From Tritonibacter scottomollicae (GTDB lineage: Bacteria > Pseudomonadota > Alphaproteobacteria > Rhodobacterales > Rhodobacteraceae): DNA of 64,000 bases. The notes under the pieces were generated by a model, which worked only from the letters and a program-made list of their open reading frames with translations, ran no database searches and was not told where the DNA came from. Positions 1 to 64,000 of this stretch are shown in pieces. The stretch spans positions 186,001 through 250,000 of the forward strand of contig NZ_PVUF01000002.1 in NCBI RefSeq assembly GCF_003003215.1. The letters are read 5' to 3'. The first letter of the stretch is position 1. Each line of letters opens with the position of its first letter. The position numbers and the translations under genes were made by a program.

Positions 1-848
1 TCGTCCTTGTTGAGCCCGGTGAGCGGCGCCCGCATCGCGCCTGCCTCGATCCCGTTGAGGGTGACGCCGTGCTTGATCGTCTGGATGAACTTGCCACCCT
101 GTTCCAGCACCCGCATCAGGGGCATCATCGCCGACATGATCCGCCGGCCTTTGGTGTAATTGCCTTCGATCACGCAGGCATTATAGAGCGCCACATGTTC
201 CGCCGGCAGGAAGTTGGACCCGCCGCAGACCCAGAACGGCGCGCCCCAGGCAAAGAACTCCAGCGCCTGATCGTCCATGCCGCAGCCCAGCTGAATATGC
301 GGATAGTCGCGCGCCAAGAGGTGCACCCGGTTGATGTCGCCAGAGCTTTCCTTGATGCCGCAGAAGTTACGGCTGCGGCCCACGCGGTCGAGGAACTCTT
401 CGCCCATCATGGTGCCGGTGCGGTGGGGGTAGTTGTAGAGCATGATCGGCAGGTTCGCCGCCTTGTCGATCGCCAACGCATTCAGCGAATTTTCGCGGTC
501 CGTCGGCACCGAGTAGGGCGGGCTTGCCAGCAGGATCGAGTCAGCGCCGATCTCCTTGGCCCCCGTGGCCAGCGCAATGGAATCCGGTGTCATCATCGCG
601 CCGGTGCCCACCACCAGCGGCAGCCGCCCGTTTAGGCGTTCCTTGGTGAATCGCGCCAGCTCCAGTCGTTCTTCGACCGTCTGGGCATAGTTTTCGCCGG
701 TCGACCCCCCAGAAATCAGTCCATGCACGCCCTGTTCGACGAGGAATTCGATCTGGTCCGCCAAAGCGTCCCAAATGACGTCGCCCGCACCCGTATAGGG
801 CGTGACAACAGGGGTATAGATCCCTTGAAACTGAAAGATGGGGGTCAT
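1..848 (-). CDS. Dihydrodipicolinate synthase/N-acetylneuraminate lyase family protein (partial, 3' end outside window)
   Basis: A class I (Schiff-base) aldolase/lyase of the DapA/NanA TIM-barrel family. About 282 residues are visible, so only a short C-terminal piece is missing beyond the left edge. The start ATG is at 846-848. Visible family motifs are GGSTGE near residue 47, YNYPHRTG with the catalytic-type Tyr near 138, and GIKESSGD with the Schiff-base Lys near 164. It lies 9 bp downstream of the GntR gene in the same direction and probably forms an operon with it, divergent from a ProVWX-type transporter. That setting suggests catabolism of an imported compound rather than lysine biosynthesis. 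The family is clear; the substrate is not predictable here. Confidence 0.88.
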   Translation of the reverse strand, partial: MTPIFQFQGIYTPVVTPYTGAGDVIWDALADQIEFLVEQGVHGLISGGSTGENYAQTVEERLELARFTKERLNGRLPLVVGTGAMMTPDSIALATGAKEIGADSILLASPPYSVPTDRENSLNALAIDKAANLPIMLYNYPHRTGTMMGEEFLDRVGRSRNFCGIKESSGDINRVHLLARDYPHIQLGCGMDDQALEFFAWGAPFWVCGGSNFLPAEHVALYNACVIEGNYTKGRRIMSAMMPLMRVLEQGGKFIQTIKHGVTLNGIEAGAMRAPLTGLNKD

Positions 849-857
849 CGAAGTCCT

Positions 858-1568
858 CTAGGCTGATGTGTTTCGGCTAAACGTCCCCATCGGCACATCC
901 AGCGCCGTTGGCATGACGAACAATTCAATCTGGCCGCGCGACAGGTTCCAGTGGTCCTCGGCCAGTTTGGCGGCGGCGCTTTCATCCCCGGCCTCGATGG
1001 CGGCGATGATGGCGTCGTGCTGGTCGGCGGCCTCGGTGAGGTTTTCCGCCATTTCATTGGTCTGCGGCCGATAGAAGGTCATGCCGATGCGGGCATGGTC
1101 GATCAGCAACCGCTTGAACGACGGCAACAGGTAGACATTCGTCGCCATGTCGCCGGTGATCTCGTGGAAGCGGTTGTTGGCCAGCGCCCGCTCGGCGCTT
1201 GAACCGCTGCGCAGCGCGGCGCGGAAGTCCTCTTGCGTGGCCTTCAACTCAGCGATCTGGGCCGGTTTTGCATGCTGCGCCGCCAGTCGCAGGATAGCGC
1301 CATAGATCATCGGTGCCGCCAGAAAGAAATCGCGCAAGGTGGTATAGGACATCTCCGTCACCCGAGCGCCCCGGTTCTCGCGCAGGTCGACGTAGCCTTC
1401 GCCCGCCAATTGCCGCAGCACCTCGCGCAGCGGTGTGCGCGACAGGCCGAAACGTTCCGACAGGTCGCTCTCATCCAGATCCGCCCCGGGCCGCAACTCC
1501 AAGGTCAGGACCTGCTGCTTCAAGCTGTCGTAGAGGGTCGATTTGCGCTGTTTGGCTGCGTCTTTCAC
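858..1568 (-). CDS. GntR-family transcriptional regulator (FCD domain)
   Basis: A DNA-binding regulator with an N-terminal winged HTH (LSERFGLSRTPLREVLRQLA is the typical GntR helix-turn-helix) and an all-helical C-terminal FCD ligand-binding domain carrying the expected Arg/His-rich metal or acid pocket (NRFHEI, and a late DQHDAII). I prefer the GTG at 1566-1568 because GGAGAAG precedes it at good spacing; an ATG at 1599-1601 would add 11 residues and has no clear ribosome site. It is transcribed toward the DapA-like gene and away from the transporter, so it probably controls both divergent units, perhaps through the TTGT-N2-ACAA site at 1668-1677. Confidence 0.9.
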   Translation of the reverse strand: MKDAAKQRKSTLYDSLKQQVLTLELRPGADLDESDLSERFGLSRTPLREVLRQLAGEGYVDLRENRGARVTEMSYTTLRDFFLAAPMIYGAILRLAAQHAKPAQIAELKATQEDFRAALRSGSSAERALANNRFHEITGDMATNVYLLPSFKRLLIDHARIGMTFYRPQTNEMAENLTEAADQHDAIIAAIEAGDESAAAKLAEDHWNLSRGQIELFVMPTALDVPMGTFSRNTSA

Positions 1569-1667
1569 CGGGCTTCTCCATCCGAAGGTCTCGTATCGCA
1601 TCAGAATTCATCGAAGCGACTCTGAGTTCAATCAGAACCTATGCTTTGTCCTAATTCAAAATACAAT

Positions 1668-1677
1668 TTGTGTACAA
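1668..1677. promoter_or_regulatory. Candidate GntR operator (TTGT-N2-ACAA)
   Basis: TTGTGTACAA is a dyad with a 2-bp centre and resembles operators of FCD-type GntR regulators. It lies in the AT-rich gap between the GntR gene and the proV-like gene, where a divergent regulator would bind. Assignment is by motif and position only. Confidence 0.4.
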
Positions 1678-1725
1678 GTAAAAAATCTGCTGTGTTTATC
1701 ACCATAGCGAACACGGAGAAACGTG

Positions 1726-2823
1726 ATGACAGACAGGGACCCAAGCGGGGAAAGCGCGGTGATCGACTGCCGCAATCTATGGAAGATCTTTGGAAAGCGG
1801 GCCGATGAGGCCATGAAAGCTGTGCGCGAACAGGGGCTTGGGAAACTCGAAGTGCGCGACGCCTTTGGCTGCGTGGTGGGCGTTCAGGATGCCAGCTTCA
1901 CCGTCGCCCGGGGCGAGATCTTCTGCATTATGGGGCTTTCGGGCTCCGGAAAATCGACCTTGATTCGCCATATCAACCGGCTGATCGAGCCCACATCGGG
2001 GCAATTGTTCATCGAAGGACAGGACGTCAACGCCCTCTCGGCTCGCGATCTGCGGGGCCTGCGCGCCGAAAAAATCGGCATGGTGTTCCAGAACATGGCG
2101 CTGATGCCGCATCGCACGGTGCTGGAAAACGTCTCTTTCAGCCAGGAGGTGCGCAGTCATGACGCCCGCGCCCGTCGTGAAACCGCCCTGCGCGCCATCG
2201 ATGCCGTGGATCTCAATGGCTGGGATCAGAAATACCCCGACGAGCTGTCGGGCGGCATGCAGCAGCGTGTGGGCCTGGCGCGCGCCATCGCCGCCGATCC
2301 TTCGATCCTGTTGATGGACGAACCCTTCTCCGCCCTTGATCCGCTGATCCGCCGCCAATTGCAGGACAAGTTCATGTCTCTGTCGGCAAACATGAAAAAG
2401 ACCACGCTCTTCATCACCCATGACCTCGACGAGGCGATCCGCATCGGCGACCGCATCGCCATCATGAAGGACGGCCAGCTGGTTCAGGTCGGCACGCCCG
2501 AGGACATCGTGACCAATCCTGCCGACGACTATGTGGCCGATTTTGTTGCCGGCATCTCCAAGCTCGAACTGATTTCCGCGGGCAAGATCATGGAACCGAT
2601 CGCCGCCTTTGAGCAACGCCGCGGGCCGATTGATCTCTCTGACTGGCCGGAGGCGCACCCGGATCAGCCGCTCGATTATCTCGTCGACCTGTCAATCGCG
2701 ACCCAGCATCCGGTGGTGGTGAAGGTCGACGGCAAACCCCTCGGGATTGTCACCAAGAACGCGCTCCTGCGCGGCATCAAGGGCGAAACCCCGGGCGAGG
2801 ATATCGCCCGCGCGGCGCAGTAA
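1726..2823 (+). CDS. proV: ProV-type glycine betaine/proline ABC transporter ATP-binding protein
   Basis: The ATPase of a quaternary-amine importer. It has the ProV-specific N-terminal stretch (NLWKIFGKRADEAM), Walker A GLSGSGKST, the Q-loop, signature ELSGGMQQRVGLARA and Walker B ILLMDEPFSALD, followed by a C-terminal tail of about 90 residues resembling one degraded CBS module. At 365 aa it is a little shorter than enterobacterial ProV. The ATG at 1726 is preceded by GGAG with 7-nt spacing; a GTG three bases earlier is less likely. It is followed after 15 bp by the permease and then the binding protein. Substrate may be glycine betaine, proline betaine, carnitine or a relative. Confidence 0.9.
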   Translation: MTDRDPSGESAVIDCRNLWKIFGKRADEAMKAVREQGLGKLEVRDAFGCVVGVQDASFTVARGEIFCIMGLSGSGKSTLIRHINRLIEPTSGQLFIEGQDVNALSARDLRGLRAEKIGMVFQNMALMPHRTVLENVSFSQEVRSHDARARRETALRAIDAVDLNGWDQKYPDELSGGMQQRVGLARAIAADPSILLMDEPFSALDPLIRRQLQDKFMSLSANMKKTTLFITHDLDEAIRIGDRIAIMKDGQLVQVGTPEDIVTNPADDYVADFVAGISKLELISAGKIMEPIAAFEQRRGPIDLSDWPEAHPDQPLDYLVDLSIATQHPVVVKVDGKPLGIVTKNALLRGIKGETPGEDIARAAQ

Positions 2824-2838
2824 CGGAAGGGCAGACCC

Positions 2839-3813
2839 ATGGCAAACGAGACGGCTTTCAACATCCTCGATCCCTTTTCCTCGGTCGACCTCGGCATCGC
2901 CGACAAGACTGACGGTATCAAGCAGTGGGCGATTTCCAATCGCGACCTGATCCAGCCGATCAAGCGTTTTTTCAACGAGATGATCGTAGGCATCGACAAT
3001 GCGCTCAACACGATGCCTCCGCTGGTGATGCTGTTAATCCTGGCGCTGATCGCCTGGCAGGCGGCCGGGCCTCGTGTCGGCATTCTGGTGGCGACCAGCC
3101 TCACATTTCTTGGGTTCCTAGCCCCCAACGCCTGGGAACTGGCGATGACGACACTTGCCATCGTCGTCTCGGCAGTGATTCTTTGTTTCCTGATCGGTCT
3201 GCCGCTGGGCATTTTTTCAGGTAAGAACGACCGCTTCGAGGCGGTGATGCGCCCCATACTCGACACCATGCAAACGATCCCCGCCTTTGTGTATCTGGTG
3301 CCGGTGGTGATGCTGATCGGGATCGGCAATGTGTCTGGTGTCATCGTCACCATCATTTTCTCACTGCCACCGCTAATCCGCCTCACCTCGCTTGGCATTC
3401 GCGGCGTGAACCCATCGGTGGTGGAGGCGGCCCGCGCCTTTGGCGCTAGCCCTGCGCAAGTGCTGTTCAAGGTCGAGCTGCCGCTTGCCACCCCCACGAT
3501 CCTCGCGGGCGTCAACCAAACCATCATGCTGTCGCTGTCGATGGTGGTGATTGCCTCGATGATCGCGGTGAAGGGCCTCGGCAACGAGGTGCTGCGCGCC
3601 ATGGGCCGACTGGATGCGGGCAAGGCCATCGTCGGTGGGCTCGGCATTGTGATCCTCGCCATCGTGCTCGACCGCATTACCCAGGGCATGGGCCAGTCGG
3701 GACGCGAGCGCGGCCACCGCCACTGGTGGCAGGGCGGCCCCATAGGCGCGGTTCTGCGTCTGCTGTCCAAACCCAATCAGACCGCCACCGGCGATCTGAA
3801 ATCCGAAACCTGA
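2839..3813 (+). CDS. proW: ProW-type glycine betaine/proline ABC transporter permease
   Basis: Inner-membrane subunit of the ProVWX-type importer, 324 aa. After a soluble N-terminus that includes DPFSSVDLG it shows several hydrophobic helices and the EAA-like loop with the BPD_transp_1 signature (GVNPSVVEAARAFGASPAQ near residues 194-212) where the ATPase docks. GAAGGG precedes the ATG. The gene is 15 bp after proV and 23 bp before proX, so the three are one operon. The C-terminal tail after the last helix is basic and cytoplasmic. Confidence 0.92.
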   Translation: MANETAFNILDPFSSVDLGIADKTDGIKQWAISNRDLIQPIKRFFNEMIVGIDNALNTMPPLVMLLILALIAWQAAGPRVGILVATSLTFLGFLAPNAWELAMTTLAIVVSAVILCFLIGLPLGIFSGKNDRFEAVMRPILDTMQTIPAFVYLVPVVMLIGIGNVSGVIVTIIFSLPPLIRLTSLGIRGVNPSVVEAARAFGASPAQVLFKVELPLATPTILAGVNQTIMLSLSMVVIASMIAVKGLGNEVLRAMGRLDAGKAIVGGLGIVILAIVLDRITQGMGQSGRERGHRHWWQGGPIGAVLRLLSKPNQTATGDLKSET

Positions 3814-3836
3814 ACACATACAGGGAGATAACAACC

Positions 3837-4826
3837 ATGTTCAGACCCACCCTCACCGCGGCCCTGGCCGCCAGCACGATCCTCGGTACCGCGGCCTTTG
3901 CGCAGGACATGCCGGGAGAAGGCACCACCGTACGCCCCGTCATTGGCCTGATCGCAGAGGAGTATTTCCAGTCCCGCATCTTGTTCCGCGCTCTTGAGGA
4001 CCTCGGCTACGAGGTGGCAGAGCCACTGGAAACCGAGATCCAGACCGCCCACCTCGCGGTCGGCACCGGTGATGGCGATTTCTATCCGATCCACTGGGGC
4101 AATCTCCATCAGGCGTTCTTCAACGAGTCCGGCGGCGATGACGTGCTGGAAAAGGTCGGCCCCTTCGTTGAGGGCATGTTGCAGGGCTATCTGGTGGACA
4201 AGGCCAGCTATGATGCGGGTGTCACCAATCTCGGCGATCTTGCGGATGCAGAGGTGGCCGCAAGGTTTGACGCCGACGGCGATGGGAAGGCGGACCTAGC
4301 AGGGTGCGTCCCAGGCTGGGGCTGTGAGCGCATTATCGAGCATCAACTGAGCGAATATGGTCTGCTGGATACTGTGTCTCACAACCAGGGCGCGTACAAT
4401 GCGATCATCGCAGACTCGATGGCACGTCACGGTAATGGCGACGCGATCCTGTACTACACTTGGACCCCCTACTGGGTGTCCGGCGCATTGGTTCCCGGCG
4501 AAGATGTTGAGTGGCTAGAAGTCCCCCATACCTCCCTGCCTGACGGGGTCGAGGTGAACACCACCTTTAACGGCAAGAACCTCGGATTTGCGGTCGACAG
4601 CATGTATGTGCTGACCACCGATGATTTCGTGGCCGAGAACCCCGCGGCGGCGAAGTTGTTTGAAGTTGCGCGCCTCGATGTGAATGACATCTCCGCCCAG
4701 AACAAGCTGATGGCAGATGGCGAGGACAGCTCTGACGACATCGACCGCCATGTGGACGAGTGGATCGCAGCACATCAGGCCGACTATGACGGTTGGCTGG
4801 ACGCAGCCCGCGCCGCCGCGCAATAG
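3837..4826 (+). CDS. proX: ProX-type periplasmic quaternary-amine binding protein
   Basis: Substrate-binding lipid-free periplasmic protein, 329 aa. A signal peptide occupies residues 1-22 (cut after AFA). The ATG at 3837 fits the signal peptide and follows GGGAG; the frame is open further upstream but lacks a signal. Trp87 (HWG), Trp161 (PGWG) and Trp209/Trp213 (YYTWTPYW) are placed like the three cage tryptophans of E. coli ProX that hold the trimethylammonium group. This supports a betaine-type ligand. It closes the transporter operon and is followed by an AraC/GlxA regulator in the same direction. Confidence 0.92.
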   Translation: MFRPTLTAALAASTILGTAAFAQDMPGEGTTVRPVIGLIAEEYFQSRILFRALEDLGYEVAEPLETEIQTAHLAVGTGDGDFYPIHWGNLHQAFFNESGGDDVLEKVGPFVEGMLQGYLVDKASYDAGVTNLGDLADAEVAARFDADGDGKADLAGCVPGWGCERIIEHQLSEYGLLDTVSHNQGAYNAIIADSMARHGNGDAILYYTWTPYWVSGALVPGEDVEWLEVPHTSLPDGVEVNTTFNGKNLGFAVDSMYVLTTDDFVAENPAAAKLFEVARLDVNDISAQNKLMADGEDSSDDIDRHVDEWIAAHQADYDGWLDAARAAAQ

Positions 4827-4894
4827 TACTTCAGCCCCAGTGTCGCCGCGCGATCCTCTCGGGTGGCGCGGCACCTGCCGCTTTGGAGCCTGCC

Positions 4895-5845
4895 ATGGCA
4901 GAAACCCAACATTTCGTCTTTGCCCTCGTCGAGGACTTCACACATATGGCGCTGTCTTGCGCTGTGGACCCCTTGCGTATTGCAAACCTGATCGCCCGGA
5001 GACCGCTCTACCGCTGGTCCTTCGCTTCCGAGAATGGCGAGACTGCGCGGGCATCAAACGATTCCGTGACGATGGTGCATCACGATTTCTCTTCCCTTCC
5101 GGAGTGCGATCGGCTGTTTGTTCTGTCTGGCATCCATATGAAAGAAAAGGACACCACTCGGCTTGTTTCAGCCTTGCGGCGTGAACGCGCCGTCGGCACC
5201 CCCATAGGGGCGTTGTGTTCCGGGGCCTATATCCTTGCAAGTGCCGGGTTTCTGGAAGGCATGCAGGCCGCGATCCACTGGGAGTTCCACGACAGTTTCA
5301 TGGAAACCTTCCCAGAGGTGAATTTGGTCCGAAATGTCTTTGTTGCGGACGAGAAACATGTGACCGCCTCTGGCGGCACCGCCACTGCCGACCTGATGCT
5401 TCATCTCATTGAACGCGACCATGGTTATGACCTCTCCGTCGCAGTGGCCGATCAGATGGTCTATAATGCGGTGCGCAATGCCACGGCGGCGCAACGCGTG
5501 TCACTGCAGTCCAGGAACGGTATGCGGAACACTCATCTCGCCAAAGCAATTCAAGTCATGCACGACAATCTAGAGACACCGATTTCGCCTGCTGTGATTG
5601 CTCGCGATTTGGGCATTTCCACGCGTCAGCTTGAGCGATTGTTCGGTAAATACCTCAACTCCTCGCCCAAGAAATACTTCATGGAGATGCGTCTGGAACG
5701 GGCACGTCATCTGCTATTACAAAGCGAAGCATCAATCACGGAGGTCGCTATGGCTTGCGGTTTTGAAAGTCCCGGCCATTTCTCCCGCGTCTATCGGGCA
5801 ACTTTTGGCGTGACTCCCATGCTGCAACGCGACCGAATGAACTGA
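4895..5845 (+). CDS. GlxA-family AraC-type transcriptional regulator
   Basis: A 316-aa regulator with an N-terminal DJ-1/PfpI-like (class I glutamine amidotransferase fold) domain, including ALCSGAYILA at the nucleophile-elbow position, and a C-terminal AraC double HTH (ISPAVIARDLGISTRQLERL, then FESPGHFSRVYRATFGVTP). Proteins of this architecture include GbdR, ArgR and CdhR, which regulate betaine, arginine and carnitine catabolism. The ATG at 4895 starts the conserved domain at once (residues QHFVFALVEDFTHMAL), so I use it rather than any upstream in-frame codon. It lies 68 bp after proX and is likely the positive regulator of the transporter genes. Confidence 0.9.
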   Translation: MAETQHFVFALVEDFTHMALSCAVDPLRIANLIARRPLYRWSFASENGETARASNDSVTMVHHDFSSLPECDRLFVLSGIHMKEKDTTRLVSALRRERAVGTPIGALCSGAYILASAGFLEGMQAAIHWEFHDSFMETFPEVNLVRNVFVADEKHVTASGGTATADLMLHLIERDHGYDLSVAVADQMVYNAVRNATAAQRVSLQSRNGMRNTHLAKAIQVMHDNLETPISPAVIARDLGISTRQLERLFGKYLNSSPKKYFMEMRLERARHLLLQSEASITEVAMACGFESPGHFSRVYRATFGVTPMLQRDRMN

Positions 5846-5899
5846 GATGGTCCTGACCTGCCACATTTTTCAGGACGTCTCGTAAAACGAGTTTGCGGG

Positions 5900-6607
5900 G
5901 GCTCTGTTGCACAAATCTCGTGAGAGATTCATCTCGTGAACCCAGTATGTTAGCTGGGTTCCATGCGCGAACCTACCCCCCCCAACCTGCAAGACCAGAA
6001 ACCGGTCAGCCTACAATGAAGCGCTCAAGCGCCTTGGCTCTCTGACGATTTGGTTCGACTTGCGATGATCTGGGATGCCACGGCGACTGGCAGGTGTGGC
6101 CGACGGCAGACCTACAGCGATACCGCCATTCAGAATTGCCTGACGATGAAGGTGCTGTTTGGCATGGACTTGCGGCAGACGACCGATTCCATCGAGAGCC
6201 TGCTTTGTCTGATCGGTCCGAGCTGGCCGGTTCCAGACTTCAGCACGCTGTCCCGCCGTCAGAAGACCCTCGCTGTGAATGTACCGTATCGCGGCTCCAA
6301 GGGGCCGCTGCACCTGCTGAGCGATAGCACTGGGATCAAGATTAAGGGCGAAGGCGAGTGGAGTGCGGAGGATCCGAATACACTCTGGGGGACTGTTTTC
6401 CCGACAAACGCGCAAGCATGGCGGTTCCAAGTGGCGAGTCTTGCGCCAGATCCATCTCGGAATTGACGAGCAAACACTGGAAGTCCAAATCCGCATCGCC
6501 GTCATGAACGGTTACACCCCGCTCGGCATACCCGATACTGCGGCCGTAGGATAATTCCGTCCGGGAAAGGGGGAGCCTAATCATCAGAAGATTTGTACAA
6601 CGGAGTC
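5900..6607 (+). mobile_element. Decayed IS5-family insertion sequence remnant
   Basis: Imperfect terminal inverted repeats of about 23 bp (5900-5922 and the reverse complement of 6585-6607, 18 of 23 matching; core GTTG-N-ACAAATCT) bound 708 bp holding transposase fragments of the IS5 type. The element sits between the GlxA regulator and the 3' end of a tRNA-Thr gene. I could not find a convincing target-site duplication. It is far too damaged to move by itself. Confidence 0.8.
5963..6554 (+). pseudogene. IS5-family transposase, broken and internally deleted
   Basis: Three reading frames together rebuild an IS5-type transposase. Frame one reads YNEALKRLGSLTIWFD (6012-6059). A one-base shift near 6060 leads to QTYSDTAIQNCLTMKVLFGM through STLSRRQKTLAVN to the DDE-region start LLSDSTGIKIKGEGEW (ends about 6360). 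About 50 bp of foreign or duplicated sequence follows, then a third frame from near 6411 reads RKHGGSKWRVLRQIHLGIDE and jumps straight to RIAVMNGYTPLGIP. The middle of the catalytic domain, about 110 residues in related transposases, is deleted. Function is lost. Confidence 0.85.
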
Positions 6608-6698
6608 GGCTGGCGGTGTAGGTTCGCTCATGGAGCCCAGCTACCATACTGGTTTCAGAAGGTATTTGCGCAATCCCGACCACAATAAAAGTTGTAGG

Positions 6699-6774
6699 TG
6701 GTGCCTCAAGAGGGACTCGAACCCCCGACCTTGTCCTTACGAAGGACCTGCTCTACCAGCTGAGCTATTGAGGC
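6699..6774 (-). tRNA. tRNA-Thr (anticodon CGU)
   Basis: A 76-nt cloverleaf read on the minus strand: acceptor GCCTCAA pairs with TTGAGGC, D arm GCTC/GAGC, anticodon loop TTCGTAA giving CGU (reads ACG), T arm with TTCGAGT loop, and an encoded CCA end. The anticodon stem has one G-A mismatch at its base. Its 3' end faces the IS5 remnant 91 bp away. Confidence 0.96.
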
Positions 6775-7199
6775 GAAGCGCCAGCCCGTTTAAACGCATC
6801 GGGCGAACCCTTCAAGCCAGATTCACAGAACTCTGCCAAGAATTCGTCGTAGGCCGTCGATCAATCCAATCTGTTCGGTGTGAACCTCGTCCATCGCGCT
6901 GCATGCGTTTCATGAATGGCCCGTCAAAATGAAACGGCGTCGAGCGTTCGTTGCAAATAGGCCTCAGGCGCGGTCGGGTCGGAGAAAGTCTGATAGGCGC
7001 CTTGGCGAGAATATGAAGAGATTTTGAAATCTAGGAATCGGGTCCAGTTAACCGAACGGTAGCAATTCTCTCACATTCTGCGTACGTTCGTTTGTTTTTT
7101 GTGACGGTTACGCAGCACTCGCATTTTAACCCAAAAAGCTCCAATGTGACCCAAGTATCGCGCGTTACATTCTGTAGACTTGATTTGGCAAGGTAGATT
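6775..7199. other. 425-bp gap between tRNA-Thr and the hybrid kinase
   Basis: No convincing gene, RNA or repeat is visible on either strand. The tRNA promoter (minus strand) and the kinase promoter (plus strand) must lie here. Two isolated TTAAC half-sites occur near 7047 and 7126, neither with a partner at the CtrA spacing. Confidence 0.5.
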
Positions 7200-9458
7200 A
7201 TGACCTGCCTTTTAAACTTGGAAATGAATCTGGCCTCTGGCTCTGCAGCTGCCCTATGGGTGGTGTGTTCTGTTGTGCTGTTTCGGATCACACGAAACAA
7301 CTCATTCGCAGGGCAACTGGCCTTTGTTCTGACCTTGACCGCGATGTTGTGGTGGCTTTTTACCGTTGTTTTAGACTTGGCCTCACCGAGCGAAACCTGC
7401 AAAATTGGATGGTCGCTGGCGGCTTGGCCGGGGATCGTCGTGCTGCCGGTCGCGTGGACATTCTTTGTCTGCGATTACACCTCAAACACACGCCAAAGAA
7501 GGCGAACGCTCCGGCTTTTTGCCTATATGTCGCCGCCCATTTTGGTCAGCGCGATTGCTCTTACGAACGCACAGACACATCTACTCTATGGTGTGGATAC
7601 TCGGCTTGTGACCGAGGGGGCATACACCTATGTCGAATTTGATCATGGCCCTTTGTTTTTTGTTGTTGCCGCGGGTCTCTATGTATTTCTCGTGATTGCT
7701 TTAGGGGTGCTCACGTTTGCTTTTCTGAGAGCAAAGAATGTGATCCGCCCATTTTTGGCGGCATTGATCATTATCACCGCGGCACCGATGGCGGCAAACC
7801 TGTCCTATATTGCGTGGGATTTAACTGTTTTCGGCTTCGATCCGACTCCCTTCACATTTGCAGTTTCGCTCATAGCGCTGAGCTGGCTTCTCGTGAACAA
7901 TTCCATGATGGACACCGCATCTCAGGGGCGGACCCTCATGTTCTATGCCACCCGCGACCCAGTGATCCTGATGGACGCGGATGGACGCCTTGCGGACGCA
8001 AACCCTGCGGCAAGGAATGTGTTCAGGGAGCCAATTTTGCATCAGGGGATGACCCTCGACCAGCTAGACCAAGTTGGACCAATGTTGAGCGACCTCTGCA
8101 AGACGGGTGAAATCCAATGCCTCAAGCCGATCAGGTTCGGCGGGCGTGTCTTCGATTTACGCACGGCTTTGATCGAGAGTCCGATCCAGACCAAGACGCC
8201 GTTACTGGGTTGGCTGGTTTCTCTTGTCGACATCACCGAGAGAGAACGTTCCGCTGAGGCGCTTCGTGAAGCGCTGGCACATGCGGAGGCCGCAAACCGC
8301 GCAAAGACCAATTTCCTCGCCAATGTCAGCCATGAAATACGCACGCCACTGAATGGCGTGCTGGGGATGGTATCGGTATTGAGCGACACTGTGTTGGATA
8401 ACGAGCAGCAGGAATACCTGAAGGTCATCGAAGGCTCCGGGCAAGTTCTGCTCACAACGATCGGGGATGTGCTTGATCTGTCCAAAATCGAAGCAGAGCA
8501 GATGGTGCTGGAAAACAGCCCCTTCGTTCTGCGAGACATCGTCAAGGGCGCAGGCTCCCTGTTCGCGGCAACGGCGGGCGAGAAGGGATTGACGCTGAGC
8601 GTCGACATCGAGGACAGCTTGCCCAAGGTTATCAACGGGGATGTTCACCGGTTTCGACAAGTACTGCACAACCTCGTTTCAAACGCCGTCAAGTTTACCG
8701 AAGTCGGACAGGTTTTGATAAGCGCCACAGCCATTGACGATGGCATGACCCTATTGGTGCGTGTCAGCGATACCGGGCCTGGGGTGCCCGACGAGGCTCG
8801 TGATGCGATCTTCCAGCCGTTTCGTCAGGCCGATAGCAGTGATACGCGAAAATTCGGTGGCACTGGCCTGGGGCTTTCAATCTCCCGAGAGCTTTGTCAT
8901 CTGATGGGGGGGGAATTGCGGCTGGCACCTTCCGCTCCAAAGGGTGCGGTATTCGAAATCAGACTGCCCTTGATCCCGGCAGATGATATCTTGGATCTCG
9001 AAAACCGCCCTGACGCGTTCTCAGATGTATTGCCCGTTATGCCCGTGATGGATGTTCTGGTGGTCGACGACAACAAGACAAACAGGTTCATTTTGGAAAA
9101 GTTCCTGTCCTCATCATCCTGCCGGGTTCAATCCGTCTCAAGTGGAGCAGAAGCAATCGAACTGGCGCGGGATCTGGCTTTCGATATCATCTTGATGGAT
9201 ATTCAAATGCCTGGAATGGATGGGGTCGAGACCACTCGACGGATCCGTTCTCTGGAGCAGGCAGGCGCGCGCGAGCCCGGGTTTATTGTGGCCGTGACGG
9301 CGAATACGATGCCGGAGCAATCGGCTCACTACCTGTCGGCGGGCATGGATGAGGTATTGGCAAAGCCGGTGTCCAAAGAGCCATTTCTTAAGATGATCCA
9401 AACCGTTCGCCGCAAGGTCGCGCAGTGCGCCGAAGACAAGGCGGCGTTGCCGCGGTAA
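7200..9458 (+). CDS. Membrane-bound hybrid sensor histidine kinase
   Basis: A 752-aa kinase-receiver protein. Residues 1-235 form about seven hydrophobic helices like the histidine-kinase N-terminal 7TM sensor domain. A PAS-like segment (about 245-350) and a short coiled coil follow, then HisKA with phospho-acceptor His378 (NVSHEIRTPLNG), HATPase_c with N box NLVSNAVKFT, DTGPGVP and GTGLGLS (about 480-592), and a receiver domain (about 617-740) with phospho-acceptor Asp667 (LMDIQMPGMDG) and Lys in LAKPVS. No separate Hpt protein or response regulator is adjacent, so the output partner is elsewhere. The signal sensed is unknown. Confidence 0.92.
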   Translation: MTCLLNLEMNLASGSAAALWVVCSVVLFRITRNNSFAGQLAFVLTLTAMLWWLFTVVLDLASPSETCKIGWSLAAWPGIVVLPVAWTFFVCDYTSNTRQRRRTLRLFAYMSPPILVSAIALTNAQTHLLYGVDTRLVTEGAYTYVEFDHGPLFFVVAAGLYVFLVIALGVLTFAFLRAKNVIRPFLAALIIITAAPMAANLSYIAWDLTVFGFDPTPFTFAVSLIALSWLLVNNSMMDTASQGRTLMFYATRDPVILMDADGRLADANPAARNVFREPILHQGMTLDQLDQVGPMLSDLCKTGEIQCLKPIRFGGRVFDLRTALIESPIQTKTPLLGWLVSLVDITERERSAEALREALAHAEAANRAKTNFLANVSHEIRTPLNGVLGMVSVLSDTVLDNEQQEYLKVIEGSGQVLLTTIGDVLDLSKIEAEQMVLENSPFVLRDIVKGAGSLFAATAGEKGLTLSVDIEDSLPKVINGDVHRFRQVLHNLVSNAVKFTEVGQVLISATAIDDGMTLLVRVSDTGPGVPDEARDAIFQPFRQADSSDTRKFGGTGLGLSISRELCHLMGGELRLAPSAPKGAVFEIRLPLIPADDILDLENRPDAFSDVLPVMPVMDVLVVDDNKTNRFILEKFLSSSSCRVQSVSSGAEAIELARDLAFDIILMDIQMPGMDGVETTRRIRSLEQAGAREPGFIVAVTANTMPEQSAHYLSAGMDEVLAKPVSKEPFLKMIQTVRRKVAQCAEDKAALPR

Positions 9459-9692
9459 CCGGCATGACCCGGCGGGCAGACCGCATCGGGCAGGACCTAT
9501 TGCGCAAACAAGACAGTCAAGAACAGGCTCCATACCACTCTCTGTGCACGAGACCTTCTCCCGGGAGGTGATTGAGTGGTCTACCTCGGCGCACGTGGCA
9601 TCGATATTTTCGCGTGATCATGCAGTCTGAAGCAACGACGACAGTTTCGCCATGCCGCTTGACAGGGATTGCGCTGCTGACGCAAGAGAGGG

Positions 9693-9882
9693 GCGATGGT
9701 TCCCCGACGCCAAAGGCAAGTGGGATGAAAAGGGAATTCGGTGAGGAGGAGCCCAGAGGCGCCAAATCCGAAACTGCCCCCGCAACTGTAAGCGGCAAGT
9801 GCCCCGTCACGCACCACTGATCCACCGGGATCGGGAAGGGACGAGAGCGCAATGATCCGCAAGTCAGGAGACCTGCCATCAC
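9693..9882 (+). promoter_or_regulatory. Cobalamin (AdoCbl-type) riboswitch
   Basis: The conserved core is recognisable in order: an early GATGGTTCC segment, an AAGGGAATTCGGTG block, the hallmark CTGCCCCCGCAACTGTAAGC near 9775-9794, a B12-box-like CACCACTG, and the closing GCAAGTCAGGAGACCTGCC near 9859-9877. It lies on the plus strand upstream of the ferredoxin-domain gene and the btuFCD-like genes, exactly where corrinoid-responsive control is expected. The 5' boundary is approximate. The stretch from 9459 to 9692 upstream of it holds nothing else I can identify. Confidence 0.93.
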
Positions 9883-9962
9883 GACTGTAAACCAAGCGGG
9901 CGGTGGGCCTGCGGAGGACGTGATGACAGATGCCAAAGGTCTTATGAACCGCAGCGACCCGT

Positions 9963-9975
9963 CTCCTGTCAGGAG
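9963..9975 (+). promoter_or_regulatory. Shine-Dalgarno-sequestering hairpin (riboswitch expression platform)
   Basis: CTCCT at 9963-9967 pairs with AGGAG at 9971-9975 over a 3-nt loop. The 3' arm is the ribosome-binding site of the gene starting at 9982. This suggests the riboswitch works by blocking translation initiation instead of by termination; no U-tract is seen between 9882 and 9982. Confidence 0.55.
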
Positions 9976-9981
9976 GTTGGT

Positions 9982-10701
9982 ATGCACGCGTATCTTTACC
10001 TGATTTCCGCCACCTATGTGAGCGCGCGACGCTTTGCCATGTTGGCACAAAAGCTCGAAGGCGCAACTGCGGGTCCTGCATTGGCGATCCGGCTGGAAGC
10101 GGAAGGTGCGGGCCTCTGGTCTGCTCTTGATGAATTGCGCGCACGCGGCGCAACACGAATTGATCTGCGGCCCGTGGGGTTGCCGTTTTCGCAGTCATTG
10201 GAGAAATGGCTTCCCGGGGCTGCAGGCGCATGGCTTGCCCGGCAGGACCTGCCAGTGCCCGAGTTGTATTTTGCTGCCAGCCCAGAAAGTGACATGGGCG
10301 TGATCACTGCAGTCGCCCGGGCTGAGCTGCCAATGCGCCGAATTTCTGAGCAGCCAAAGGGGGAAAGAGGCAAGGGCTGGGACCTGCCGCCATCTCATCA
10401 GCACCACTTGTTGGTCTGCACGGGGCCTCGCTGTCACGTGAAAGACGCCCCAAATCTCGCCGACGTCCTGAAAGTCGAAATCCGTCGGGCGGGGCTTGGG
10501 GACAGTTGTCTCGTCACCACGACGGGCTGTGTTTTTCCCTGCAACGCCGGCCCGGTGATCGTGCACTACCCGCGTGGCGACTGGTATCGCATGGCGGACC
10601 GTGCGGACATTCAGAATTTTGTCGCCACCGTTCTTGCGCGCGGTGGCAGGCTTGAATCACTTATTTTCCATCAAACTGGAGTCTCCCATGAAACTGCGTA
10701 G
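9982..10701 (+). CDS. (2Fe-2S) ferredoxin-domain protein, riboswitch-controlled, cobalamin-associated
   Basis: A 239-aa two-part protein. Residues about 137-225 match the thioredoxin-like [2Fe-2S] ferredoxin family: HHLLVCTGPRC supplies two cysteines and TTTGCVFPCNAGPVIVHYP supplies the C-X3-C pair. The N-terminal ~130 residues are less familiar; the length and position allow a degenerate CbiX/sirohydrochlorin-chelatase-like fold, but no metal-binding His pair is obvious. AGGAGG precedes the ATG. Its end overlaps the btuF start by 14 bp, so it is translationally coupled to the importer, and it stands first behind a B12 riboswitch. A redox or metal-handling role in corrinoid uptake or remodelling is inferred. 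Confidence 0.75.
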   Translation: MHAYLYLISATYVSARRFAMLAQKLEGATAGPALAIRLEAEGAGLWSALDELRARGATRIDLRPVGLPFSQSLEKWLPGAAGAWLARQDLPVPELYFAASPESDMGVITAVARAELPMRRISEQPKGERGKGWDLPPSHQHHLLVCTGPRCHVKDAPNLADVLKVEIRRAGLGDSCLVTTTGCVFPCNAGPVIVHYPRGDWYRMADRADIQNFVATVLARGGRLESLIFHQTGVSHETA

Positions 10702-11620
10702 CCTGCTGCTGCCGCTTGGTCTTTTTGCTTCCGCCGCAAACGCTGATCCTATCAAAGTCGAAAGCTGCGGCGTGTCTCATACGTTTGAAAGCGTGCCATC
10801 CCGGGCCATAACTCTGAACCAGCAGGCTACAGAAGTCATGTTGGCCTTGGGGCTTGAGAAATCTCTGGTCGGTACGGCCTATCTGGACGACGCAATTCCG
10901 GAGCAATGGCAGGCCGCGTATAACAGTATTCCCGTGCTGGCAGAGAAATACCCAGCCGCCGAGGTGGTGTTGGCGAAGGAACCAGACTTTCTTTTTGCAG
11001 GATTTGGGTCAGCGTTTTCCGAGGACAACCTGGGCGCGGCAGAGAAGTGGCACGGGCTGGGTATCGGGACCTATCTTGTGGATGCCTCCTGCAAGGTCAA
11101 ACACCCGAAGGATGTTCCGCTGACGGTCGAGCCGATCTTTCATGACATCGAAACTGTTGGAAAGCTGTTCGCGGTCGAAGCCCGTGCTGAAGAGCTTGTA
11201 ACGGGGCTGAAGGCACGCCTCGATGTGGTGCAGGAGGACCCGGCAGGCGCGGAACAAACGGCATTCATCTATGATAGCGGCACCGATACGCCGTTTTCGA
11301 TCGGGTGTTGCGGTGGCCCTGCGTTGCTGGCCAGGCTGACCGGGCTAGAGAGTATCAGCGCCGATGTGCCTGGTACTTGGGTGGACTTGTCGTGGGAGCG
11401 TGTGATGGCGGCCGACCCGGATATGATCCTGTTAATCGAAGCGGATTGGTCCACGGCTGCGGACAAGCGTGCGCATATGGAGACCGATCCGGTACTGAGT
11501 GAGCTTCGGGCGGTGAAAGAAGGGCGCTTCGTGACCGTGCCCTTTTCCGAAACCCTGCTGGGCATGCGATTTGTCGATGGGGTCGAGACCGTGAACCGCC
11601 AACTCGCCGGATTGAAGTAA
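10688..11620 (+). CDS. btuF: BtuF-type periplasmic corrinoid-binding protein
   Basis: A 310-aa type III ABC binding protein. Signal peptide 1-19 (cut after NA in ASAANA). The two lobes carry typical features: SRAITLNQQATEVMLALGL in the N lobe and PDMILLIEADW plus LLGMRFVDGVETVNRQLAG in the C lobe. ATG 10688 gives the signal peptide; the frame stays open upstream without one. Several cysteines (ESCGVSHTF, VDASCKVKHP, SIGCCGGPAL) are unusual for BtuF and could be structural. The upstream riboswitch makes cobalamin or a precursor the likely ligand; a siderophore-type ligand would be the alternative. Confidence 0.82.
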   Translation: MKLRSLLLPLGLFASAANADPIKVESCGVSHTFESVPSRAITLNQQATEVMLALGLEKSLVGTAYLDDAIPEQWQAAYNSIPVLAEKYPAAEVVLAKEPDFLFAGFGSAFSEDNLGAAEKWHGLGIGTYLVDASCKVKHPKDVPLTVEPIFHDIETVGKLFAVEARAEELVTGLKARLDVVQEDPAGAEQTAFIYDSGTDTPFSIGCCGGPALLARLTGLESISADVPGTWVDLSWERVMAADPDMILLIEADWSTAADKRAHMETDPVLSELRAVKEGRFVTVPFSETLLGMRFVDGVETVNRQLAGLK

Positions 11621-12628
11621 GTGTCACGGGGATCGCCACTGTTGCTGCCGCTGTCCGTCGTTGCGTTGTTCCTCGCGATGGCGGCCGGTATCCTATGGGG
11701 GACGGCTGAGATCTCATGGAGCGAGCGGTTGGCGATTCTCATGCGGAGCGAGGACGCCCCGCGCGGTCTGTCTCTGATCATCTGGCAGTGGCGTGTCCCA
11801 CGTGTGCTGGCGGTTGGCATGATTGGTGCGGGGCTGACGCTTGCAGGGGTGTTGATGCAGACTGCGCTGCGCAATCCTATGGCCGACCCGTACCTGATGG
11901 GGTTGTCCTCCGGTGCGTCGGCGGCGGCTGTGGGGGCGATCATCTGGTTTCCCGCCAGTGTGACGACGACGCTTGGGTTGCCGTTGATTGCATTTCTGGG
12001 CGCGGCATCCGCGTTCCTCTTGACCATCGGCCTATCCACCCGGCGCGGGAGGTCGCTCGACCCGTTGGTGGTGATCTTGGCCGGAGTTGCCGTGTCCCTG
12101 ATGTTCCAGGCATTGACCGCGTTTTTCCTCTATGTCGGTGATCCCCACGCGACTCGCAACGCCATGGGCTGGTTGATGGGAACCGCTGCAGGGACCGATT
12201 GGCAGGAACTTCCGCTGTTGTTTGCGGTGTTGCTTGTGTCCCTGGCTTTGGCCCTCTTCACGACGTCAAAACTGGATGCGACACTTCTCGGTGATGAGCG
12301 TGCGCTGTCGCTTGGGGTGCATGTGGGACGTATGCGCGTCCTTGTTTTTCTCATTACCGTCGCTCTGACAGGTGTGGCTGTCGCGGTTGCGGGTATCGTT
12401 GGGTTTATCGGCTTGATCCTGCCCCATATGGGACGTTTGCTGGTGGGCGCCCGTCACCGAGTTTTGATTCCGCAGGCAATGGTGTTGGGGGCGGTGACCT
12501 TGATCCTTGTCGACTTGGCCTGTCGGGTTGTGCTGGCCCCGGAAGAGCTTCCGCTTGGAGTCCTGCTGGCGTTGCTGGCGGCGCCGCCGTTCATCTACAT
12601 ATTGCGAGGTATGTCACGTGTCCGCTGA
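11621..12628 (+). CDS. btuC: BtuC/FecCD-type ABC transporter permease
   Basis: A 335-aa, about ten-helix permease of the FecCD family, with RVPRVLAVGMIGAGLTLAG, the conserved NPMADPYLMGLSSGASAAA loop and GFIGLILPHMGRLLVG near the C-terminal coupling region. It begins with GTG directly after the btuF stop codon, with no spacer, so translation is coupled. Part of the riboswitch-controlled uptake operon. Confidence 0.9.
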   Translation: MSRGSPLLLPLSVVALFLAMAAGILWGTAEISWSERLAILMRSEDAPRGLSLIIWQWRVPRVLAVGMIGAGLTLAGVLMQTALRNPMADPYLMGLSSGASAAAVGAIIWFPASVTTTLGLPLIAFLGAASAFLLTIGLSTRRGRSLDPLVVILAGVAVSLMFQALTAFFLYVGDPHATRNAMGWLMGTAAGTDWQELPLLFAVLLVSLALALFTTSKLDATLLGDERALSLGVHVGRMRVLVFLITVALTGVAVAVAGIVGFIGLILPHMGRLLVGARHRVLIPQAMVLGAVTLILVDLACRVVLAPEELPLGVLLALLAAPPFIYILRGMSRVR

Positions 12629-13412
12629 TCCCATCCTTGAAATTCGCGATCTCTCCATTGCGGTTGGAGGTCTGCCCTACGTGAGCAACCTGTCACTGTC
12701 GGTCGGTCGTGGTCGTTTCCATGGGCTGCTGGGGCCAAACGGGGCGGGCAAGACCACCGTATTGCGGGCACTCTACCGTGCGTTGCAGCCGCAGGCAGGC
12801 GAAATCCTGCTGGATGGCCAGCCGCAGCAGGGTTTCAGCCCAGCGGCATGGTCCCGACGCGTTGGCGCATTGGTGCAGGGCGGTGGCTTGCTGTCCGGGT
12901 TGACGCCAGCTGATATTGTGGAAATCGGGCTGACCATGCGCGCAATGACCGCCCGAGACCGGGGACGCGCGACACAAGACGCATTGCAGCTGGTGGGACT
13001 GGCCGACAAGGCGGAGCAGGATGCCGAGAGCCTGTCCGGCGGGGAATTGCAGCGATGTTACTTCGCGCAGCTTCTGGCCTGTGATCCCGAAGTCTATGTG
13101 CTGGACGAGCCAACCAACCATCTGGATCTGCACTACCAGCTGCGCTTGCTCGATGAGGTGAAGCGGCGAGGACGTACCGCCATCGTATCATTTCATGACC
13201 TCGGTATCGCTGCGCGCTACTGTGACTATGTGCATTTGATGTGTGATGGCGCTCTGGTCGCGGAGGGAGAGCCTGCCGCGGTTTTGACCAGAGATGTCCT
13301 GTGCCGCTACTATCGGGTGGACGGTGTTCTTGAGGGGCATAGTCTCAGACTGGAGGGGCCGGTCCTTGACGATAGGTCCGCCCCCGCGCCGTTGATGCAT
13401 GTTGCCGAGTAG
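12618..13412 (+). CDS. btuD: BtuD-type ABC transporter ATP-binding protein
   Basis: A 264-aa ATPase with Walker A GPNGAGKTT, signature LSGGELQRCYFAQ, Walker B VYVLDEPTNHLD and switch His in VSFHDLG. The GTG at 12618 puts the conserved start (DPILEIRDLSI) at residue 4 and overlaps the permease by 11 bp; the frame is open further upstream but that part overlaps the permease in another frame. Last gene of the operon. It converges on the chemoreceptor gene with an 11-bp gap. Confidence 0.9.
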   Translation: MSADPILEIRDLSIAVGGLPYVSNLSLSVGRGRFHGLLGPNGAGKTTVLRALYRALQPQAGEILLDGQPQQGFSPAAWSRRVGALVQGGGLLSGLTPADIVEIGLTMRAMTARDRGRATQDALQLVGLADKAEQDAESLSGGELQRCYFAQLLACDPEVYVLDEPTNHLDLHYQLRLLDEVKRRGRTAIVSFHDLGIAARYCDYVHLMCDGALVAEGEPAAVLTRDVLCRYYRVDGVLEGHSLRLEGPVLDDRSAPAPLMHVAE

Positions 13413-13423
13413 CGCTGCGCCCT

Positions 13424-15631
13424 TCAGGCGACCTTGTCGGAGCGGTGCATCTCATCCCAACCTTGGTCGGCACCAGCAGAACGCGGCGTATCCTGTTCGA
13501 TCTTGAAGCGTTTGACGGATGCCACGAGTTTTGCGGCTTCGTTGCGCAACAATTGTGCCGATGCTGCTGTTTCTTCGAGCATGGCAGCGTTTTGCTGCGA
13601 ACTCTGATCGAGCTGGGTCACCGCGGAATTGACCTCGGTCAGGCTACTTGACTGATCCACCGTGGCGGCCGCGATCTGGTCCACCATTGTCACCATGTTC
13701 GTGACCGTTTCCTTGATTGCGTTCAGCTCTATGCCGGTGCGGCTGACAAGCTCCACGCCTTGGGTTACCTCGTTGGAGCTATGACGGATCAACTGGTTGA
13801 TTTCCTCGGTGGCATCAGCAGAGCGCTGCGCCAAAGCTCGCACTTCAGATGCAACAACTGCAAATCCCGCGCCTGCTTCGCCGGCGCGCGCGGCTTCGAC
13901 ACCCGCATTCAGCGCCAAGAGGTTTGTCTGGAACGACACGCCCTCGATCATATCGGTGATCTTGCTGATGGCCTCGGAAGCCTCGCGAATTCGGTTGATC
14001 GAGGCGGTGGTTTCCTCAGCTACGACAAGCGTGGAGTTCACCCGATTTTGTGCGTCCTGTACAAAGGCATGCGCTTGCTTTGAATTGGACGCCGTGCCTT
14101 TCACGGCATCGCTCAATACCTGCATCGCACCTGAAGTCTCTTCCAGCGATGCGGCAGAGTCCTCACCCCGTTTGGAGGCATCCAGCGAAGCGGATGCGAT
14201 TTCGTTGGCCGTGTGGTTCAGTGTGACGCTGCTTTCGGCAAGTTGCTTGATCACCTCGGTAAGTGTCTGGCTCAATTCGTCCACTGCGCTTGATATTTCC
14301 GAGAACACGCCTTTGTGGTTGTCCGGCATGCGTTCTGTCAGGTCACCCTGAGATAGGGCATTGATCGTGAACCGCACATCGCCAAGACCTCTTTCTACCA
14401 CGTCGCCGATCGCGTTGACCCCATGGCCAAGCACGGCGAAGTCCCCGCTGTCATCCTCTATCGGAATGCGCAGTGAGAAATCCCCTTCCGCACAGGCGCT
14501 TATGACTTTGGAAATTTCGGTGGAAAGACGGTCCTTTTCTTGCTGTCCCTTCCGAAAGTTCTCGATTGCATTGCAGACAGCCTTCACTTCTCTGATGGCG
14601 GATCGAGGGGTCTCCTCGTCGAATTGTCCAGCCAGCATTTTTTCCAGAACTGTTTGCACGCGCAGCAAGGGCTTCGCAATCTTCTGAGCGAGGGTAAAGG
14701 CCAGCGTCACGAATATGGCAAGCCCAATCAAACCTGCGACAGCCGCGCGTTGCACCAGAACCTGTTGCGCCGCCTTTGAGGTGATGACGACCTCTTCTCG
14801 ACGCTGGTGTATATTTTGCAAAATCCCGGCAAGGATCGGTTCTGCTGCAGCATATCGATCAGACAATGTTTCGGTCAGCTGTTTTGCGCTGAGGGTCTCT
14901 GTGACATAGGCGCTGAAGCTATCCTGGTAGTGGGTCAAGAGTTGCTCGATTTCCGCCTGTTGGTCCGCGCTGTCATAGTAGGAGATCGGGAAGTTGCGGA
15001 ATTCGTCAACCCGGGCGTTCAGCCGGTCCAGGTATTTTGTGTTCTGCCGCATTATGAAATCTTTTTCATGCCGGCGCATCATCAGCATCTTTACCTGCAT
15101 TTCCGGATAGCTTGTATTCTTCAGGCTTTCCTCGACCTCGTGAACTGCCTTACGCAATTGTCCCTGTAGTCCGGTTGTCTCATCAAAGCCGAGCGCCCTG
15201 TTGCTCTCCACAACATCGGCAAAGCTGGTCGCATAGGCGGTCACGGCGGTTTGAAGAGCCGTTAGATCTGCCGCGGACTGGTCCAAGCCATTGAGCTCGC
15301 CCAACTGTGTTTGTGCAGAAAGCAGTGTCTCGTTCAGATGTGCAATGACATCCGCGTGCCGCGCGACATCGGCGTCGCCCAAGCGCAGGAGAAAGTCCTT
15401 TTCCGCTCGGCGTGCCTGCAAGAATGCCAGTTCCAGCTGCACGATCGTCGCATCCAGTTCCTGAATTTTCTCGATTTCAGTCTGGTGGCCGTCCCGCGCA
15501 TCGTGTGTGTAAAAGGACAGGCCGATCAGAGAAAACATGATGAGGGCCGCCAGTCCGACGATGGACAGGATTGCGGTACGGATGGAGATACTCATGGGCA
15601 TCGCGTGTCTCATGTACAGTTTCGATGCCAT
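13424..15631 (-). CDS. Methyl-accepting chemotaxis protein with HBM-type periplasmic domain
   Basis: A 735-aa chemoreceptor. TM1 lies near residues 16-38, a long all-helical periplasmic region of about 250 residues (RRAEKDFLLRLGD, MRRHEKDFIMRQNTKYLDR) looks like a helical bimodular (HBM) sensor, TM2 lies near 290-312, then HAMP (IAKPLLRVQTVLEKM), a second HAMP-like stretch, and the methyl-accepting signalling domain with the hairpin tip EVRALAQRSADATEEI. HBM receptors of the McpS type bind TCA intermediates or small acids; the ligand here is unknown. Several Met codons compete near the start (15631, 15613, 15601, 15595); no ribosome site decides between them. Confidence 0.9.
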   Translation of the reverse strand: MASKLYMRHAMPMSISIRTAILSIVGLAALIMFSLIGLSFYTHDARDGHQTEIEKIQELDATIVQLELAFLQARRAEKDFLLRLGDADVARHADVIAHLNETLLSAQTQLGELNGLDQSAADLTALQTAVTAYATSFADVVESNRALGFDETTGLQGQLRKAVHEVEESLKNTSYPEMQVKMLMMRRHEKDFIMRQNTKYLDRLNARVDEFRNFPISYYDSADQQAEIEQLLTHYQDSFSAYVTETLSAKQLTETLSDRYAAAEPILAGILQNIHQRREEVVITSKAAQQVLVQRAAVAGLIGLAIFVTLAFTLAQKIAKPLLRVQTVLEKMLAGQFDEETPRSAIREVKAVCNAIENFRKGQQEKDRLSTEISKVISACAEGDFSLRIPIEDDSGDFAVLGHGVNAIGDVVERGLGDVRFTINALSQGDLTERMPDNHKGVFSEISSAVDELSQTLTEVIKQLAESSVTLNHTANEIASASLDASKRGEDSAASLEETSGAMQVLSDAVKGTASNSKQAHAFVQDAQNRVNSTLVVAEETTASINRIREASEAISKITDMIEGVSFQTNLLALNAGVEAARAGEAGAGFAVVASEVRALAQRSADATEEINQLIRHSSNEVTQGVELVSRTGIELNAIKETVTNMVTMVDQIAAATVDQSSSLTEVNSAVTQLDQSSQQNAAMLEETAASAQLLRNEAAKLVASVKRFKIEQDTPRSAGADQGWDEMHRSDKVA

Positions 15632-15880
15632 TTTTATATCGAGAATAAGTTAAGCTATCGTTCTGATGGGAACCTCTCGTAGACAGTGGGAGGCATGTTT
15701 TTCAGTGGAATTGTAGCCAAACGTGGAAAGCGCCTCTGTCTGGATTTCAAGTTTTCCAAACAGTGGTTGTGGAGGGCTCAGTTCCCTGACGCACCGTAAA
15801 AGTAGACAGGGCACACCTTCTGCGTGCTGATCAGCGCAGGGGAGATGCAGCTGTGTGCCGCGTGGCGGAGGAGGAATGTC

Positions 15881-17509
15881 ATGGAGTTTGACTACGTGAT
15901 TGTCGGCGGTGGATCTGCAGGATCGGTGCTGGCGGCGCGCCTCTCTGACGATCCCGCAACCTCGGTCTGTCTGCTGGAGGCGGGCGGGAAGGGCGACGGC
16001 CTTCTGGTAAGGGTGCCAGCAGCGGTTGTCGCCATGCTGCCGGGGCGCCCGAAGATCAACAACTGGGGGTTTGAGACGGTGCCGCAGGCCGGTTTGAACG
16101 GGCGGCGCGGCTATCAGCCCCGGGGCAAGGCGCTGGGCGGGTCGAGCGCGATCAACGCCATGCTCTATGTACGCGGCCATGCGCAGGACTATGACGAATG
16201 GGCCGACCTCGGCTGCCCCGGCTGGAGCTGGCAGGATGTGCTGCCCTATTTCCGCCGGGCCGAGAACAACGAGCTGGGCGACGATGCCTTGCATGGGGAG
16301 CAGGGTCCGCTGCAGGTCAGTCAGCAGAAAGCGCCCCGTCTGGTCACCGAGGCTTTTGTTCAGGCCGGTGAAGCGCTGCAGATCCGCCGGACGCAAGATT
16401 TCAACCGTGGCGACAACGAGGGGATAGGCCACTACCAGGTGACCCAGTTCCACGATCCCGCCCGCAACGGGGAGCGCTGCTCGGCGGCGGCGGGCTATCT
16501 ACACCCGGTGATGGGACGTCCGAATTTGACCGTGCTGACCCGGGCGCAGGCCACAAGAATCCTGTTTGAGAACAAGACCGCCACCGGCGTCGAATTCAGG
16601 CAGGGCAGGACGACCAAGACTGTGAGCGCGCGCTGTGAGGTCCTGCTCTGTGGCGGTGCGTTCAACTCGCCGCAACTGCTGCAACTCTCTGGTGTGGGCC
16701 GGGCGCAGGATCTGCAACCGCATGGGATCGAGGTCCGGCACGACCTTCCCGGCGTGGGGCAGAACCTGCAGGACCACCTTGATTTTACCCTCGCCTACAA
16801 GACGCGGGACAAGGACAACTTTGGTATTTCGCTGGCCGCTGGGGCCAAGCTGCTGCGGGAGGTTCTGGAATGGCGCCGCACCGGGCGCAGCATGATCGCC
16901 ACGCCTTTCGCCGAAGGAGCGGCGTTCTTGAAGACCATGCCTGAACTGGATCGTCCCGACGTCCAGCTGCATTTTGTGATTTCGATCGTCGATGATCATG
17001 CCCGCAAGCTGCATCTTGGCCATGGGATCAGCTGCCATGTCTGCCTGTTGCGGCCCAAATCCAGAGGCAGCGTATCGCTGGCCTCTGCCGATCCGCTGGC
17101 GGCTCCGGTGATCGACCCGCAATTTTTGGCGGAGCGCGACGATCTAGACGGTCTGATGCGGGGCGTGCGCCTCACCCGTCGGATCATGGCGCAAGCCCCG
17201 CTGGCCGACTATCTGGCAAAGGAGCTGTTCATTGATGCCGAACCCGATGATGCCGCACTGGAAGGCCATATCCGCGCCCGCGCCGACACTATTTATCACC
17301 CGGTGGGCAGCTGCCGGATGGGCACCGACGCGCAAGCTGTGGTCGATCCGGAGCTACGGGTGCGCGGCCTCAGGAACCTGCGGGTGGTTGACGCCTCGGT
17401 CATGCCGCGTCTCATTGGCGGCAACACCAACGCGCCCACGATCATGATCGCCGAAAAGGCTGCCGACATGATCCTGGGCCGCCCGGCGCCTGCGCGCGAC
17501 GGGCCCTGA
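15881..17509 (+). CDS. GMC-family FAD oxidoreductase (choline/alcohol dehydrogenase-like)
   Basis: A 542-aa flavoenzyme oxidising an alcohol group. N-terminal FAD-binding motif VGGGSAGS, GMC signature GKALGGSSAINAMLYVRG, and the C-terminal catalytic pair His473 (HPVGSCRMG) and Asn near 515 (GGNTNAPT), matching the His/Asn of choline oxidase relatives. GGAGGAGGAA just before the ATG at 15881 fixes the start. It lies 37 bp before an acyl-CoA ligase gene, so both probably act in one degradation route. Choline is possible, but many roseobacter GMC enzymes act on other alcohols. Confidence 0.9.
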   Translation: MEFDYVIVGGGSAGSVLAARLSDDPATSVCLLEAGGKGDGLLVRVPAAVVAMLPGRPKINNWGFETVPQAGLNGRRGYQPRGKALGGSSAINAMLYVRGHAQDYDEWADLGCPGWSWQDVLPYFRRAENNELGDDALHGEQGPLQVSQQKAPRLVTEAFVQAGEALQIRRTQDFNRGDNEGIGHYQVTQFHDPARNGERCSAAAGYLHPVMGRPNLTVLTRAQATRILFENKTATGVEFRQGRTTKTVSARCEVLLCGGAFNSPQLLQLSGVGRAQDLQPHGIEVRHDLPGVGQNLQDHLDFTLAYKTRDKDNFGISLAAGAKLLREVLEWRRTGRSMIATPFAEGAAFLKTMPELDRPDVQLHFVISIVDDHARKLHLGHGISCHVCLLRPKSRGSVSLASADPLAAPVIDPQFLAERDDLDGLMRGVRLTRRIMAQAPLADYLAKELFIDAEPDDAALEGHIRARADTIYHPVGSCRMGTDAQAVVDPELRVRGLRNLRVVDASVMPRLIGGNTNAPTIMIAEKAADMILGRPAPARDGP

Positions 17510-17546
17510 CACAACAGGCAACACAGAACAATAAGGAGGAGACCCC

Positions 17547-19160
17547 ATGCTGGGCAAGATGATGACGCAACCGCTGACCATCAGTTCACTGATCGAACAT
17601 GCGGGCAAGTACCATGCCGGCACCACCGTGGCCTCGGTCGAGACAACCGGTGGCGTCGAGCATACGACCTGGGGCAATGTCGCCAGCAATGCGCGAAAAC
17701 TGGCGGCGGCACTGGACAGGCTCGGCTTAAAACCGGGCACCCGCTGCGGCACGATCGCCTGGAACAACCGCCGTCACTTGGAGGTCTATTTTGGTGTCGC
17801 GGGTGCGGGCTATGTCTGCCACACGCTGAACCCGCGCCTGAAGCCCGAGCAGCTGATCTACATCATCAACCACGCCGAGGACGAGGTGCTGTTCATCGAC
17901 GCGACCTTTGTCCCTGCCGTGGCCCAGCTCAGAGCACATCTGCCAAAGCTGCGCCACGTGGTGCTGATGGGGCCGGAAGACGCCGAAGCCGCCGCGCAGA
18001 TCGACGGGCTGCTGTTCTACGACGGCCTGCTGGCCGCAGAGAGCGGTGACTATAGCTGGCCTGATCTGGACGAGAACGCCCCCTCCAGCCTGTGCTACAC
18101 CTCAGGCACCACTGGCAATCCGAAGGGTGTGCTCTATACCCATCGCTCCACCGTGCTGCACTCGCTGGGCGGCAACCAGCCCGATGGGCTGGCGCTGGCG
18201 GCGCGTGACAGCGTGATGGCGGTGGTGCCGATGTTCCACGTCAATGCCTGGGGGGTGCCCTATATCACCGCCGCGGTGGGGGCCAAGCTGGTGCTGCCGG
18301 GGCCGAACCTTGATGGCGAAAGCCTGGTGAGGCTGATTGATGCCGAGGAGGTGACCATCGCTCTGGGGGTGCCGACGATCTGGATGGGGCTGCTGCAGGC
18401 GCTGAAAGCCACTGGCAGCACAGTTCCGAGCCTGGAACGCACGGTGGTGGGCGGCTCCGCCTTGCCGACAGTGATGATCCCCACCTTCCGCGACACCTAC
18501 GGGGTGGAGCTGATACACGCCTGGGGCATGACCGAGACCAGCCCGCTTGGGACCCTGAATCAACTCCTGCAAAAGCACCACGCGCTGAGCGATGCCGAGA
18601 AAGGCGCGATCCGCGAAGGCCAGGGCCGTCCGCCCTTTGGCGTAGAGCTGCGCATCGTCGATGAAACGGGTGCAGCCCTGCCCGAGGATGGCAAGACGCA
18701 GGGGGAGTTGCAGATCCGGGGGCACTGGATCGTTGATACCTACTTCGGACAGGAGCAGCCGGCGCTCACCGAGGACGGTTGGTTCGACACCGGCGACGTC
18801 GCGACCATCGATGCCGACGGTTATATGATCATTCGGGATCGCTCCAAGGATATCATCAAGTCGGGCGGTGAATGGATTTCCACGGTGGAGCTGGAGGACA
18901 TCGCCATGTCGCATCCGGGCGTTGCTCAGGCAGCGGCGATCGCGGCCCGTCACCCCAAGTGGGACGAACGCCCTGTACTGATTGCGGTAAAATCTGATGA
19001 TACGCTCACGGAGGTAGAGCTTCTTAAACACTATGATGGCAGGGTCGCCTCGTGGCAGGTCCCGGACGCCGTGGTGTTCGTGGAGGCTCTGCCGCTCGGT
19101 GGAACCGGCAAGGTTCAGAAGAACAAGCTCCGCGAATCGTATCGTGACATGCTGCTGTGA
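17547..19160 (+). CDS. AMP-forming acyl-CoA ligase, DmdB-like
   Basis: A 537-aa ANL-superfamily acid-CoA ligase. AMP-binding P-loop YTSGTTGNPKGV near residue 187, VPMFHVNAWG, GMTETSPLG, the hinge DRSKDIIKSGGEWIS, and the C-terminal catalytic Lys in GTGKVQKNKLRE. The N-terminus (MLGKMM-QPLTISSLIEHA) and overall motif set resemble the roseobacter 3-methylmercaptopropionate-CoA ligase DmdB and medium-chain ligases; none of dmdA, dmdC or dmdD is near, so the substrate stays open. AAGGAGGAGA precedes the ATG. Likely co-transcribed with the GMC oxidoreductase. Confidence 0.88.
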   Translation: MLGKMMTQPLTISSLIEHAGKYHAGTTVASVETTGGVEHTTWGNVASNARKLAAALDRLGLKPGTRCGTIAWNNRRHLEVYFGVAGAGYVCHTLNPRLKPEQLIYIINHAEDEVLFIDATFVPAVAQLRAHLPKLRHVVLMGPEDAEAAAQIDGLLFYDGLLAAESGDYSWPDLDENAPSSLCYTSGTTGNPKGVLYTHRSTVLHSLGGNQPDGLALAARDSVMAVVPMFHVNAWGVPYITAAVGAKLVLPGPNLDGESLVRLIDAEEVTIALGVPTIWMGLLQALKATGSTVPSLERTVVGGSALPTVMIPTFRDTYGVELIHAWGMTETSPLGTLNQLLQKHHALSDAEKGAIREGQGRPPFGVELRIVDETGAALPEDGKTQGELQIRGHWIVDTYFGQEQPALTEDGWFDTGDVATIDADGYMIIRDRSKDIIKSGGEWISTVELEDIAMSHPGVAQAAAIAARHPKWDERPVLIAVKSDDTLTEVELLKHYDGRVASWQVPDAVVFVEALPLGGTGKVQKNKLRESYRDMLL

Positions 19161-19171
19161 TGGCGGCAAAG

Positions 19172-19194
19172 GAGGCGGGAATTTGACCCGCCTC
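19172..19194 (+). terminator. GC-rich stem-loop after the acyl-CoA ligase
   Basis: GAGGCGGG at 19172-19179 pairs with CCCGCCTC at 19187-19194 over a 7-nt loop, 11 bp after the stop codon. There is no T-run after it, so it is only terminator-like. Confidence 0.4.
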
Positions 19195-19325
19195 GGCCCC
19201 CGCCGCAAAGGGGCCACATTACCGCCCGTAGCCTGCCACAAGTCTTCCCCCGAAAAGCCAGGATGGCCTCAATTTTGCCTTGGAAACCATACGTTTAGGT
19301 GTGTTACTGGGGCCAATTTTATCTG

Positions 19326-19340
19326 TTAAGACCTGGTTAA
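19326..19340. promoter_or_regulatory. CtrA-type box TTAA-N7-TTAA upstream of motB
   Basis: TTAA, seven bases (GACCTGG), TTAA: an exact match to the alphaproteobacterial full CtrA site. It is 50 bp upstream of the motB start codon. CtrA is known to control flagellar genes in this order; binding here is inferred. Confidence 0.6.
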
Positions 19341-19390
19341 GGAACCCCTCTGTATCCCGGTTTTGGGTGAACAGAAAAGGTGGTGGGAAC

Positions 19391-20230
19391 ATGACTGCTC
19401 AGAGCAACGTAGCTCCTATTATTATCAAGCGGAAAAAGGTTGTCGGTGGTGATGGTCACCACGGCGGCGCATGGAAAGTGGCCTATGCCGACTTCGTTAC
19501 GGCGATGATGGCTTTCTTTCTTCTCATGTGGCTTTTGAACGCGACAACGGAAAAGCAACGCAAGGGTTTGGCGGACTATTTTTCACCGTCCATTCCGCTG
19601 AGCCGCGTATCCGGCGGTGGTAATGGCGCCTTTCAGGGCGACACCATGTTCACTGAGGATGTGAAACCTCAGAACGGCATTGGCGCGACGAAGGAAAACC
19701 CGACAGATGCGTCTCGGGCGCAGGGTGACTCCGGTGTCGCCGACAGCCAGCAGAATGACGAGGCCGAAGAGGCGAGCTTCCGCAAGATCGAAGAAGAGCT
19801 GATGGGACGCGGGGGCGAAAGCATGGTCAGCATTGATATGGCGCGCCATATCGTGACCCGTGTGACAGATGAAGGTTTGATCATCGAACTCTTCGAGACC
19901 GACGATGCCAAGCTGTTCGAAACCGGTACGGAACGTCCGAACGTAATGATGCGCGATCTGCTGCGGATGGTGGCTCGGGTTACGGCGGCGGTCGAGAATG
20001 ACGTGGCGATCGGTGGGCATGTGGCCTCGACCCCTGTGGTCATCGCCAACAACCCGGTCTGGGCCCTCTCTCACGCCCGTGCCAATGCGACCCGGGAGCT
20101 GCTGGAGACGGGCGGTATGAAATCCAAGCGAATCTCCCGCGTGACCGGTTACGCAGATCGCGACCTCGCCTCCCAGAATCCGATGGCTGCGCGGAACAAT
20201 CGCATCAGCATCACGCTTCTGCGGAAGTAA
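19391..20230 (+). CDS. motB: Flagellar stator protein MotB
   Basis: A 279-aa stator subunit that anchors MotA to peptidoglycan. One N-terminal membrane helix holds the proton-binding Asp in AYADFVTAMMAFFLLMWLLN; a plug/linker and an OmpA-like peptidoglycan-binding domain follow (SHARANATRELL, ISRVTGYADRDL, NNRISITLL). The ATG at 19391 precedes the conserved IIIKRKK basic stretch; in-frame codons upstream add an unconserved leader. MotA is not next door but about 10.6 kb away at 30825, which is unusual for a stator pair. Confidence 0.92.
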   Translation: MTAQSNVAPIIIKRKKVVGGDGHHGGAWKVAYADFVTAMMAFFLLMWLLNATTEKQRKGLADYFSPSIPLSRVSGGGNGAFQGDTMFTEDVKPQNGIGATKENPTDASRAQGDSGVADSQQNDEAEEASFRKIEEELMGRGGESMVSIDMARHIVTRVTDEGLIIELFETDDAKLFETGTERPNVMMRDLLRMVARVTAAVENDVAIGGHVASTPVVIANNPVWALSHARANATRELLETGGMKSKRISRVTGYADRDLASQNPMAARNNRISITLLRK

Positions 20231-20253
20231 TCGGCCATAAAACAAAGGCAAAA

Positions 20254-20291
20254 GCGGCTAGCAGATAGATAGGATTTTATCTGTTAGCCGC
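20254..20291 (+). terminator. Long stem-loop between motB and flgE
   Basis: A 14-bp stem (20254-20267 with 20278-20291, one G-U pair) with a 10-nt loop. It begins 23 bp after motB. No T-run follows, so it may stop or slow transcription or stabilise the 3' end. Its 3' arm contains the TTAG half of the CtrA-like box at 20284-20298. Confidence 0.5.
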
Positions 20292-20298
20292 GCGTTAA
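20284..20298. promoter_or_regulatory. CtrA-like box TTAG-N7-TTAA upstream of flgE
   Basis: TTAG, CCGCGCG, TTAA: one mismatch to the full CtrA box, 62 bp before the flgE start codon. It overlaps the 3' arm of the motB-flgE stem-loop. Confidence 0.45.
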
Positions 20299-20360
20299 GT
20301 ACAAGCGCGCTAATCCTGACAGCGAGAAAAAACTCAAGATGCAGCAGAAAGGCGTATCTA

Positions 20361-21629
20361 ATGACCATTTCCTCTTCGCTGAATGCTGGCGTAGCCGGGC
20401 TTGCCGCGAACTCCAGCCGCCTGGCGGCCATTTCAGATAATATCGCGAATTCCTCGACCGCCGGCTACAAGCGCGTAGTGACCTCATTTGAATCCATGGT
20501 CATCTCGCAGTCCGGTGGCACCTACGCCGCGGGTGGGGTCTCTGTCGGCAACATGCGCATGATTGACGAGCGCAGTTCCCTGATCTCCACCAACAACTCC
20601 ACCGACATTGCTGTTGACGGAAAAGGTTTTATCCCCGTCGCAAGCCTCGCTGAGGTGGAAGCGGGCGGTGATCCGAACATGCTCTTGACCACTTCCGGTT
20701 CCTTTCGGACCAATGAGGAAGGTTATCTGGCGACGTCGTCTGGGCTTGTGCTCATGGGTTGGCCAGCTAATGCAGATGGCTCAATTCCCACCGTTGCTCG
20801 TGACACCGATGATCCGCTTGAGGCGATCAAATTCGATACTTCCCAGTTGAGCGCCGCGCCGACGACGGCGGTGAGCCTTGGCGTCAATTTGCCAGCTGAG
20901 AGTGCAGTGACAGGCGCTGCGGGCGGTTCCGAAGAGAATACCATTCAGTACTTCGACAACCTGGGCGGTCAACAAGATCTGGATATCGTTTACACGCCAA
21001 CGGGTGTGAACGACAATGAATGGTCAATGACCCTCACAGATGGTGCGACGGGTACGGTTGTCGGGGACTACACTCTGACATTTGACGACTCCGCAACCGG
21101 CAAAGGCACGCTCGACACTGTCGCCACGACCACCGGCGGTGCTTATGATTCCACTTCCGGTACCATCATCGTGACCACCGACAGCGGCCCGATCGAGGTT
21201 CAAATCGGTGTGATGACCCAGCTCTCGAGTGCATTCTCTGCTGCTACCATTGAGAAGGACGGCTATGAGGCTGCCAGCTTTGCCGGTGTCGAGGTCGATG
21301 AGGGCGGGTTTGTGCACGCTCTCTACGAAAACGGCAGCAGCCGTGTCGTGTATCAGATTCCTCTTGCTGACATGCCGAACGCAAATGGGATGAGCTCTCT
21401 CGACAGTCAGACTTTCAGGCCATCGCCTGACAGTGGTGCGTTCTACCTGTGGGATGCGGGCACCGGACCGACTGGAACCGTGGCTGGCTACCGTCAGGAA
21501 GAGTCGGCAACCGATGTCGCGACTGAATTGACCTCGATGATTCAAACACAGCGCGCCTATTCCTCCAACGCGAAGGTCATTCAGACCGTCGATGAGATGC
21601 TGCAGGAAACCACAAACATTAAGCGCTGA
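20361..21629 (+). CDS. flgE: Flagellar hook protein FlgE
   Basis: The 422-aa hook subunit. The N-terminal rod/hook signature SDNIANSSTAGYKR and the C-terminal helix SMIQTQRAYSSNAKVIQTVDEM are the conserved D0 parts that flank variable outer domains. Followed by flgK, flgL and flgI in one direction. An inverted repeat overlapping the stop codon separates it from flgK. No flgD or fliK (hook cap and hook length control) is in the window. Confidence 0.93.
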   Translation: MTISSSLNAGVAGLAANSSRLAAISDNIANSSTAGYKRVVTSFESMVISQSGGTYAAGGVSVGNMRMIDERSSLISTNNSTDIAVDGKGFIPVASLAEVEAGGDPNMLLTTSGSFRTNEEGYLATSSGLVLMGWPANADGSIPTVARDTDDPLEAIKFDTSQLSAAPTTAVSLGVNLPAESAVTGAAGGSEENTIQYFDNLGGQQDLDIVYTPTGVNDNEWSMTLTDGATGTVVGDYTLTFDDSATGKGTLDTVATTTGGAYDSTSGTIIVTTDSGPIEVQIGVMTQLSSAFSAATIEKDGYEAASFAGVEVDEGGFVHALYENGSSRVVYQIPLADMPNANGMSSLDSQTFRPSPDSGAFYLWDAGTGPTGTVAGYRQEESATDVATELTSMIQTQRAYSSNAKVIQTVDEMLQETTNIKR

Positions 21630-21643
21630 TAAAATCAGCGCTT
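21621..21643 (+). terminator. Stem-loop overlapping the flgE stop codon
   Basis: AAGCGCTGA (21621-21629, ending in the stop codon) pairs perfectly with TCAGCGCTT (21635-21643) over the loop TAAAA. Only a short T-run follows. Probably a partial terminator or an mRNA-stabilising hairpin that lets the hook subunit be made in excess of FlgK. Confidence 0.55.
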
Positions 21644-21680
21644 TCAAATGATAATATGTAATCACAGAAGGTGATCTGGG

Positions 21681-23129
21681 ATGTCTCTTTCGACCGCCCT
21701 CAATAGCGCGATGACCGGTATCACGGCGGCCAGCAGGTCGACGTCGGTAGTGTCAGACAATCTCGCGAACGCCCTGACTGAAGGGTACTATCGCCGCACT
21801 TTGAATCTCAGTTCGAACGGCGCAGCCGGCGGCGTGAGCATCGGGTCGGTGCAGCGCATGATCGACCCTGCTATTCAAAAGAGCGTGCGGTCGGCAGAGG
21901 CAACTCACGCTTCCAACTCGGTCACCTCCAGCTTCTATGCACAGGTTGCTGATCGGGTCGGGACAGTGAACGATGCATACTCGGTTGCGCAACGGCTGAC
22001 GGATATGGAGACCGCCCTGATCGAGGCGACCTCCTTGCCGGACTCGGACGCGCGCCTCAATGATCTATCCATGCAGGCTGAAGAACTGGCAATGTCCATT
22101 CGGGATGCGGCGGATGGTGTTGCGACCTTGAGAAACAAGGCCGAAGGGTCTATCAACGCTCTGGTCAATGGTCTGGAAACGGACCTTGAGAACCTCAATG
22201 AGATCAACAAGAAAATTCTTGCTGCGGAGATCCGCGGCCAGGATCCGTCTGGCCTTCAAGATCGGCGTGACAACCTGATTGACTCCATCAACGAGGTCAT
22301 CCCGGTTCAGGTGTATCAGCGGGACAACAATCAGACTGCGCTTTACACCACGTCAGGTATCAAGCTGATCGACGGTGGCTCTGTCGCTGAGTTCTCCTTC
22401 AATAAGACGTCTCTGGTCACGCCTTACATGTCCATCGGCAATGGGCAGCTGTCAGGTCTGGAGATTGATGGCAGGTCCATCGATACATCCATCGACGGCA
22501 AAATCGGTGGCGGCAGTCTCGCGGCGCAATTCCATGTTCGCGATGTTGCCGCGGTAGAGGCGCAGAACGATCTGGACACAATGGCGGGCGATCTGATTGA
22601 GCGTTTCCAGGATCCGACCGTGGATCCCACGCTTGGTGCCACAGACCCGGGCATATTTACCGATAACGCGGCCTACTATGACAGTACGAACGAATTGGGT
22701 ATCGCCAATCGGATAGAGATCAACAGCGTCATCGCCATGAGTGGTGATGCAGAAACCTGGCGCTTGCGTGACGGTCTGAATGCGGCAGCGATCGGCAATC
22801 GTGGGGATACAACGATCCTCAACAACTACGGCGCCGCACTGGATGCAACAAATACGATCTCGTCGCCCGGGTTGGGGTCTGGTGACTACAGCGCTTATTC
22901 GATCGCTGCGAACCTGATGACCAATTTCACCCAGGAAAACACTTGGGCGGAGCAGCAACTGGCTTTCTCGTCGGCCATCTATTCCGACATCCAGGCTCGC
23001 GAATTGGAGCAGGGCGTTGATACCGACTCGGAACTTCAAACGCTGATGATGGTCGAAACGGTCTATGCCGCGAACGCCCGGATGATCCAGGCGATCGATG
23101 AAATGATGCAGGAACTGATGAGGCTCTAA
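21681..23129 (+). CDS. flgK: Flagellar hook-associated protein FlgK (HAP1)
   Basis: The 482-aa first hook-filament junction protein. N-terminal flagellar rod-like motif SDNLANALTEGYYRR, a coiled central region (MQAEELAMSIRD, NEINKKILAAE, the FlgK-typical GQDPSGLQDRRDNLID) and C-terminal LMMVETVYAANARMIQAIDE. GAAGGTG precedes the ATG. It is 3 bp from flgL, forming the usual flgK-flgL pair. Confidence 0.92.
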   Translation: MSLSTALNSAMTGITAASRSTSVVSDNLANALTEGYYRRTLNLSSNGAAGGVSIGSVQRMIDPAIQKSVRSAEATHASNSVTSSFYAQVADRVGTVNDAYSVAQRLTDMETALIEATSLPDSDARLNDLSMQAEELAMSIRDAADGVATLRNKAEGSINALVNGLETDLENLNEINKKILAAEIRGQDPSGLQDRRDNLIDSINEVIPVQVYQRDNNQTALYTTSGIKLIDGGSVAEFSFNKTSLVTPYMSIGNGQLSGLEIDGRSIDTSIDGKIGGGSLAAQFHVRDVAAVEAQNDLDTMAGDLIERFQDPTVDPTLGATDPGIFTDNAAYYDSTNELGIANRIEINSVIAMSGDAETWRLRDGLNAAAIGNRGDTTILNNYGAALDATNTISSPGLGSGDYSAYSIAANLMTNFTQENTWAEQQLAFSSAIYSDIQARELEQGVDTDSELQTLMMVETVYAANARMIQAIDEMMQELMRL

Positions 23130-23132
23130 GCT

Positions 23133-24140
23133 ATGAATGTGCAATCTTTTGGTGATATGGCGCAGTTTCTGTTTCTGCGCGGTCGTTCGGTAGAATTGAA
23201 CAAGACCCTGGACACGCTGACCCAGGAAATGAGTACGGGCGTTTCGTCGAACCTGCCGGCACGCCTTGGCGGTGATCTCGGGTTTGTTGCGGATCTCGAG
23301 CGCTCAATCTCGAAAATGGACAGTTACAAGGTCGCAGCGCAAGAGGCCGCGCTATTTTCTTCTACTGCGCAGGACTACCTCGAACGGATCAATGACAATG
23401 CATTGAACCTCGGTGCGGATATCCTTTCGTTGTCCAGTACGGCCAATGACACCACCGCGCAGGAGCTGGCCTCTCAATCTATGACCTATTTGAAGGAGGC
23501 AATCTCTAATTTGAATGGTCAGCTGTCCGGACGAAGCCTGTTTGCCGGTACCGACACCAGCACATCGCCGCTGGAAAGTGCGGACACCATGATGACAGCA
23601 CTGGTTGCTGAAGTCGGCGCGCTGACGGACGAGGATGATATCGTCCAGGCGGTGCAGGACTGGTTCGCGGATCCTGCGGGGTTTGATGCGATCATGTATA
23701 ATGGTTCGACCGACAACATGAGCGCCGTGCGGATCGGCGTAAATGAAGAAGTCAACTTCGCCCTCCGTGCCGACGATGAGCGTCTGAAACAGGCCATGAA
23801 AAGCTTCGCACTTGGGGCGCTGGGCAGTCAGGATTATCTTGGCCATCTGTCCACGGTGGAATCTTCGGCTCTGGTGGCGCGGGCTGGCACTGAACTGATG
23901 AATGCGCAGACCAGCCTGACGGATGTGCAGTCCGATCTTGGCTTCATTCAGGCGCGGATCGAGGAAACACAGACCCGCAATACCGCCGCTTTCACATCCA
24001 TGGCCACGACCCTCAACGATCTGATCCTGGCTGATCCTGCTGAAACCGCGAGTCGCGTTGAGGAGGTCCAGTTCCAGCTGGAAGCGCTCTACTCGATCAC
24101 CGTGCGGTCCTCGCAGCTTAACCTGTTGAACTACATGTAA
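23133..24140 (+). CDS. flgL: Flagellar hook-associated protein FlgL (HAP3)
   Basis: A 335-aa flagellin-fold junction protein. The N-terminal D0 helix contains LNKTLDTLTQEMSTG and the C-terminus ends with the flagellin-like ALYSITVRSSQLNLLNYM. It sits between flgK (3-bp gap) and flgI (1-bp overlap, TAATG). Divergent in sequence like most alphaproteobacterial FlgL proteins, but position and ends are diagnostic. Confidence 0.88.
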   Translation: MNVQSFGDMAQFLFLRGRSVELNKTLDTLTQEMSTGVSSNLPARLGGDLGFVADLERSISKMDSYKVAAQEAALFSSTAQDYLERINDNALNLGADILSLSSTANDTTAQELASQSMTYLKEAISNLNGQLSGRSLFAGTDTSTSPLESADTMMTALVAEVGALTDEDDIVQAVQDWFADPAGFDAIMYNGSTDNMSAVRIGVNEEVNFALRADDERLKQAMKSFALGALGSQDYLGHLSTVESSALVARAGTELMNAQTSLTDVQSDLGFIQARIEETQTRNTAAFTSMATTLNDLILADPAETASRVEEVQFQLEALYSITVRSSQLNLLNYM

Positions 24141-25243
24141 TGCGCAAACTCCTTCATATCCTGATGACATGTCTGTTGCTGCCGACGCTGGCGCAGGCCA
24201 ATGCAATCCGCCTCAAGGACCTAGTCGAATTTGACGGGGTCCGAGGCAACGATCTGGTGGGCTATGGCCTCGTGGTTGGTCTGAATGGTACCGGGGATGG
24301 TTTGCGCAATTCACCATTCACCGAAGAGATCATGACCAACATCCTCGAACGCCTCGGCGTCAACGTGAGTGGCGAGCAGTTCCGACCCAAAAACGTGGCG
24401 GCCGTGTTTGTAACCGCGTCCCTGCCGCCCTTCGCGCGGGTGGGCGGAACGATTGATGCGACGGTGTCTGCGATCGGTGATTCCAGCAGCCTTTTGGGCG
24501 GGACATTGATTATGACGCCTCTCAACGCAGCCGATGGGCAAATTTATGCAGTGGCGCAGGGCACGATCCTGGCCGGCGGTGCGGTGGCCGAAGGTGAGGC
24601 CGCGACCGTGACAAAGGGTGTGCCGACGTCCGGCGTGATCCCGTCGGGCGCGCGGGTCGAGCGAGAGATCGATTTTGACCTGTCTTCGCTCGATTCCATG
24701 CGGTTGGCCTTGCGAGAGCCGGATTTCACGACTGCAGGCCGCATCGAAAGTGCAATCAATAGCGAGTTTGGTCGCAATGTTGCAGTGATGCGTGACTCCG
24801 GCACTGTTGAGGTCAATATCCAGCGCACCAACGCACGTTCGACCGCCCATGCGGTTGGCCGCATGGAGAACGTGTTGGTAGAGCCGCAGCGCAAGGCGCG
24901 TGTCGTGGTGGATCAAAGTTCTGGCACCATTGTCATGGGCAGTGATGTGCGTATCTCTCATGTAGCCGTGGCCCAGGGCAACCTGACACTGCGTGTGGAA
25001 GAAGCGCCGCTGGTTTCTCAGCCCAACCCCTTTGCCGATGGTGAAACCGTGGTAGTGCCGCGCACCGGTGCCGCATTGGAGGAAGAAGAGGGAATACAAC
25101 TCGCCGAAGTCCGCGAGACGACCTCTTTGTCTGAGGTAGTGGCTGGTCTGAATGCACTGGGTGTATCCCCGCGCGACATGATCGATATCCTGAAAAGCCT
25201 CAAGGCTGCAGGGGCGCTGCATGCGGAGTTCGTCGTGCGCTAA
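24140..25243 (+). CDS. flgI: Flagellar P-ring protein FlgI
   Basis: The 367-aa periplasmic P-ring subunit. Signal peptide 1-20 (cut after LAQA), then the invariant start IRLKDLVEFDGVRGNDLVGYGLVVGLNGTGD-type region (visible as GLVVGLNGTGDGL) and the C-terminal GVSPRDMIDILKSLKAAGAL. The ATG overlaps the flgL stop by one base. It is the last gene of the motB/flgE unit; a strong terminator follows 22 bp downstream. Its partner L-ring gene flgH is at 39415. Confidence 0.95.
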   Translation: MRKLLHILMTCLLLPTLAQANAIRLKDLVEFDGVRGNDLVGYGLVVGLNGTGDGLRNSPFTEEIMTNILERLGVNVSGEQFRPKNVAAVFVTASLPPFARVGGTIDATVSAIGDSSSLLGGTLIMTPLNAADGQIYAVAQGTILAGGAVAEGEAATVTKGVPTSGVIPSGARVEREIDFDLSSLDSMRLALREPDFTTAGRIESAINSEFGRNVAVMRDSGTVEVNIQRTNARSTAHAVGRMENVLVEPQRKARVVVDQSSGTIVMGSDVRISHVAVAQGNLTLRVEEAPLVSQPNPFADGETVVVPRTGAALEEEEGIQLAEVRETTSLSEVVAGLNALGVSPRDMIDILKSLKAAGALHAEFVVR

Positions 25244-25265
25244 CTCGCAGATCTCAGCCCCCTGA

Positions 25266-25302
25266 CGAAGCACCCTGGGAGACCCGCCCGGGGTGCTTTT
25301 TT
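25266..25302 (+). terminator. Rho-independent terminator after flgI
   Basis: AAGCACCC (25268-25275) pairs with GGGTGCTT (25291-25298) and is followed directly by a T-run (T6). It ends the flgE-flgI unit. Confidence 0.85.
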
Positions 25303-25421
25303 GTGCAGGACTAGGACTGAGAGCAGTGGGGCGAGTATCATCATGCGCAGGTTGTGGGCGGTATGGTCTAGCTTGCGCAGTTGTGATGGATTGATGGCGT
25401 GGTGCCCGTCGGCCATGATCT

Positions 25422-25516
25422 CACAGCACAGCACAGCACAGCACAGCACAGCACAGCACAGCACAGCACAGCACAGCACAGCACAGCACAGCACAGCACA
25501 GCACAGCACAGCACAG
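25422..25516. repeat. Pentanucleotide tandem repeat (CACAG)19
   Basis: Nineteen perfect, uninterrupted copies of CACAG (CTGTG on the other strand), 95 bp. It lies between the convergent flgI and fliP genes and between their two terminators. No frame of the unit contains a stop, so short frames stay open across it on both strands (AQHST repeats on plus, AVLCC repeats on minus). With 19 copies the two flanks on the minus strand join into a 126-codon frame (25240-25620); a copy-number change not divisible by three would shift it. Whether anything is translated is unknown. Confidence 0.95.
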
Positions 25517-25647
25517 CCAACGCTGATTCCATGTGTGAGTGCCAGCGAGGTGGATGTCCTTTGCTTGAGCCGCCGCCCGACGGGTGTCGGCGTGTCGCGT
25601 GCCAGGGTCGTCAGCGCCATGCTCGAAATTCGCGGGACCCATAAATG

Positions 25648-25681
25648 AAAAAAAGCCCGGGCTGCTGGACAACCCGGGCTT
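25648..25681 (-). terminator. Rho-independent terminator after fliP (minus strand)
   Basis: AAGCCCGGG (25653-25661) pairs with CCCGGGCTT (25673-25681) over an 11-nt loop; on the minus strand a T7 run follows (25648-25654). It ends the fliF-fliH-fliN-fliP unit. Confidence 0.85.
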
Positions 25682-25707
25682 CTTTGTTTCGAGGTGTTGG
25701 GATTGCG

Positions 25708-26454
25708 TCAGCCTGGATAATAGCTCCGGACCAGAGCGCTCGCGATCAGGCTCCAACCGTCAGCGACAACGAAAAACGCTAGTTTGAACGGAAGAGAGAC
25801 GAGTGCTGGCGGCACCATCATCATGCCCATCGACATTAGGACAGCGGCCGTTACAAGATCGATAACCAGGAACGGCAGAAACACCAAGAAGCCGATTTGG
25901 AAGGCTCGGGTGATTTCCGAGAGCATGAAGCTTGGGATAAGTACCGAAAGTGACGAGTCGGGCGAGGGGTCCGTGCCCTCCGTAGCCGGTCTGAGATCGG
26001 CGATGGCGTAGTAGGTGTCAGCATCGAGCCTGTTGGCCATGAAGACCCGAAAGGGTTGAACGGCGCGTTCCAGCGCCGGCACGACTTCGAGCTCCTCATC
26101 AATCAGCGGGGCGATTCCGGTCTCCCAGGCTTCGGTAAACACCGGTTCCATCACGAAATAGGTCAGGAACATCGCCAAGCTGATCATCAGCATGTTCGGC
26201 GGGGCCTGCTGTAGACCGATACCCTGACGTAAGATCGACAGAACCGTAATCAGGAATGGAAAACAGGTGAGCATGACCAGGAGGCCCGGCGCAACGCTGA
26301 GCACAGTGATCAAAAGGATGAGCTGGATGGTTCGGGCCGAAATCGACTGTCCATCCGCGAGGTTAAGGCTCAATTCTTGAGCCAGCGCTGCCTGAGGTTG
26401 CGCCAGCAGTACAAAGACCGCCAGCGCTCCCAGAGCGATAAATTTCCGTGTCAT
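25708..26454 (-). CDS. fliP: Flagellar export gate protein FliP
   Basis: A 248-aa type III export-gate subunit. A cleavable signal peptide (about 1-25, cut after ALA) is followed by four membrane helices, with FliP motifs LMTCFPFLITVLSILRQGIGLQQAPPN (partly shown as SILRQGIGLQQAPP) and the C-terminal SMGMMMVPPALVSLPFKLA. Its start overlaps the fliN stop by 4 bp. fliO, which often precedes fliP, is absent. The partner gate genes fliQ and fliR lie elsewhere in the superoperon. Confidence 0.95.
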   Translation of the reverse strand: MTRKFIALGALAVFVLLAQPQAALAQELSLNLADGQSISARTIQLILLITVLSVAPGLLVMLTCFPFLITVLSILRQGIGLQQAPPNMLMISLAMFLTYFVMEPVFTEAWETGIAPLIDEELEVVPALERAVQPFRVFMANRLDADTYYAIADLRPATEGTDPSPDSSLSVLIPSFMLSEITRAFQIGFLVFLPFLVIDLVTAAVLMSMGMMMVPPALVSLPFKLAFFVVADGWSLIASALVRSYYPG

Positions 26455-26747
26455 CCCAGCCCGCTTTGCAGATCTGCAATTTCTGTCAAACGTACGGCCA
26501 GCTGGCCGGCCTGATCGCCTTCCATTTCTTCCAGTTGACCGCGCGCCACCAGACGGTCTCCGACATAAAGGTCCACGGGATCTTCGACCTTCTTGTCCAA
26601 AGTCAAAATCGCGTTTTCACCGAGGTTCACAAGGTCGCGAATCAGAGGGCGCGCCTTGCCAACTGACACGATCACCTCCACCGGGACCGAGACAAACGGA
26701 TTGGAGGCATCGGCGGATTTCGGGTTCAGTTCGCCAGACTCATCCAT
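26451..26747 (-). CDS. fliN: Flagellar C-ring switch protein FliN
   Basis: A 98-aa protein made almost entirely of one SpoA (FliMN_C) domain: VPVEVIVSVGKARPLIRDLVNLGENAILTLD-type core (seen as VGKARPLIRDLVNLGE) and VDLYVGDRLVARGQL. ATG 26747 follows GAGGAAAG at good spacing; codons 12 positions upstream have no such site and would overlap fliH further. It overlaps fliH by 8 bp and fliP by 4 bp. FliM and FliG, its C-ring partners, are not in this window. Confidence 0.9.
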   Translation of the reverse strand: MDESGELNPKSADASNPFVSVPVEVIVSVGKARPLIRDLVNLGENAILTLDKKVEDPVDLYVGDRLVARGQLEEMEGDQAGQLAVRLTEIADLQSGLG

Positions 26748-27336
26748 AGTGGCTTTCCTCTTTGAATTGATAGGAGAAGGCATCGATCGACTCGCGGATG
26801 GATTCGATGAGTGCCTCGGAGTTCAGTTCACGTTCGCTCTGCCCAACCCGAAGTTGGGCCTGCCCTGCATTGAGATTTGCATCTTCGCGCACGCGGACAT
26901 CGAGGGATGTTTCGTCACCAAGCAGCGCCCGGATGGCAGTCCCTTCTCCGGCCGCGGCAACGACCTCCATCGGTTCATTGATCCGGCTTTTGGCCATTTC
27001 ATTGAGATGGTCGATGATGTGGTGGCCGAAGGTCGCCGCCATCGTGTCGGGAAGGATGGCCGAGGTCAGGACCTTGAACATCGGATCTAGCGATTCCATC
27101 AGCTGCGACTGAGCCTCATGATAGGTGAAGCTCAGATCTTCGAGCGAACTGGCAAGGGTCGCAGAAACATTGGTGACTTCCTTGTCCTTGGCATCGATCG
27201 CGTCATCCCAGCCCGCCGTGTAGCCTTTTTCAAAGGAGACCAGCTTTGCTTCTTCGACGACTTCTTCGGAAAAGTTGCTGACAGGCTCGACGGGAGTTTT
27301 GACGCCAAAGTCCTCCAGAAGATGTGCAATTGTCAT
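26740..27336 (-). CDS. fliH: FliH-like flagellar export regulator
   Basis: A 198-aa soluble, acidic, mostly helical protein. Position between fliF and fliN, the FEKGYTAGWDDAIDA segment near residue 35 (GxxxG-type repeat region of FliH) and length fit FliH, the stator that links the export ATPase FliI to the C ring. Sequence conservation in this family is low, so context carries most weight. Overlaps fliF by 4 bp and fliN by 8 bp. Confidence 0.68.
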   Translation of the reverse strand: MTIAHLLEDFGVKTPVEPVSNFSEEVVEEAKLVSFEKGYTAGWDDAIDAKDKEVTNVSATLASSLEDLSFTYHEAQSQLMESLDPMFKVLTSAILPDTMAATFGHHIIDHLNEMAKSRINEPMEVVAAAGEGTAIRALLGDETSLDVRVREDANLNAGQAQLRVGQSERELNSEALIESIRESIDAFSYQFKEESHYG

Positions 27337-29048
27337 CCGGCACGCTCCTCATTGTTTTCTTCCAGCCACCCGCGCAGGATTTGCACGGTTTCTTCCTGGC
27401 GGTCGCCGATCATCGATCGCAGACGATCCACGGGATCGGCGCTCATGCCGCCGCCAAAGCTGTTGAGCCCGTCGCCCATGCCCGGTAGCTCGCCCATGGG
27501 CTCGAAACCACCCTGACCGCCGCTGTCGATTTCCCCATCAAGCGCAATGTTGGCGCCTAGATCGGGGTTGGTCATGAAGTTGGCATCACCTCCTGCCATA
27601 TGCGGCAGCTCTGGCAGGCCACCGTCCACAGTTGACCCGTCCGGTGCGGCAAGAGACCGAACCGACGCGCCATTTCCTGCGAGGATCGGACGCACCACGA
27701 ACAGACCAAGGATCAGGGCAACCAGCGCAAGTGCGGCCATCTGGATGATCGACATCACGTCAAAATACAGATTGTCGAAGAAGGATGCCGTGACTGCTGT
27801 TCCTTCGGGTTCTACATTCGGCAGATCCATGGACTTCAACGTGATCACGTCGCCGCGATTCGGATCGAACCCAACCGCAGAAGAAATCAACTCGCGCAGT
27901 GCTTCGAGCTCTTCTTCAGGGCGGGGCTGGAATTCAGTCTGACCCTCGGCGATTTCGGTTGTGACACCGTTGACCAGAACCGCGACGGTCAGGCGTTTTA
28001 TCGCGCCAGGACCGCGTACGATTTCCTTTTCGGTTTCGGACACTTCGTAATTGACCCGCTCACGGGTGGCGTTGGTGTTGGCACGCGATCCTTCACCAGT
28101 ACCCGCATCACCATCGGGAATATTCGATGCCACGGTGACTTCGCCGGCCTGATTCTGCGAGGAGTCGGTACGTTCCTCGACATCGGTACTGATCGCGACA
28201 CGGCTTTCCGGGTCGATCCGCTTTTCACGGATCGATTCGGTATCAGTCACCGTCTCCACGCTGATTTCGACAACGGCATTGCCATGTCCGACGCGCGCCT
28301 CCACCAGGCGCAGAACACGTTCGCGCAGGGTCTGAGATCGATCGTCAGTGCCCGCGCCAGCCGCCGCAGCTGCTTCAGGCGATCCGATCAGGGCGCCATT
28401 GGCGTCGATAACTGCCACGTTATCCACCGCAAGCCCGGCAACAGCAGAGGCCACGAGAAAGCGAATCGCGTTGGCCTGCGCTGGTGTGACCGGTGTCCCC
28501 ATCGGCGTCACCGATACAGAAGCCGTGGGTTCGATTGTTCGTTGGAACGGGTTGCTCCCGGTGTTGGCAATATGAACTCGCGCCTGACTAACATGAGGGT
28601 TCGCCACAATGGTGCGGGCCAATTCGCCTTCTTTCGCGCGCCAATAGGCAGCGTCAAACATTTGCGAGGTGGTCCCGAACCCGCTGAGCGAATCGAGTAG
28701 CTCGTACCCTTTGCCGCCATTTGCTGGCAAACCCTGGCTGGCCAGGGTCATTCGCAGTTCATCGCGTTTATTCGACGGAACGTAGATCGACCCGCCGCGT
28801 ATTTCATAGTCGACAGCGCTTTGTTCGAGCGCGCTGACGACATCTCCGGCCGAGCTGCTCTCGAGCCCGGCATATAGTAGTTGCATGGATGGCTTATTCG
28901 CCACCATGGACATGAGGAAGAAGGTGAAGATCACGGCGAGAGTCGCCCCGATTGCCATCAACCGCTTCCGCGTATCCAAACCTGCCCAGACATTCTTGAT
29001 CTGCTGCACATTAACCTCCGTCGCACCGGCGTTCTCTCCGGCCTGCAA
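27333..29048 (-). CDS. fliF: Flagellar MS-ring protein FliF
   Basis: The 571-aa MS-ring subunit. Two membrane helices (about 29-48 and 440-460) flank the periplasmic ring-building domains with YvcK/FliF-type motifs (SALEQSAVDYEIRGG, RAKEGELARTI, HIANTGSNPFQRT). The C-terminal tail PVDRLRSMIGDRQEETVQIL is the FliG-binding helix, which implies a FliG encoded elsewhere. It heads the minus-strand unit fliF-fliH-fliN-fliP and is divergent from fliL with a CtrA-like box between them. Confidence 0.95.
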   Translation of the reverse strand: MQAGENAGATEVNVQQIKNVWAGLDTRKRLMAIGATLAVIFTFFLMSMVANKPSMQLLYAGLESSSAGDVVSALEQSAVDYEIRGGSIYVPSNKRDELRMTLASQGLPANGGKGYELLDSLSGFGTTSQMFDAAYWRAKEGELARTIVANPHVSQARVHIANTGSNPFQRTIEPTASVSVTPMGTPVTPAQANAIRFLVASAVAGLAVDNVAVIDANGALIGSPEAAAAAGAGTDDRSQTLRERVLRLVEARVGHGNAVVEISVETVTDTESIREKRIDPESRVAISTDVEERTDSSQNQAGEVTVASNIPDGDAGTGEGSRANTNATRERVNYEVSETEKEIVRGPGAIKRLTVAVLVNGVTTEIAEGQTEFQPRPEEELEALRELISSAVGFDPNRGDVITLKSMDLPNVEPEGTAVTASFFDNLYFDVMSIIQMAALALVALILGLFVVRPILAGNGASVRSLAAPDGSTVDGGLPELPHMAGGDANFMTNPDLGANIALDGEIDSGGQGGFEPMGELPGMGDGLNSFGGGMSADPVDRLRSMIGDRQEETVQILRGWLEENNEERAG

Positions 29049-29067
29049 CCCTTTTCTCCGATTGGCC

Positions 29068-29082
29068 TTAACATTCGGTTAG
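29068..29082. promoter_or_regulatory. CtrA-like box TTAA-N7-TTAG between fliF and fliL
   Basis: TTAA, CATTCGG, TTAG in the 80-bp divergent gap. It is 47 bp from the fliL start and 20 bp from the fliF start, so it could serve either direction; one base differs from the full consensus. Confidence 0.45.
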
Positions 29083-29128
29083 TTCCTGTCGGGTTATGAA
29101 CGGGGTGCACGACGTTTTAGGGATAGCC

Positions 29129-29653
29129 ATGACAGACGCTGTAGCTGATGTAGGAACAGATGGACCGGCCAAGAAGAGTAAGATGCCCCTTATCATAGGG
29201 CTCGTACTTGGACTCGCCGGTGCAGGGGGCGGTTTTTATGCCGTTCAGTCGGGCCTTCTTCCTTTTGGAGATAAGGCTGGGTCGGAAGTTGCCCATGCCA
29301 CCAAAGAGGCGCCAGAAGGCGTAGACAAGGGTGAGACGGCGGGAGAGATCGCCAACCTTGCCTTTATCGAAATGGAACCGATCGTAATCACGCTGAACAA
29401 AGCCAGTGGCGTTCAGCAACTTCGGTTCCGCGCTCAACTCGAGGTCAATCAGGCCGATCAGGTCGAGGTTGAAAAAGTCCTCCCCAGAGTTGTCGACGTT
29501 CTGAACAGCTACCTGCGGGCGCTGGAGCTTGAGGATATGACAGATCCGATGGCCCTGCCGAAACTGCGGGCACAGATGCTACGGCGGATCAACATCGCGA
29601 CCGGTCAAGGCCGCGTGCGTGATCTGCTGATCATGGATTTCGTACTCAACTAG
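29129..29653 (+). CDS. fliL: Flagellar basal-body protein FliL (copy 1)
   Basis: A 174-aa stator-associated protein: short cytoplasmic N-terminus, one membrane helix (about 20-40, IIGLVLGLAGAGGGFYAV), and a periplasmic domain with PIVITLNKASGVQQLRFRAQLEV and the C-terminal LRAQMLRRINIATGQGRVRDL typical of FliL. ATG 29129 follows AGGGATAG. It begins a plus-strand unit with a DUF6468-like gene, motE and motA. A second FliL-type gene lies at 38884-39405 on the other strand. Confidence 0.88.
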   Translation: MTDAVADVGTDGPAKKSKMPLIIGLVLGLAGAGGGFYAVQSGLLPFGDKAGSEVAHATKEAPEGVDKGETAGEIANLAFIEMEPIVITLNKASGVQQLRFRAQLEVNQADQVEVEKVLPRVVDVLNSYLRALELEDMTDPMALPKLRAQMLRRINIATGQGRVRDLLIMDFVLN

Positions 29654-29662
29654 GAGGACAGG

Positions 29663-30133
29663 ATGGAACTTATAGCTGATATCCTGCTTGCGGCCGGAGC
29701 ACTGGGTGCCGGGTTTTATTGCCTGGTGCTATCGCGCCGACTGAAACGCTTCAACGATCTCGAAAAAGGGGTCGGAGGCGCGGTGGCGGTGCTCTCGTCG
29801 CAAGTGGATGATCTGAACAAGTCGTTGGTCGCAGCGCGCAAGATGTCGGATGGATCTAGCCAGGCGCTGGAACAATTGACTGGCCGGGCCGAATCCGTAT
29901 CGCACAAGCTGGAACTGATGATGGCGTCGATGCATGATATCGCGCCACAGCAGGAACCGGCGTCTCAAGCGGCAGCGACGACCGAAGAAAATGACGCGCT
30001 TGCAGAAGCTTATGAGGCTGATGCACAGGACGACGCGGCTGCAGATGCCGTCCAGTCGGAGCCTCAGGAAGAAGCAAAGCCTTCTGGTCTGATGTTCGTG
30101 CGTCATAACCGGAATCAAAATCGGGTAGCGTGA
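29663..30133 (+). CDS. DUF6468-like flagellar-cluster membrane protein
   Basis: A 156-aa protein with one N-terminal membrane helix (about 4-24), a cytoplasmic helical/coiled segment (FNDLEKGVGGAVAVLSSQVDDLNKS) and an acidic, Ala-rich, probably disordered tail. It resembles the DUF6468 proteins found beside fliL in alphaproteobacterial flagellar clusters; this is from memory of the family and gene order. The role is unknown. GGAGGA precedes the ATG, and its stop overlaps the motE start. Confidence 0.62.
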   Translation: MELIADILLAAGALGAGFYCLVLSRRLKRFNDLEKGVGGAVAVLSSQVDDLNKSLVAARKMSDGSSQALEQLTGRAESVSHKLELMMASMHDIAPQQEPASQAAATTEENDALAEAYEADAQDDAAADAVQSEPQEEAKPSGLMFVRHNRNQNRVA

Positions 30134-30750
30134 TGGCGAAGGCTGAAAAATCCAAGAGAATGGAAAAGGCTAAGCGCGGTACGTTGATGCTGTTGGCGAT
30201 TTTCCTGATGGGGTCAGCGGCGGTTCGAATCGCTCTTGAAGCGGCCCCGGCCATCGCGCTTGAAGTTTCCGAGATGCAATCTTCAGACGACGGGTCAAAC
30301 GTGCCAACGGCTGGTGGAGGCCGCTCCACGGTCCCCGATTCGGCAGAGATGCAAGCCATGCTTGCGGCCTTCAAGAAACGTGAAACCTTGCTGAATGAGC
30401 GGGAGGCGGAGCTAGAAGATCGTATGCGAGCACTCGAGATCGCCGATCAGGCGATCAACAAGAAGCTTACGGACTTGCAGCAGGCAGAGGAAAAGCTTCT
30501 GGCCACTCTCGCGCTTGCCGATGGTGCCGCCGAACAGGATGTCACCAAGCTGACCAGTGTTTACGAGCAGATGAAGCCAAAGGAAGCGGCTGCATTGTTC
30601 GAGGAAATGGACCCGACCTTTGCTGCTGGATTCCTGGCACGTATGCGGCCCGAGGCGGCTGCTGGCGTCATGGCCGGTCTCAGCCCAGAGGCGGCCTACA
30701 CAATCAGCGTGGTACTGGCCGGGCGAAATGGTGAGGTGCCCAAGGAATAA
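30133..30750 (+). CDS. motE: MotE-like flagellar protein (MgtE-N-like)
   Basis: A 205-aa protein with one membrane helix or signal anchor (about 16-34), a long heptad-rich coiled coil (KKRETLLNEREAELEDRMRA through LQQAEEKLLATLALA) and a C-terminal MgtE-N-like helical repeat (EQMKPKEAAALFEEMDPTFA, LARMRPEAAAGVMAGLSPE). MotE of Sinorhizobium is a periplasmic partner and chaperone of MotC; this gene has the same build and sits directly before motA. ATG 30133 overlaps the previous stop. See the exported repeat protein downstream of motA. Confidence 0.72.
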   Translation: MAKAEKSKRMEKAKRGTLMLLAIFLMGSAAVRIALEAAPAIALEVSEMQSSDDGSNVPTAGGGRSTVPDSAEMQAMLAAFKKRETLLNEREAELEDRMRALEIADQAINKKLTDLQQAEEKLLATLALADGAAEQDVTKLTSVYEQMKPKEAAALFEEMDPTFAAGFLARMRPEAAAGVMAGLSPEAAYTISVVLAGRNGEVPKE

Positions 30751-30824
30751 CTTGGGCCCTCACTCAGTCTTTCTTAACAAGACTCATCTACCTTCCAAGC
30801 AGTGATAGAATTTGGAGCTTACCT

Positions 30825-31694
30825 ATGATCGGGATTGTGGGGATCGTTGTGATCTTTGTCATGGTGTTCGGTGGCTACCTGCTTGCAGGCGGGAAGCTGG
30901 GCATCATCATCAAGTCTCTTCCTTTTGAGATGATGATGATTGGTGGCGCGGCTATCGGGGCTTTCCTGATCAGCAATGACATGAGTGGTGTAAAACATAC
31001 GCTTAAGGACATGGGTAAGGTCTTTAAGGGGCCTAAATGGAAGCCGGATGACTACAAAGATCTGCTGTGCTTGCTATTCGCTCTCATCCGCATCGCCCGA
31101 GCGAATCCAGTCGAGGTGGAACAGCATATCGAGGATCCGGAGAATTCCTCCGTATTTGGAAAATATCCCAAGATCCTGGCGGATAAAGAAGCCGTAAATC
31201 TGATTAGTGACACCATGCGCTCTGCCTCCATGAACTACGATGACCCGCATCAGGTCGAAGAGGTTCTGGAAAAGCGGATCGACGCCAACCTGCATCATGC
31301 GTTGCATTCAAGTCATGCGTTGCAAACCATGGCCGACGGTCTGCCCGCGCTGGGCATTGTGGCCGCTGTTCTCGGGGTGATCAAGACGATGGCGTCTATC
31401 GATCAGCCGCCTGAAGTCCTTGGCAAGATGATTGGTGGCGCGCTCGTCGGGACTTTCCTTGGGGTTTTCCTGTCCTACGGTCTGGTCGCACCCTTCGCTG
31501 GCAAGGTGAAATCTGTCGTCGAGGAAGACGCGCATTTCTATCAGCTGATCCGAGAGGTTCTGGTGGCGAACCTTCACAACCACGCCGCCGCCATCTGCAT
31601 TGAAGTGGGGCGTCAGAATACGCCTTCCCACATCCGGCCCGGGTTCTCCGAGCTGGAGGAAGCCTTGAATTCGGTGAAACAGGACGCAGCATGA
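30825..31694 (+). CDS. motA: Flagellar stator protein MotA
   Basis: The 289-aa proton-channel subunit that pushes on FliG. Four membrane helices; MotA-type GTFLGVFLSYGLVAPFAGKV and DGLPALGIVAAVLGVIKTM carry the conserved prolines; cytoplasmic residues for FliG contact lie between helices 2 and 3. The TTAACAAGACTC stretch near 30775 is only a CtrA half-site. Its stop overlaps the start of the 804-aa exported protein by 4 bp, so the two are translationally coupled. Confidence 0.94.
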   Translation: MIGIVGIVVIFVMVFGGYLLAGGKLGIIIKSLPFEMMMIGGAAIGAFLISNDMSGVKHTLKDMGKVFKGPKWKPDDYKDLLCLLFALIRIARANPVEVEQHIEDPENSSVFGKYPKILADKEAVNLISDTMRSASMNYDDPHQVEEVLEKRIDANLHHALHSSHALQTMADGLPALGIVAAVLGVIKTMASIDQPPEVLGKMIGGALVGTFLGVFLSYGLVAPFAGKVKSVVEEDAHFYQLIREVLVANLHNHAAAICIEVGRQNTPSHIRPGFSELEEALNSVKQDAA

Positions 31695-34105
31695 TTTCGC
31701 GAGCAATCGCATTGGCGACCGCAGTAGTGGTCGCCGGATATGCAGAAGCACAAACCATCGTAACGCGCTCGGGTGAACACGAAGACTTTTCCCGGCTCGT
31801 AATGCGAATCCCTGATGGGGTAGAATGGTCTCTGACGCAAAGTGATCGCATTGCCACCATCAACGTCGGATCTCCGACGGCAGTGTTCAATACGCGTGGC
31901 GTATTCGATCTCATCCCCCGCACCCGCATTCAAGACATCAGACAGTCCGGCCCAGGCCAGCCGCTGCGAATTGATCTGGGTTGTGAATGTAGCGTCGACT
32001 ATTATCAGCAGTCGGATGGTTATCTCGTTGTAGACGTGCGTGAGGGGCGTCCACTTTCATTAGCGGAACCGTCTGATAGAGCAAGTCTGCCACTGACATT
32101 CCCGACGTCGGGGGAGGGCTACAGTTTTAATCTGGAGCGCCAGAACTTGGCCAGCGCGCGGGTCGCACTGAATCTCGAGGACGCGGTCGAGCAGGCATTC
32201 GGTTCTTCAAAGCAGCAACCGCTGCACACCGGGCCATTGGAACTGCCGCTTCGTGACGCGGAAGAGGCGGGGCCCACAGCCGAGAGCGCGCTTGCTGAGG
32301 CAAAACCTCCCGCCGAAAAAAACAAAGATGGTAAATCCGAACCCAAACCTTTGGATGCGAATGCCAGCCTTCTAATGGATTTCGACGAAAGTCAGCGGGC
32401 TGCCATGGTGAATGACACCGAGGCGCGCATCCTGCAGCAAATCGGGCGTGCCAGTAACCAAGGGCTCCTACAGCCCAACGCTGAGACGCAGGAGACCCAG
32501 CAACTTAATCCTCTGGATAATGGCAACCGTCCTCTCAACCCGTTGGACAACATTTCGGTCACATCAGCGATTGATCGCGAAACAGGATTGTTCGCGACCG
32601 GCGCAGGGGATGAGAATGTTGATACGCATTGTATCGCGGATAGAGAAATAGCGATTAACAAATGGGGCGACGAAACACCGTTCGCTGAACAGATCGGAGA
32701 GTTACGGAACAAGGTTCTTGGTGAATTTGACGAGGTGAATCGTGATGCAGCGCTGAAGTTGACACGAACGTATCTGTATTTTGGCTTCGGAGCTGAGGCG
32801 ATAGCAGCATTGGGGCTTCTGTCCGAACGAGACTTGAACCCGCGCTCTCGTGAAGTGATGATGACGATGGCCAAGATTCTCGATGCTTCCGACATGCCCG
32901 TGAACACGATTTTCTCGGGACAGCAGACCTGCAACGGTGACGCTGCTTTCTGGGCTGCGCTATCAGATGGGCTGGTCAAGAAAAGCGCGAATACTGACGC
33001 AATTCAGCAGGCATTCGCACGCCTTCCAGCGCATCTTCGGGTGCAGCTGGGCCCACGCCTAAGCACGTTTTTTGCAGATGCTGGCGATCCAAGCGTCGCA
33101 AAAGCGGCTCTGCGATCTGTGGACCGCACGGGTATTGAAGCGGTCCCGGACCGCAATCTCGCCGAGGCCGCGATCGCTGAGTTAGAAGGTGATACAGATG
33201 AAGTGGTCCGCAATCTCAACGAGGAAGTCGCAGAGCAGAGTCAGAATACGCCTAAAGCGCTCATCGACCTTATCAAGCTGAGCTATGCGGAACGTCGCGC
33301 TTTGACACCGGATGTTCCGGACCTGACGGCCTCTTACGAACTGGAGAACCGTCATTCCGCGCTCGGTGCCGAATTGCGTCTAGCTGAGGTGACTGCTTTG
33401 GCGTTAACGGGCGACTTTGACAGGGCTTTCCAGCAAGTGTCCGTTTTGGAACAACGCGATGGCACCAATGCCAGAAATGCGGCCAATGTACCTTTGATGA
33501 CGTTGCTGACAGAGAATGCTGACGACGTAACCTTTCTAAAGTACGCGTTGATTTTTGCAGAAGAGGCGGGTGCGACGCGTGCAGGCCAAGTGGGCGATAT
33601 GGTGGCCCGCCGGTTGCTTGATCTGGGGTTTGCCGAGCAAGCAGAAATGTTGTTGGTTAAAATGAGCCTGGAGCCGCAGAATAACGAACGTCGCATGATG
33701 AGTGCTGAAGCACATCTCCAAATGGATCAGCCTCAGCGGGCTCTGGTTGAGTTGATGGGGCTCGAAGGACAGCAAGCAGATCGTATGCGGGCCGAGGCCC
33801 TGTGGCGTAATAAGGAGTATGAACGGGCGAGCCAGTATATGGTGTCCGCACAGGATTTGAACGAAGCCGCACGTGGGTTTTGGTTGTCTGAGGATCTGGA
33901 CGCAGCGGAAGCATTGGATGAGGAAGCCGCCCCTTTCCGTGCAGTTGCAGATCTGACCAAGCAGATTGACACAGCAGTCCAGGAACCGCAGGGCATGCCC
34001 CCACTGGCAGAAGCACGTGCGCTGATCGAGAGCAGCGCCGGGGCGCGGACGTCGATCGAGGAACTGCTTCGCCAGGTTGAGCGAACTGCGCCTGAAGAAG
34101 AATAG
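31691..34105 (+). CDS. Large exported helical-repeat protein coupled to motA (function unknown)
   Basis: An 804-aa protein I cannot assign to a named family. A signal peptide (1-20, cut after AEA) predicts export. Residues about 22-125 form a beta-rich domain (PTAVFNTRGVFDLIP, DGYLVVDVREG) reminiscent of AMIN-type periplasmic domains. Residues about 190-310 are acidic, low-complexity and probably disordered, with QQLNPLDN/RPLNPLDN repeats. From about 320 to the end the sequence is helical with TPR/Sel1-like spacing (ALKLTRTYLYFGFGAEAIAA, LLDLGFAEQAEMLLVKMSL, AEAHLQMDQPQRALVEL). Start overlaps motA by 4 bp. Its place recalls rhizobial motA-motB-motC-motE, so a MotC-like periplasmic stator factor is my inference, not a homology claim. 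Confidence 0.85.
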   Translation: MISRAIALATAVVVAGYAEAQTIVTRSGEHEDFSRLVMRIPDGVEWSLTQSDRIATINVGSPTAVFNTRGVFDLIPRTRIQDIRQSGPGQPLRIDLGCECSVDYYQQSDGYLVVDVREGRPLSLAEPSDRASLPLTFPTSGEGYSFNLERQNLASARVALNLEDAVEQAFGSSKQQPLHTGPLELPLRDAEEAGPTAESALAEAKPPAEKNKDGKSEPKPLDANASLLMDFDESQRAAMVNDTEARILQQIGRASNQGLLQPNAETQETQQLNPLDNGNRPLNPLDNISVTSAIDRETGLFATGAGDENVDTHCIADREIAINKWGDETPFAEQIGELRNKVLGEFDEVNRDAALKLTRTYLYFGFGAEAIAALGLLSERDLNPRSREVMMTMAKILDASDMPVNTIFSGQQTCNGDAAFWAALSDGLVKKSANTDAIQQAFARLPAHLRVQLGPRLSTFFADAGDPSVAKAALRSVDRTGIEAVPDRNLAEAAIAELEGDTDEVVRNLNEEVAEQSQNTPKALIDLIKLSYAERRALTPDVPDLTASYELENRHSALGAELRLAEVTALALTGDFDRAFQQVSVLEQRDGTNARNAANVPLMTLLTENADDVTFLKYALIFAEEAGATRAGQVGDMVARRLLDLGFAEQAEMLLVKMSLEPQNNERRMMSAEAHLQMDQPQRALVELMGLEGQQADRMRAEALWRNKEYERASQYMVSAQDLNEAARGFWLSEDLDAAEALDEEAAPFRAVADLTKQIDTAVQEPQGMPPLAEARALIESSAGARTSIEELLRQVERTAPEEE

Positions 34106-34130
34106 GGTATACCTTTCATTTTGCATTGGC

Positions 34131-34154
34131 ATGGCCGTCCCGGAGGACGGCCAT
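34131..34154 (+). terminator. Perfect stem-loop after the exported repeat protein
   Basis: ATGGCCGTCC (34131-34140) pairs with GGACGGCCAT (34145-34154) over CGGA, 26 bp after the stop codon, followed by TTCGCTT. A likely intrinsic terminator of the fliL-motA unit, though the T-run is short. Confidence 0.6.
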
Positions 34155-34426
34155 TTCGCTTCGCCTGATAACATTTTGTAAAGCATGTCGGCCTACCGTG
34201 AGGACAGGGAAGAATCCTCATTTGGAACAGGCAAAATGCCAGTGAAAAAGACGACAGCAACCGGGCAACGATCCCGGCATTTTTTGACCGTGCGGCAAGG
34301 GGCTCCCCTGCTGGCGCGGTTTTTGGCGTTTTCGCGATGGATCATCGCCAGTCTCAGCGGATCTCCCTATCTTCCGACCGGTACTGCCGGGCCGATCCTG
34401 ATCGCTTTCATATAAGAGAAAAACTC
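34155..34426 (+). other. flhA leader region with a second terminator-like hairpin
   Basis: No convincing gene. A 76-codon frame at 34185-34415 has no recognised features. CCGGG (34261-34265) pairs with CCCGG (34273-34277) and is followed by CATTTTTT, which looks like a small intrinsic terminator lying 150 bp before flhA. The flhA promoter must lie here; no CtrA-type box is visible. Confidence 0.5.
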
Positions 34427-36517
34427 GTGCCGAATCTGTCAATCAAAGAGCTTTTCAGCCCGACGATCCTTCTAGCGATGGCGCTTATGGCGATCATCGT
34501 GATGATGATCTTGCCAATGCCGGCGTGGGTGTTGGACGTGGGGCTTGCCACTTCGTTCGCACTTGCGATCCTCATATTCACAGTGACCCTCTTCATCGAG
34601 AGACCTTTGGATTTTTCGTCGTTTCCGACGATCCTCCTCGCATCCTTGATGCTGCGCCTGTCCTTGAATGTGTCATCGACCAAGCTGATCATCGGACAAG
34701 GCCACACCGGTACGGATGCGGCCGGCAATGTGATCGAGGGGTTTGCGAACTTCGTGATGGGCGGCAGTGTCTTTCTCGGGCTCGTGGTCTTCGGGGTTCT
34801 GCTGATCGTGAATTTCATGGTCATCACAAAGGGTGCAGCGCGCATGGCGGAAGTTGGCGCGCGCTTCGCGCTCGATGGGATGCCTGGTAAACAGCTCGCG
34901 ATTGACAGCGACGTGTCTGCGGGTGCGATCGATCACGCCACAGCCAAGGAACGCCGGGAGACCGAACAGCGTGAAACCACATTCTTCGGCTCCCTCGATG
35001 GCGCGTCGAAATTTGTGAAAGGCGATGCAGTCGCGGGTCTTCTCATTACTCTGCTGAACCTGATTGTTGGTCTGTTGATGGGGGTTCTGATCCACGGCAT
35101 GCCGATCGGGACTGCTTTTGAAACCTACGCGATCCTGACCGTTGGGGACGGTCTCGTCTCGCAGATCCCATCGGTGATCATCTCTATCGCAGCCGCGCTT
35201 CTGCTGGCACGGGGCGGTGCAACCGGTGCCACAGACACCGCGATTTTCTCTCAGTTTGCCAAGTATCCAGGGGCGATCGCCGCAGTATCCGTGCTGATGA
35301 TCCTCTTCGCTCTGGTTCCGGGTTTGCCGTTTATTCCATTCATCACCGGTGGCGCTCTCCTTGGGTACCTTGCCTACCGCGTCCAGAAGAAGAATGCCGA
35401 GACCGAACAGTCGGAGCTGGATGCGAAAGTCGAGGAGGTCCAGTCGCCCGAAAAAGCCAAGGCGCTTGGTGATATTCTGGACCTCGATGACCTGCATCTG
35501 GAGTTTTCCCAAGATTTGGTATCGATGGTTCTTGATCCCGGAACCGGACTGGACGCACGCATTGCGAATATGCGCACGCATGTAGCCACGACCTTTGGTT
35601 TGATTTTGCCGGAAATCCGCCTGACGGATGAGGCCGAACTGGAGAACGGAACCTATGTCGTTCGTATTCAGGGGGTTGAGCAAGCACGCGGTACGCTGCA
35701 TCCGGATATGGTTTTGGCATTGATGCCAGATAATCATGCCGCGTTGCCGTCCGGAACAGATGTGACAGAGCCCGTCTACGGTGCGCCCGCTCGCTGGATT
35801 TCGACCAAGCATCAAGAAGACGCCGCCCTGATGGGGGCGACTGTGGTGTCACCGCCGGAGATCCTTGCCACGCATCTTCTGGAAGTCGTCAAACAAAGCT
35901 TCCCGCGCCTGTTCACGCTCAAGGCTCTGCGCCGCTTGCTGCGCGAGATGACGGATCTGACAGATGAGTTTCGCGCCAATGCCAACAAGAAACTTTTGGA
36001 CGAGTTGATCCCGGACAAGGTGCCGATCGATACTCTGCACGCAGTGTTGCGCCTTCTGCTCGAAGAACGCGTGTCGATCCGAAATATGCCGCTGATCCTT
36101 GAGTCCATCGCCGAAGCGCGCATGCGAACCACGTCGCCGGAGCTGATTACAGAGCATGTGCGTCAACGCCTCGGCTTTCAGCTGGTGGCAGAAATGAAGC
36201 GTGATGATGGTACCATTCCGCTGGTACAGCTGGCCCCTGAATGGGAAGATGCGTTCACCACCTATCAGGTTGAAACCCAGTCCGGCCTTGATATTGCCTT
36301 GCCGCCAGACACGTTCAACAAGCTTGTTGATGCCATGAGCGACAAGATCAATCAGGTCACCGAGCAGGGTATCTTCGCCGCCATCGTCACCTCCACGCGA
36401 CGTCGCCGGTATCTTCGCACGATCCTGCGGTCCCGCGGTATTCAAAATCCGGTATTGTCCTTTGAGGAAATCGGATTGGAGGCCCGTCCTGCACTTGTAG
36501 GTATGGTCGCGGCATGA
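34427..36517 (+). CDS. flhA: Flagellar export gate protein FlhA
   Basis: The 696-aa export-gate platform. About eight N-terminal membrane helices, including the FHIPEP-family motifs VLDVGLATSFALAILIFTV, RLSLNVSSTKLIIGQGHTG and DGASKFVKGDAVAGLLI (the FHIPEP loop), then a cytoplasmic domain from about residue 340 that docks chaperones (QGVEQARGTLHPDMVLAL, LRLLLEERVSIRNMPLI). I take the GTG at 34427 (reading PNLSIKELFSPTILLAMAL next); the frame is open upstream without conservation. Overlaps fliR by 4 bp. Confidence 0.94.
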   Translation: MPNLSIKELFSPTILLAMALMAIIVMMILPMPAWVLDVGLATSFALAILIFTVTLFIERPLDFSSFPTILLASLMLRLSLNVSSTKLIIGQGHTGTDAAGNVIEGFANFVMGGSVFLGLVVFGVLLIVNFMVITKGAARMAEVGARFALDGMPGKQLAIDSDVSAGAIDHATAKERRETEQRETTFFGSLDGASKFVKGDAVAGLLITLLNLIVGLLMGVLIHGMPIGTAFETYAILTVGDGLVSQIPSVIISIAAALLLARGGATGATDTAIFSQFAKYPGAIAAVSVLMILFALVPGLPFIPFITGGALLGYLAYRVQKKNAETEQSELDAKVEEVQSPEKAKALGDILDLDDLHLEFSQDLVSMVLDPGTGLDARIANMRTHVATTFGLILPEIRLTDEAELENGTYVVRIQGVEQARGTLHPDMVLALMPDNHAALPSGTDVTEPVYGAPARWISTKHQEDAALMGATVVSPPEILATHLLEVVKQSFPRLFTLKALRRLLREMTDLTDEFRANANKKLLDELIPDKVPIDTLHAVLRLLLEERVSIRNMPLILESIAEARMRTTSPELITEHVRQRLGFQLVAEMKRDDGTIPLVQLAPEWEDAFTTYQVETQSGLDIALPPDTFNKLVDAMSDKINQVTEQGIFAAIVTSTRRRRYLRTILRSRGIQNPVLSFEEIGLEARPALVGMVAA

Positions 36518-37293
36518 ATTTTGAAGGCATTACTCCTGAATTGCTGGCACTTTTCGGTGCAGGGTTCTGGCAAGGAGCCATTGTGTTCCTGCGCATCGGA
36601 GCAATGACTGCGGTCATGCTCGGGTTTGGGGAACAACTCGTCCCGACTCAGATCCGACTCGTTTCAGGTTTGGTGTTTACGGCCATTGTCGCCCCGACTT
36701 TGCCCCAGATACCGATGCCGCAATCGACCATGCAGTACGCCGGGCTCGTTGCGACAGAGGCGGTTGTGGGGCTGTCGCTTGGGGTCGCGCTGCGGATGTT
36801 CATGCATATGTTGCAGACCGCAGGGTCGATTGCGGCTCAATGTACCTCTCTCAGCCAAGTGCTAGGCGGTGCAGGGGCCGATCCGATGCCGGCGCTTGGT
36901 GCTGTCTTGTGGATCTCCGGCATAGCGGTAGCGGTCATGCTGGATTTTCACATTCACGCGGCAGAGTTGATGATCAGGTCCTATGATCTGTTTCCCATTG
37001 GTATCTTCCCGGATGCCTCGGGGCTATCGGAATGGGGAGTTCACCGCGTGTCGGAAACGTTTTCGATCGCGTTCACACTGGCAGCACCGTTCCTGATCAC
37101 CGCAGTGATCTACAACCTCACGCTTGGAGTCATCAATCGTGCGATGCCACAGCTGATGGTGGTTTTTGTCGGTGCACCAGTGATCACGTTTGGTGGCTTG
37201 TCGATCCTGATGATTGGCGCGCCGATGATGCTTCAGGTCTGGGGGCGCAATCTGTTGATGTTCTTTGCAGACCCGGGTGTTGGAATGCCATGA
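36514..37293 (+). CDS. fliR: Flagellar export gate protein FliR
   Basis: A 259-aa gate subunit with about six membrane helices. FliR-type motifs include FLRIGAMTAVMLGFGEQLVP, ATEAVVGLSLGVALRMFMHM and QLMVVFVGAPVITFGGL. Overlaps flhA and flhB by 4 bp each, the tight flhA-fliR-flhB order common in alphaproteobacteria. Confidence 0.93.
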   Translation: MNFEGITPELLALFGAGFWQGAIVFLRIGAMTAVMLGFGEQLVPTQIRLVSGLVFTAIVAPTLPQIPMPQSTMQYAGLVATEAVVGLSLGVALRMFMHMLQTAGSIAAQCTSLSQVLGGAGADPMPALGAVLWISGIAVAVMLDFHIHAAELMIRSYDLFPIGIFPDASGLSEWGVHRVSETFSIAFTLAAPFLITAVIYNLTLGVINRAMPQLMVVFVGAPVITFGGLSILMIGAPMMLQVWGRNLLMFFADPGVGMP

Positions 37294-38381
37294 GCGACGA
37301 TAGCGAAGACTCAGACAAGTCATTTGAACCAACGCCCGAAAAGCTGCGCAAGGCACGTCAGGACGGCGATGTCCCGAAGTCGAACGACCTGCTGCAGGCG
37401 GCCTCATATCTGGGTCTGTTAATCGCGCTTTACGCTGCCGGACGGTCTTCCATTGAAGAACTCGGCACCGTCTTGATGAGTATGATCGACCAGCCTGATC
37501 GACTGGTCCCGGTATTCTTCGGCGATGGCAGTGCCTCCCCCATTGCGGGGGAGTTCATATCTGCAGCGTTTGGATCAATACTGTCGTGGTTTGTTGTCCC
37601 GGCGGCACTTGTGTTGCTGGCGGTGTTTGCACAAAAGGCCATGGTCTTTGCCCCGAAGCGGATTGAACCGAAGCTCTCGCGCCTCTCCATCATCAAGAAC
37701 GCCCAGAACAAGTTTGGTCGCTCCGGCCTGTTTGAATTTGCTAAGAGCTTCTTCAAGCTGGTTCTGTATTCTGTTGCTCTGGGAGTTTACCTGTCTTGGC
37801 GGTTGCCCGAGATGATCGCATCTGTGGGCACCAGCCCGTTTACGGTTGTTCCATTCCTGGCACAGCTTGCCATGGAGTTCCTGATCCTGACGTTGATCAT
37901 TGCCCTGGCGATCGGTCTTGTGGATGCATCATTTCAACAATCTGAATTTATTCGGAAAAACATGATGTCGCGCAAGGATGTCATGGATGAGATGAAGCAA
38001 TCTGAGGGCGACCCGCACATGAAAGGCCAGCGCAAGCAGAAGGGGCGTCAAATTGTGAGCAAACAGATTGCCGCCGCGGTTCCCGATGCGGATGTGGTGA
38101 TCGTTAACCCGACGCACTATGCGGTGGCCCTGAAATGGACCCGAGTTGCGGGTAGCGCGCCTGAGTGCGTTGCCAAAGGGGTCGACGAGGTTGCTGCCAT
38201 GATCCGCGAGATCGCGCAGGAGAATGGCGTACCGCTGCACAGTGATCCACCAACCGCACGCGCGCTCTATGCAACGGTTGAGGTCGGTGAGGAAATTTCA
38301 GAGGAACATTACTCTCCAGTGGCGGCTGCGGTTCGTTTTGCCGAAGAGATGCGTAAGAAGGCGAAGGAGAGTATCGTATGA
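37290..38381 (+). CDS. flhB: Flagellar export switch protein FlhB
   Basis: A 363-aa substrate-specificity switch. N-terminal EPTPEKLRKARQDGDVPKS motif, four membrane helices (about 35-210), and a cytoplasmic domain with the self-cleavage site Asn273-Pro-Thr-His276. ATG 37290 overlaps the fliR stop; the frame is open far upstream but only in the fliR shadow. FlhB normally acts with a FliK ruler, which is not encoded here. Confidence 0.95.
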   Translation: MSDDSEDSDKSFEPTPEKLRKARQDGDVPKSNDLLQAASYLGLLIALYAAGRSSIEELGTVLMSMIDQPDRLVPVFFGDGSASPIAGEFISAAFGSILSWFVVPAALVLLAVFAQKAMVFAPKRIEPKLSRLSIIKNAQNKFGRSGLFEFAKSFFKLVLYSVALGVYLSWRLPEMIASVGTSPFTVVPFLAQLAMEFLILTLIIALAIGLVDASFQQSEFIRKNMMSRKDVMDEMKQSEGDPHMKGQRKQKGRQIVSKQIAAAVPDADVVIVNPTHYAVALKWTRVAGSAPECVAKGVDEVAAMIREIAQENGVPLHSDPPTARALYATVEVGEEISEEHYSPVAAAVRFAEEMRKKAKESIV

Positions 38382-38782
38382 AACAGGACAAGATGCTTGC
38401 GCAGATGAAGGCGGTGACGAATGCCGTTTACCTGCGGGAACACGCCAAAGTTAAACCCATTCTTGACCGTGAGGCACAGCTGCGCGGCAAGCTGGCAATG
38501 TTGAAGCAGCAAGTGGAAGAGTCCAGGTCCCTGATTGACGAAAGCCATGAGATGAAGACTCTCGGTGTCGATTTGCAATGGCAGAGATGGCACACCAATG
38601 CCCGCCGGGATATCAACCAGGACCTTGCTCAGGTCACGGCACAGAAATTTCGTGCAATGGACAAGCTGCGTCACGCCTTCGGCCGTAAACATGCGGTAGA
38701 GACTATGGAAAATCAGCATAAATCGGATGTCAAGGAACGTCGCAACAAGATGCTGTTTGATCGGTTGATGAACCTCGACTGA
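38378..38782 (+). CDS. FliJ-like coiled-coil protein of the export apparatus (tentative)
   Basis: A 134-aa, charged, fully helical protein (QLRGKLAMLKQQVEESRSLI and a C-terminal basic helix KSDVKERRNKMLFDRLM). Size, basic-coiled-coil composition and place in an export operon (4-bp overlap with flhB) fit FliJ, the stalk of the FliI ATPase ring. fliI itself is elsewhere (43566) and has no other FliJ candidate beside it. The sequence is too divergent for a motif-based call. Confidence 0.5.
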   Translation: MKQDKMLAQMKAVTNAVYLREHAKVKPILDREAQLRGKLAMLKQQVEESRSLIDESHEMKTLGVDLQWQRWHTNARRDINQDLAQVTAQKFRAMDKLRHAFGRKHAVETMENQHKSDVKERRNKMLFDRLMNLD

Positions 38783-38820
38783 GGCGGGCCTGGGAACAGC
38801 CCTGGCAGAAAGCTAGATGC

Positions 38821-38860
38821 CAAGAGAGGCCGCCTTCGAAGTTGAAGGCGGCCTCTCTTG
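38821..38860. terminator. Perfect 17-bp inverted repeat, likely bidirectional terminator
   Basis: Positions 38821-38837 and 38844-38860 are exact reverse complements (core GAGGCCGCCTTC), loop GAAGTT. It lies between the convergent FliJ-like and fliL2 genes. Lack of a T-run is offset by the very stable stem. Confidence 0.7.
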
Positions 38861-38883
38861 TTAAGTGGTGCAGGCGGTTGTGA

Positions 38884-39405
38884 TCAGACGTCCTGGCGGG
38901 TGATTTCCAGAATGAGTACATCGATCAGATCCGAGCCGAGAAAACGCCGCGCCTCTTCACGCAATGAGGTGCGCAATGGATCGAGAACCTCGGAACGCGT
39001 GAAAGCACCGCGGAATCCACCCATGTTGGCGTGATCGAACAGCACGCGCAGAAAGACATCGCGCAGCTTGGGCTCGAATGAGTGTACCTTGCCGGCCATT
39101 CCGGGCTTGGTCTCAAGGCTGAGGGAGATAACCACCATCGAGGTCAACTGTTCGCGCTCCACGACGGGGATCACGAACTGGTTTTTGATCTTTATGAAAT
39201 CGTTCGGTATCTCATCGTCCTGAGCGGCCATGGTTTCGTCGGCCTTGTCATCCGCCGCCATCTCTGGATTTTCGCTGGAGCCCTCACCCTCGGCGCCGTC
39301 GGCGGATTGCGTATCTTCGGGGGGCGGTGCGAGCATGATGCCCGCACCTATGCCACCGCCGATGCCGATCACCAGCATGAGTATGGGAAGCAGTTTCGAC
39401 AACAT
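38884..39405 (-). CDS. FliL-family flagellar protein (copy 2)
   Basis: A 173-aa FliL paralogue: one membrane helix (about 5-26, GIGGGIGAGIML), an acidic Ser/Glu/Asp linker (about 30-68), and a FliL periplasmic domain (NQFVIPVVEREQLTSMVVIS, LRDVFLRVLFDHANMGGF, LREEARRFLGSDLIDVLILE). It is the last gene of the flgB-to-flgH minus-strand unit. It shares the fold but clearly not the sequence of fliL at 29129, so the copies are old paralogues with likely separate jobs. Confidence 0.82.
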   Translation of the reverse strand: MLSKLLPILMLVIGIGGGIGAGIMLAPPPEDTQSADGAEGEGSSENPEMAADDKADETMAAQDDEIPNDFIKIKNQFVIPVVEREQLTSMVVISLSLETKPGMAGKVHSFEPKLRDVFLRVLFDHANMGGFRGAFTRSEVLDPLRTSLREEARRFLGSDLIDVLILEITRQDV

Positions 39406-39414
39406 GTTTGTACC

Positions 39415-40152
39415 TCAGAAAGGAAGGACTGCGTCCAGCACCTGCTGGCCATAGCGGGGTTGCTGTACGTCGGTAATTTGACCGCGACCACCGTAGGACA
39501 CGCGCGCCGAGGCGATCTTGTCATAGGTGACTTCGTTTTGACGGGTGATATCATCCGGGCGCACGTAGCCGGAGACCAAAAGTTCGCGCAGCTCGAAGTT
39601 CACGCGCAGCTCCTGAGAGCCACTGATCGCCAGAACACCGTTTGGAAGCACGTCTACAACGGTCGCCGCCACACGCAGCTCCAGCTTCTCGCTGCGGCTT
39701 ACGGATCCGCTGCCGCCGGAGGAAGACGAGCTGCCCAAATCTACCAGGTCGGCGCTGGATGCTCCATCTGGAAGCGAGTCGTCGAGACGCTGCGGCAGAC
39801 CCAGAAGTTGAGGCACTTGCATGCTTTCCGACGAATTCCGGGAACGTTCAGTGTCGTTGGAGATGGAGGCTTGCTCGTCGATCTCTATCACCACCGTAAG
39901 GATATCGCCTTTCTTGGTTGCACGACGATCCCCGAGCAGAGACTGGCGCGAGCCACTCCAGAGTGAGGCGTTGTCGACCGCACGTTGCTGCTGTGAGGTC
40001 AGCGGTAGACCCTGGTAAAGCATGGCGACATGTTCCTGGGTTTCATTTGCTGGCGTGAAGCTCGGCGGCTTGCCCAGATGGTCAAGACGCGCGCATCCGC
40101 CAAGGAGCCCCAGGCCGAGAACTGCACATTTGACTGCGAGAATAGGTTTCAT
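39415..40152 (-). CDS. flgH: Flagellar L-ring lipoprotein FlgH
   Basis: A 245-aa outer-membrane ring subunit. Lipobox LGLLGGC puts the lipidated Cys near residue 20. Conserved FlgH parts: SLWSGSRQSLLGDRRATKKG (FxDxRA region), GDILTVVIEIDEQASISND, and the C-terminal ITRQNEVTYDKIASARVSYGGRG-type motif (seen as YDKIASARVSYGGRG). Its ATG overlaps the flgA stop (TGATG). A TTG one codon upstream is not needed. Confidence 0.93.
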   Translation of the reverse strand: MKPILAVKCAVLGLGLLGGCARLDHLGKPPSFTPANETQEHVAMLYQGLPLTSQQQRAVDNASLWSGSRQSLLGDRRATKKGDILTVVIEIDEQASISNDTERSRNSSESMQVPQLLGLPQRLDDSLPDGASSADLVDLGSSSSSGGSGSVSRSEKLELRVAATVVDVLPNGVLAISGSQELRVNFELRELLVSGYVRPDDITRQNEVTYDKIASARVSYGGRGQITDVQQPRYGQQVLDAVLPF

Positions 40153-40568
40153 CAATTTACCTCAATATTTCCGTCCGCCCTGATCCGGCCGGTGACCGTG
40201 GTGCGCGAGGATAAGTTCATGACACGGATCAGTTCGCCTTCCGCGCCGCGGCCAAGCGAGCGGCCCTCCGTGGAGATTTCGAGACCGCCGTGACGAAAGA
40301 TGAGCTTCACCAGATCGTTGCGGTCCACGAGCGCCGGCGGCCCGATGTCGCCAGCGTGAATGGGGCGGCTCGCATAAAGCGCAATCCGCGCTTCCTGCCC
40401 GATGACCTCCTCGGGGCTGCTCAGCGCGCCAGGAGACTGGATGTTCTTGAACACCAGATCTTCGGCCGCGATGATTTCCTTGGCCCGGATGGTCCGAACC
40501 GGCACGAGGATTTCGGCCAGTGCAGAGTGGGCAAAGACAATCCCGATAAGGATGAGCAGGATTCTCAT
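40152..40568 (-). CDS. flgA: Flagellar P-ring assembly chaperone FlgA
   Basis: A 138-aa periplasmic chaperone for FlgI. Signal peptide 1-18 (cut after ALA) and the SAF-like region VPVRTIRAKEIIAAEDLVFK, IGQEARIALYASRPIHAGDI, VKLIFRHGGLEISTEGRSLG. It is much shorter than enterobacterial FlgA (about 220 aa) and consists only of the SAF/C-terminal part, as is common in alphaproteobacteria. One-base overlap with flgH; 1-bp gap to flgG. Confidence 0.88.
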   Translation of the reverse strand: MRILLILIGIVFAHSALAEILVPVRTIRAKEIIAAEDLVFKNIQSPGALSSPEEVIGQEARIALYASRPIHAGDIGPPALVDRNDLVKLIFRHGGLEISTEGRSLGRGAEGELIRVMNLSSRTTVTGRIRADGNIEVN

Positions 40569-40569
40569 G

Positions 40570-41355
40570 TTAGCGTACCTGCGTGGTTGCCGACATCATC
40601 TGGTCAACAGCGGAAATCACCTTTGAGTTCATCTCGTAGCCGCGCTGGGCTTCGATCAGATCAGTGATCTCGCGTACCGCATCGACGGAACTGTCTTCCA
40701 GATACCCCTGGCGCAAGGTTCCGACGCCATCTGACCCCGGGTCTGTCGTGGTGGGCTGACCGGAGGCTTCGGTCTGTTTAAACAGATTGCCGCCGACCGC
40801 TTCGAGCCCCTTGGGGTTGGTAAAACCGGAGATGGTGAATTGCCCAAGTAGTTCCGCTTCCACCGTATCGCTGAAGTAGGCATAAAGCTCACCTTCGGCG
40901 TTGATGGAGACGGAGGTCGCATCCTCCGGAACGGTGATTTCGGGTGACACGGGGTAGCCGTCGTTGGTCACGACCAGTCCTTCGGCAGAACGTTTGAAGG
41001 AGCCGTCACGGGTATATGCAGTCTCGCCCGAAGGCAGAGTGACCTCAAAGTACCCGTTGCCGTCGATCGCCAGGTCCAGGTCATTCCCGGTCTGCGATAG
41101 GGCGCCTTGGTTCAGGTAGATGGACACGGCAGAGGGCCGTACGCCCAGGCCAACCTGAACACCGGTTGGCAGAACTGTGCCATCCGATGCGTTGACGGTG
41201 CCTGCGCGGGAAACCTGCTGATAGTGCAGATCGGCAAACTCTGCGCGTCGCGCGTTGTAGGCGGTGGTGTTCATATTGGCGAGGTTGTTGGAGATCGTTT
41301 CGACACGCAGCTGCTGTGCGCTCATCCCCGTGGCGGCAATTTGAAGTGCACGCAT
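40570..41355 (-). CDS. flgG: Flagellar distal rod protein FlgG
   Basis: A 261-aa distal-rod subunit. Starts with MRALQIAATGMSAQQLRVET and SNNLANMNTTAYNARRAEFA, then GTVLPTGVQVGLGV and the C-terminal DLIEAQRGYEMNSKVISAVD, all hallmark FlgG. Lies between flgF and flgA. Confidence 0.96.
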   Translation of the reverse strand: MRALQIAATGMSAQQLRVETISNNLANMNTTAYNARRAEFADLHYQQVSRAGTVNASDGTVLPTGVQVGLGVRPSAVSIYLNQGALSQTGNDLDLAIDGNGYFEVTLPSGETAYTRDGSFKRSAEGLVVTNDGYPVSPEITVPEDATSVSINAEGELYAYFSDTVEAELLGQFTISGFTNPKGLEAVGGNLFKQTEASGQPTTTDPGSDGVGTLRQGYLEDSSVDAVREITDLIEAQRGYEMNSKVISAVDQMMSATTQVR

Positions 41356-41364
41356 GATTATCTC

Positions 41365-42081
41365 CTATGATTTCATCAGATTGTCGATTGCCGCGCGGAT
41401 ACGCTTGTCTTCATTGTCGAGAAAGCTCTGGCCCATTTCATAGGCGCGCTGAACTTCGATCATGCGGGCAAGCTGGTTAATCGTGCTCACGTTTGAGCCT
41501 TCGAGGAACCCTTGCAGAACCTGCGCGCCGTCCGCCGGGAGCGTCTCGCCCTCGACGCGGAACATCACGCCATCTTCACGCAGGATTTGCGCTTCCTCAT
41601 CGGGCATGAAGAGCCCAATTTGGCCAAGCTGTTGCCCGTCTGCGCTGAGTGTACCATCTGATCCGAAGGCGATGGTTTCTGCATCGCCAGGCACGAACAT
41701 GGGCGCTTGGCCGGCATCCAGAACACGATAGCCGTCAGCTGTTACCAAGTCGCCTTCGGCATTCGGGGTGAAATTCCCGGCCCGGGTCAGGCGGTTGCCT
41801 GCAGGTGTTTCCACCATAAAGAACCCGTCTCCCTCGATCGCAAGATCGAAGCTGCCGTTGGTCTGGTTCAGCGTGCCCTGCTCCAGCGAGGTGTTGCGAA
41901 TGCTCGCACGCCCCATAGACAGGCTCTCCTGCCCCGGCGCAGATTTCACGTACTCCGAAAAGATCAGCCCCTCAGACCGGTAGCCTGTCGTGGACGAGTT
42001 CGCGATGTTGTTGGCCACGACCTGAATTTCATTCAGAAGGCCCGACTGGCGTGACAGGGTGGTGTAACCGATAGATCCCAT
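41365..42081 (-). CDS. flgF: Flagellar proximal rod protein FlgF
   Basis: A 238-aa rod subunit. VVANNIANSSTTGYRSEGLI near the N-terminus, GNRLTRAGNFTPNAEGDLV centrally, and the C-terminal MIEVQRAYEMGQSFLDNEDK with KRIRAAIDNL. Upstream of flgG with a 9-bp gap; its start overlaps the fliQ stop by 1 bp. Confidence 0.93.
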   Translation of the reverse strand: MGSIGYTTLSRQSGLLNEIQVVANNIANSSTTGYRSEGLIFSEYVKSAPGQESLSMGRASIRNTSLEQGTLNQTNGSFDLAIEGDGFFMVETPAGNRLTRAGNFTPNAEGDLVTADGYRVLDAGQAPMFVPGDAETIAFGSDGTLSADGQQLGQIGLFMPDEEAQILREDGVMFRVEGETLPADGAQVLQGFLEGSNVSTINQLARMIEVQRAYEMGQSFLDNEDKRIRAAIDNLMKS

Positions 42082-42356
42082 TAAAGACCTCCTCCATGAA
42101 TGAGGGGAATGACGTGCCCGTCAAAAAACGCGACGAGCGCTTGCGTCATGATTCCCATGGTGAGCCAGAATACGACGAGGATTCCCGCCAATTTCGGCAC
42201 GAAGGTCAGTGTCATTTCCTGAATCGAGGTCAGGGCTTGAAACAGACCAACGCTGAGGCCGATCACCAAGGCCACAACCAAGATTGGCAGTGACATGGTG
42301 ATCGCCGCCAGCATCGCCTGGCGCAGCGTGTCGTAAAATACGCCTTCGCTCATCAT
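42081..42356 (-). CDS. fliQ: Flagellar export gate protein FliQ
   Basis: A 91-aa gate subunit with two membrane helices (about 13-37 and 50-72). VALVIGLSVGLFQALTSIQEMTL followed by FVPKLAGILVVF is the FliQ core (quoted in parts). Two Met codons in a row; either may start. 3 bp after fliE. Confidence 0.93.
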   Translation of the reverse strand: MMSEGVFYDTLRQAMLAAITMSLPILVVALVIGLSVGLFQALTSIQEMTLTFVPKLAGILVVFWLTMGIMTQALVAFFDGHVIPLIHGGGL

Positions 42357-42359
42357 GGC

Positions 42360-42656
42360 TCAGACCGGCATCCGGAGGATTTCTTGATAGGCTTCGACGA
42401 CCTTGTTGCGGACGGTTACGGCTGTCTCAACGGCCAGCTCTGTTTGCGCCAGCGCCTGGACCATGGCATGTGGCCCCGCATTACCGGTCATCGCCTGAAC
42501 GGACACCTGTTCACTGTTGTTCAGTGTGTTGGTGAAGTCCTCAAAGCTGGTTTTTGCCTGCTCCTGAATGGAACCAGGCGTGTAGCTTGGGTCGATCTTG
42601 GTTGCAGGGCGGGCTGCGGCATAGCCGGAGGTAGCGGTAAGTGAACGAATATCCAT
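42360..42656 (-). CDS. fliE: Flagellar MS-ring/rod junction protein FliE
   Basis: A 98-aa protein joining the MS ring to the rod. FEDFTNTLNNSEQVSVQAMT, HAMVQALAQTELAVETAVTV and the C-terminal VRNKVVEAYQEILRMPV are typical FliE. Between flgC and fliQ in the minus-strand unit. Confidence 0.93.
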   Translation of the reverse strand: MDIRSLTATSGYAAARPATKIDPSYTPGSIQEQAKTSFEDFTNTLNNSEQVSVQAMTGNAGPHAMVQALAQTELAVETAVTVRNKVVEAYQEILRMPV

Positions 42657-42679
42657 TCTGGATCTCCAATCTGTTCAGG

Positions 42680-43072
42680 TTAGCGACGCAACAAGTCCAT
42701 CAGAGAGGACGACATTTGCCGTGTCTGATCGAACATTTTCAAGTTTGCTTCGTAGGTACGCTGCGCTTCGCGCGCGTCGGCGACTTCGATCATCAGATCG
42801 ACGTTGGACCCTTCGTAGTGACCAGTTTCATCGGCCAAAGGGTGTGAAGGGTCGTAAATTTGATCCAACTCACTGCGGTCCAGCGAGACACGGCCCACCT
42901 TGACCTGGCTCACGTCCGTTTCCAGGTCGCGTACGGCCTGAAAGGAAACGGTCTTGCGGCGATAGCCTGGCGTATCCGCGTTCGAGATATTCTCGGAGAC
43001 GTGGGTCAAACGGGCTGCCTGAGCACGCAGTGCGCTGGCAGTTACTGCCAGGGATTTGGAAAACTCATTCAT
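42680..43072 (-). CDS. flgC: Flagellar proximal rod protein FlgC
   Basis: A 130-aa rod subunit: LRAQAARLTHVSENISNADT with PGYRRKTVSF, DPSHPLADETGHYEGSNVDL and the C-terminal DAREAQRTYEANLKMFDQTR. 15 bp after flgB and 23 bp before fliE. Confidence 0.95.
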   Translation of the reverse strand: MNEFSKSLAVTASALRAQAARLTHVSENISNADTPGYRRKTVSFQAVRDLETDVSQVKVGRVSLDRSELDQIYDPSHPLADETGHYEGSNVDLMIEVADAREAQRTYEANLKMFDQTRQMSSSLMDLLRR

Positions 43073-43087
43073 GATTCATACTCCGAT

Positions 43088-43477
43088 TCAACTGCGGCCA
43101 AGGCTGGCGCGCAGGATGTTCATGGATGAACGGTAGATTGCCAATGCGCGGTCATGCTGCCGCTTGGCTTCTACCCCGTTGAGGATTTGTTCCTCGATCG
43201 AAACGGAGTTGTTATTGGGGTCCACGGACGAATCGTTCGTGGTTACCGCCCAATCGAACCCAGAGCCGTCGGCGCCGTTGATATGCGACCCGCGTGTGGC
43301 GATCATGTCGCCCTGCGCTTCGCCAGCGGCAAAGACTTCCTTGAAGGGTTTGATATCCTTTGCGTGATACCCTGGGGTATCCGCATTTGCGATATTCTCT
43401 GAGATAAGCGCCTGACGCTTACCTGCATGTGTCGCCATGGAAAATGCGACGTTAAAAACATTCAGTCTTTCGAACAC
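43088..43477 (-). CDS. flgB: Flagellar proximal rod protein FlgB
   Basis: A 129-aa rod subunit: RQALISENIANADTPGYHAK, the NNNSVSIEEQILNGVEAKRQ region and RSSMNILRASLGR at the end. I take the GTG at 43475-43477 (reading FERLNVFNVAF) because GAGGGAGAAG lies just upstream; a TTG 9 codons earlier is less likely. It heads the flgB-flgC-fliE-fliQ-flgF-flgG-flgA-flgH-fliL2 unit and diverges from fliI. Confidence 0.93.
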   Translation of the reverse strand: MFERLNVFNVAFSMATHAGKRQALISENIANADTPGYHAKDIKPFKEVFAAGEAQGDMIATRGSHINGADGSGFDWAVTTNDSSVDPNNNSVSIEEQILNGVEAKRQHDRALAIYRSSMNILRASLGRS

Positions 43478-43565
43478 CGGGGCTTCTCCCTCGATTAATT
43501 TCAATCAAGGCTTAACCCTGATTCCTTTAGAAATTGTTTTCAGAGGAATGTTGGAGAACCCGCAG

Positions 43566-44894
43566 ATGATGAAATCGATCCAGGCGCTCAGCCAAGAACT
43601 GGCCAATACTCGGCTGGCGGCCCCAATGGGACGGGTGACCGGAATTTCCGGTGGCGAGATCGAAGTATCAGGTCTCGAAGATCAGGCGCGCATCGGGGAC
43701 CGGTTGGTGTTGCGTCGCGGCAAACAGGATGATCTGCATGGAGAGGTACTGGCGATCGGTGCGGAGCATATTCGAATGCTGCCAGACACCGCGCCTGAAC
43801 GTGCGTCTATCGGTGATGCGGTGCTGCTGTTCCAGACGCCGGAGTTCGCGCCGGACAACAGTTGGATAGGTCGCGTGATTGATCCGTTCGGAGAGCCACT
43901 GGACGGTAAGCCGATGTTGGGCGGGGTCGACAGTCGTGATCTCATGGCCAGCCCACCCAAGGCAGCGGCGCGCCGCGGTTTGGGGAAACGATTGTCCACT
44001 GGCCTTGCGATTCTCAACACGGTGCTGCCGATCGTGACTGGGCAACGTATTGGTCTGTTCGCAGGTTCCGGGGTCGGGAAATCCACCCTGATGGCGCAAT
44101 TGGCCGAGAACATGGAAGCAGACGTGGTTGTCATGGCGCTGATCGGCGAGCGCGGACGCGAGGTCAATCACTTCGTAAAAGAGGTTCTGGGCCCCGAGGG
44201 TATGAAGCGTGCAGTCGTTGTGGCTGCGACATCGGACCAATCGGCGTTGGTGCGCCGCCGGTGCGCATGGGCCGCGATGTCCGTGGCAGAACACTACCGA
44301 GATCAGGGTCTCAACGTGCTCTTCATGGCGGATTCGATCACACGTTTTGCCGAGGCGCATCGTGAGATCGCCGTCGCCTCCGGCGAGGCCCCGGCTTTGC
44401 GTGGGTTTCCCCCTTCCGTAACGCCGCTTATCACAGGTTTGTGTGAGCGTGCTGGGCCCGGTTCGGACGGGCAGGGCGACATCACGGCGGTGTTCAGTGT
44501 TCTTGTCGCGGGCTCGGATATGGACGAGCCGATAGCAGATATCCTGCGCGGGGTCTTGGACGGGCACATTGTACTCAACCGTGAAATCGCTGAACGTGGG
44601 CGCTTCCCGGCGATTGATGTCTCCCGCTCGGTATCGCGAAGTCTTCCAGCGGCGGCCACAAAGGATGAGAATGAAATGATTCTTGCGGTTCGCAGATTCC
44701 TTGGCGCCTATGAGCAATCCGAGGTGATGATCCGTGCGGGCCTTTACTCAGAGGGGAACGATCTTGTTCTCGATCAGGCTGTGAAGATTTGGCCGGAACT
44801 CGACGGTTTCTTCGGCCGTGCAGAAGCAGATGGGGTTAAGGGCAGTTTCAACCGACTGGCGCTTCTCCTGCGCAGGGCTGGCAGTGGTCGCTGA
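43566..44894 (+). CDS. fliI: Flagellar export ATPase FliI
   Basis: A 442-aa F1-beta-like ATPase powering export. Walker A GLFAGSGVGKSTLM, Walker B-type LFMADSITRFAEAHREIAVA, and GLCERAGPGSDGQGDITAVF. The ATG at 43566 follows TTGGAG at 9-nt spacing; an ATG at 43548 is possible, and the frame is open into the flgB region. It stands alone on the plus strand, divergent from flgB; a TTAAC half-site near 43511 is the only CtrA-like trace. Confidence 0.94.
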   Translation: MMKSIQALSQELANTRLAAPMGRVTGISGGEIEVSGLEDQARIGDRLVLRRGKQDDLHGEVLAIGAEHIRMLPDTAPERASIGDAVLLFQTPEFAPDNSWIGRVIDPFGEPLDGKPMLGGVDSRDLMASPPKAAARRGLGKRLSTGLAILNTVLPIVTGQRIGLFAGSGVGKSTLMAQLAENMEADVVVMALIGERGREVNHFVKEVLGPEGMKRAVVVAATSDQSALVRRRCAWAAMSVAEHYRDQGLNVLFMADSITRFAEAHREIAVASGEAPALRGFPPSVTPLITGLCERAGPGSDGQGDITAVFSVLVAGSDMDEPIADILRGVLDGHIVLNREIAERGRFPAIDVSRSVSRSLPAAATKDENEMILAVRRFLGAYEQSEVMIRAGLYSEGNDLVLDQAVKIWPELDGFFGRAEADGVKGSFNRLALLLRRAGSGR

Positions 44895-45302
44895 CGGTAG
44901 TCTCTCTACTGTGCACCAGTGATCGCGCTTTCAGCGTCGAAAGCGGTGTGTTCTATCCGTCCCTCCGCGCTGAGCTTTTAACTGATACTGAGGCCCTTGC
45001 TAGAATTGAGTAAGCGCCTTGATCACAGTTACCAGAGAGTTTTTCATACCTTTATCTTGGATTCAGGTATGAAAAACTGTGCCTGTAGGCACTTCCGTCG
45101 ATGCGAGACGGTTAGATGCCGATCCACTGAAGTGGCAATACTCCAGCACATCAGCCGCATTTGCTACCTGCGCCCGAGGCACTCAGCGTGGTGACAACGG
45201 TCCGGTCGGTTTCGAAAGCAAATTGGTTTGAACGAGCACCAGAGATGGCACGCGAGCGGGGCACGTCCATTGCGCCCAATGTGTAGCATTCTGGGTGTGG
45301 GA
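44895..45302. other. 408-bp gap after fliI
   Basis: No gene is supported; the only open frames are short and featureless (for example 44997-45194). The region holds the 14-bp inverted repeat at 45038-45078 and directly after it a small GTGCC/GGCAC hairpin at 45079-45092. Confidence 0.5.
45038..45078. repeat. Perfect 14-bp inverted repeat of unknown role
   Basis: AGTTTTTCATACCT at 45038-45051 is the exact reverse complement of AGGTATGAAAAACT at 45065-45078; the 13-nt centre is unpaired. It is AT-rich, unlike the surrounding DNA. It could be a terminator for fliI, a protein-binding dyad, or a relic of a mobile element. Confidence 0.85.
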
Positions 45303-46067
45303 TCAAAGAAGCCCGTCAGATCGAAAGGAAAGTTCCGCCGAGGCACCTATAATCAGATGATCATGTAGCGTGATGCTGAGCGCTTCCAGGGCCATCTCAA
45401 TTTTGCGTGTCATCGCTATGTCGGACTGCGACGGAGTTGGGTCGCCAGATGGATGATTGTGTACGAGAATGATCGCACTGGCGTTCAGTTCCAGCGCACG
45501 TTTTGCAACCTCGCGAGGATAGACGGGAACGTGGTCCACGGTGCCCTCCGCCTGCTCTTCATCGGCGATGAGAACGTTCTTGCGGTCGAGAAAGAGCACG
45601 CGGAACTGCTCGGTTTCACGGTGGGCCATGGTGGTGTGGCAGTAATCCAGAAGCGCGTCCCAGCTGGAAATCACTTGTCGCTGCATGATTCTAGCCCGGG
45701 ACATGCGTTGGGCGGCAGATTGGATGACCTTTAGATCGCAGATGACTGCGTCACCAATGCCAGACATCTTCGAAAGCCGTTCCGGAGAGGCGCTGACGAC
45801 ACGATTGAAGTCACCGAATTGGTCCAGCAACGCGCGCGCAAGAGGTTTGACATCTTTGCGCGGGATAGAGCGGAACAGGATCAACTCTAGCAGCTCGTAG
45901 TCGGGCATGGCGTCTGCACCACCGCTCATGAAACGTGCGCGCAATCGGGCGCGATGATCCTTGATGTAAGATGGGAGGCGCCCTTGCGGCACAGAGGTCG
46001 CAGGAGCTTCGTCATTGTCCCCGAATAAGGGGAGCATCTGTTCGTTGAAATGACCAGGCTTTCCCAT
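45303..46067 (-). CDS. radC: RadC-family JAB-domain protein
   Basis: A 254-aa protein: an N-terminal helix-hairpin-helix-like part (SASPERLSKMSGIGDAVICD) and a C-terminal MPN/JAB metalloprotease-like domain with His203, His205, Ser213 and Asp216 in HNHPSGDPTPSQSD. RadC proteins were once tied to DNA repair; their real job is unsettled and some are linked to recombination or competence. ATG 46067 is used; a GTG one codon before is also possible. A CtrA-like box lies 25 bp upstream. Confidence 0.93.
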   Translation of the reverse strand: MGKPGHFNEQMLPLFGDNDEAPATSVPQGRLPSYIKDHRARLRARFMSGGADAMPDYELLELILFRSIPRKDVKPLARALLDQFGDFNRVVSASPERLSKMSGIGDAVICDLKVIQSAAQRMSRARIMQRQVISSWDALLDYCHTTMAHRETEQFRVLFLDRKNVLIADEEQAEGTVDHVPVYPREVAKRALELNASAIILVHNHPSGDPTPSQSDIAMTRKIEMALEALSITLHDHLIIGASAELSFRSDGLL

Positions 46068-46091
46068 CACTCCATGGTGAGGGCGATATGG

Positions 46092-46106
46092 TTAGCGAGT
46101 TCTTAA
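46092..46106. promoter_or_regulatory. CtrA-like box TTAG-N7-TTAA upstream of radC
   Basis: TTAG, CGAGTTC, TTAA lies between the dnaJ terminator and radC. One base differs from the TTAA-N7-TTAA consensus. It has the same form as the box before flgE. Confidence 0.42.
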
Positions 46107-46133
46107 CGCCTGCGATTGTCTGCGTGATACTAT

Positions 46134-46162
46134 CAAAAAGAAAAACGCCCAATGGGCGTTTT
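46134..46162 (-). terminator. Rho-independent terminator after dnaJ (minus strand)
   Basis: On the minus strand AAAACGCCC pairs with GGGCGTTTT (46142-46150 and 46154-46162, loop of 3) followed by a T-rich run (TTCTTTTT). It separates dnaJ from radC. Confidence 0.85.
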
Positions 46163-46221
46163 ACAGAATAAGCCGGGCCTTCGAATTCGATGGCCCGGCT
46201 ACTTGGTGTTTGCCTCGTGGT

Positions 46222-47379
46222 TCAGCCCTTCATGCCGTCCCAGAAGCTTTTGACGGAAGAGAAGAAGCTACGGCTTTCGGGATTGTTGTTTTCCTCCGAA
46301 AGCTCATCAAACTCCTTCAAGATCTCCTTCTGACGGGCGGTCAGGCTGACTGGCGTTTCCACCGCAAGCTCGATGAACATATCACCAACGCCGCCACCGC
46401 GAAGCGCAGGCATGCCCTTGTTGCGCAGGCGCATCTGACGGCCGGATTGGCTGCCCTCTGGGATCTGGACGCGGCCACGACCACCGTCGATGGTGGGCAC
46501 CTCAATGGCGCCACCCAGCGCCGCCTTGGCCATGGAGACCGGGACGCGACAATGGAGATTGTTGCCTTCACGCTCGAACAACTCGTGCCGCGCGACCTCG
46601 ATGAAGATGTAGAGATCGCCGGGCGGGCCACCGCGCAAGCCTGCCTCGCCTTCGCCGGCAAGTCGAATGCGAGTGCCGGTTTCAACACCTGCGGGGATGT
46701 TCACGGAAAGCGAACGATCCTTTTCCACCCTGCCGTGACCGTGGCAGGTCTTGCAGGGGTTCTTGATCATCTGACCAAGACCCGAACAGGTCGGACAGGT
46801 GCGTTCGACGGTGAAGAAGCCCTGCTGAGCGCGTACCTTGCCCATGCCGGAACAGGTGGGGCATGTTGTGGGCTCTGCACCACCCTCGGCCCCCGTGCCC
46901 TCGCAGGAGGAACAGCTGACAGAGGTCGGCACGTTGATGGTCTTGTGCAGCCCGGCAAAGGCTTCCTCAAGGGACAGGCGCAGATTGTAGCGCAGGTCTG
47001 CCCCGCGAGATGCGCGTTGGCGCCCACCTCCGCGTCCGCCACCGCCCATGAAATCTCCGAACAGGTCGTCGAACACGTCGGAGAAGGCGGAAGAGAAGTC
47101 ACCGCCTGGGTGGCCGCCGGGACGTCCGCCGCCACCGCCACCGCCCATGCCGTTTTCGAAGGCGGCATGACCATAGCGATCATAGGCAGCCTTGCGTTCT
47201 GCATCTTTCAGAACGTCATAGGCTTCGTTGGCTTCCTTGAACTGTGCTTCTGCATCCGGATTGTCGGAATTTTGGTCCGGGTGCAGCTCCTTGGCCTTCT
47301 TGCGAAAGCCCTTTTTGATCTCGTCGGCGCTGGCCCCTTTAGAGACCCCGAGCACCTCGTAGTAGTCACGTTTTGACAT
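46222..47379 (-). CDS. dnaJ: Chaperone DnaJ
   Basis: A 385-aa type I J-protein. J domain 1-70 with HPD in [13 protein letters not shown], a Gly-rich region ([15 protein letters not shown]), four CxxCxGxG zinc motifs ([42 protein letters not shown]) and the C-terminal substrate domains. 76 bp after dnaK in the same direction. Works with DnaK and GrpE; grpE is not here. Confidence 0.97.
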
Positions 47380-47408
47380 CGGAAAATCCCTTCTGCCTCA
47401 ACGAAAGA

Positions 47409-47450
47409 GGGCCGGCCCGGGATCGGACCGGCCCACCTTTGGCCAAGGTG
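47409..47450 (-). other. Two stem-loops between dnaK and dnaJ
   Basis: GGGCCGG (47409-47415) pairs with CCGGCCC (47428-47434), and CACCTT pairs with AAGGTG over TGGCC (about 47434-47450). Such structures may lower dnaJ relative to dnaK by partial termination or stabilise the dnaK mRNA end. Confidence 0.45.
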
Positions 47451-47455
47451 CAGCC

Positions 47456-49387
<1,932 letters not shown>

Positions 49388-49498
49388 TGTGTTTGATCCC
49401 TTTTACTTCACAAGGCGATTACCCGAAGCCGAAACCCGTTTTGGCATTCCGGCCCCGATTCAGTTGCGATAGGGTCTGCACCCGACCGCTTCCCGGCG

Positions 49499-49528
49499 TA
49501 TATAGGGAGCGAAAATCACCCCTGCAAC
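49499..49528 (-). promoter_or_regulatory. Candidate sigma-32 (RpoH) promoter of dnaK
   Basis: On the minus strand GTTGCA (49523-49528) and CCCTATATA (49499-49507) are separated by 15 nt, similar to alphaproteobacterial heat-shock promoters (CTTG-type -35, CYTAT-type -10). It is about 110 bp before the dnaK start codon. No CIRCE element is seen. Confidence 0.45.
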
Positions 49529-49534
49529 CGCACG

Positions 49535-49554
49535 ATTGCCCTGTTATGGGCAAT
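49535..49554. repeat. Small dyad upstream of dnaK and alkB
   Basis: ATTGCCC (49535-49541) and GGGCAAT (49548-49554) form a 7-bp dyad with a 6-nt centre, between the dnaK promoter candidate and alkB. Could be an operator for either gene. Confidence 0.4.
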
Positions 49555-49594
49555 TCTGAACGCTTTTGCGACAAACAGAGTGAAGATTGGGTAA

Positions 49595-50197
49595 ATGACG
49601 CGACTGAAGGTGCGTGGATTCGAAATTCACAAGGGTTTCCTGCCCCCAGAGACGCAGCGCGCGCTCATCGAAGCTTTGCGCCCGGTTCTGCGTTCTGCGC
49701 CGTTGTTCGCGCCCGATGTGCCGGGGAGTGGGAAGATGTCAGTCCGCATGACGTCGGCCGGCGCCTTCGGCTGGTTTAGTGACAGCAGCGGATATCGCTA
49801 TGAGGCCGAGCATCCGTCCGGACGGCCCTGGCCCGGCATCCCCGCCGAGGTGCTCGATGTCTGGCATGGGTTGGTTGATTCTGAACGCGCGCCGGAGTGC
49901 TGCCTGTTCAACTACTACGGTGAAGGCGCGCGGATGGGTTTGCATCAGGACAAGGATGAGGCGGATTTTTCCTATCCTGTGGTTTCGATTTCGCTTGGCG
50001 ATGATGGGTTGCTGCGGATCGGAGGTACAAGCCGCAAGGAAAAGACCGAGTCGATCTGGCTCAATTCAGGCGATGTGGTCGTGATGGGTGGTCCGGCTCG
50101 GCTGGCCTATCACGGCGTTGACCGTATTCGTTTCAAGTCGTCGCGCCTGTTGCCGAAGGGAGGGCGGGTCAATCTCACACTGAGGGTGGTGACCTGA
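49595..50197 (+). CDS. alkB: AlkB-family Fe(II)/2-oxoglutarate DNA demethylase
   Basis: A 200-aa dioxygenase that reverses N-alkyl damage on bases by oxidative demethylation. Iron ligands His117 and Asp119 (GLHQDKDEADF) and His173 (AYHGVDR), 2-oxoglutarate Arg in the C-terminal RVNLTLR, and the nucleotide-recognition NYYGEGARMG. Divergent from dnaK, convergent with the KpsM-like gene. No ada gene is near. Confidence 0.94.
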   Translation: MTRLKVRGFEIHKGFLPPETQRALIEALRPVLRSAPLFAPDVPGSGKMSVRMTSAGAFGWFSDSSGYRYEAEHPSGRPWPGIPAEVLDVWHGLVDSERAPECCLFNYYGEGARMGLHQDKDEADFSYPVVSISLGDDGLLRIGGTSRKEKTESIWLNSGDVVVMGGPARLAYHGVDRIRFKSSRLLPKGGRVNLTLRVVT

Positions 50198-50214
50198 CAA
50201 TCGCAATGCCGGGA

Positions 50215-51036
50215 TCAGCGACGGGCGCTCCAGCTGAGGGAGACCGCACGGCGTGTGTAAAACTCGCCCATCAGGCCAAGGACAAAGAACACGAGTGCCA
50301 ACCAAGCCGTGTATTCCCACCAAGTGACATGCGGGTTGTAATTGATGAAAATATAGCCGCGGGCCTGATCGATGACGTGAAACAGGGGGTTCCATATGAA
50401 CAGCGGCAACATGTTTCCGGGTAGCGTGTTGGCGAGCACCATTTTGCCGGAAAACAGCATGTTGGAGCGCTGATAGACCGTTGAGATAATCCCGATCAGG
50501 CCCGGCATCCAGGGTTTCAGAACATATAGTACCAAGCCGATGGCCGCACCCGACGCCCAGCCGAGCAGCAACATGCCAAAGGCCGGAATGGGCTCTTCAA
50601 TCTGGATCGGCGTGAAGGCGACGTGATAGATGAACAGGATGATCAGCATCGACAGCACCTGAACATAGAGTGCCCCGATCGCTGCGGATAGAATCGCAAT
50701 GGTTGTGTTCATTGGCGCATGCTGCATCATCGGGCTCGACGGGCCTTCAGCGCCAACAACCGCGCCGACGGTTTTGGTGTGTGTCATGAACAGGAAGACG
50801 CCTGACATCATGTAGAGAAGAAAGTCTCCACGGATTGCCGCGCCTCGCATGCCGAGAACAGTGAACATGAAGTAAAAGAACATCACGAACATCACAGCCT
50901 GAATGATGTTCATACCCAACGCGAAAAAAGCGTTGTGATGTTTCGAGCGAATGCTGCGCACGACCGAGTGAAAGACAACTTCACTCAGTGTAATGGCGCG
51001 GGACAGCGATGACCTATCGGTGCGATATCGAAACAT
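50215..51036 (-). CDS. KpsM/Wzm-type ABC-2 polysaccharide export permease
   Basis: A 273-aa, six-helix permease that moves a lipid-linked polysaccharide across the inner membrane. Features of the family: RSIRSKHHNAFFALGMNI at the amphipathic N-terminus, FNP-like LFIWNPLFHVIDQAR and the final helix with FYTRRAVSLSWSARR. ATG 51036 is the first Met giving the conserved start; the frame is open upstream without conservation. The ATPase partner (KpsT/Wzt) is not adjacent: alkB converges on one side and cysQ diverges on the other. Confidence 0.85.
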   Translation of the reverse strand: MFRYRTDRSSLSRAITLSEVVFHSVVRSIRSKHHNAFFALGMNIIQAVMFVMFFYFMFTVLGMRGAAIRGDFLLYMMSGVFLFMTHTKTVGAVVGAEGPSSPMMQHAPMNTTIAILSAAIGALYVQVLSMLIILFIYHVAFTPIQIEEPIPAFGMLLLGWASGAAIGLVLYVLKPWMPGLIGIISTVYQRSNMLFSGKMVLANTLPGNMLPLFIWNPLFHVIDQARGYIFINYNPHVTWWEYTAWLALVFFVLGLMGEFYTRRAVSLSWSARR

Positions 51037-51156
51037 GGCCTCAATTTCAGCAGTGTGTTGCCTATAATCGCATGGATTCCTTGCTGACCCATTGCGAAGT
51101 AAGCATAAGAAGCGCAATTCTTTGTGGCAACATGTGGATCTTTGGGGGGTCTTACG

Positions 51157-51954
51157 GTGAATTATGACGATCTGGTCGTCGCGATGCGACGTCTTGCGCT
51201 GGAAGCTGGGCAAAAGATCATGGAGATCTACGAGGCGGATGATTTCGACGTAAAAGTCAAATCAGACGACAGTCCGGTTACCGAGGCAGATGAGGCAGCC
51301 GACGCATTGATCTCGGCCGGTTTGCGCGCGGCGTTCCCGGATATCATGCTGGTGACCGAGGAACAGGCCGACTCTCACAAGAGCAAGGGTGATACGTTCC
51401 TGATTGTGGATCCGTTGGATGGAACCAAGGAGTTTATCAACCGTCGTGGCGACTTCACCGTGAACATCGCCTTCGTCGAGGCCGGTGTTCCGACCCGCGG
51501 TGTGGTGTACGCCCCGGCACGTGATCGTATGTTCTACACTCTTGCTGACGGCTCTTCGGTGGAGGAGCAGGGTCCGTTTGGCCTGGAAGCCGCTGGCACC
51601 ACCACGCAACTTCGCGTGGCCGCGAGCGACAATGACGCGCTGATGGTGGTCGCCTCTAAATCGCATCGGGACCAAGCCACGGACGATTACATCAATAAAT
51701 ACAGCGTAAAGGACATGAAGAGCGCCGGATCGTCTTTGAAGTTCTGCCTTGTCGCGACAGGTGAGGCTGATCTCTATCCGCGCGTCGGGCGCACGATGGA
51801 ATGGGATACGGCAGCAGGTCATGCGGTCCTGAGCGGTGCAGGAGGCGCGGTGGTCCGTTACGACGATCACAGCCCGCTGCGGTATGGAAAAGAGGGATAC
51901 GCCAATCCGTTTTTCATCGCCTATGCCCCTGGTGTCGAATTGAAAGAGGCCTGA
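51157..51954 (+). CDS. cysQ: 3'(2'),5'-bisphosphate nucleotidase CysQ
   Basis: A 265-aa inositol-monophosphatase-fold enzyme that removes 3'-phosphate from PAP or PAPS. Metal-site motifs VTEEQAD, DPLDGTKEFINR and WDTAAGHAVL. I use the GTG at 51157 (NYDDLVVAMRRLALEAGQ); another GTG 11 codons upstream is less likely. It is directly followed by kdsB with no gap. PAP is made by sulfotransferases, and a sulfotransferase-like gene stands 7 kb downstream in the same direction, so a link to sulfation is plausible besides sulfate assimilation. Confidence 0.92.
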   Translation: MNYDDLVVAMRRLALEAGQKIMEIYEADDFDVKVKSDDSPVTEADEAADALISAGLRAAFPDIMLVTEEQADSHKSKGDTFLIVDPLDGTKEFINRRGDFTVNIAFVEAGVPTRGVVYAPARDRMFYTLADGSSVEEQGPFGLEAAGTTTQLRVAASDNDALMVVASKSHRDQATDDYINKYSVKDMKSAGSSLKFCLVATGEADLYPRVGRTMEWDTAAGHAVLSGAGGAVVRYDDHSPLRYGKEGYANPFFIAYAPGVELKEA

Positions 51955-52755
51955 ATGTCCGTTCTCATCGTGATCCCGGCACGCTATGCGTCCTCTCGTT
52001 TTCCCGGCAAGCCGCTCGCGGAGCTGACCGGTGCGTCTGGCCAGACGCGCACGCTTATCGAGAGATCTTGGCGCGCTGCAATGGAGGTTCAGGGTGTGGA
52101 CCGGGTTGTCGTTGCGACCGATGACGACCGGATCAGAACCGTGTCGGAAGGCTTCGGAGCAGAAGTTGTTATGACGTCTGCAGACTGCGCCAACGGAACT
52201 GAACGATGTGCGGAGGCCCATGCGGCACTGGGCGGAGGCTACGAAATTGTGGTCAATCTGCAAGGGGACGCGCCTCTGACACCGCCATGGTTCATCGAGG
52301 ACCTGATTTCTGGATTGAAGGATGCAACTGGCATGGGGCTGGCGACGCCGGTTTTGCGGTGCGACGGCAGCACACTCAACAGTTTGTTGGAAGATCGCCG
52401 GTCCGGGCGTGTTGGTGGGACGACCGCCGTATTCTCTGGCGATCATAGTGCGCTCTATTTCTCGAAGGAAGTCATCCCGTTCTGTGCCGAGACCTACCAG
52501 GATGCGGATGAGACCCCTGTGTTCCATCACGTCGGTGTCTACGCCTATCGTCCGGACGCGCTGAAGGCTTATCCGCAGTGGAAGGTGGGGCCGCTCGAAA
52601 CACTCGAAGGGTTGGAGCAGCTGCGGTTTCTGGAGAACGGGCGCAAGATCCTCTGCGTCGAGGTCGAGGCGCGTGGTCGAGAGTTCTGGGAACTCAACAA
52701 TCCGCAAGATATGCCGAAAATTGAGCACATGATGCGAAAAATGGGCCTGAGCTAG
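51955..52755 (+). CDS. kdsB: 3-deoxy-manno-octulosonate cytidylyltransferase KdsB
   Basis: A 266-aa enzyme forming CMP-Kdo for lipopolysaccharide or capsule linker. N-terminal nucleotide-binding VIPARYASSRFPGKPL, DDDRI, NLQGDAPL and the C-terminal LEGLEQLRFLENGRKI. ATG immediately follows the cysQ stop. In capsule loci a second KdsB (KpsU) accompanies KpsM; the nearby KpsM-like gene allows that reading. Confidence 0.92.
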   Translation: MSVLIVIPARYASSRFPGKPLAELTGASGQTRTLIERSWRAAMEVQGVDRVVVATDDDRIRTVSEGFGAEVVMTSADCANGTERCAEAHAALGGGYEIVVNLQGDAPLTPPWFIEDLISGLKDATGMGLATPVLRCDGSTLNSLLEDRRSGRVGGTTAVFSGDHSALYFSKEVIPFCAETYQDADETPVFHHVGVYAYRPDALKAYPQWKVGPLETLEGLEQLRFLENGRKILCVEVEARGREFWELNNPQDMPKIEHMMRKMGLS

Positions 52756-52925
52756 GTTGGTTTTTCTAGAACCCTATGGGTCTCACCATGTTAAATTGAG
52801 TTGTGCAGTGGTGCCGGGAGCCCTGATCCGAGCCATGCACTGCGCGAATTGTAGTACCCGAGATGCGATCCTCTTGCGAGGCAATGGGAATGCGCACTCG
52901 TGTCCTTAGAAAATTGAGAGTTTAA

Positions 52926-53819
52926 ATGCGTAGAAAAGTCACCAAAGCTATCTTTCCAGTCGCCGGTCTGGGGACACGTTTTCTGCCTGCAACAAAGTCC
53001 GTACCCAAGGAAATCATGACGCTGGTTGATCGTCCGTTGGTGCAGTACGCCATTGATGAGGCGCGGGCTGCAGGGATCAAGGAGTTCATCTTCGTTACGT
53101 CGCGCGGCAAGGGGGCGTTGGAGGATTATTTCGATCATTCTCCAGTTCTTGAGCAGGAGCTGCGTAAGAAGGGCAAGGACGATCTGCTCGAAGTGCTCAA
53201 ATCCACCAATATGGATTCCGGAGCGATTGCCTACATTCGCCAGCACAAGGCTTTGGGGCTGGGCCACGCTGTGTGGTGTGCGCGTCGCCTGATCGCAGAT
53301 GAGCCATTCGCGGTGATTTTGCCTGATGATGTCATCGCGGGAGAAAAGCCCTGCCTCCAGCAGATGGTCGAGGCCTATGCCGAGACTGGAGGCAACATGG
53401 TGGCGGCTATGGAAGTCGCGCCCGAGAAAACGTCGTCTTATGGCGTGCTCGATGTAAAGGAGGACATGGGGTCCGTTGTATCGGTTAATGGGATGGTCGA
53501 AAAACCCAAAGCTGAGGATGCACCTTCGAACCTCGCGGTGATTGGGCGCTATATCCTGTCCCCTTCGGTTTTGCGCAATTTGAACCAACTCAAGCAAGGC
53601 GCTGGCGGGGAGATCCAACTCACCGATGCTATCGCCGCGGACATCTCATCCGATGTGCCAGTGTATGGCTACCGCTTTGAAGGCGAGAGGTTTGATTGTG
53701 GTTCGAAATCCGGCTTCTTGCAGGCAACCGTGGCTTTCGCGTTGGAGCGCGAAGAACTGCGTGATGACCTGATGAATTACATCACGACCATCACACAAGG
53801 TCGTCGGGCCGCCGAGTAA
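52926..53819 (+). CDS. galU: UTP-glucose-1-phosphate uridylyltransferase GalU
   Basis: A 297-aa enzyme making UDP-glucose. Signature AIFPVAGLGTRFLPATKSVP (seen with an initial KA), KEIMTLVDRPLVQYAIDEA, and VEKPKAEDAPSNLAVIGRYI. Followed by a stem-loop and galE, giving UDP-glucose and UDP-galactose for the glycosyltransferases downstream. Confidence 0.95.
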   Translation: MRRKVTKAIFPVAGLGTRFLPATKSVPKEIMTLVDRPLVQYAIDEARAAGIKEFIFVTSRGKGALEDYFDHSPVLEQELRKKGKDDLLEVLKSTNMDSGAIAYIRQHKALGLGHAVWCARRLIADEPFAVILPDDVIAGEKPCLQQMVEAYAETGGNMVAAMEVAPEKTSSYGVLDVKEDMGSVVSVNGMVEKPKAEDAPSNLAVIGRYILSPSVLRNLNQLKQGAGGEIQLTDAIAADISSDVPVYGYRFEGERFDCGSKSGFLQATVAFALEREELRDDLMNYITTITQGRRAAE

Positions 53820-53844
53820 ATTTCGCATTTCCACACGACAGTTC

Positions 53845-53877
53845 GAGCCTGCCCTGTTTGAAGGGACGGCTCTTTCT
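53845..53877 (+). terminator. Terminator-like hairpin after galU
   Basis: GAGCC (53845-53849) pairs with GGCTC (53868-53872), with inner CCCT/AGGG pairing, followed by TTTCT. Moderate support for a terminator between galU and galE. Confidence 0.5.
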
Positions 53878-53921
53878 GTGCAAAGTGCAGGCGAACTATT
53901 TGTTGCAGGAGAAGACCCGCA

Positions 53922-54905
53922 TTGACCTATGTACTGGTAACAGGAGGGGCTGGTTATATCGGCTCTCATGCTTGCAAGGCACTGAAACTGGCTGGCTATA
54001 CACCCGTCACCTACGATAATCTCGTGACGGGCTGGCAGGATGCGGTGAAATTCGGCCCGTTTGAACGCGGCGAACTGACGGATCGCGCCCGCCTTGATGA
54101 GGTTTTTGCGAAGTACCAACCAGCCGCTGTCATGCACTTTGCGGCACTGAGTCAGGTTGGCGAGGCTATGAGCCAGCCCGGTCGGTATTGGGCAAACAAT
54201 GTCGGTGGCTCGTTATGCCTGATTGAAGCGGCCGTTCATGCGGGCTGTATGAATTTCGTGTTTTCCTCGACCTGCGCCACCTATGGTGAGCACGACAATG
54301 TTGTGCTGGATGAGGCAACACCGCAAAAGCCACTGAACGCCTATGGCGCATCAAAGCGCGCGGTCGAAGACATCCTTGGAGATTTCGAGGCTGCATATGG
54401 ACTGCGGTCGGTGATCTTTCGCTACTTCAACGTCGCTGGTGCGGATCCAGAGGCCGAGGTTGGTGAGTTTCATCAACCGGAGACACATTTGATCCCGTTG
54501 ATGATCCAGGCGATCCGAGGCGAACGTGCGGCGCTGACGGTGTTTGGGACGGATTATGACACGCCCGATGGAACCTGCATTCGCGATTACGTTCATGTCT
54601 GCGACCTTGTTAACGCGCATGTCCTTGGGTTGAAGTGGCTGGAAAACGGCAAGGGCAGCCGGGTGTTCAACCTTGGCACCGGGTCGGGCTTCTCGGTGCG
54701 CGAAGTGATTGATCATTCCCGTGCGGTCACCAATCAGGAGGTGCCATATTCCGTTGGCGATCGGCGGGCCGGTGATTGCACCAAGCTGGTGTCGGGCTCG
54801 ACGCGAGCCAGCGAGGAACTGGGCTGGGAGCCAAAGCGCTCAACGCTTGAGAAGATGATCGCCGACGCATGGCAATGGCATCAAGTCGGTCAGTACGAGC
54901 GCTGA
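53922..54905 (+). CDS. galE: UDP-glucose 4-epimerase GalE
   Basis: A 327-aa short-chain dehydrogenase-fold epimerase. NAD motif VTGGAGYIGSHACKAL, catalytic Ser/Thr region FSSTCATYG and Tyr-x3-Lys in NAYGASKRAVE, then PDGTCIRDYVHVCDL. Starts with TTG at 53922; GCAGGAGAAG upstream supports it. The next gene starts 1 bp after its stop. Confidence 0.95.
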   Translation: MTYVLVTGGAGYIGSHACKALKLAGYTPVTYDNLVTGWQDAVKFGPFERGELTDRARLDEVFAKYQPAAVMHFAALSQVGEAMSQPGRYWANNVGGSLCLIEAAVHAGCMNFVFSSTCATYGEHDNVVLDEATPQKPLNAYGASKRAVEDILGDFEAAYGLRSVIFRYFNVAGADPEAEVGEFHQPETHLIPLMIQAIRGERAALTVFGTDYDTPDGTCIRDYVHVCDLVNAHVLGLKWLENGKGSRVFNLGTGSGFSVREVIDHSRAVTNQEVPYSVGDRRAGDCTKLVSGSTRASEELGWEPKRSTLEKMIADAWQWHQVGQYER

Positions 54906-54906
54906 T

Positions 54907-55941
54907 ATGTCGGCTGGCCATGGGTGGCATAGCGCGCTTCTCGCGGCCTACCGTATGCGATGGAAACGACGACGTTTGCTTTGGCGCGGTCTGCAGGCCC
55001 GTCATGCACTTCGGGTGATCGCGGATCGCACCGACCAGCGCGCGACCGATAGTATCCTGTGCCTGTCTACGGTGCGCAATGAATGCCGCCGGCTCCCGTA
55101 TTTCCTGACACATTACCGACGACTGGGAGTCGGGCATTTTCTCTTTGTCGATAACGGCAGCACTGATGATACGCAGGCGTTTCTGGCAGAGCAGCCGGAT
55201 GTGTCGCTTTGGACCACCGGGGCCAGCTATAAGGCGGCGCGATTTGGCGTCGATTGGCTGACGTGGCTACAGATCCGTTATGGCCACGGGCATTGGTGCC
55301 TGACGGCGGATGCGGATGAGCTGCTGGTAATCCCGCATATGGAGCATCGCGGCCTTGGGGATCTGACTGCGTGGCTGGATGCGCAGGGGGTTCCCGCGTT
55401 TGGTGCAATGATGTTGGATATGTACCCCAAAGGCCCAGTTGCGGAGCAGGCCTACACTGTGGGCGACGACCCCACGCGCACATTGAGCTGGTTCGACGGC
55501 TGGGGTTATACATGGGAACGCCAGTTGAAATACGGGAATATTTCAATCCGGGGCGGCCCCCGGCAGCGACTGTTCTTTGCGGACTGCCCCGACTTCGCAC
55601 CGCATCTCCACAAGGTGCCGTTGGTCCGTTGGAACCGCCGCTACGCCTATGTCAGCTCAACCCATATCGCGCTGCCGCGACGTCTGAATGCAGTCTTTGA
55701 CGCGCGCAGCGGGATGCCAACTGGCATCTTCTTGCACACAAAGTTCCTGGATGAAATCGTCGATAAATCAGTCACGGAGAAGACGCGTGGAGAGCATTTC
55801 ACGCACGCGGACCGATATGATGAGTACTATGATCGTCTGAGCGAAAACCCGACCCTCTGGCATAGCGAGTCTGAGCGATATCAAGGCTGGCAGCATTTGG
55901 AATCGCTAGGGTTGATGACGCGTGGAAACTGGTCAGGCTGA
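54907..55941 (+). CDS. Glycosyltransferase family 2-like protein (PF13704 type), copy A
   Basis: A 344-aa cytoplasmic glycosyltransferase. STVRNECRRLPYFLTHYRRL, FVDNGSTDDT, and the DxD-containing CLTADADELLVIPHM; then MLDMYPKGPV and RWNRRYAYVSSTHIALPR. It belongs to the single-domain GT2-like group of PF13704, common in marine alphaproteobacterial polysaccharide loci. It starts 1 bp after galE. The next gene is a clear paralogue. Donor and acceptor are unknown. Confidence 0.85.
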   Translation: MSAGHGWHSALLAAYRMRWKRRRLLWRGLQARHALRVIADRTDQRATDSILCLSTVRNECRRLPYFLTHYRRLGVGHFLFVDNGSTDDTQAFLAEQPDVSLWTTGASYKAARFGVDWLTWLQIRYGHGHWCLTADADELLVIPHMEHRGLGDLTAWLDAQGVPAFGAMMLDMYPKGPVAEQAYTVGDDPTRTLSWFDGWGYTWERQLKYGNISIRGGPRQRLFFADCPDFAPHLHKVPLVRWNRRYAYVSSTHIALPRRLNAVFDARSGMPTGIFLHTKFLDEIVDKSVTEKTRGEHFTHADRYDEYYDRLSENPTLWHSESERYQGWQHLESLGLMTRGNWSG

Positions 55942-56076
55942 GACCGATTATGTGAGGTCGGCAATGGTTTCTATACGCATTGTTTCCATTATGTTTACAT
56001 GAGATATATGGCTGAAAAGAGATAATAGCCTGGCTGATGGTTTGGCCAGCGGTGTTCAGTTGGGGGCAGTTTACTG

Positions 56077-57087
56077 GTGAAGGGCTGGGACTCGTATCGC
56101 ATGCGCCTGAAGCGGAAGCGTCGGCTCCTTCGGGCGCTGCGCAAATCGCGTGAGTTGCGTACGGTGCAGGACAATACCGGTCGAATTCGTCCGGGTGATA
56201 TCCTGCTGTTCTCGACATTCCGCAACGAGACAATTCGCCTTCCATATTTTCTGCAGTACTACCGTAGCCTTGGCGTAAATCACTTCTTCTTTGTGGATAA
56301 TGATTCAGACGATGGTTGTCTGTCCTACCTGAAGGGCATGTCCGACGTGTCGGTTTGGCACAGCAAGTCCAGCTACAAGCGGGCGACCTTTGGTGTCGAT
56401 TGGATGAACTACCTGCTGCGCAAATACGCCGATGGTCACTGGTCGCTCGTTGTCGATCCGGATGAGTTCTTCGTTTACCCCTTTTGCGATACACGTCCGG
56501 TGCGGGCGCTTACAGACTGGCTTGATGAATCCCGTATTCGCAGTTTCTCGGCCATGCTTCTGGACCTCTATCCCAAGGGACGTATCGACGAGGTACCATA
56601 TCAGGCGGGGCAGGATCCGCTTGATATTGTTCAGTGGTTCGACAGCGGGAACTACACCATTCGCAAGAATGAGAGGTTTGGAAACCTCTGGATTCAGGGT
56701 GGGCCGCGGGCGAGGGTCTTCTTTGCGGATCGGCCCAAAATTGCTCCGGCGCTGAACAAGATCCCTTTGGTCAAGTGGAGCCGTAAATACGCTTATGTCA
56801 GTTCGACCCACATGCTGTTGCCGCGCGGATTGAACCAGGTCTACGATGACAATGGTGGCGAGAAAGCCAGCGGCATCCTGCTGCACACCAAATTTCTCGA
56901 TACGTTCTCCGCCAAGGCACAGGAGGAGCTGCGCCGCCGCGAGCATTATGCCGGCTCGGTCGAGTACAAGGCCTATGCCGAGCTGCTGCAGGAGCGGCCT
57001 GAGCTTTGGTGTAAGTGGAGTGAGAAATACATCAACTGGCGGCAGCTGGAAATCCTCGGCCTGATGTCCAAGGGGAACTGGGCATGA
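56077..57087 (+). CDS. Glycosyltransferase family 2-like protein (PF13704 type), copy B
   Basis: A 336-aa paralogue of copy A: STFRNETIRLPYFLQYYRSL, FVDNDSDDGC, LVVDPDEFFVYPFC, MLLDLYPKGR, KWSRKYAYVSSTHMLLPRG. The start is GTG at 56077, aligned with copy A's N-terminus; ATG 56101 is the alternative. A 135-bp gap separates it from copy A; its stop overlaps the next gene by 4 bp. The pair likely arose by tandem duplication. Confidence 0.84.
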   Translation: MKGWDSYRMRLKRKRRLLRALRKSRELRTVQDNTGRIRPGDILLFSTFRNETIRLPYFLQYYRSLGVNHFFFVDNDSDDGCLSYLKGMSDVSVWHSKSSYKRATFGVDWMNYLLRKYADGHWSLVVDPDEFFVYPFCDTRPVRALTDWLDESRIRSFSAMLLDLYPKGRIDEVPYQAGQDPLDIVQWFDSGNYTIRKNERFGNLWIQGGPRARVFFADRPKIAPALNKIPLVKWSRKYAYVSSTHMLLPRGLNQVYDDNGGEKASGILLHTKFLDTFSAKAQEELRRREHYAGSVEYKAYAELLQERPELWCKWSEKYINWRQLEILGLMSKGNWA

Positions 57088-58784
57088 GCACCGTGGGCAT
57101 CGTCATGCTGGTCCATACGGCTCTTGACCGCGCAGAGCAGGTGACGCGCCACTGGACGGCCGGGGGCTGCCCCGTCGTAATACATGTGGATCGTAAGGTT
57201 GAAGCGCGCACGTTCCAAGCCTTTCGCGAACGGTTATCGAAGAACCCACTGGTGCGATTTTCCCGCCGACATCGCTGTGAGTGGGGCACATGGGGGATTG
57301 TATCCGCTTCCCAGTCCGCATCGGAGCTGCTGCTTAAGGAGTTTCCGGATGTGGGTCACGTGTATCTGGCCTCTGGGTCCTGTCTGCCACTGCGCCCGGT
57401 GCAGGAACTGGTAGACTACCTGCAGCAGCGACCCGAAACCGATTTTATCGAAAGTGCGACAACCGCGGATGTGCCGTGGATCGTGGGTGGCTTGAGCACG
57501 GAGCGCTTCACGCTTCACTTTCCCATTTCCTGGAAGCGTCAGCGCAAGCTGTTTGACGCCTATGTGAATGTTCAGCGCAAACTGAAGGTCCGTCGCCGCA
57601 TTCCGGCCGGGTTAGTCCCGCATATGGGCAGTCAGTGGTGGTGTCTGACGCGAAAGACGCTGTCTGCCATTCTCAACGATCCGGAGCGGCCCCGCAACGA
57701 CGCCTATTTCCGGTATGTGTGGATTCCAGATGAAAGCTACTATCAGACACTGGCACGCCTGCATTCCAGCAAGATCGAGAGCCGCTCACTGACGTTGTCA
57801 AAATTTGACTACCAGGGCAAACCGCACATCTTTTATGATGACCACCTGCAGCTGTTGCGGCGGTCCGATTGCTTTGTTGCGCGCAAGATATGGCCTCAGG
57901 CTGAGCGGCTCTATCAGGCGTTTCTCTCGCCGCCATCCGCTGAAACGAAGCGCACGGAGCCCAATCCCGGCAAGATCGACAGGATCTTTGCCAAGGCGGT
58001 GGAGCGACGCACGCGCGGCCGCCGTGGGCTCTACATGCAGAGCCGATTTCCGCGACACGGTGCGGAGAACGGCCTGACCTCGGGCCCTTATTCGGTGTTT
58101 CAGGGGTTTGCGGAGTTGTTCGAGGACTTCGAAATCTGGCTCGGGCGTGCAACGGGCACACGGGTGCACGGGCATCTATTCGCGCCTGAGCGGGCGGAAT
58201 TTTCCGGCGCTCAGCCGCTGTTCAATGGTTGCCTCAGCGACAGCGCGGTGCAGCGTGACCACAACCCCGAGAGTTTTCTTGCAAATTTGATCTGGAACAC
58301 GCGCGGAGAGCGGCAGTGTTTTCAGTTTGGCCCGCGGGATACGCAGAAGGCCAACAGTTTCATGAGCCGCGATACCAACGCGCAAATTTCGGTGATTTCC
58401 GGGGCATGGGCTGTGAGCCTGTTCCGATCAAACCGGAACTTCGCCGATTTGCGTCGCGAGGCTGCGCGTCTGCAGTGGATTGAAGCCAATCATCTGAAGC
58501 TGCTTCGCTCACAATGGGCGAGCGCTCGTATTCGCATCTGGAGCATGGCGGAGTTTATCGAGGCGCCGATGGAGAATCTGCAAACGATCATTGACGAAAT
58601 TGGGCCATCTGCCGCCAACCACATCGGCGAGGCGCCCCAACTGGTTGACCTGGACGGGTTTGGTCAGTTTCTTCAGAATTTGAAAAATCAGGGGATGCAT
58701 CCCTATCTGATGGGCGATTTCCCGGTGGAGGCTACGCCCTCCCGTGCGATGCAGCGCCCGCGTAAAGTCTATCTGGTAAAGTAA
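57084..58784 (+). CDS. GT14-like (core-2/I-branching type) glycosyltransferase with C-terminal extension
   Basis: A 566-aa protein. Residues about 1-280 resemble the core-2/I-branching family: GIVMLVHTALDRAEQV, VVIHVDRKVEARTF, FPDVGHVYLASGSCLPLRPV, HMGSQWWCLTRKTL, PDESYYQTLAR. The C-terminal ~280 residues (MQSRFPRHGAENGLTSGPYS, FRSNRNFADLRREA) are a separate domain that I recall as DUF5927 in roseobacter homologues. Bacterial members probably add branching sugars to surface glycans. Overlaps copy B by 4 bp and precedes the sulfotransferase-like gene by 5 bp. Confidence 0.8.
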   Translation: MSTVGIVMLVHTALDRAEQVTRHWTAGGCPVVIHVDRKVEARTFQAFRERLSKNPLVRFSRRHRCEWGTWGIVSASQSASELLLKEFPDVGHVYLASGSCLPLRPVQELVDYLQQRPETDFIESATTADVPWIVGGLSTERFTLHFPISWKRQRKLFDAYVNVQRKLKVRRRIPAGLVPHMGSQWWCLTRKTLSAILNDPERPRNDAYFRYVWIPDESYYQTLARLHSSKIESRSLTLSKFDYQGKPHIFYDDHLQLLRRSDCFVARKIWPQAERLYQAFLSPPSAETKRTEPNPGKIDRIFAKAVERRTRGRRGLYMQSRFPRHGAENGLTSGPYSVFQGFAELFEDFEIWLGRATGTRVHGHLFAPERAEFSGAQPLFNGCLSDSAVQRDHNPESFLANLIWNTRGERQCFQFGPRDTQKANSFMSRDTNAQISVISGAWAVSLFRSNRNFADLRREAARLQWIEANHLKLLRSQWASARIRIWSMAEFIEAPMENLQTIIDEIGPSAANHIGEAPQLVDLDGFGQFLQNLKNQGMHPYLMGDFPVEATPSRAMQRPRKVYLVK

Positions 58785-58789
58785 AGCAT

Positions 58790-60223
58790 ATGACCGGCAG
58801 CTTCTCCTCATTCGTCGTGTTTGCTGAAATGCGTACAGGTTCGAATTTTCTCGAGACGAACCTCAATGCGCTTGAGGGCGTGGTTTGCCACGGTGAAGCG
58901 TTCAATCCGCATTTTATTGGCTACCCAAACCGGACGGAGATCCTTGGAATCACACAAGATACCCGTGACGCAGAGCCTTTGCAGCTCTTGGATGCGATCC
59001 GGTCGGATGCGGGTGCGCTACGTGGATTTCGTTACTTTCACGATCATGATCCTCGGATTCTGGACCTGGTTCTCGATGATCCTCGCGTCGCGAAGATCAT
59101 CCTGACCCGCAATCCGCTCGACAGCTACGTCTCATGGAAAATCGCGCAGGCCACCGGCCAGTGGAAGCTGACCAATGTGGCCAGGCGCAAAGATGCCAAG
59201 GCGACCTTTGATGCAACGGAGTTCAGCACGCATGTCGAGGATCAGCAGGCCTTTCAGGTGCAGCTGTTGAACCACATGCAACGCACGGGTCAGACGAGCT
59301 TTTACATTGCGTATGAGGACCTGCAGAACCTTGACGTGATGAATGGGTTAGCAGTTTGGCTCGGTGTTTCAGATCGTCTGGAGGCTCTGGATGACAGCTT
59401 GAAGCGGCAAAACCCAGCTCCGGTGACATCAAAGGTGACGAACCCTGAGGATATGGCGGCGGCGCTGTCCGGTTTGGATCGGTTCAATCTGTCGCGAACG
59501 CCAAATTTTGAACCACGTCGTGGTCCTGCAGTGCCAGGATATGTTGCGGGAGTTGTGACGCCGCTCCTCTATATGCCGATCCGCAACGGGCTTGAGCAAG
59601 TGGTGACAAACTGGATGGGTGAGTTGGACCATGTGTCTGCTGAGGGTCTGATCTGCGGTATGAACCAGAAACAGCTGCGGCAATGGCGACGCGGCACCCC
59701 CGATCATCGCAGCTTTACGGTTGTGCGGCATCCGTTGGCGCGGGCACATGACGTGTTTTGCAGGAAGATATTGACGACGGCGACGGGAAGTATGACCCAG
59801 ATCCGCAGCACGTTGCGCCGACGTTTTGACCTCTCTGTACCGGAAGGTGAGCCAGATCAATCCTACACGCGCGCGCAGCATCGTGCAGCGTTTGAGCAAT
59901 TCCTGATCTTCCTGAAAGCAAATCTTTCCGGCCAAACCGCAATTCGCATAGATCCGCATTGGGCAAGCCAAACGCAGATCATCAAAGGGTTTTCTGAGTT
60001 GGGTGCACCGGATTTTATCTTCCGAGAGGCCGACATGACAGAAGATCTGCCGTGGCTTGCACGCAAGCTGGGGCGCATGAAGCCAGCCTCCGTCCCTGCC
60101 TGTGGTACCGGTACTGGGCAGCCATTCTTGTTGGCGGATATCTATGATGACAAGCTGGAGGCCATCTGCCGGTCAATCTACGCGCGCGACTATCTTACCT
60201 ATGGATTCGGAGATTGGTCGTAG
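58790..60223 (+). CDS. Sulfotransferase-like protein with two sulfotransferase-type halves
   Basis: A 477-aa protein. The N-terminal half resembles Stf0/NodH-type PAPS sulfotransferases: FAEMRTGSNFLETNLNAL at the 5'-phosphosulfate-binding position, VVCHGEAFNP, and ILTRNPLDSYVSWKIAQ at the 3'-phosphate site. The C-terminal half (from about residue 300) carries SFTVVRHPLARAHDVFCRKI, resembling the 3'-phosphate motif of the Sulfotransfer_2 group, with no clear 5' loop of its own. It closes the glycosyltransferase operon, so a sulfated polysaccharide product is inferred. CysQ upstream could clear the PAP by-product. Confidence 0.8.
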   Translation: MTGSFSSFVVFAEMRTGSNFLETNLNALEGVVCHGEAFNPHFIGYPNRTEILGITQDTRDAEPLQLLDAIRSDAGALRGFRYFHDHDPRILDLVLDDPRVAKIILTRNPLDSYVSWKIAQATGQWKLTNVARRKDAKATFDATEFSTHVEDQQAFQVQLLNHMQRTGQTSFYIAYEDLQNLDVMNGLAVWLGVSDRLEALDDSLKRQNPAPVTSKVTNPEDMAAALSGLDRFNLSRTPNFEPRRGPAVPGYVAGVVTPLLYMPIRNGLEQVVTNWMGELDHVSAEGLICGMNQKQLRQWRRGTPDHRSFTVVRHPLARAHDVFCRKILTTATGSMTQIRSTLRRRFDLSVPEGEPDQSYTRAQHRAAFEQFLIFLKANLSGQTAIRIDPHWASQTQIIKGFSELGAPDFIFREADMTEDLPWLARKLGRMKPASVPACGTGTGQPFLLADIYDDKLEAICRSIYARDYLTYGFGDWS

Positions 60224-60230
60224 TCGCGGT

Positions 60231-60273
60231 CGGCGTTACGGGGATACCTGGCAAGGGCATGCTTGCAACGCCG
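60231..60273. terminator. Nested stem-loop between the sulfotransferase and ptsN genes
   Basis: CGGCGTT (60231-60237) pairs with AACGCCG (60267-60273), enclosing GCAAG/CTTGC (60251-60255 with 60262-60266). It lies between convergent genes; no T-run, so bidirectional termination is only likely. Confidence 0.45.
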
Positions 60274-60285
60274 GCGTTATCGGAT

Positions 60286-60750
60286 TCAGGCCGCTTGCAC
60301 CGATTGGCTTTCCGTCAGGATTGTGTGGAGCGTCGACGGGTCCGGATTGGCCCGCAGCTTGGTGCAAAAACTCTGTTCGCGCAGGGTGCGGGAGACCAAA
60401 GCCAGCGCCTTGAGGTGTTCGACCCCGGCGTCCACCGGCGCAAACAATGCAAAGACCACATCGACTGGCTGGCGGTCGACCGCGCCAAAATCCAAAGGCT
60501 TCTCTAGTGAAACAAACACACCGACCACGCGATCAATGCCACTGAGCCGGGCATGCGGCAGGGCGACCCCATGGCCAACGCCGGTGGGACCGAGGCTTTC
60601 GCGATCCAACAGCGCTTCTACGGTTGGAGATGCGTCAAGCCCATAGGCTGAATGGGCCACTTCGGCGACTTCCTGAAACAGGCGCTTCTTGCTCGATGCC
60701 GCTCCGATGACTCGGACGGCCTCCTGCTTGAGGATGTTCGAAATCTGCAT
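60286..60750 (-). CDS. ptsN: Nitrogen-PTS EIIA component PtsN
   Basis: A 154-aa EIIA-Ntr regulator, phosphorylated by the NPr/EI-Ntr chain and linked to nitrogen and potassium balance. Phospho-His66 in GVALPHARLS; KKRLFQEVAEVAHS and DFGAVDRQPVDVVFALFAP are typical. ATG 60750 follows GGAG at 8-nt spacing. Downstream of hpf as in most Proteobacteria. Confidence 0.94.
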   Translation of the reverse strand: MQISNILKQEAVRVIGAASSKKRLFQEVAEVAHSAYGLDASPTVEALLDRESLGPTGVGHGVALPHARLSGIDRVVGVFVSLEKPLDFGAVDRQPVDVVFALFAPVDAGVEHLKALALVSRTLREQSFCTKLRANPDPSTLHTILTESQSVQAA

Positions 60751-60772
60751 TGCCACTGCTCCACTCGGGGTG

Positions 60773-60795
60773 AAGGGGCCGTTCTGAGGCCCCTT
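60773..60795. other. Stem-loop between hpf and ptsN
   Basis: AAGGGGCC (60773-60780) pairs with GGCCCCTT (60788-60795) over 7 nt. No T-run on the minus strand; perhaps a partial terminator or processing site. Confidence 0.45.
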
Positions 60796-60805
60796 CGAAA
60801 TTCAA

Positions 60806-61369
60806 TCAGGGATCGATCCAGCCGATGTTGCCATCTTCGCGCCGATACACCACGTTCAGTCCGTCTTTTCCTTCGTTGCGGAATATCAGAACGGGAGAGC
60901 CAGCCAACTCCATTTGCATCACGGCTTCACCGACCGACAAAGATGGGATTTTGGTCTCCATCTCAGCCACAATGATCGGTTGCAGCGATTCCGGCTCCGC
61001 GTCGGATTCCACTTGATCAGACGCGAGGATATACGAGCTGGCCCCCATAAGTTCAACCGGAACGGCTCGATCCCGGTGATGGTCCTTCAGCCGCCGCTTG
61101 TAGCGCCGCAGCTGTTTATCCATTTTTTCCAAGCATCCGTCAAAGGAGCTATAGATTTCAGTGGCATGGGATTTGGCCTGACAGGTCAGGCCTGTCGACA
61201 GATGAACGATTGCTTCGCAGACAAATTCATGCGCATTGCGGGAGAAAACGACCTGCGCGTCGGTAGGTCGGCCTGCGTATTTCTCCAAGACCGCACTTAG
61301 CTCGGTCTCTACATGAGTTTGTAGAGATTCGCCGATGTCGATCTGTTTTCCGCTGACTTTGTAACGCAT
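60806..61369 (-). CDS. hpf: Ribosome hibernation promoting factor (long HPF)
   Basis: A 187-aa long-form HPF that dimerises 70S ribosomes in stationary phase. N-terminal HPF fold (GKQIDIGESLQTHVETELSA, DKQLRRYKRRLKDH) and the C-terminal dimerisation domain (PVLIFRNEGKDGLNVVYRRE, GNIGWIDP). ATG 61369 follows AAGGAGA. rpoN, normally just upstream, is absent. Confidence 0.95.
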   Translation of the reverse strand: MRYKVSGKQIDIGESLQTHVETELSAVLEKYAGRPTDAQVVFSRNAHEFVCEAIVHLSTGLTCQAKSHATEIYSSFDGCLEKMDKQLRRYKRRLKDHHRDRAVPVELMGASSYILASDQVESDAEPESLQPIIVAEMETKIPSLSVGEAVMQMELAGSPVLIFRNEGKDGLNVVYRREDGNIGWIDP

Positions 61370-61647
61370 GTGATCTCCTTTTTGTTTTGCCTGGACCCGT
61401 GCAGAACGGTGCAAGGAACTTGCTCAGTCTGTCTTAGGATTGCCAGGAAGGATGGGCGCCACGTGCGGCATGCAGCGTGCCGGACCCTGAAGACAGGATC
61501 ATCGCGGAGACTGCAGCGGGTCGCACATGTGCCATGCTTCAATTCGATGACAAAGCCTGCACGGAGTCAATGTAATTCAGCGTGCAAAGGAGGTGTCCCA
61601 ACAACCTTTCGGCGAGCGCTCGCCGGTATGGATCGCTGTAGGGCTAT
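61370..61647. other. Gap between lptB and hpf where rpoN usually sits
   Basis: 278 bp with no gene. It contains a perfect 16-bp palindrome, CGGCGAGCGCTCGCCG (61610-61625), shortly after the lptB stop, which could act as a weak terminator, and the hpf promoter. No trace of rpoN sequence is visible. Confidence 0.6.
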
Positions 61648-62406
61648 CTAGGAGATGCGGAAGTTGTCGCCGAGGTAGACGCGGCGGACATTTTCGTTCT
61701 CGACAACCTCTGCCGGGCTGCCTGACATCAGTACCTGTCCATCATGAAGGATATAAGCCCGATCCACGATTTCCAGAGTCTCGCGCACATTGTGATCCGT
61801 TATCAAAACACCGATTCCGCGGGTTTTAAGATCAGAAACGAGGCCGCGGATGTCGCCAACGGAGATCGGATCGACCCCGGCAAAGGGTTCATCCAGAAGG
61901 AGGTATTTTGGATCAGCCGCAAGGCAGCGGGCGATTTCGACACGTCGGCGCTCGCCACCCGACAGCGCAAGCGCAGGGGCGCGGCGCAGGTGTTCTATCG
62001 AAAAGTCCGACAACAACTCCTCCAAACGCTCCCGGCGTTTGTGTTCGTCCGAAACCGCAATATCGAGCACGGCAGAAATATTGTCTTCCACCGACAGGCC
62101 GCGAAAAATCGACATTTCCTGCGGCAGATAGCCGATGCCCAAACGTGCCCTGCGGTACATCGGCAGGGTGGTGACATTCTGACCGTCGATGGTGACGCTG
62201 CCTGCTTCGGGAAAGACGAGGCCTGCAATCGTGTAGAAACTCGTGGTCTTGCCGGAACCGTTGGGGCCGAGCAACGCAACAACTTCGCCGCGGTTCAACT
62301 CCATCGACACGTCGCGGATGACCACTTTCTTGCGGTAGCTCTTGCGCATCTTCTCAATACGCAAACCAGATGAGCCTGAGGTAACTTTCAGATCTGGACG
62401 GGCCAT
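61648..62406 (-). CDS. lptB: Lipopolysaccharide export ABC ATPase LptB
   Basis: A 252-aa ATPase of the LptB2FGC exporter. Walker A GPNGSGKTT, Q-loop LPQEMSIFRGLSVEDN, signature LSGGERRRVEIARCL, Walker B YLLLDEPFAGVDPISV, switch His in ITDHNVRETL. Overlaps lptA by one base. Confidence 0.96.
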   Translation of the reverse strand: MARPDLKVTSGSSGLRIEKMRKSYRKKVVIRDVSMELNRGEVVALLGPNGSGKTTSFYTIAGLVFPEAGSVTIDGQNVTTLPMYRRARLGIGYLPQEMSIFRGLSVEDNISAVLDIAVSDEHKRRERLEELLSDFSIEHLRRAPALALSGGERRRVEIARCLAADPKYLLLDEPFAGVDPISVGDIRGLVSDLKTRGIGVLITDHNVRETLEIVDRAYILHDGQVLMSGSPAEVVENENVRRVYLGDNFRIS

Positions 62407-62903
62407 CAGTCGCCGCCGCTACCTGGCAAGGTGGTGCGCACGCGCCCGTTGAGGGTTGCGTTGCCTGTTGTCAAATTCACAGTCATTTGTTCCGCGCCCA
62501 GGGTGTTGCCCTTCTGCGTGAGGAGGACATCGCCCCGCATCACGACCGTTCCGTTTTCTATGGTATAGTCTGCGGTTCTGGCTTCAGCCGCATCCTCACC
62601 ACTGACCAACAGTACATTCCCGCGCGCTTCGAGCCGTTCGATCCCGTTGCCATCCGTTTTCCGGACCACCAACACATTATCAGCGCTCAGCCGCATCTCA
62701 CCTTGAATGATCAGCACGTTTCCGGTCAGCAAGGCTGAACCGTCTTCCTGATTCACACTCAAATTGTCGGATGTGATATCAACAGGTTGCGACGTGTCTG
62801 TTTGGAGAACGCCGAATGAGACCCCTGTCCCTTGTGCTATTGCGACAGGGGAAAGGAGCAGTGTTGTAAGGCCAAAAAGAATAACTAATGTCAGTCGTAG
62901 CAC
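62406..62903 (-). CDS. lptA: Lipopolysaccharide periplasmic bridge protein LptA
   Basis: A 165-aa OstA/LptA beta-jellyroll protein. Signal peptide 1-23 (cut after AIA), then PVDITSDNLSVNQEDGSALL and GNVLIIQGEMRLSADNVLV. Between lptC (3-bp gap) and lptB. Shuttles LPS across the periplasm. Confidence 0.93.
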   Translation of the reverse strand: MLRLTLVILFGLTTLLLSPVAIAQGTGVSFGVLQTDTSQPVDITSDNLSVNQEDGSALLTGNVLIIQGEMRLSADNVLVVRKTDGNGIERLEARGNVLLVSGEDAAEARTADYTIENGTVVMRGDVLLTQKGNTLGAEQMTVNLTTGNATLNGRVRTTLPGSGGD

Positions 62904-62906
62904 GGG

Positions 62907-63509
62907 CTATCTTTCTACTTTTGCAGGATCGTACACCAGCTTTACGCCGTCCGTGAACTCAATATGTACGGGACCGTTCTGAGAATTTGTGAATATCCGC
63001 ATCGTGCCCGCTTCGAAATCTCCCAACGGGCCGGTTGCCGTGACGGTTCCGGGGCTGGTGATCTCCAGCCCGTCGAGCAGCGCATTCAGTGTTTCCGTTT
63101 CGACACGTGTGCCATCTGCCGTGATGATCCGAACATTCCCAGTCAGCACTGCGGTGTTCTTGTCCGGACGAACAGAACCCGCGTCTGACAGCATCAGGAT
63201 GCTGCGCCCGTCAGACGTGCGGATTTCGGCTTCGAGATCACTTGCCGATGCAGTGTTTCCTTCGCCACCCGGCAAGGCTTTGGTCGCTGCGATAGTGACT
63301 TCGTGCCCAGTCTTGGTTGTTCCGGTGAAGAATGGGGCAGTGACTTGTTGTCCGCGCAGACGACTTTCGAGGTCGACCTCCGCAAATGGTATCGCAGAAT
63401 CGGTTTCGATCCGACGTGAAATGAGAAACAGGGTCGAAAGCAGCGCAAGCGCCGCAAGCGGCAATGCGACCTTGAGATAGGCAACGATACGCGAATAGCG
63501 ATCCACCAT
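62907..63509 (-). CDS. lptC: LPS export protein LptC
   Basis: A 200-aa bitopic protein: one membrane helix (about 14-34) and a periplasmic jellyroll (GGEGNTASASDLEAEIRTSD, NTAVLTGNVRIITADGTRVE). ATG 63509 follows GAGGAGG; a Met six codons before lacks one. Downstream of an RNase D-like gene. Confidence 0.9.
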   Translation of the reverse strand: MVDRYSRIVAYLKVALPLAALALLSTLFLISRRIETDSAIPFAEVDLESRLRGQQVTAPFFTGTTKTGHEVTIAATKALPGGEGNTASASDLEAEIRTSDGRSILMLSDAGSVRPDKNTAVLTGNVRIITADGTRVETETLNALLDGLEITSPGTVTATGPLGDFEAGTMRIFTNSQNGPVHIEFTDGVKLVYDPAKVER

Positions 63510-63574
63510 GTCCGTGCCTCCTCTCAAACTCTGTTATGCGGGGGTCCCGTCAGGGACGTGAAACGTGATGTTGC

Positions 63575-64000
63575 TCAGGAATGGGCAAAGATGTCGGTGT
63601 CCGGCCATCCGGCCAGATCAAGCCGTGCGCGGGTGGGCAGGAAATCGAAACATGCCTGAGCCAAATCTCGGCGATCTTCTCGCTCCAGGCGGAGATCCAA
63701 TTCCTCGCGCAGCCTGTGCAGGTGGAGCACATCAGAGGCGGCATAATCACGTTGTGCCTGCGTCAGGGTCTCGGCGCCCCAATCGCTCATCTGCTGTTGT
63801 TTGGAGATGTCGAGGCCAAGCAGATCCTGTGTCAGGTTCTTAAGCCCGTGACGGTCCGTGTAAGTGCGCACCATGCGGCTGGCGATCTTGGTGCAGTACA
63901 CCGGGGCGGTCAGAGCCCCAAAGGTCTGATACAAGGCAGCGATATCGAAGCGCCCAAAGTGAAAGAGCTTCAGCACCTTGGGGTCTGTCAATATGCGTCT
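63575..64000 (-). CDS. RNase D-family 3'-5' exonuclease (partial, 5' end outside window)
   Basis: About 141 C-terminal residues are visible. LFHFGRFDIAALYQTFG holds the second DEDD-type Asp, and QRDYAASDVLHLH the Tyr-x3-Asp pair of the DEDDy class. There is no room for an HRDC domain after it, so it is the short alphaproteobacterial form. RNase D-like enzymes trim RNA 3' ends. Next to lptC as in many Rhodobacterales. Confidence 0.88.
   Translation of the reverse strand, partial: RRILTDPKVLKLFHFGRFDIAALYQTFGALTAPVYCTKIASRMVRTYTDRHGLKNLTQDLLGLDISKQQQMSDWGAETLTQAQRDYAASDVLHLHRLREELDLRLEREDRRDLAQACFDFLPTRARLDLAGWPDTDIFAHS

Follow-up and report, generated by a model that had tools for sequence, protein, structure and literature searches.

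MotK in the flagellar operon of Tritonibacter scottomollicae, a probable link between E-ring and stators

The operon and its genes

The window is a stretch of 64,000 nucleotides from Tritonibacter scottomollicae (contig NZ_PVUF01000002.1, positions 186,001 to 250,000). It carries a flagellar cluster of this Rhodobacterales bacterium, in which fliL, a DUF6468 gene, motE, motA, motK and flhA follow one another on the plus strand. The operon is opened by fliL (29096..29653, +), which is recognised by the Pfam FliL model (E = 1.3e-13) and shows 50% identity over 175 amino acids to the Cereibacter sphaeroides ORF at the same place. The next gene (29663..30133, +) encodes a DUF6468 protein with a PF20072 match of E = 4e-5 that, at 24.1 bits, lies below the curated cut-off of 26.9 bits; it is 54% identical over 102 amino acids to the ORF that occupies the pflI place in C. 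sphaeroides and is called PflI-like by position. The product of motE (30130..30750, +) has an MgtE_N head (PF03448, E = 9.8e-6, 26.5 bits against a cut-off of 25.9) and shares 53% identity over 131 amino acids with the 185-residue MotE of C. sphaeroides; a match to FlbB in this ORF was sub-threshold. Its end is separated by 74 bases from the start of motA (30825..31694, +), which matches TIGR03818 over the cut-off (E = 3e-108). The gene under study, motK (31691..34105, +), begins with ATG and encodes 804 amino acids. The junction with motA reads gcATGAtttcg, four bases being common to the ATG of motK and the TGA of motA. An earlier note on this DNA had described an apparently exported 804-residue protein whose start codon overlaps the motA stop, with a MotE-like gene just before motA, and both descriptions were confirmed by the ORF, the junction and the MgtE_N match. 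Downstream, the next gene is flhA (34337..36517, +; start codon not settled), with 66% identity over 695 amino acids to its C. sphaeroides counterpart.

The plug region of motB was found at 19430..19588 on the same strand (contig 205430-205588; PF13677, E = 7.2e-20). It is the single MotB_plug match in the whole genome, and the MotB coded there, about 12 kb from motK, is the likely partner of MotK.

Assignment to MotK of Cereibacter sphaeroides

In 2024, MotK of C. sphaeroides was described as a protein of 652 amino acids with a 24-residue signal peptide, an AMIN-like N-domain and a TPR-like C-terminal part, encoded in the operon fliL2-pflI-motE-motA2-motK (PMC10954123). According to the same report, motE and motK belong to the Fla2 cluster, which is under CtrA control, and MotK is a periplasmic protein that interacts with MotE and MotB2 and without which the flagellum does not rotate. 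BLASTP aligned the window protein with the C. sphaeroides MotK ORF at 26% identity over 577 amino acids (E = 9e-32), and on this match it was filed as MotK. The reference genome was taken as C. sphaeroides because a 4 kb stretch is 99.7% identical to plasmid records bearing the name of this species, two of the best of which are strain 2.4.1 by name or source. Its locus reads fliL, DUF6468, MotE (185 amino acids), motA, MotK (652 amino acids), SltF and flhA; the gene order as far as MotK and both protein lengths equal those published for strain WS8N, and the name SltF was borrowed from the place of that ORF in the gene list of Phaeobacter inhibens.

As judged from sequence and gene order, the window protein is an ortholog of C. 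sphaeroides MotK; the family is already known and the system is not new. The proposal of the earlier note that this is a new stator-associated system thus fails: the family received its name MotK in 2024, and P. inhibens CP4, reported in 2025, occupies the corresponding place among the genes. The orthology also argues against a non-motility family, and the N-terminus together with the location published for C. sphaeroides argues against a cytoplasmic protein.

Relation to the CP proteins of Phaeobacter inhibens

In 2025, a study of P. inhibens gave locus tags in the order fliF, fliL, CP2, CP3, motA, CP4, sltF and flhA and reported that mutants in CP2, CP3 and CP4 were immotile and that complementation restored motility, the clone used for CP4 being the whole operon (PMC12363192). 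The order in the window is that of P. inhibens minus sltF. By position, CP2, CP3 and CP4 correspond to the DUF6468/PflI-like protein, MotE and MotK, respectively. The names MotK, MotE and MotC do not occur in the main text of PMC12363192, and no paper joining the P. inhibens locus tags with the name MotK was found in the open-licence literature. The correspondence therefore links, by position, separately named genes: the essential but uncharacterised CP2, CP3 and CP4 from the type of flagellum most common in the Rhodobacterales on one side, and PflI, MotE and MotK on the other.

Two statements of that study bear on this correspondence. CP1 to CP4 were said to be absent outside the order (PMC12363192). 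In the present analysis, DUF6468 matched 34 of 58 class genomes, of which 32 lie outside the family of the window. Caulobacter vibrioides, one of the controls, also gave a match, so the statement looks too narrow for the CP2 position. In addition, the fla1-type set of the study includes C. sphaeroides, its fla3 reference being a different C. sphaeroides cluster (PMC12363192); when Fla2 of C. sphaeroides is read as fla1-type, the apparent conflict is removed.

The reported phenotypes do not agree at every position. The CP3 mutant released FlgH alone and no flagella were visible (PMC12363192), whereas flagella are reported to be present in the motE mutant of C. sphaeroides (PMC10954123). This mismatch suggests that the roles of the operon genes may differ between species, or that the CP3 insertion may affect neighbouring genes. 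The results section of PMC12363192 lists FliC for the CP4 mutant but not for CP3, while its discussion has CP1 and CP3 acting late.

The CP4 mutant is also the source of the argument that the protein serves chiefly in assembly or export rather than as a stator scaffold. Its exoproteome contained fewer flagellar proteins than that of the wild type, and assembly roles were proposed by the authors for CP1 to CP4 (PMC12363192). However, the mutant still releases FliC, FlgK and FlgE (PMC12363192), and in C. sphaeroides the motK mutant is paralysed although its filaments and its release of FlgE2 are as in the parent (PMC10954123). An assembly or export role is accordingly considered unlikely as the main function.

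Domain architecture and predicted fold

The N-terminus of MotK, MISRAIALATAVVVAGYAEA followed by QT, resembles a Sec signal peptide as judged by eye. The putative signal peptide covers residues 1-20 (31691..31750, +), and A20 is invariant in an alignment of the window protein with 21 of 30 tblastn loci (A1). It is followed by a predicted AMIN-like beta domain at residues 20-118 (31748..32044, +), with the invariant cysteines C98 and C100, by a low-confidence linker at residues 119-306 (32045..32608, +), where pLDDT is mostly below 65 and three helices are predicted, and by a TPR-like solenoid at residues 307-797 (32609..34081, +), with the invariant C314 and C414. The full model, built from a 73-row alignment, had a mean pLDDT of 82.5 and a pTM of 0.61; it showed nine beta strands at 21-118 and a solenoid mostly above pLDDT 90. 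A beta-rich N domain, a disordered centre and a helical-repeat C-terminal half, as the earlier note had read them from the sequence, were thus recovered by structure prediction.

The window protein is not recognised by any curated Pfam or NCBIfam model, the best matches, including those to TPR models (TPR_19 and ANAPC3), being sub-threshold. In a sequence-profile search of the PDB, four matches had E-values of 1 or lower, the best being E = 0.011, and they were to non-flagellar chains. When the whole model was compared by Foldseek with 350,542 chains, the top match was 9hmf_K (E = 2.5e-5), which belongs to the periplasmic scaffold in the motor of Campylobacter jejuni; this chain is probably PflA, as read from its length of 773 residues only. 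The global superposition was poor, with a TM-score of 0.19-0.20 and an rmsd of 49 Å, and the matches that followed were eukaryotic TPR-type and other repeat proteins. For these reasons, the match to 9hmf_K is taken to indicate a like architecture and not descent.

The N-domain modelled alone reached a pLDDT of 94.9. Its best Foldseek match was AmiC (4bin), with a weak E-value of 2.6e-3; domain B2 of PilQ ranked eighth, small heat-shock folds ranked between the two with almost equal scores, and none of the matches fell below 0.001. The AMIN-like fold, together with an SltF match just downstream of motK in 42 of the best 80 of 193 loci and in C. sphaeroides, would suit a peptidoglycan-linked factor that, alongside the SltF lytic enzyme coded next door, helps the rod to cross the wall. 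The window genome speaks against such a role, for MotK is kept there and the C. sphaeroides SltF query found no match, in a search run without a positive control; moreover, the motK mutant of C. sphaeroides still builds flagella (PMC10954123). This role is regarded as highly improbable.

Distribution and synteny in the Rhodobacterales

Of 292 genomes of the order, 207 gave a tblastn match to MotK, and the flagellar marker FlgI was found in 256. When the two lists were compared by hand, each of the 207 genomes with MotK also had FlgI, and MotK was absent from the 36 genomes negative for FlgI (Fisher p = 8e-23, not corrected for kinship). In 49 of the 256 FlgI-positive genomes no MotK match was given by tblastn, which counts against a universal need for the protein. 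Five of these (G006, G018, G036, G050 and G067) stayed negative in a profile search, which also missed G053, a weak positive in tblastn (E = 3.2e-4). The closest named relatives, at 71-77% identity, are from Tritonibacter, Phaeobacter, Epibacterium and two metagenome bins.

Gene neighbourhoods were counted in the best 80 of 193 confirmed MotK loci. The gene directly upstream was motA in 79 of these 80, and in the remaining one the contig is cut at the upstream end. In the same best 80 loci, matches were found to motE (75), fliL (74) and flhA (67). The misses of upstream genes are on cut contigs; flhA was missing in some loci despite 4 kb of downstream sequence, which points to another gene order there, and its remaining misses are contig ends. 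The start codon of motK lies in the position overlapping motA in 68 of the 80, when the start nearest the motA end is chosen. Among 72,556 plasmid records one relative was found, on pD4M1D of Paroceanicella profunda, where the order is fliF, fliL, motA and the relative. Conservation of sequence and position indicates that motK is a real, conserved gene.

Cysteines in MotK and MotE

A second alignment (A2), of the window protein with 34 of 60 loci, some of these 60 being second pieces of one gene, comprised 35 rows and had 12 invariant columns. A third (A3) joined the window protein with 72 of 80 loci; L077, L085, L092, L095, L098 and L104 were left out to save rows, L079 because it is cut by a contig end, and L123 because its frame ends at 511 amino acids. 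C98, C100, C314 and C414 were conserved without exception, in 35 of 35 rows for A2 and in 73 of 73 for A3. The MotE of the window has no cysteine, although a cysteine is reported to be needed for MotE stability in C. sphaeroides and, by report, in Sinorhizobium meliloti (PMC10954123). No cysteine was found in 62 of 76 MotE ORFs (75 named loci and C. sphaeroides, which has one); this count uses the longest upstream frame and may therefore overcount cysteines. Judged from sequence, MotE would have to be kept stable in another way in much of the clade, and conserved disulfides, if any, would sit in MotK. The four invariant cysteines of MotK and the cysteine-free MotE of the window are new details of the system.

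MotK-like genes in other families of the class

A MotK profile matched 99 of 240 genomes of the Alphaproteobacteria, 97 of them outside the family of the window. The matches were mostly to frames of about 1000-1400 amino acids, often through the N-terminal domain, and many E-values were weak. From the 97 positive genomes outside the family, 20 of the 22 best loci were examined in 12-20 kb of DNA fetched for each. A MotE-like and a FliL-like ORF were present within the fetched DNA of 19 of the 20 loci, all but L194. A renewed search recovered the large ORF at E < 1e-3 in 18 of 20, all but L188 and L196. That MotK-like genes adjoin motE in other alphaproteobacterial families is a new observation, and it provides a path at the sequence level from MotK to large motE-linked proteins, for which earlier work reported structural likeness.

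Among the 16 loci in which motE and the large ORF could be delimited, L183 not being counted, 12 had two extra ORFs right before the large ORF; the pair was absent from L186, L195, L197 and L201. The first ORF of the pair matched MotB_plug in 10 of 12 cases and the OmpA model in none of the 12. The second gave a MotB_plug match in all 12, its plug containing an invariant aspartate, and an OmpA match in 9. The two MotB-like ORFs are related to each other. Nothing on such a pair was found in the literature as judged by titles and the openings of abstracts. The arrangement of L183, from another family, is motE-motA-motK.

Proposed role of MotK

Orthology, operon, predicted domain layout, conservation and co-occurrence with the flagellar marker were computed here. 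On this evidence and the biochemistry published for C. sphaeroides, the protein is very probably the MotK of a fla1-type flagellum in this Roseobacter-group bacterium, exported and most likely acting as a spoke from the E-ring to the stators that holds or activates them. The spoke geometry, the binding of peptidoglycan and the same behaviour in this strain are inferred from relatives. MotK would be exported to the periplasm, where the AMIN-like domain probably serves to attach it to peptidoglycan or to an adjacent component of the scaffold. The linker would give reach, and the TPR-like solenoid would bind the coiled coil of MotE and the portion of MotB that lies in the periplasm. MotE corresponds to FlgY/FlbB, and the E-ring around the MS-ring is probably built of it; MotK would stand as a spoke between the MotE ring and the stators, holding or activating these and perhaps also tying the structure to the cell wall.

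A wider reading, offered tentatively and held to be less probable than the assignment itself, joins the observations from the class with those on the cysteines. MotK may be the alphaproteobacterial E-ring spoke, old enough to be found in several families of the class, and the gene directly before it may have been swapped: motA in the Rhodobacterales, and elsewhere often a tandem MotB-like membrane pair, of which the second member carries the channel aspartate and, in most cases, a domain of OmpA type, while the OmpA model does not match the first. Production of the spoke would thus be coupled to that of the particular stator part to which it docks. In the Rhodobacterales, conserved disulfides of MotK itself might brace the spoke, MotE having mostly lost its stabilising cysteine.

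Comparison with known systems

In S. meliloti, MotC is the periplasmic partner of MotE and is needed for rotation (PMC10954123, PMC13023049). The window protein might be a MotC of this rhizobial type, or a separately evolved protein in the MotC role: MotK pairs with MotE as MotC does, and the two, both TPR-rich, have been argued to be homologous (PMC13023049). Gene position differs, motC lying behind motB in S. meliloti (PMC10954123) whereas the window gene follows motA, with motB some 12 kb off, and C. sphaeroides is reported to be without a MotC homologue (PMC10954123). In stretches of 5.4-7.5 kb around motB, viewed by eye and without a MotC reference in 20 of the 89 MotB-positive genomes, no gene was recognised as MotC. 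A MotC in this sense is judged quite unlikely, and MotK remains the preferred assignment. The earlier note had suggested a MotC-like periplasmic scaffold, and that functional guess was a good one: MotK belongs to a periplasmic, stator-associated family that pairs with MotE and takes the place of rhizobial MotC; novelty of the system was the part that did not stand. The note also had the protein evolve separately, whereas PMC13023049 argues for homology of MotC and MotK.

CC_2058/FssB of Caulobacter crescentus is described as having a Sec signal and a predicted TPR domain and as acting in a stator-dependent surface pathway (PMC7885107), and it adjoins the MotE-like CC_2059 (PMC13023049). By these descriptions it resembles MotK in its signal, its TPR domain and its MotE-like neighbour.

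PflA of C. jejuni consists of a TPR superhelix, an unstructured linker and an N-terminal beta-sandwich (PMC12222027), and its beta domain has been called AMIN-like (PMC11870540). The predicted layout of MotK is the same, and MotK adjoins the MgtE_N-headed MotE. The chain read as PflA was the top fold match, but it superposed poorly and was absent from the matches of the PDB sequence-profile search. PflA in C. jejuni and FlcB in Borrelia are partners of the FlgY/FlbB E-ring, as is proposed for MotK.

CP4 of P. inhibens (PGA1_c35690, PMC12363192) lies directly after motA like the motK of the window, and was matched by position, not by sequence. The Fla2 MotK of C. sphaeroides (RSWS8N_12065, PMC10954123) is alike in operon order, signal peptide, AMIN-like N-domain, poorly ordered middle, TPR-like C-terminal part and the four aligned cysteines. 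The window protein is longer overall (804 against 652 amino acids), its partner MotE is without cysteine, and its gene is followed directly by flhA rather than by an SltF gene.

MotB-like proteins outside the family, and a plasmid-borne cluster

Among the 16 loci outside the family of the window in which both motE and a large MotK-like reading frame could be delimited, 12 encode two tandem MotB-like bitopic proteins between these genes, namely L184 (6728-8088), L191 (7848-9343), L200 (7615-9037) and nine more. The plug aspartate is invariant in the second protein of the pair at these 12 loci, and an OmpA match was obtained for it at nine. Plasmid pD4M1D of Paroceanicella profunda (NZ_CP040822.1; locus L224) carries a flagellar cluster comprising, in this order, fliF, fliL, motA and a MotK-like gene, whereas fla1-type clusters are all described as chromosomal in PMC12363192.

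Flagellar cluster of the window

A perfect pentanucleotide array of 19.2 copies of CACAG, a type of repeat whose length can vary, lies between flagellar genes (25422-25517). Further along the cluster, a 134-amino-acid reading frame (38378-38782) overlaps the end of the preceding one (37032-38381) and gave no Pfam match up to E = 1.

Comparison with known systems

The gap between motK and flhA (34106-34336) contains no sltF gene, and C. sphaeroides SltF, used as query without a positive control, matched nothing in the whole genome; in Phaeobacter inhibens, by contrast, PMC12363192 describes an sltF mutant as immotile. MotE of the window (30130-30750) is devoid of cysteine, as are 62 of 76 MotE reading frames (75 from named MotK loci and that of C. 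sphaeroides, which has one cysteine), each taken as the longest upstream frame, which can overcount cysteines; in C. sphaeroides and Sinorhizobium meliloti, however, MotE stability is reported to require a MotE cysteine (PMC10954123).
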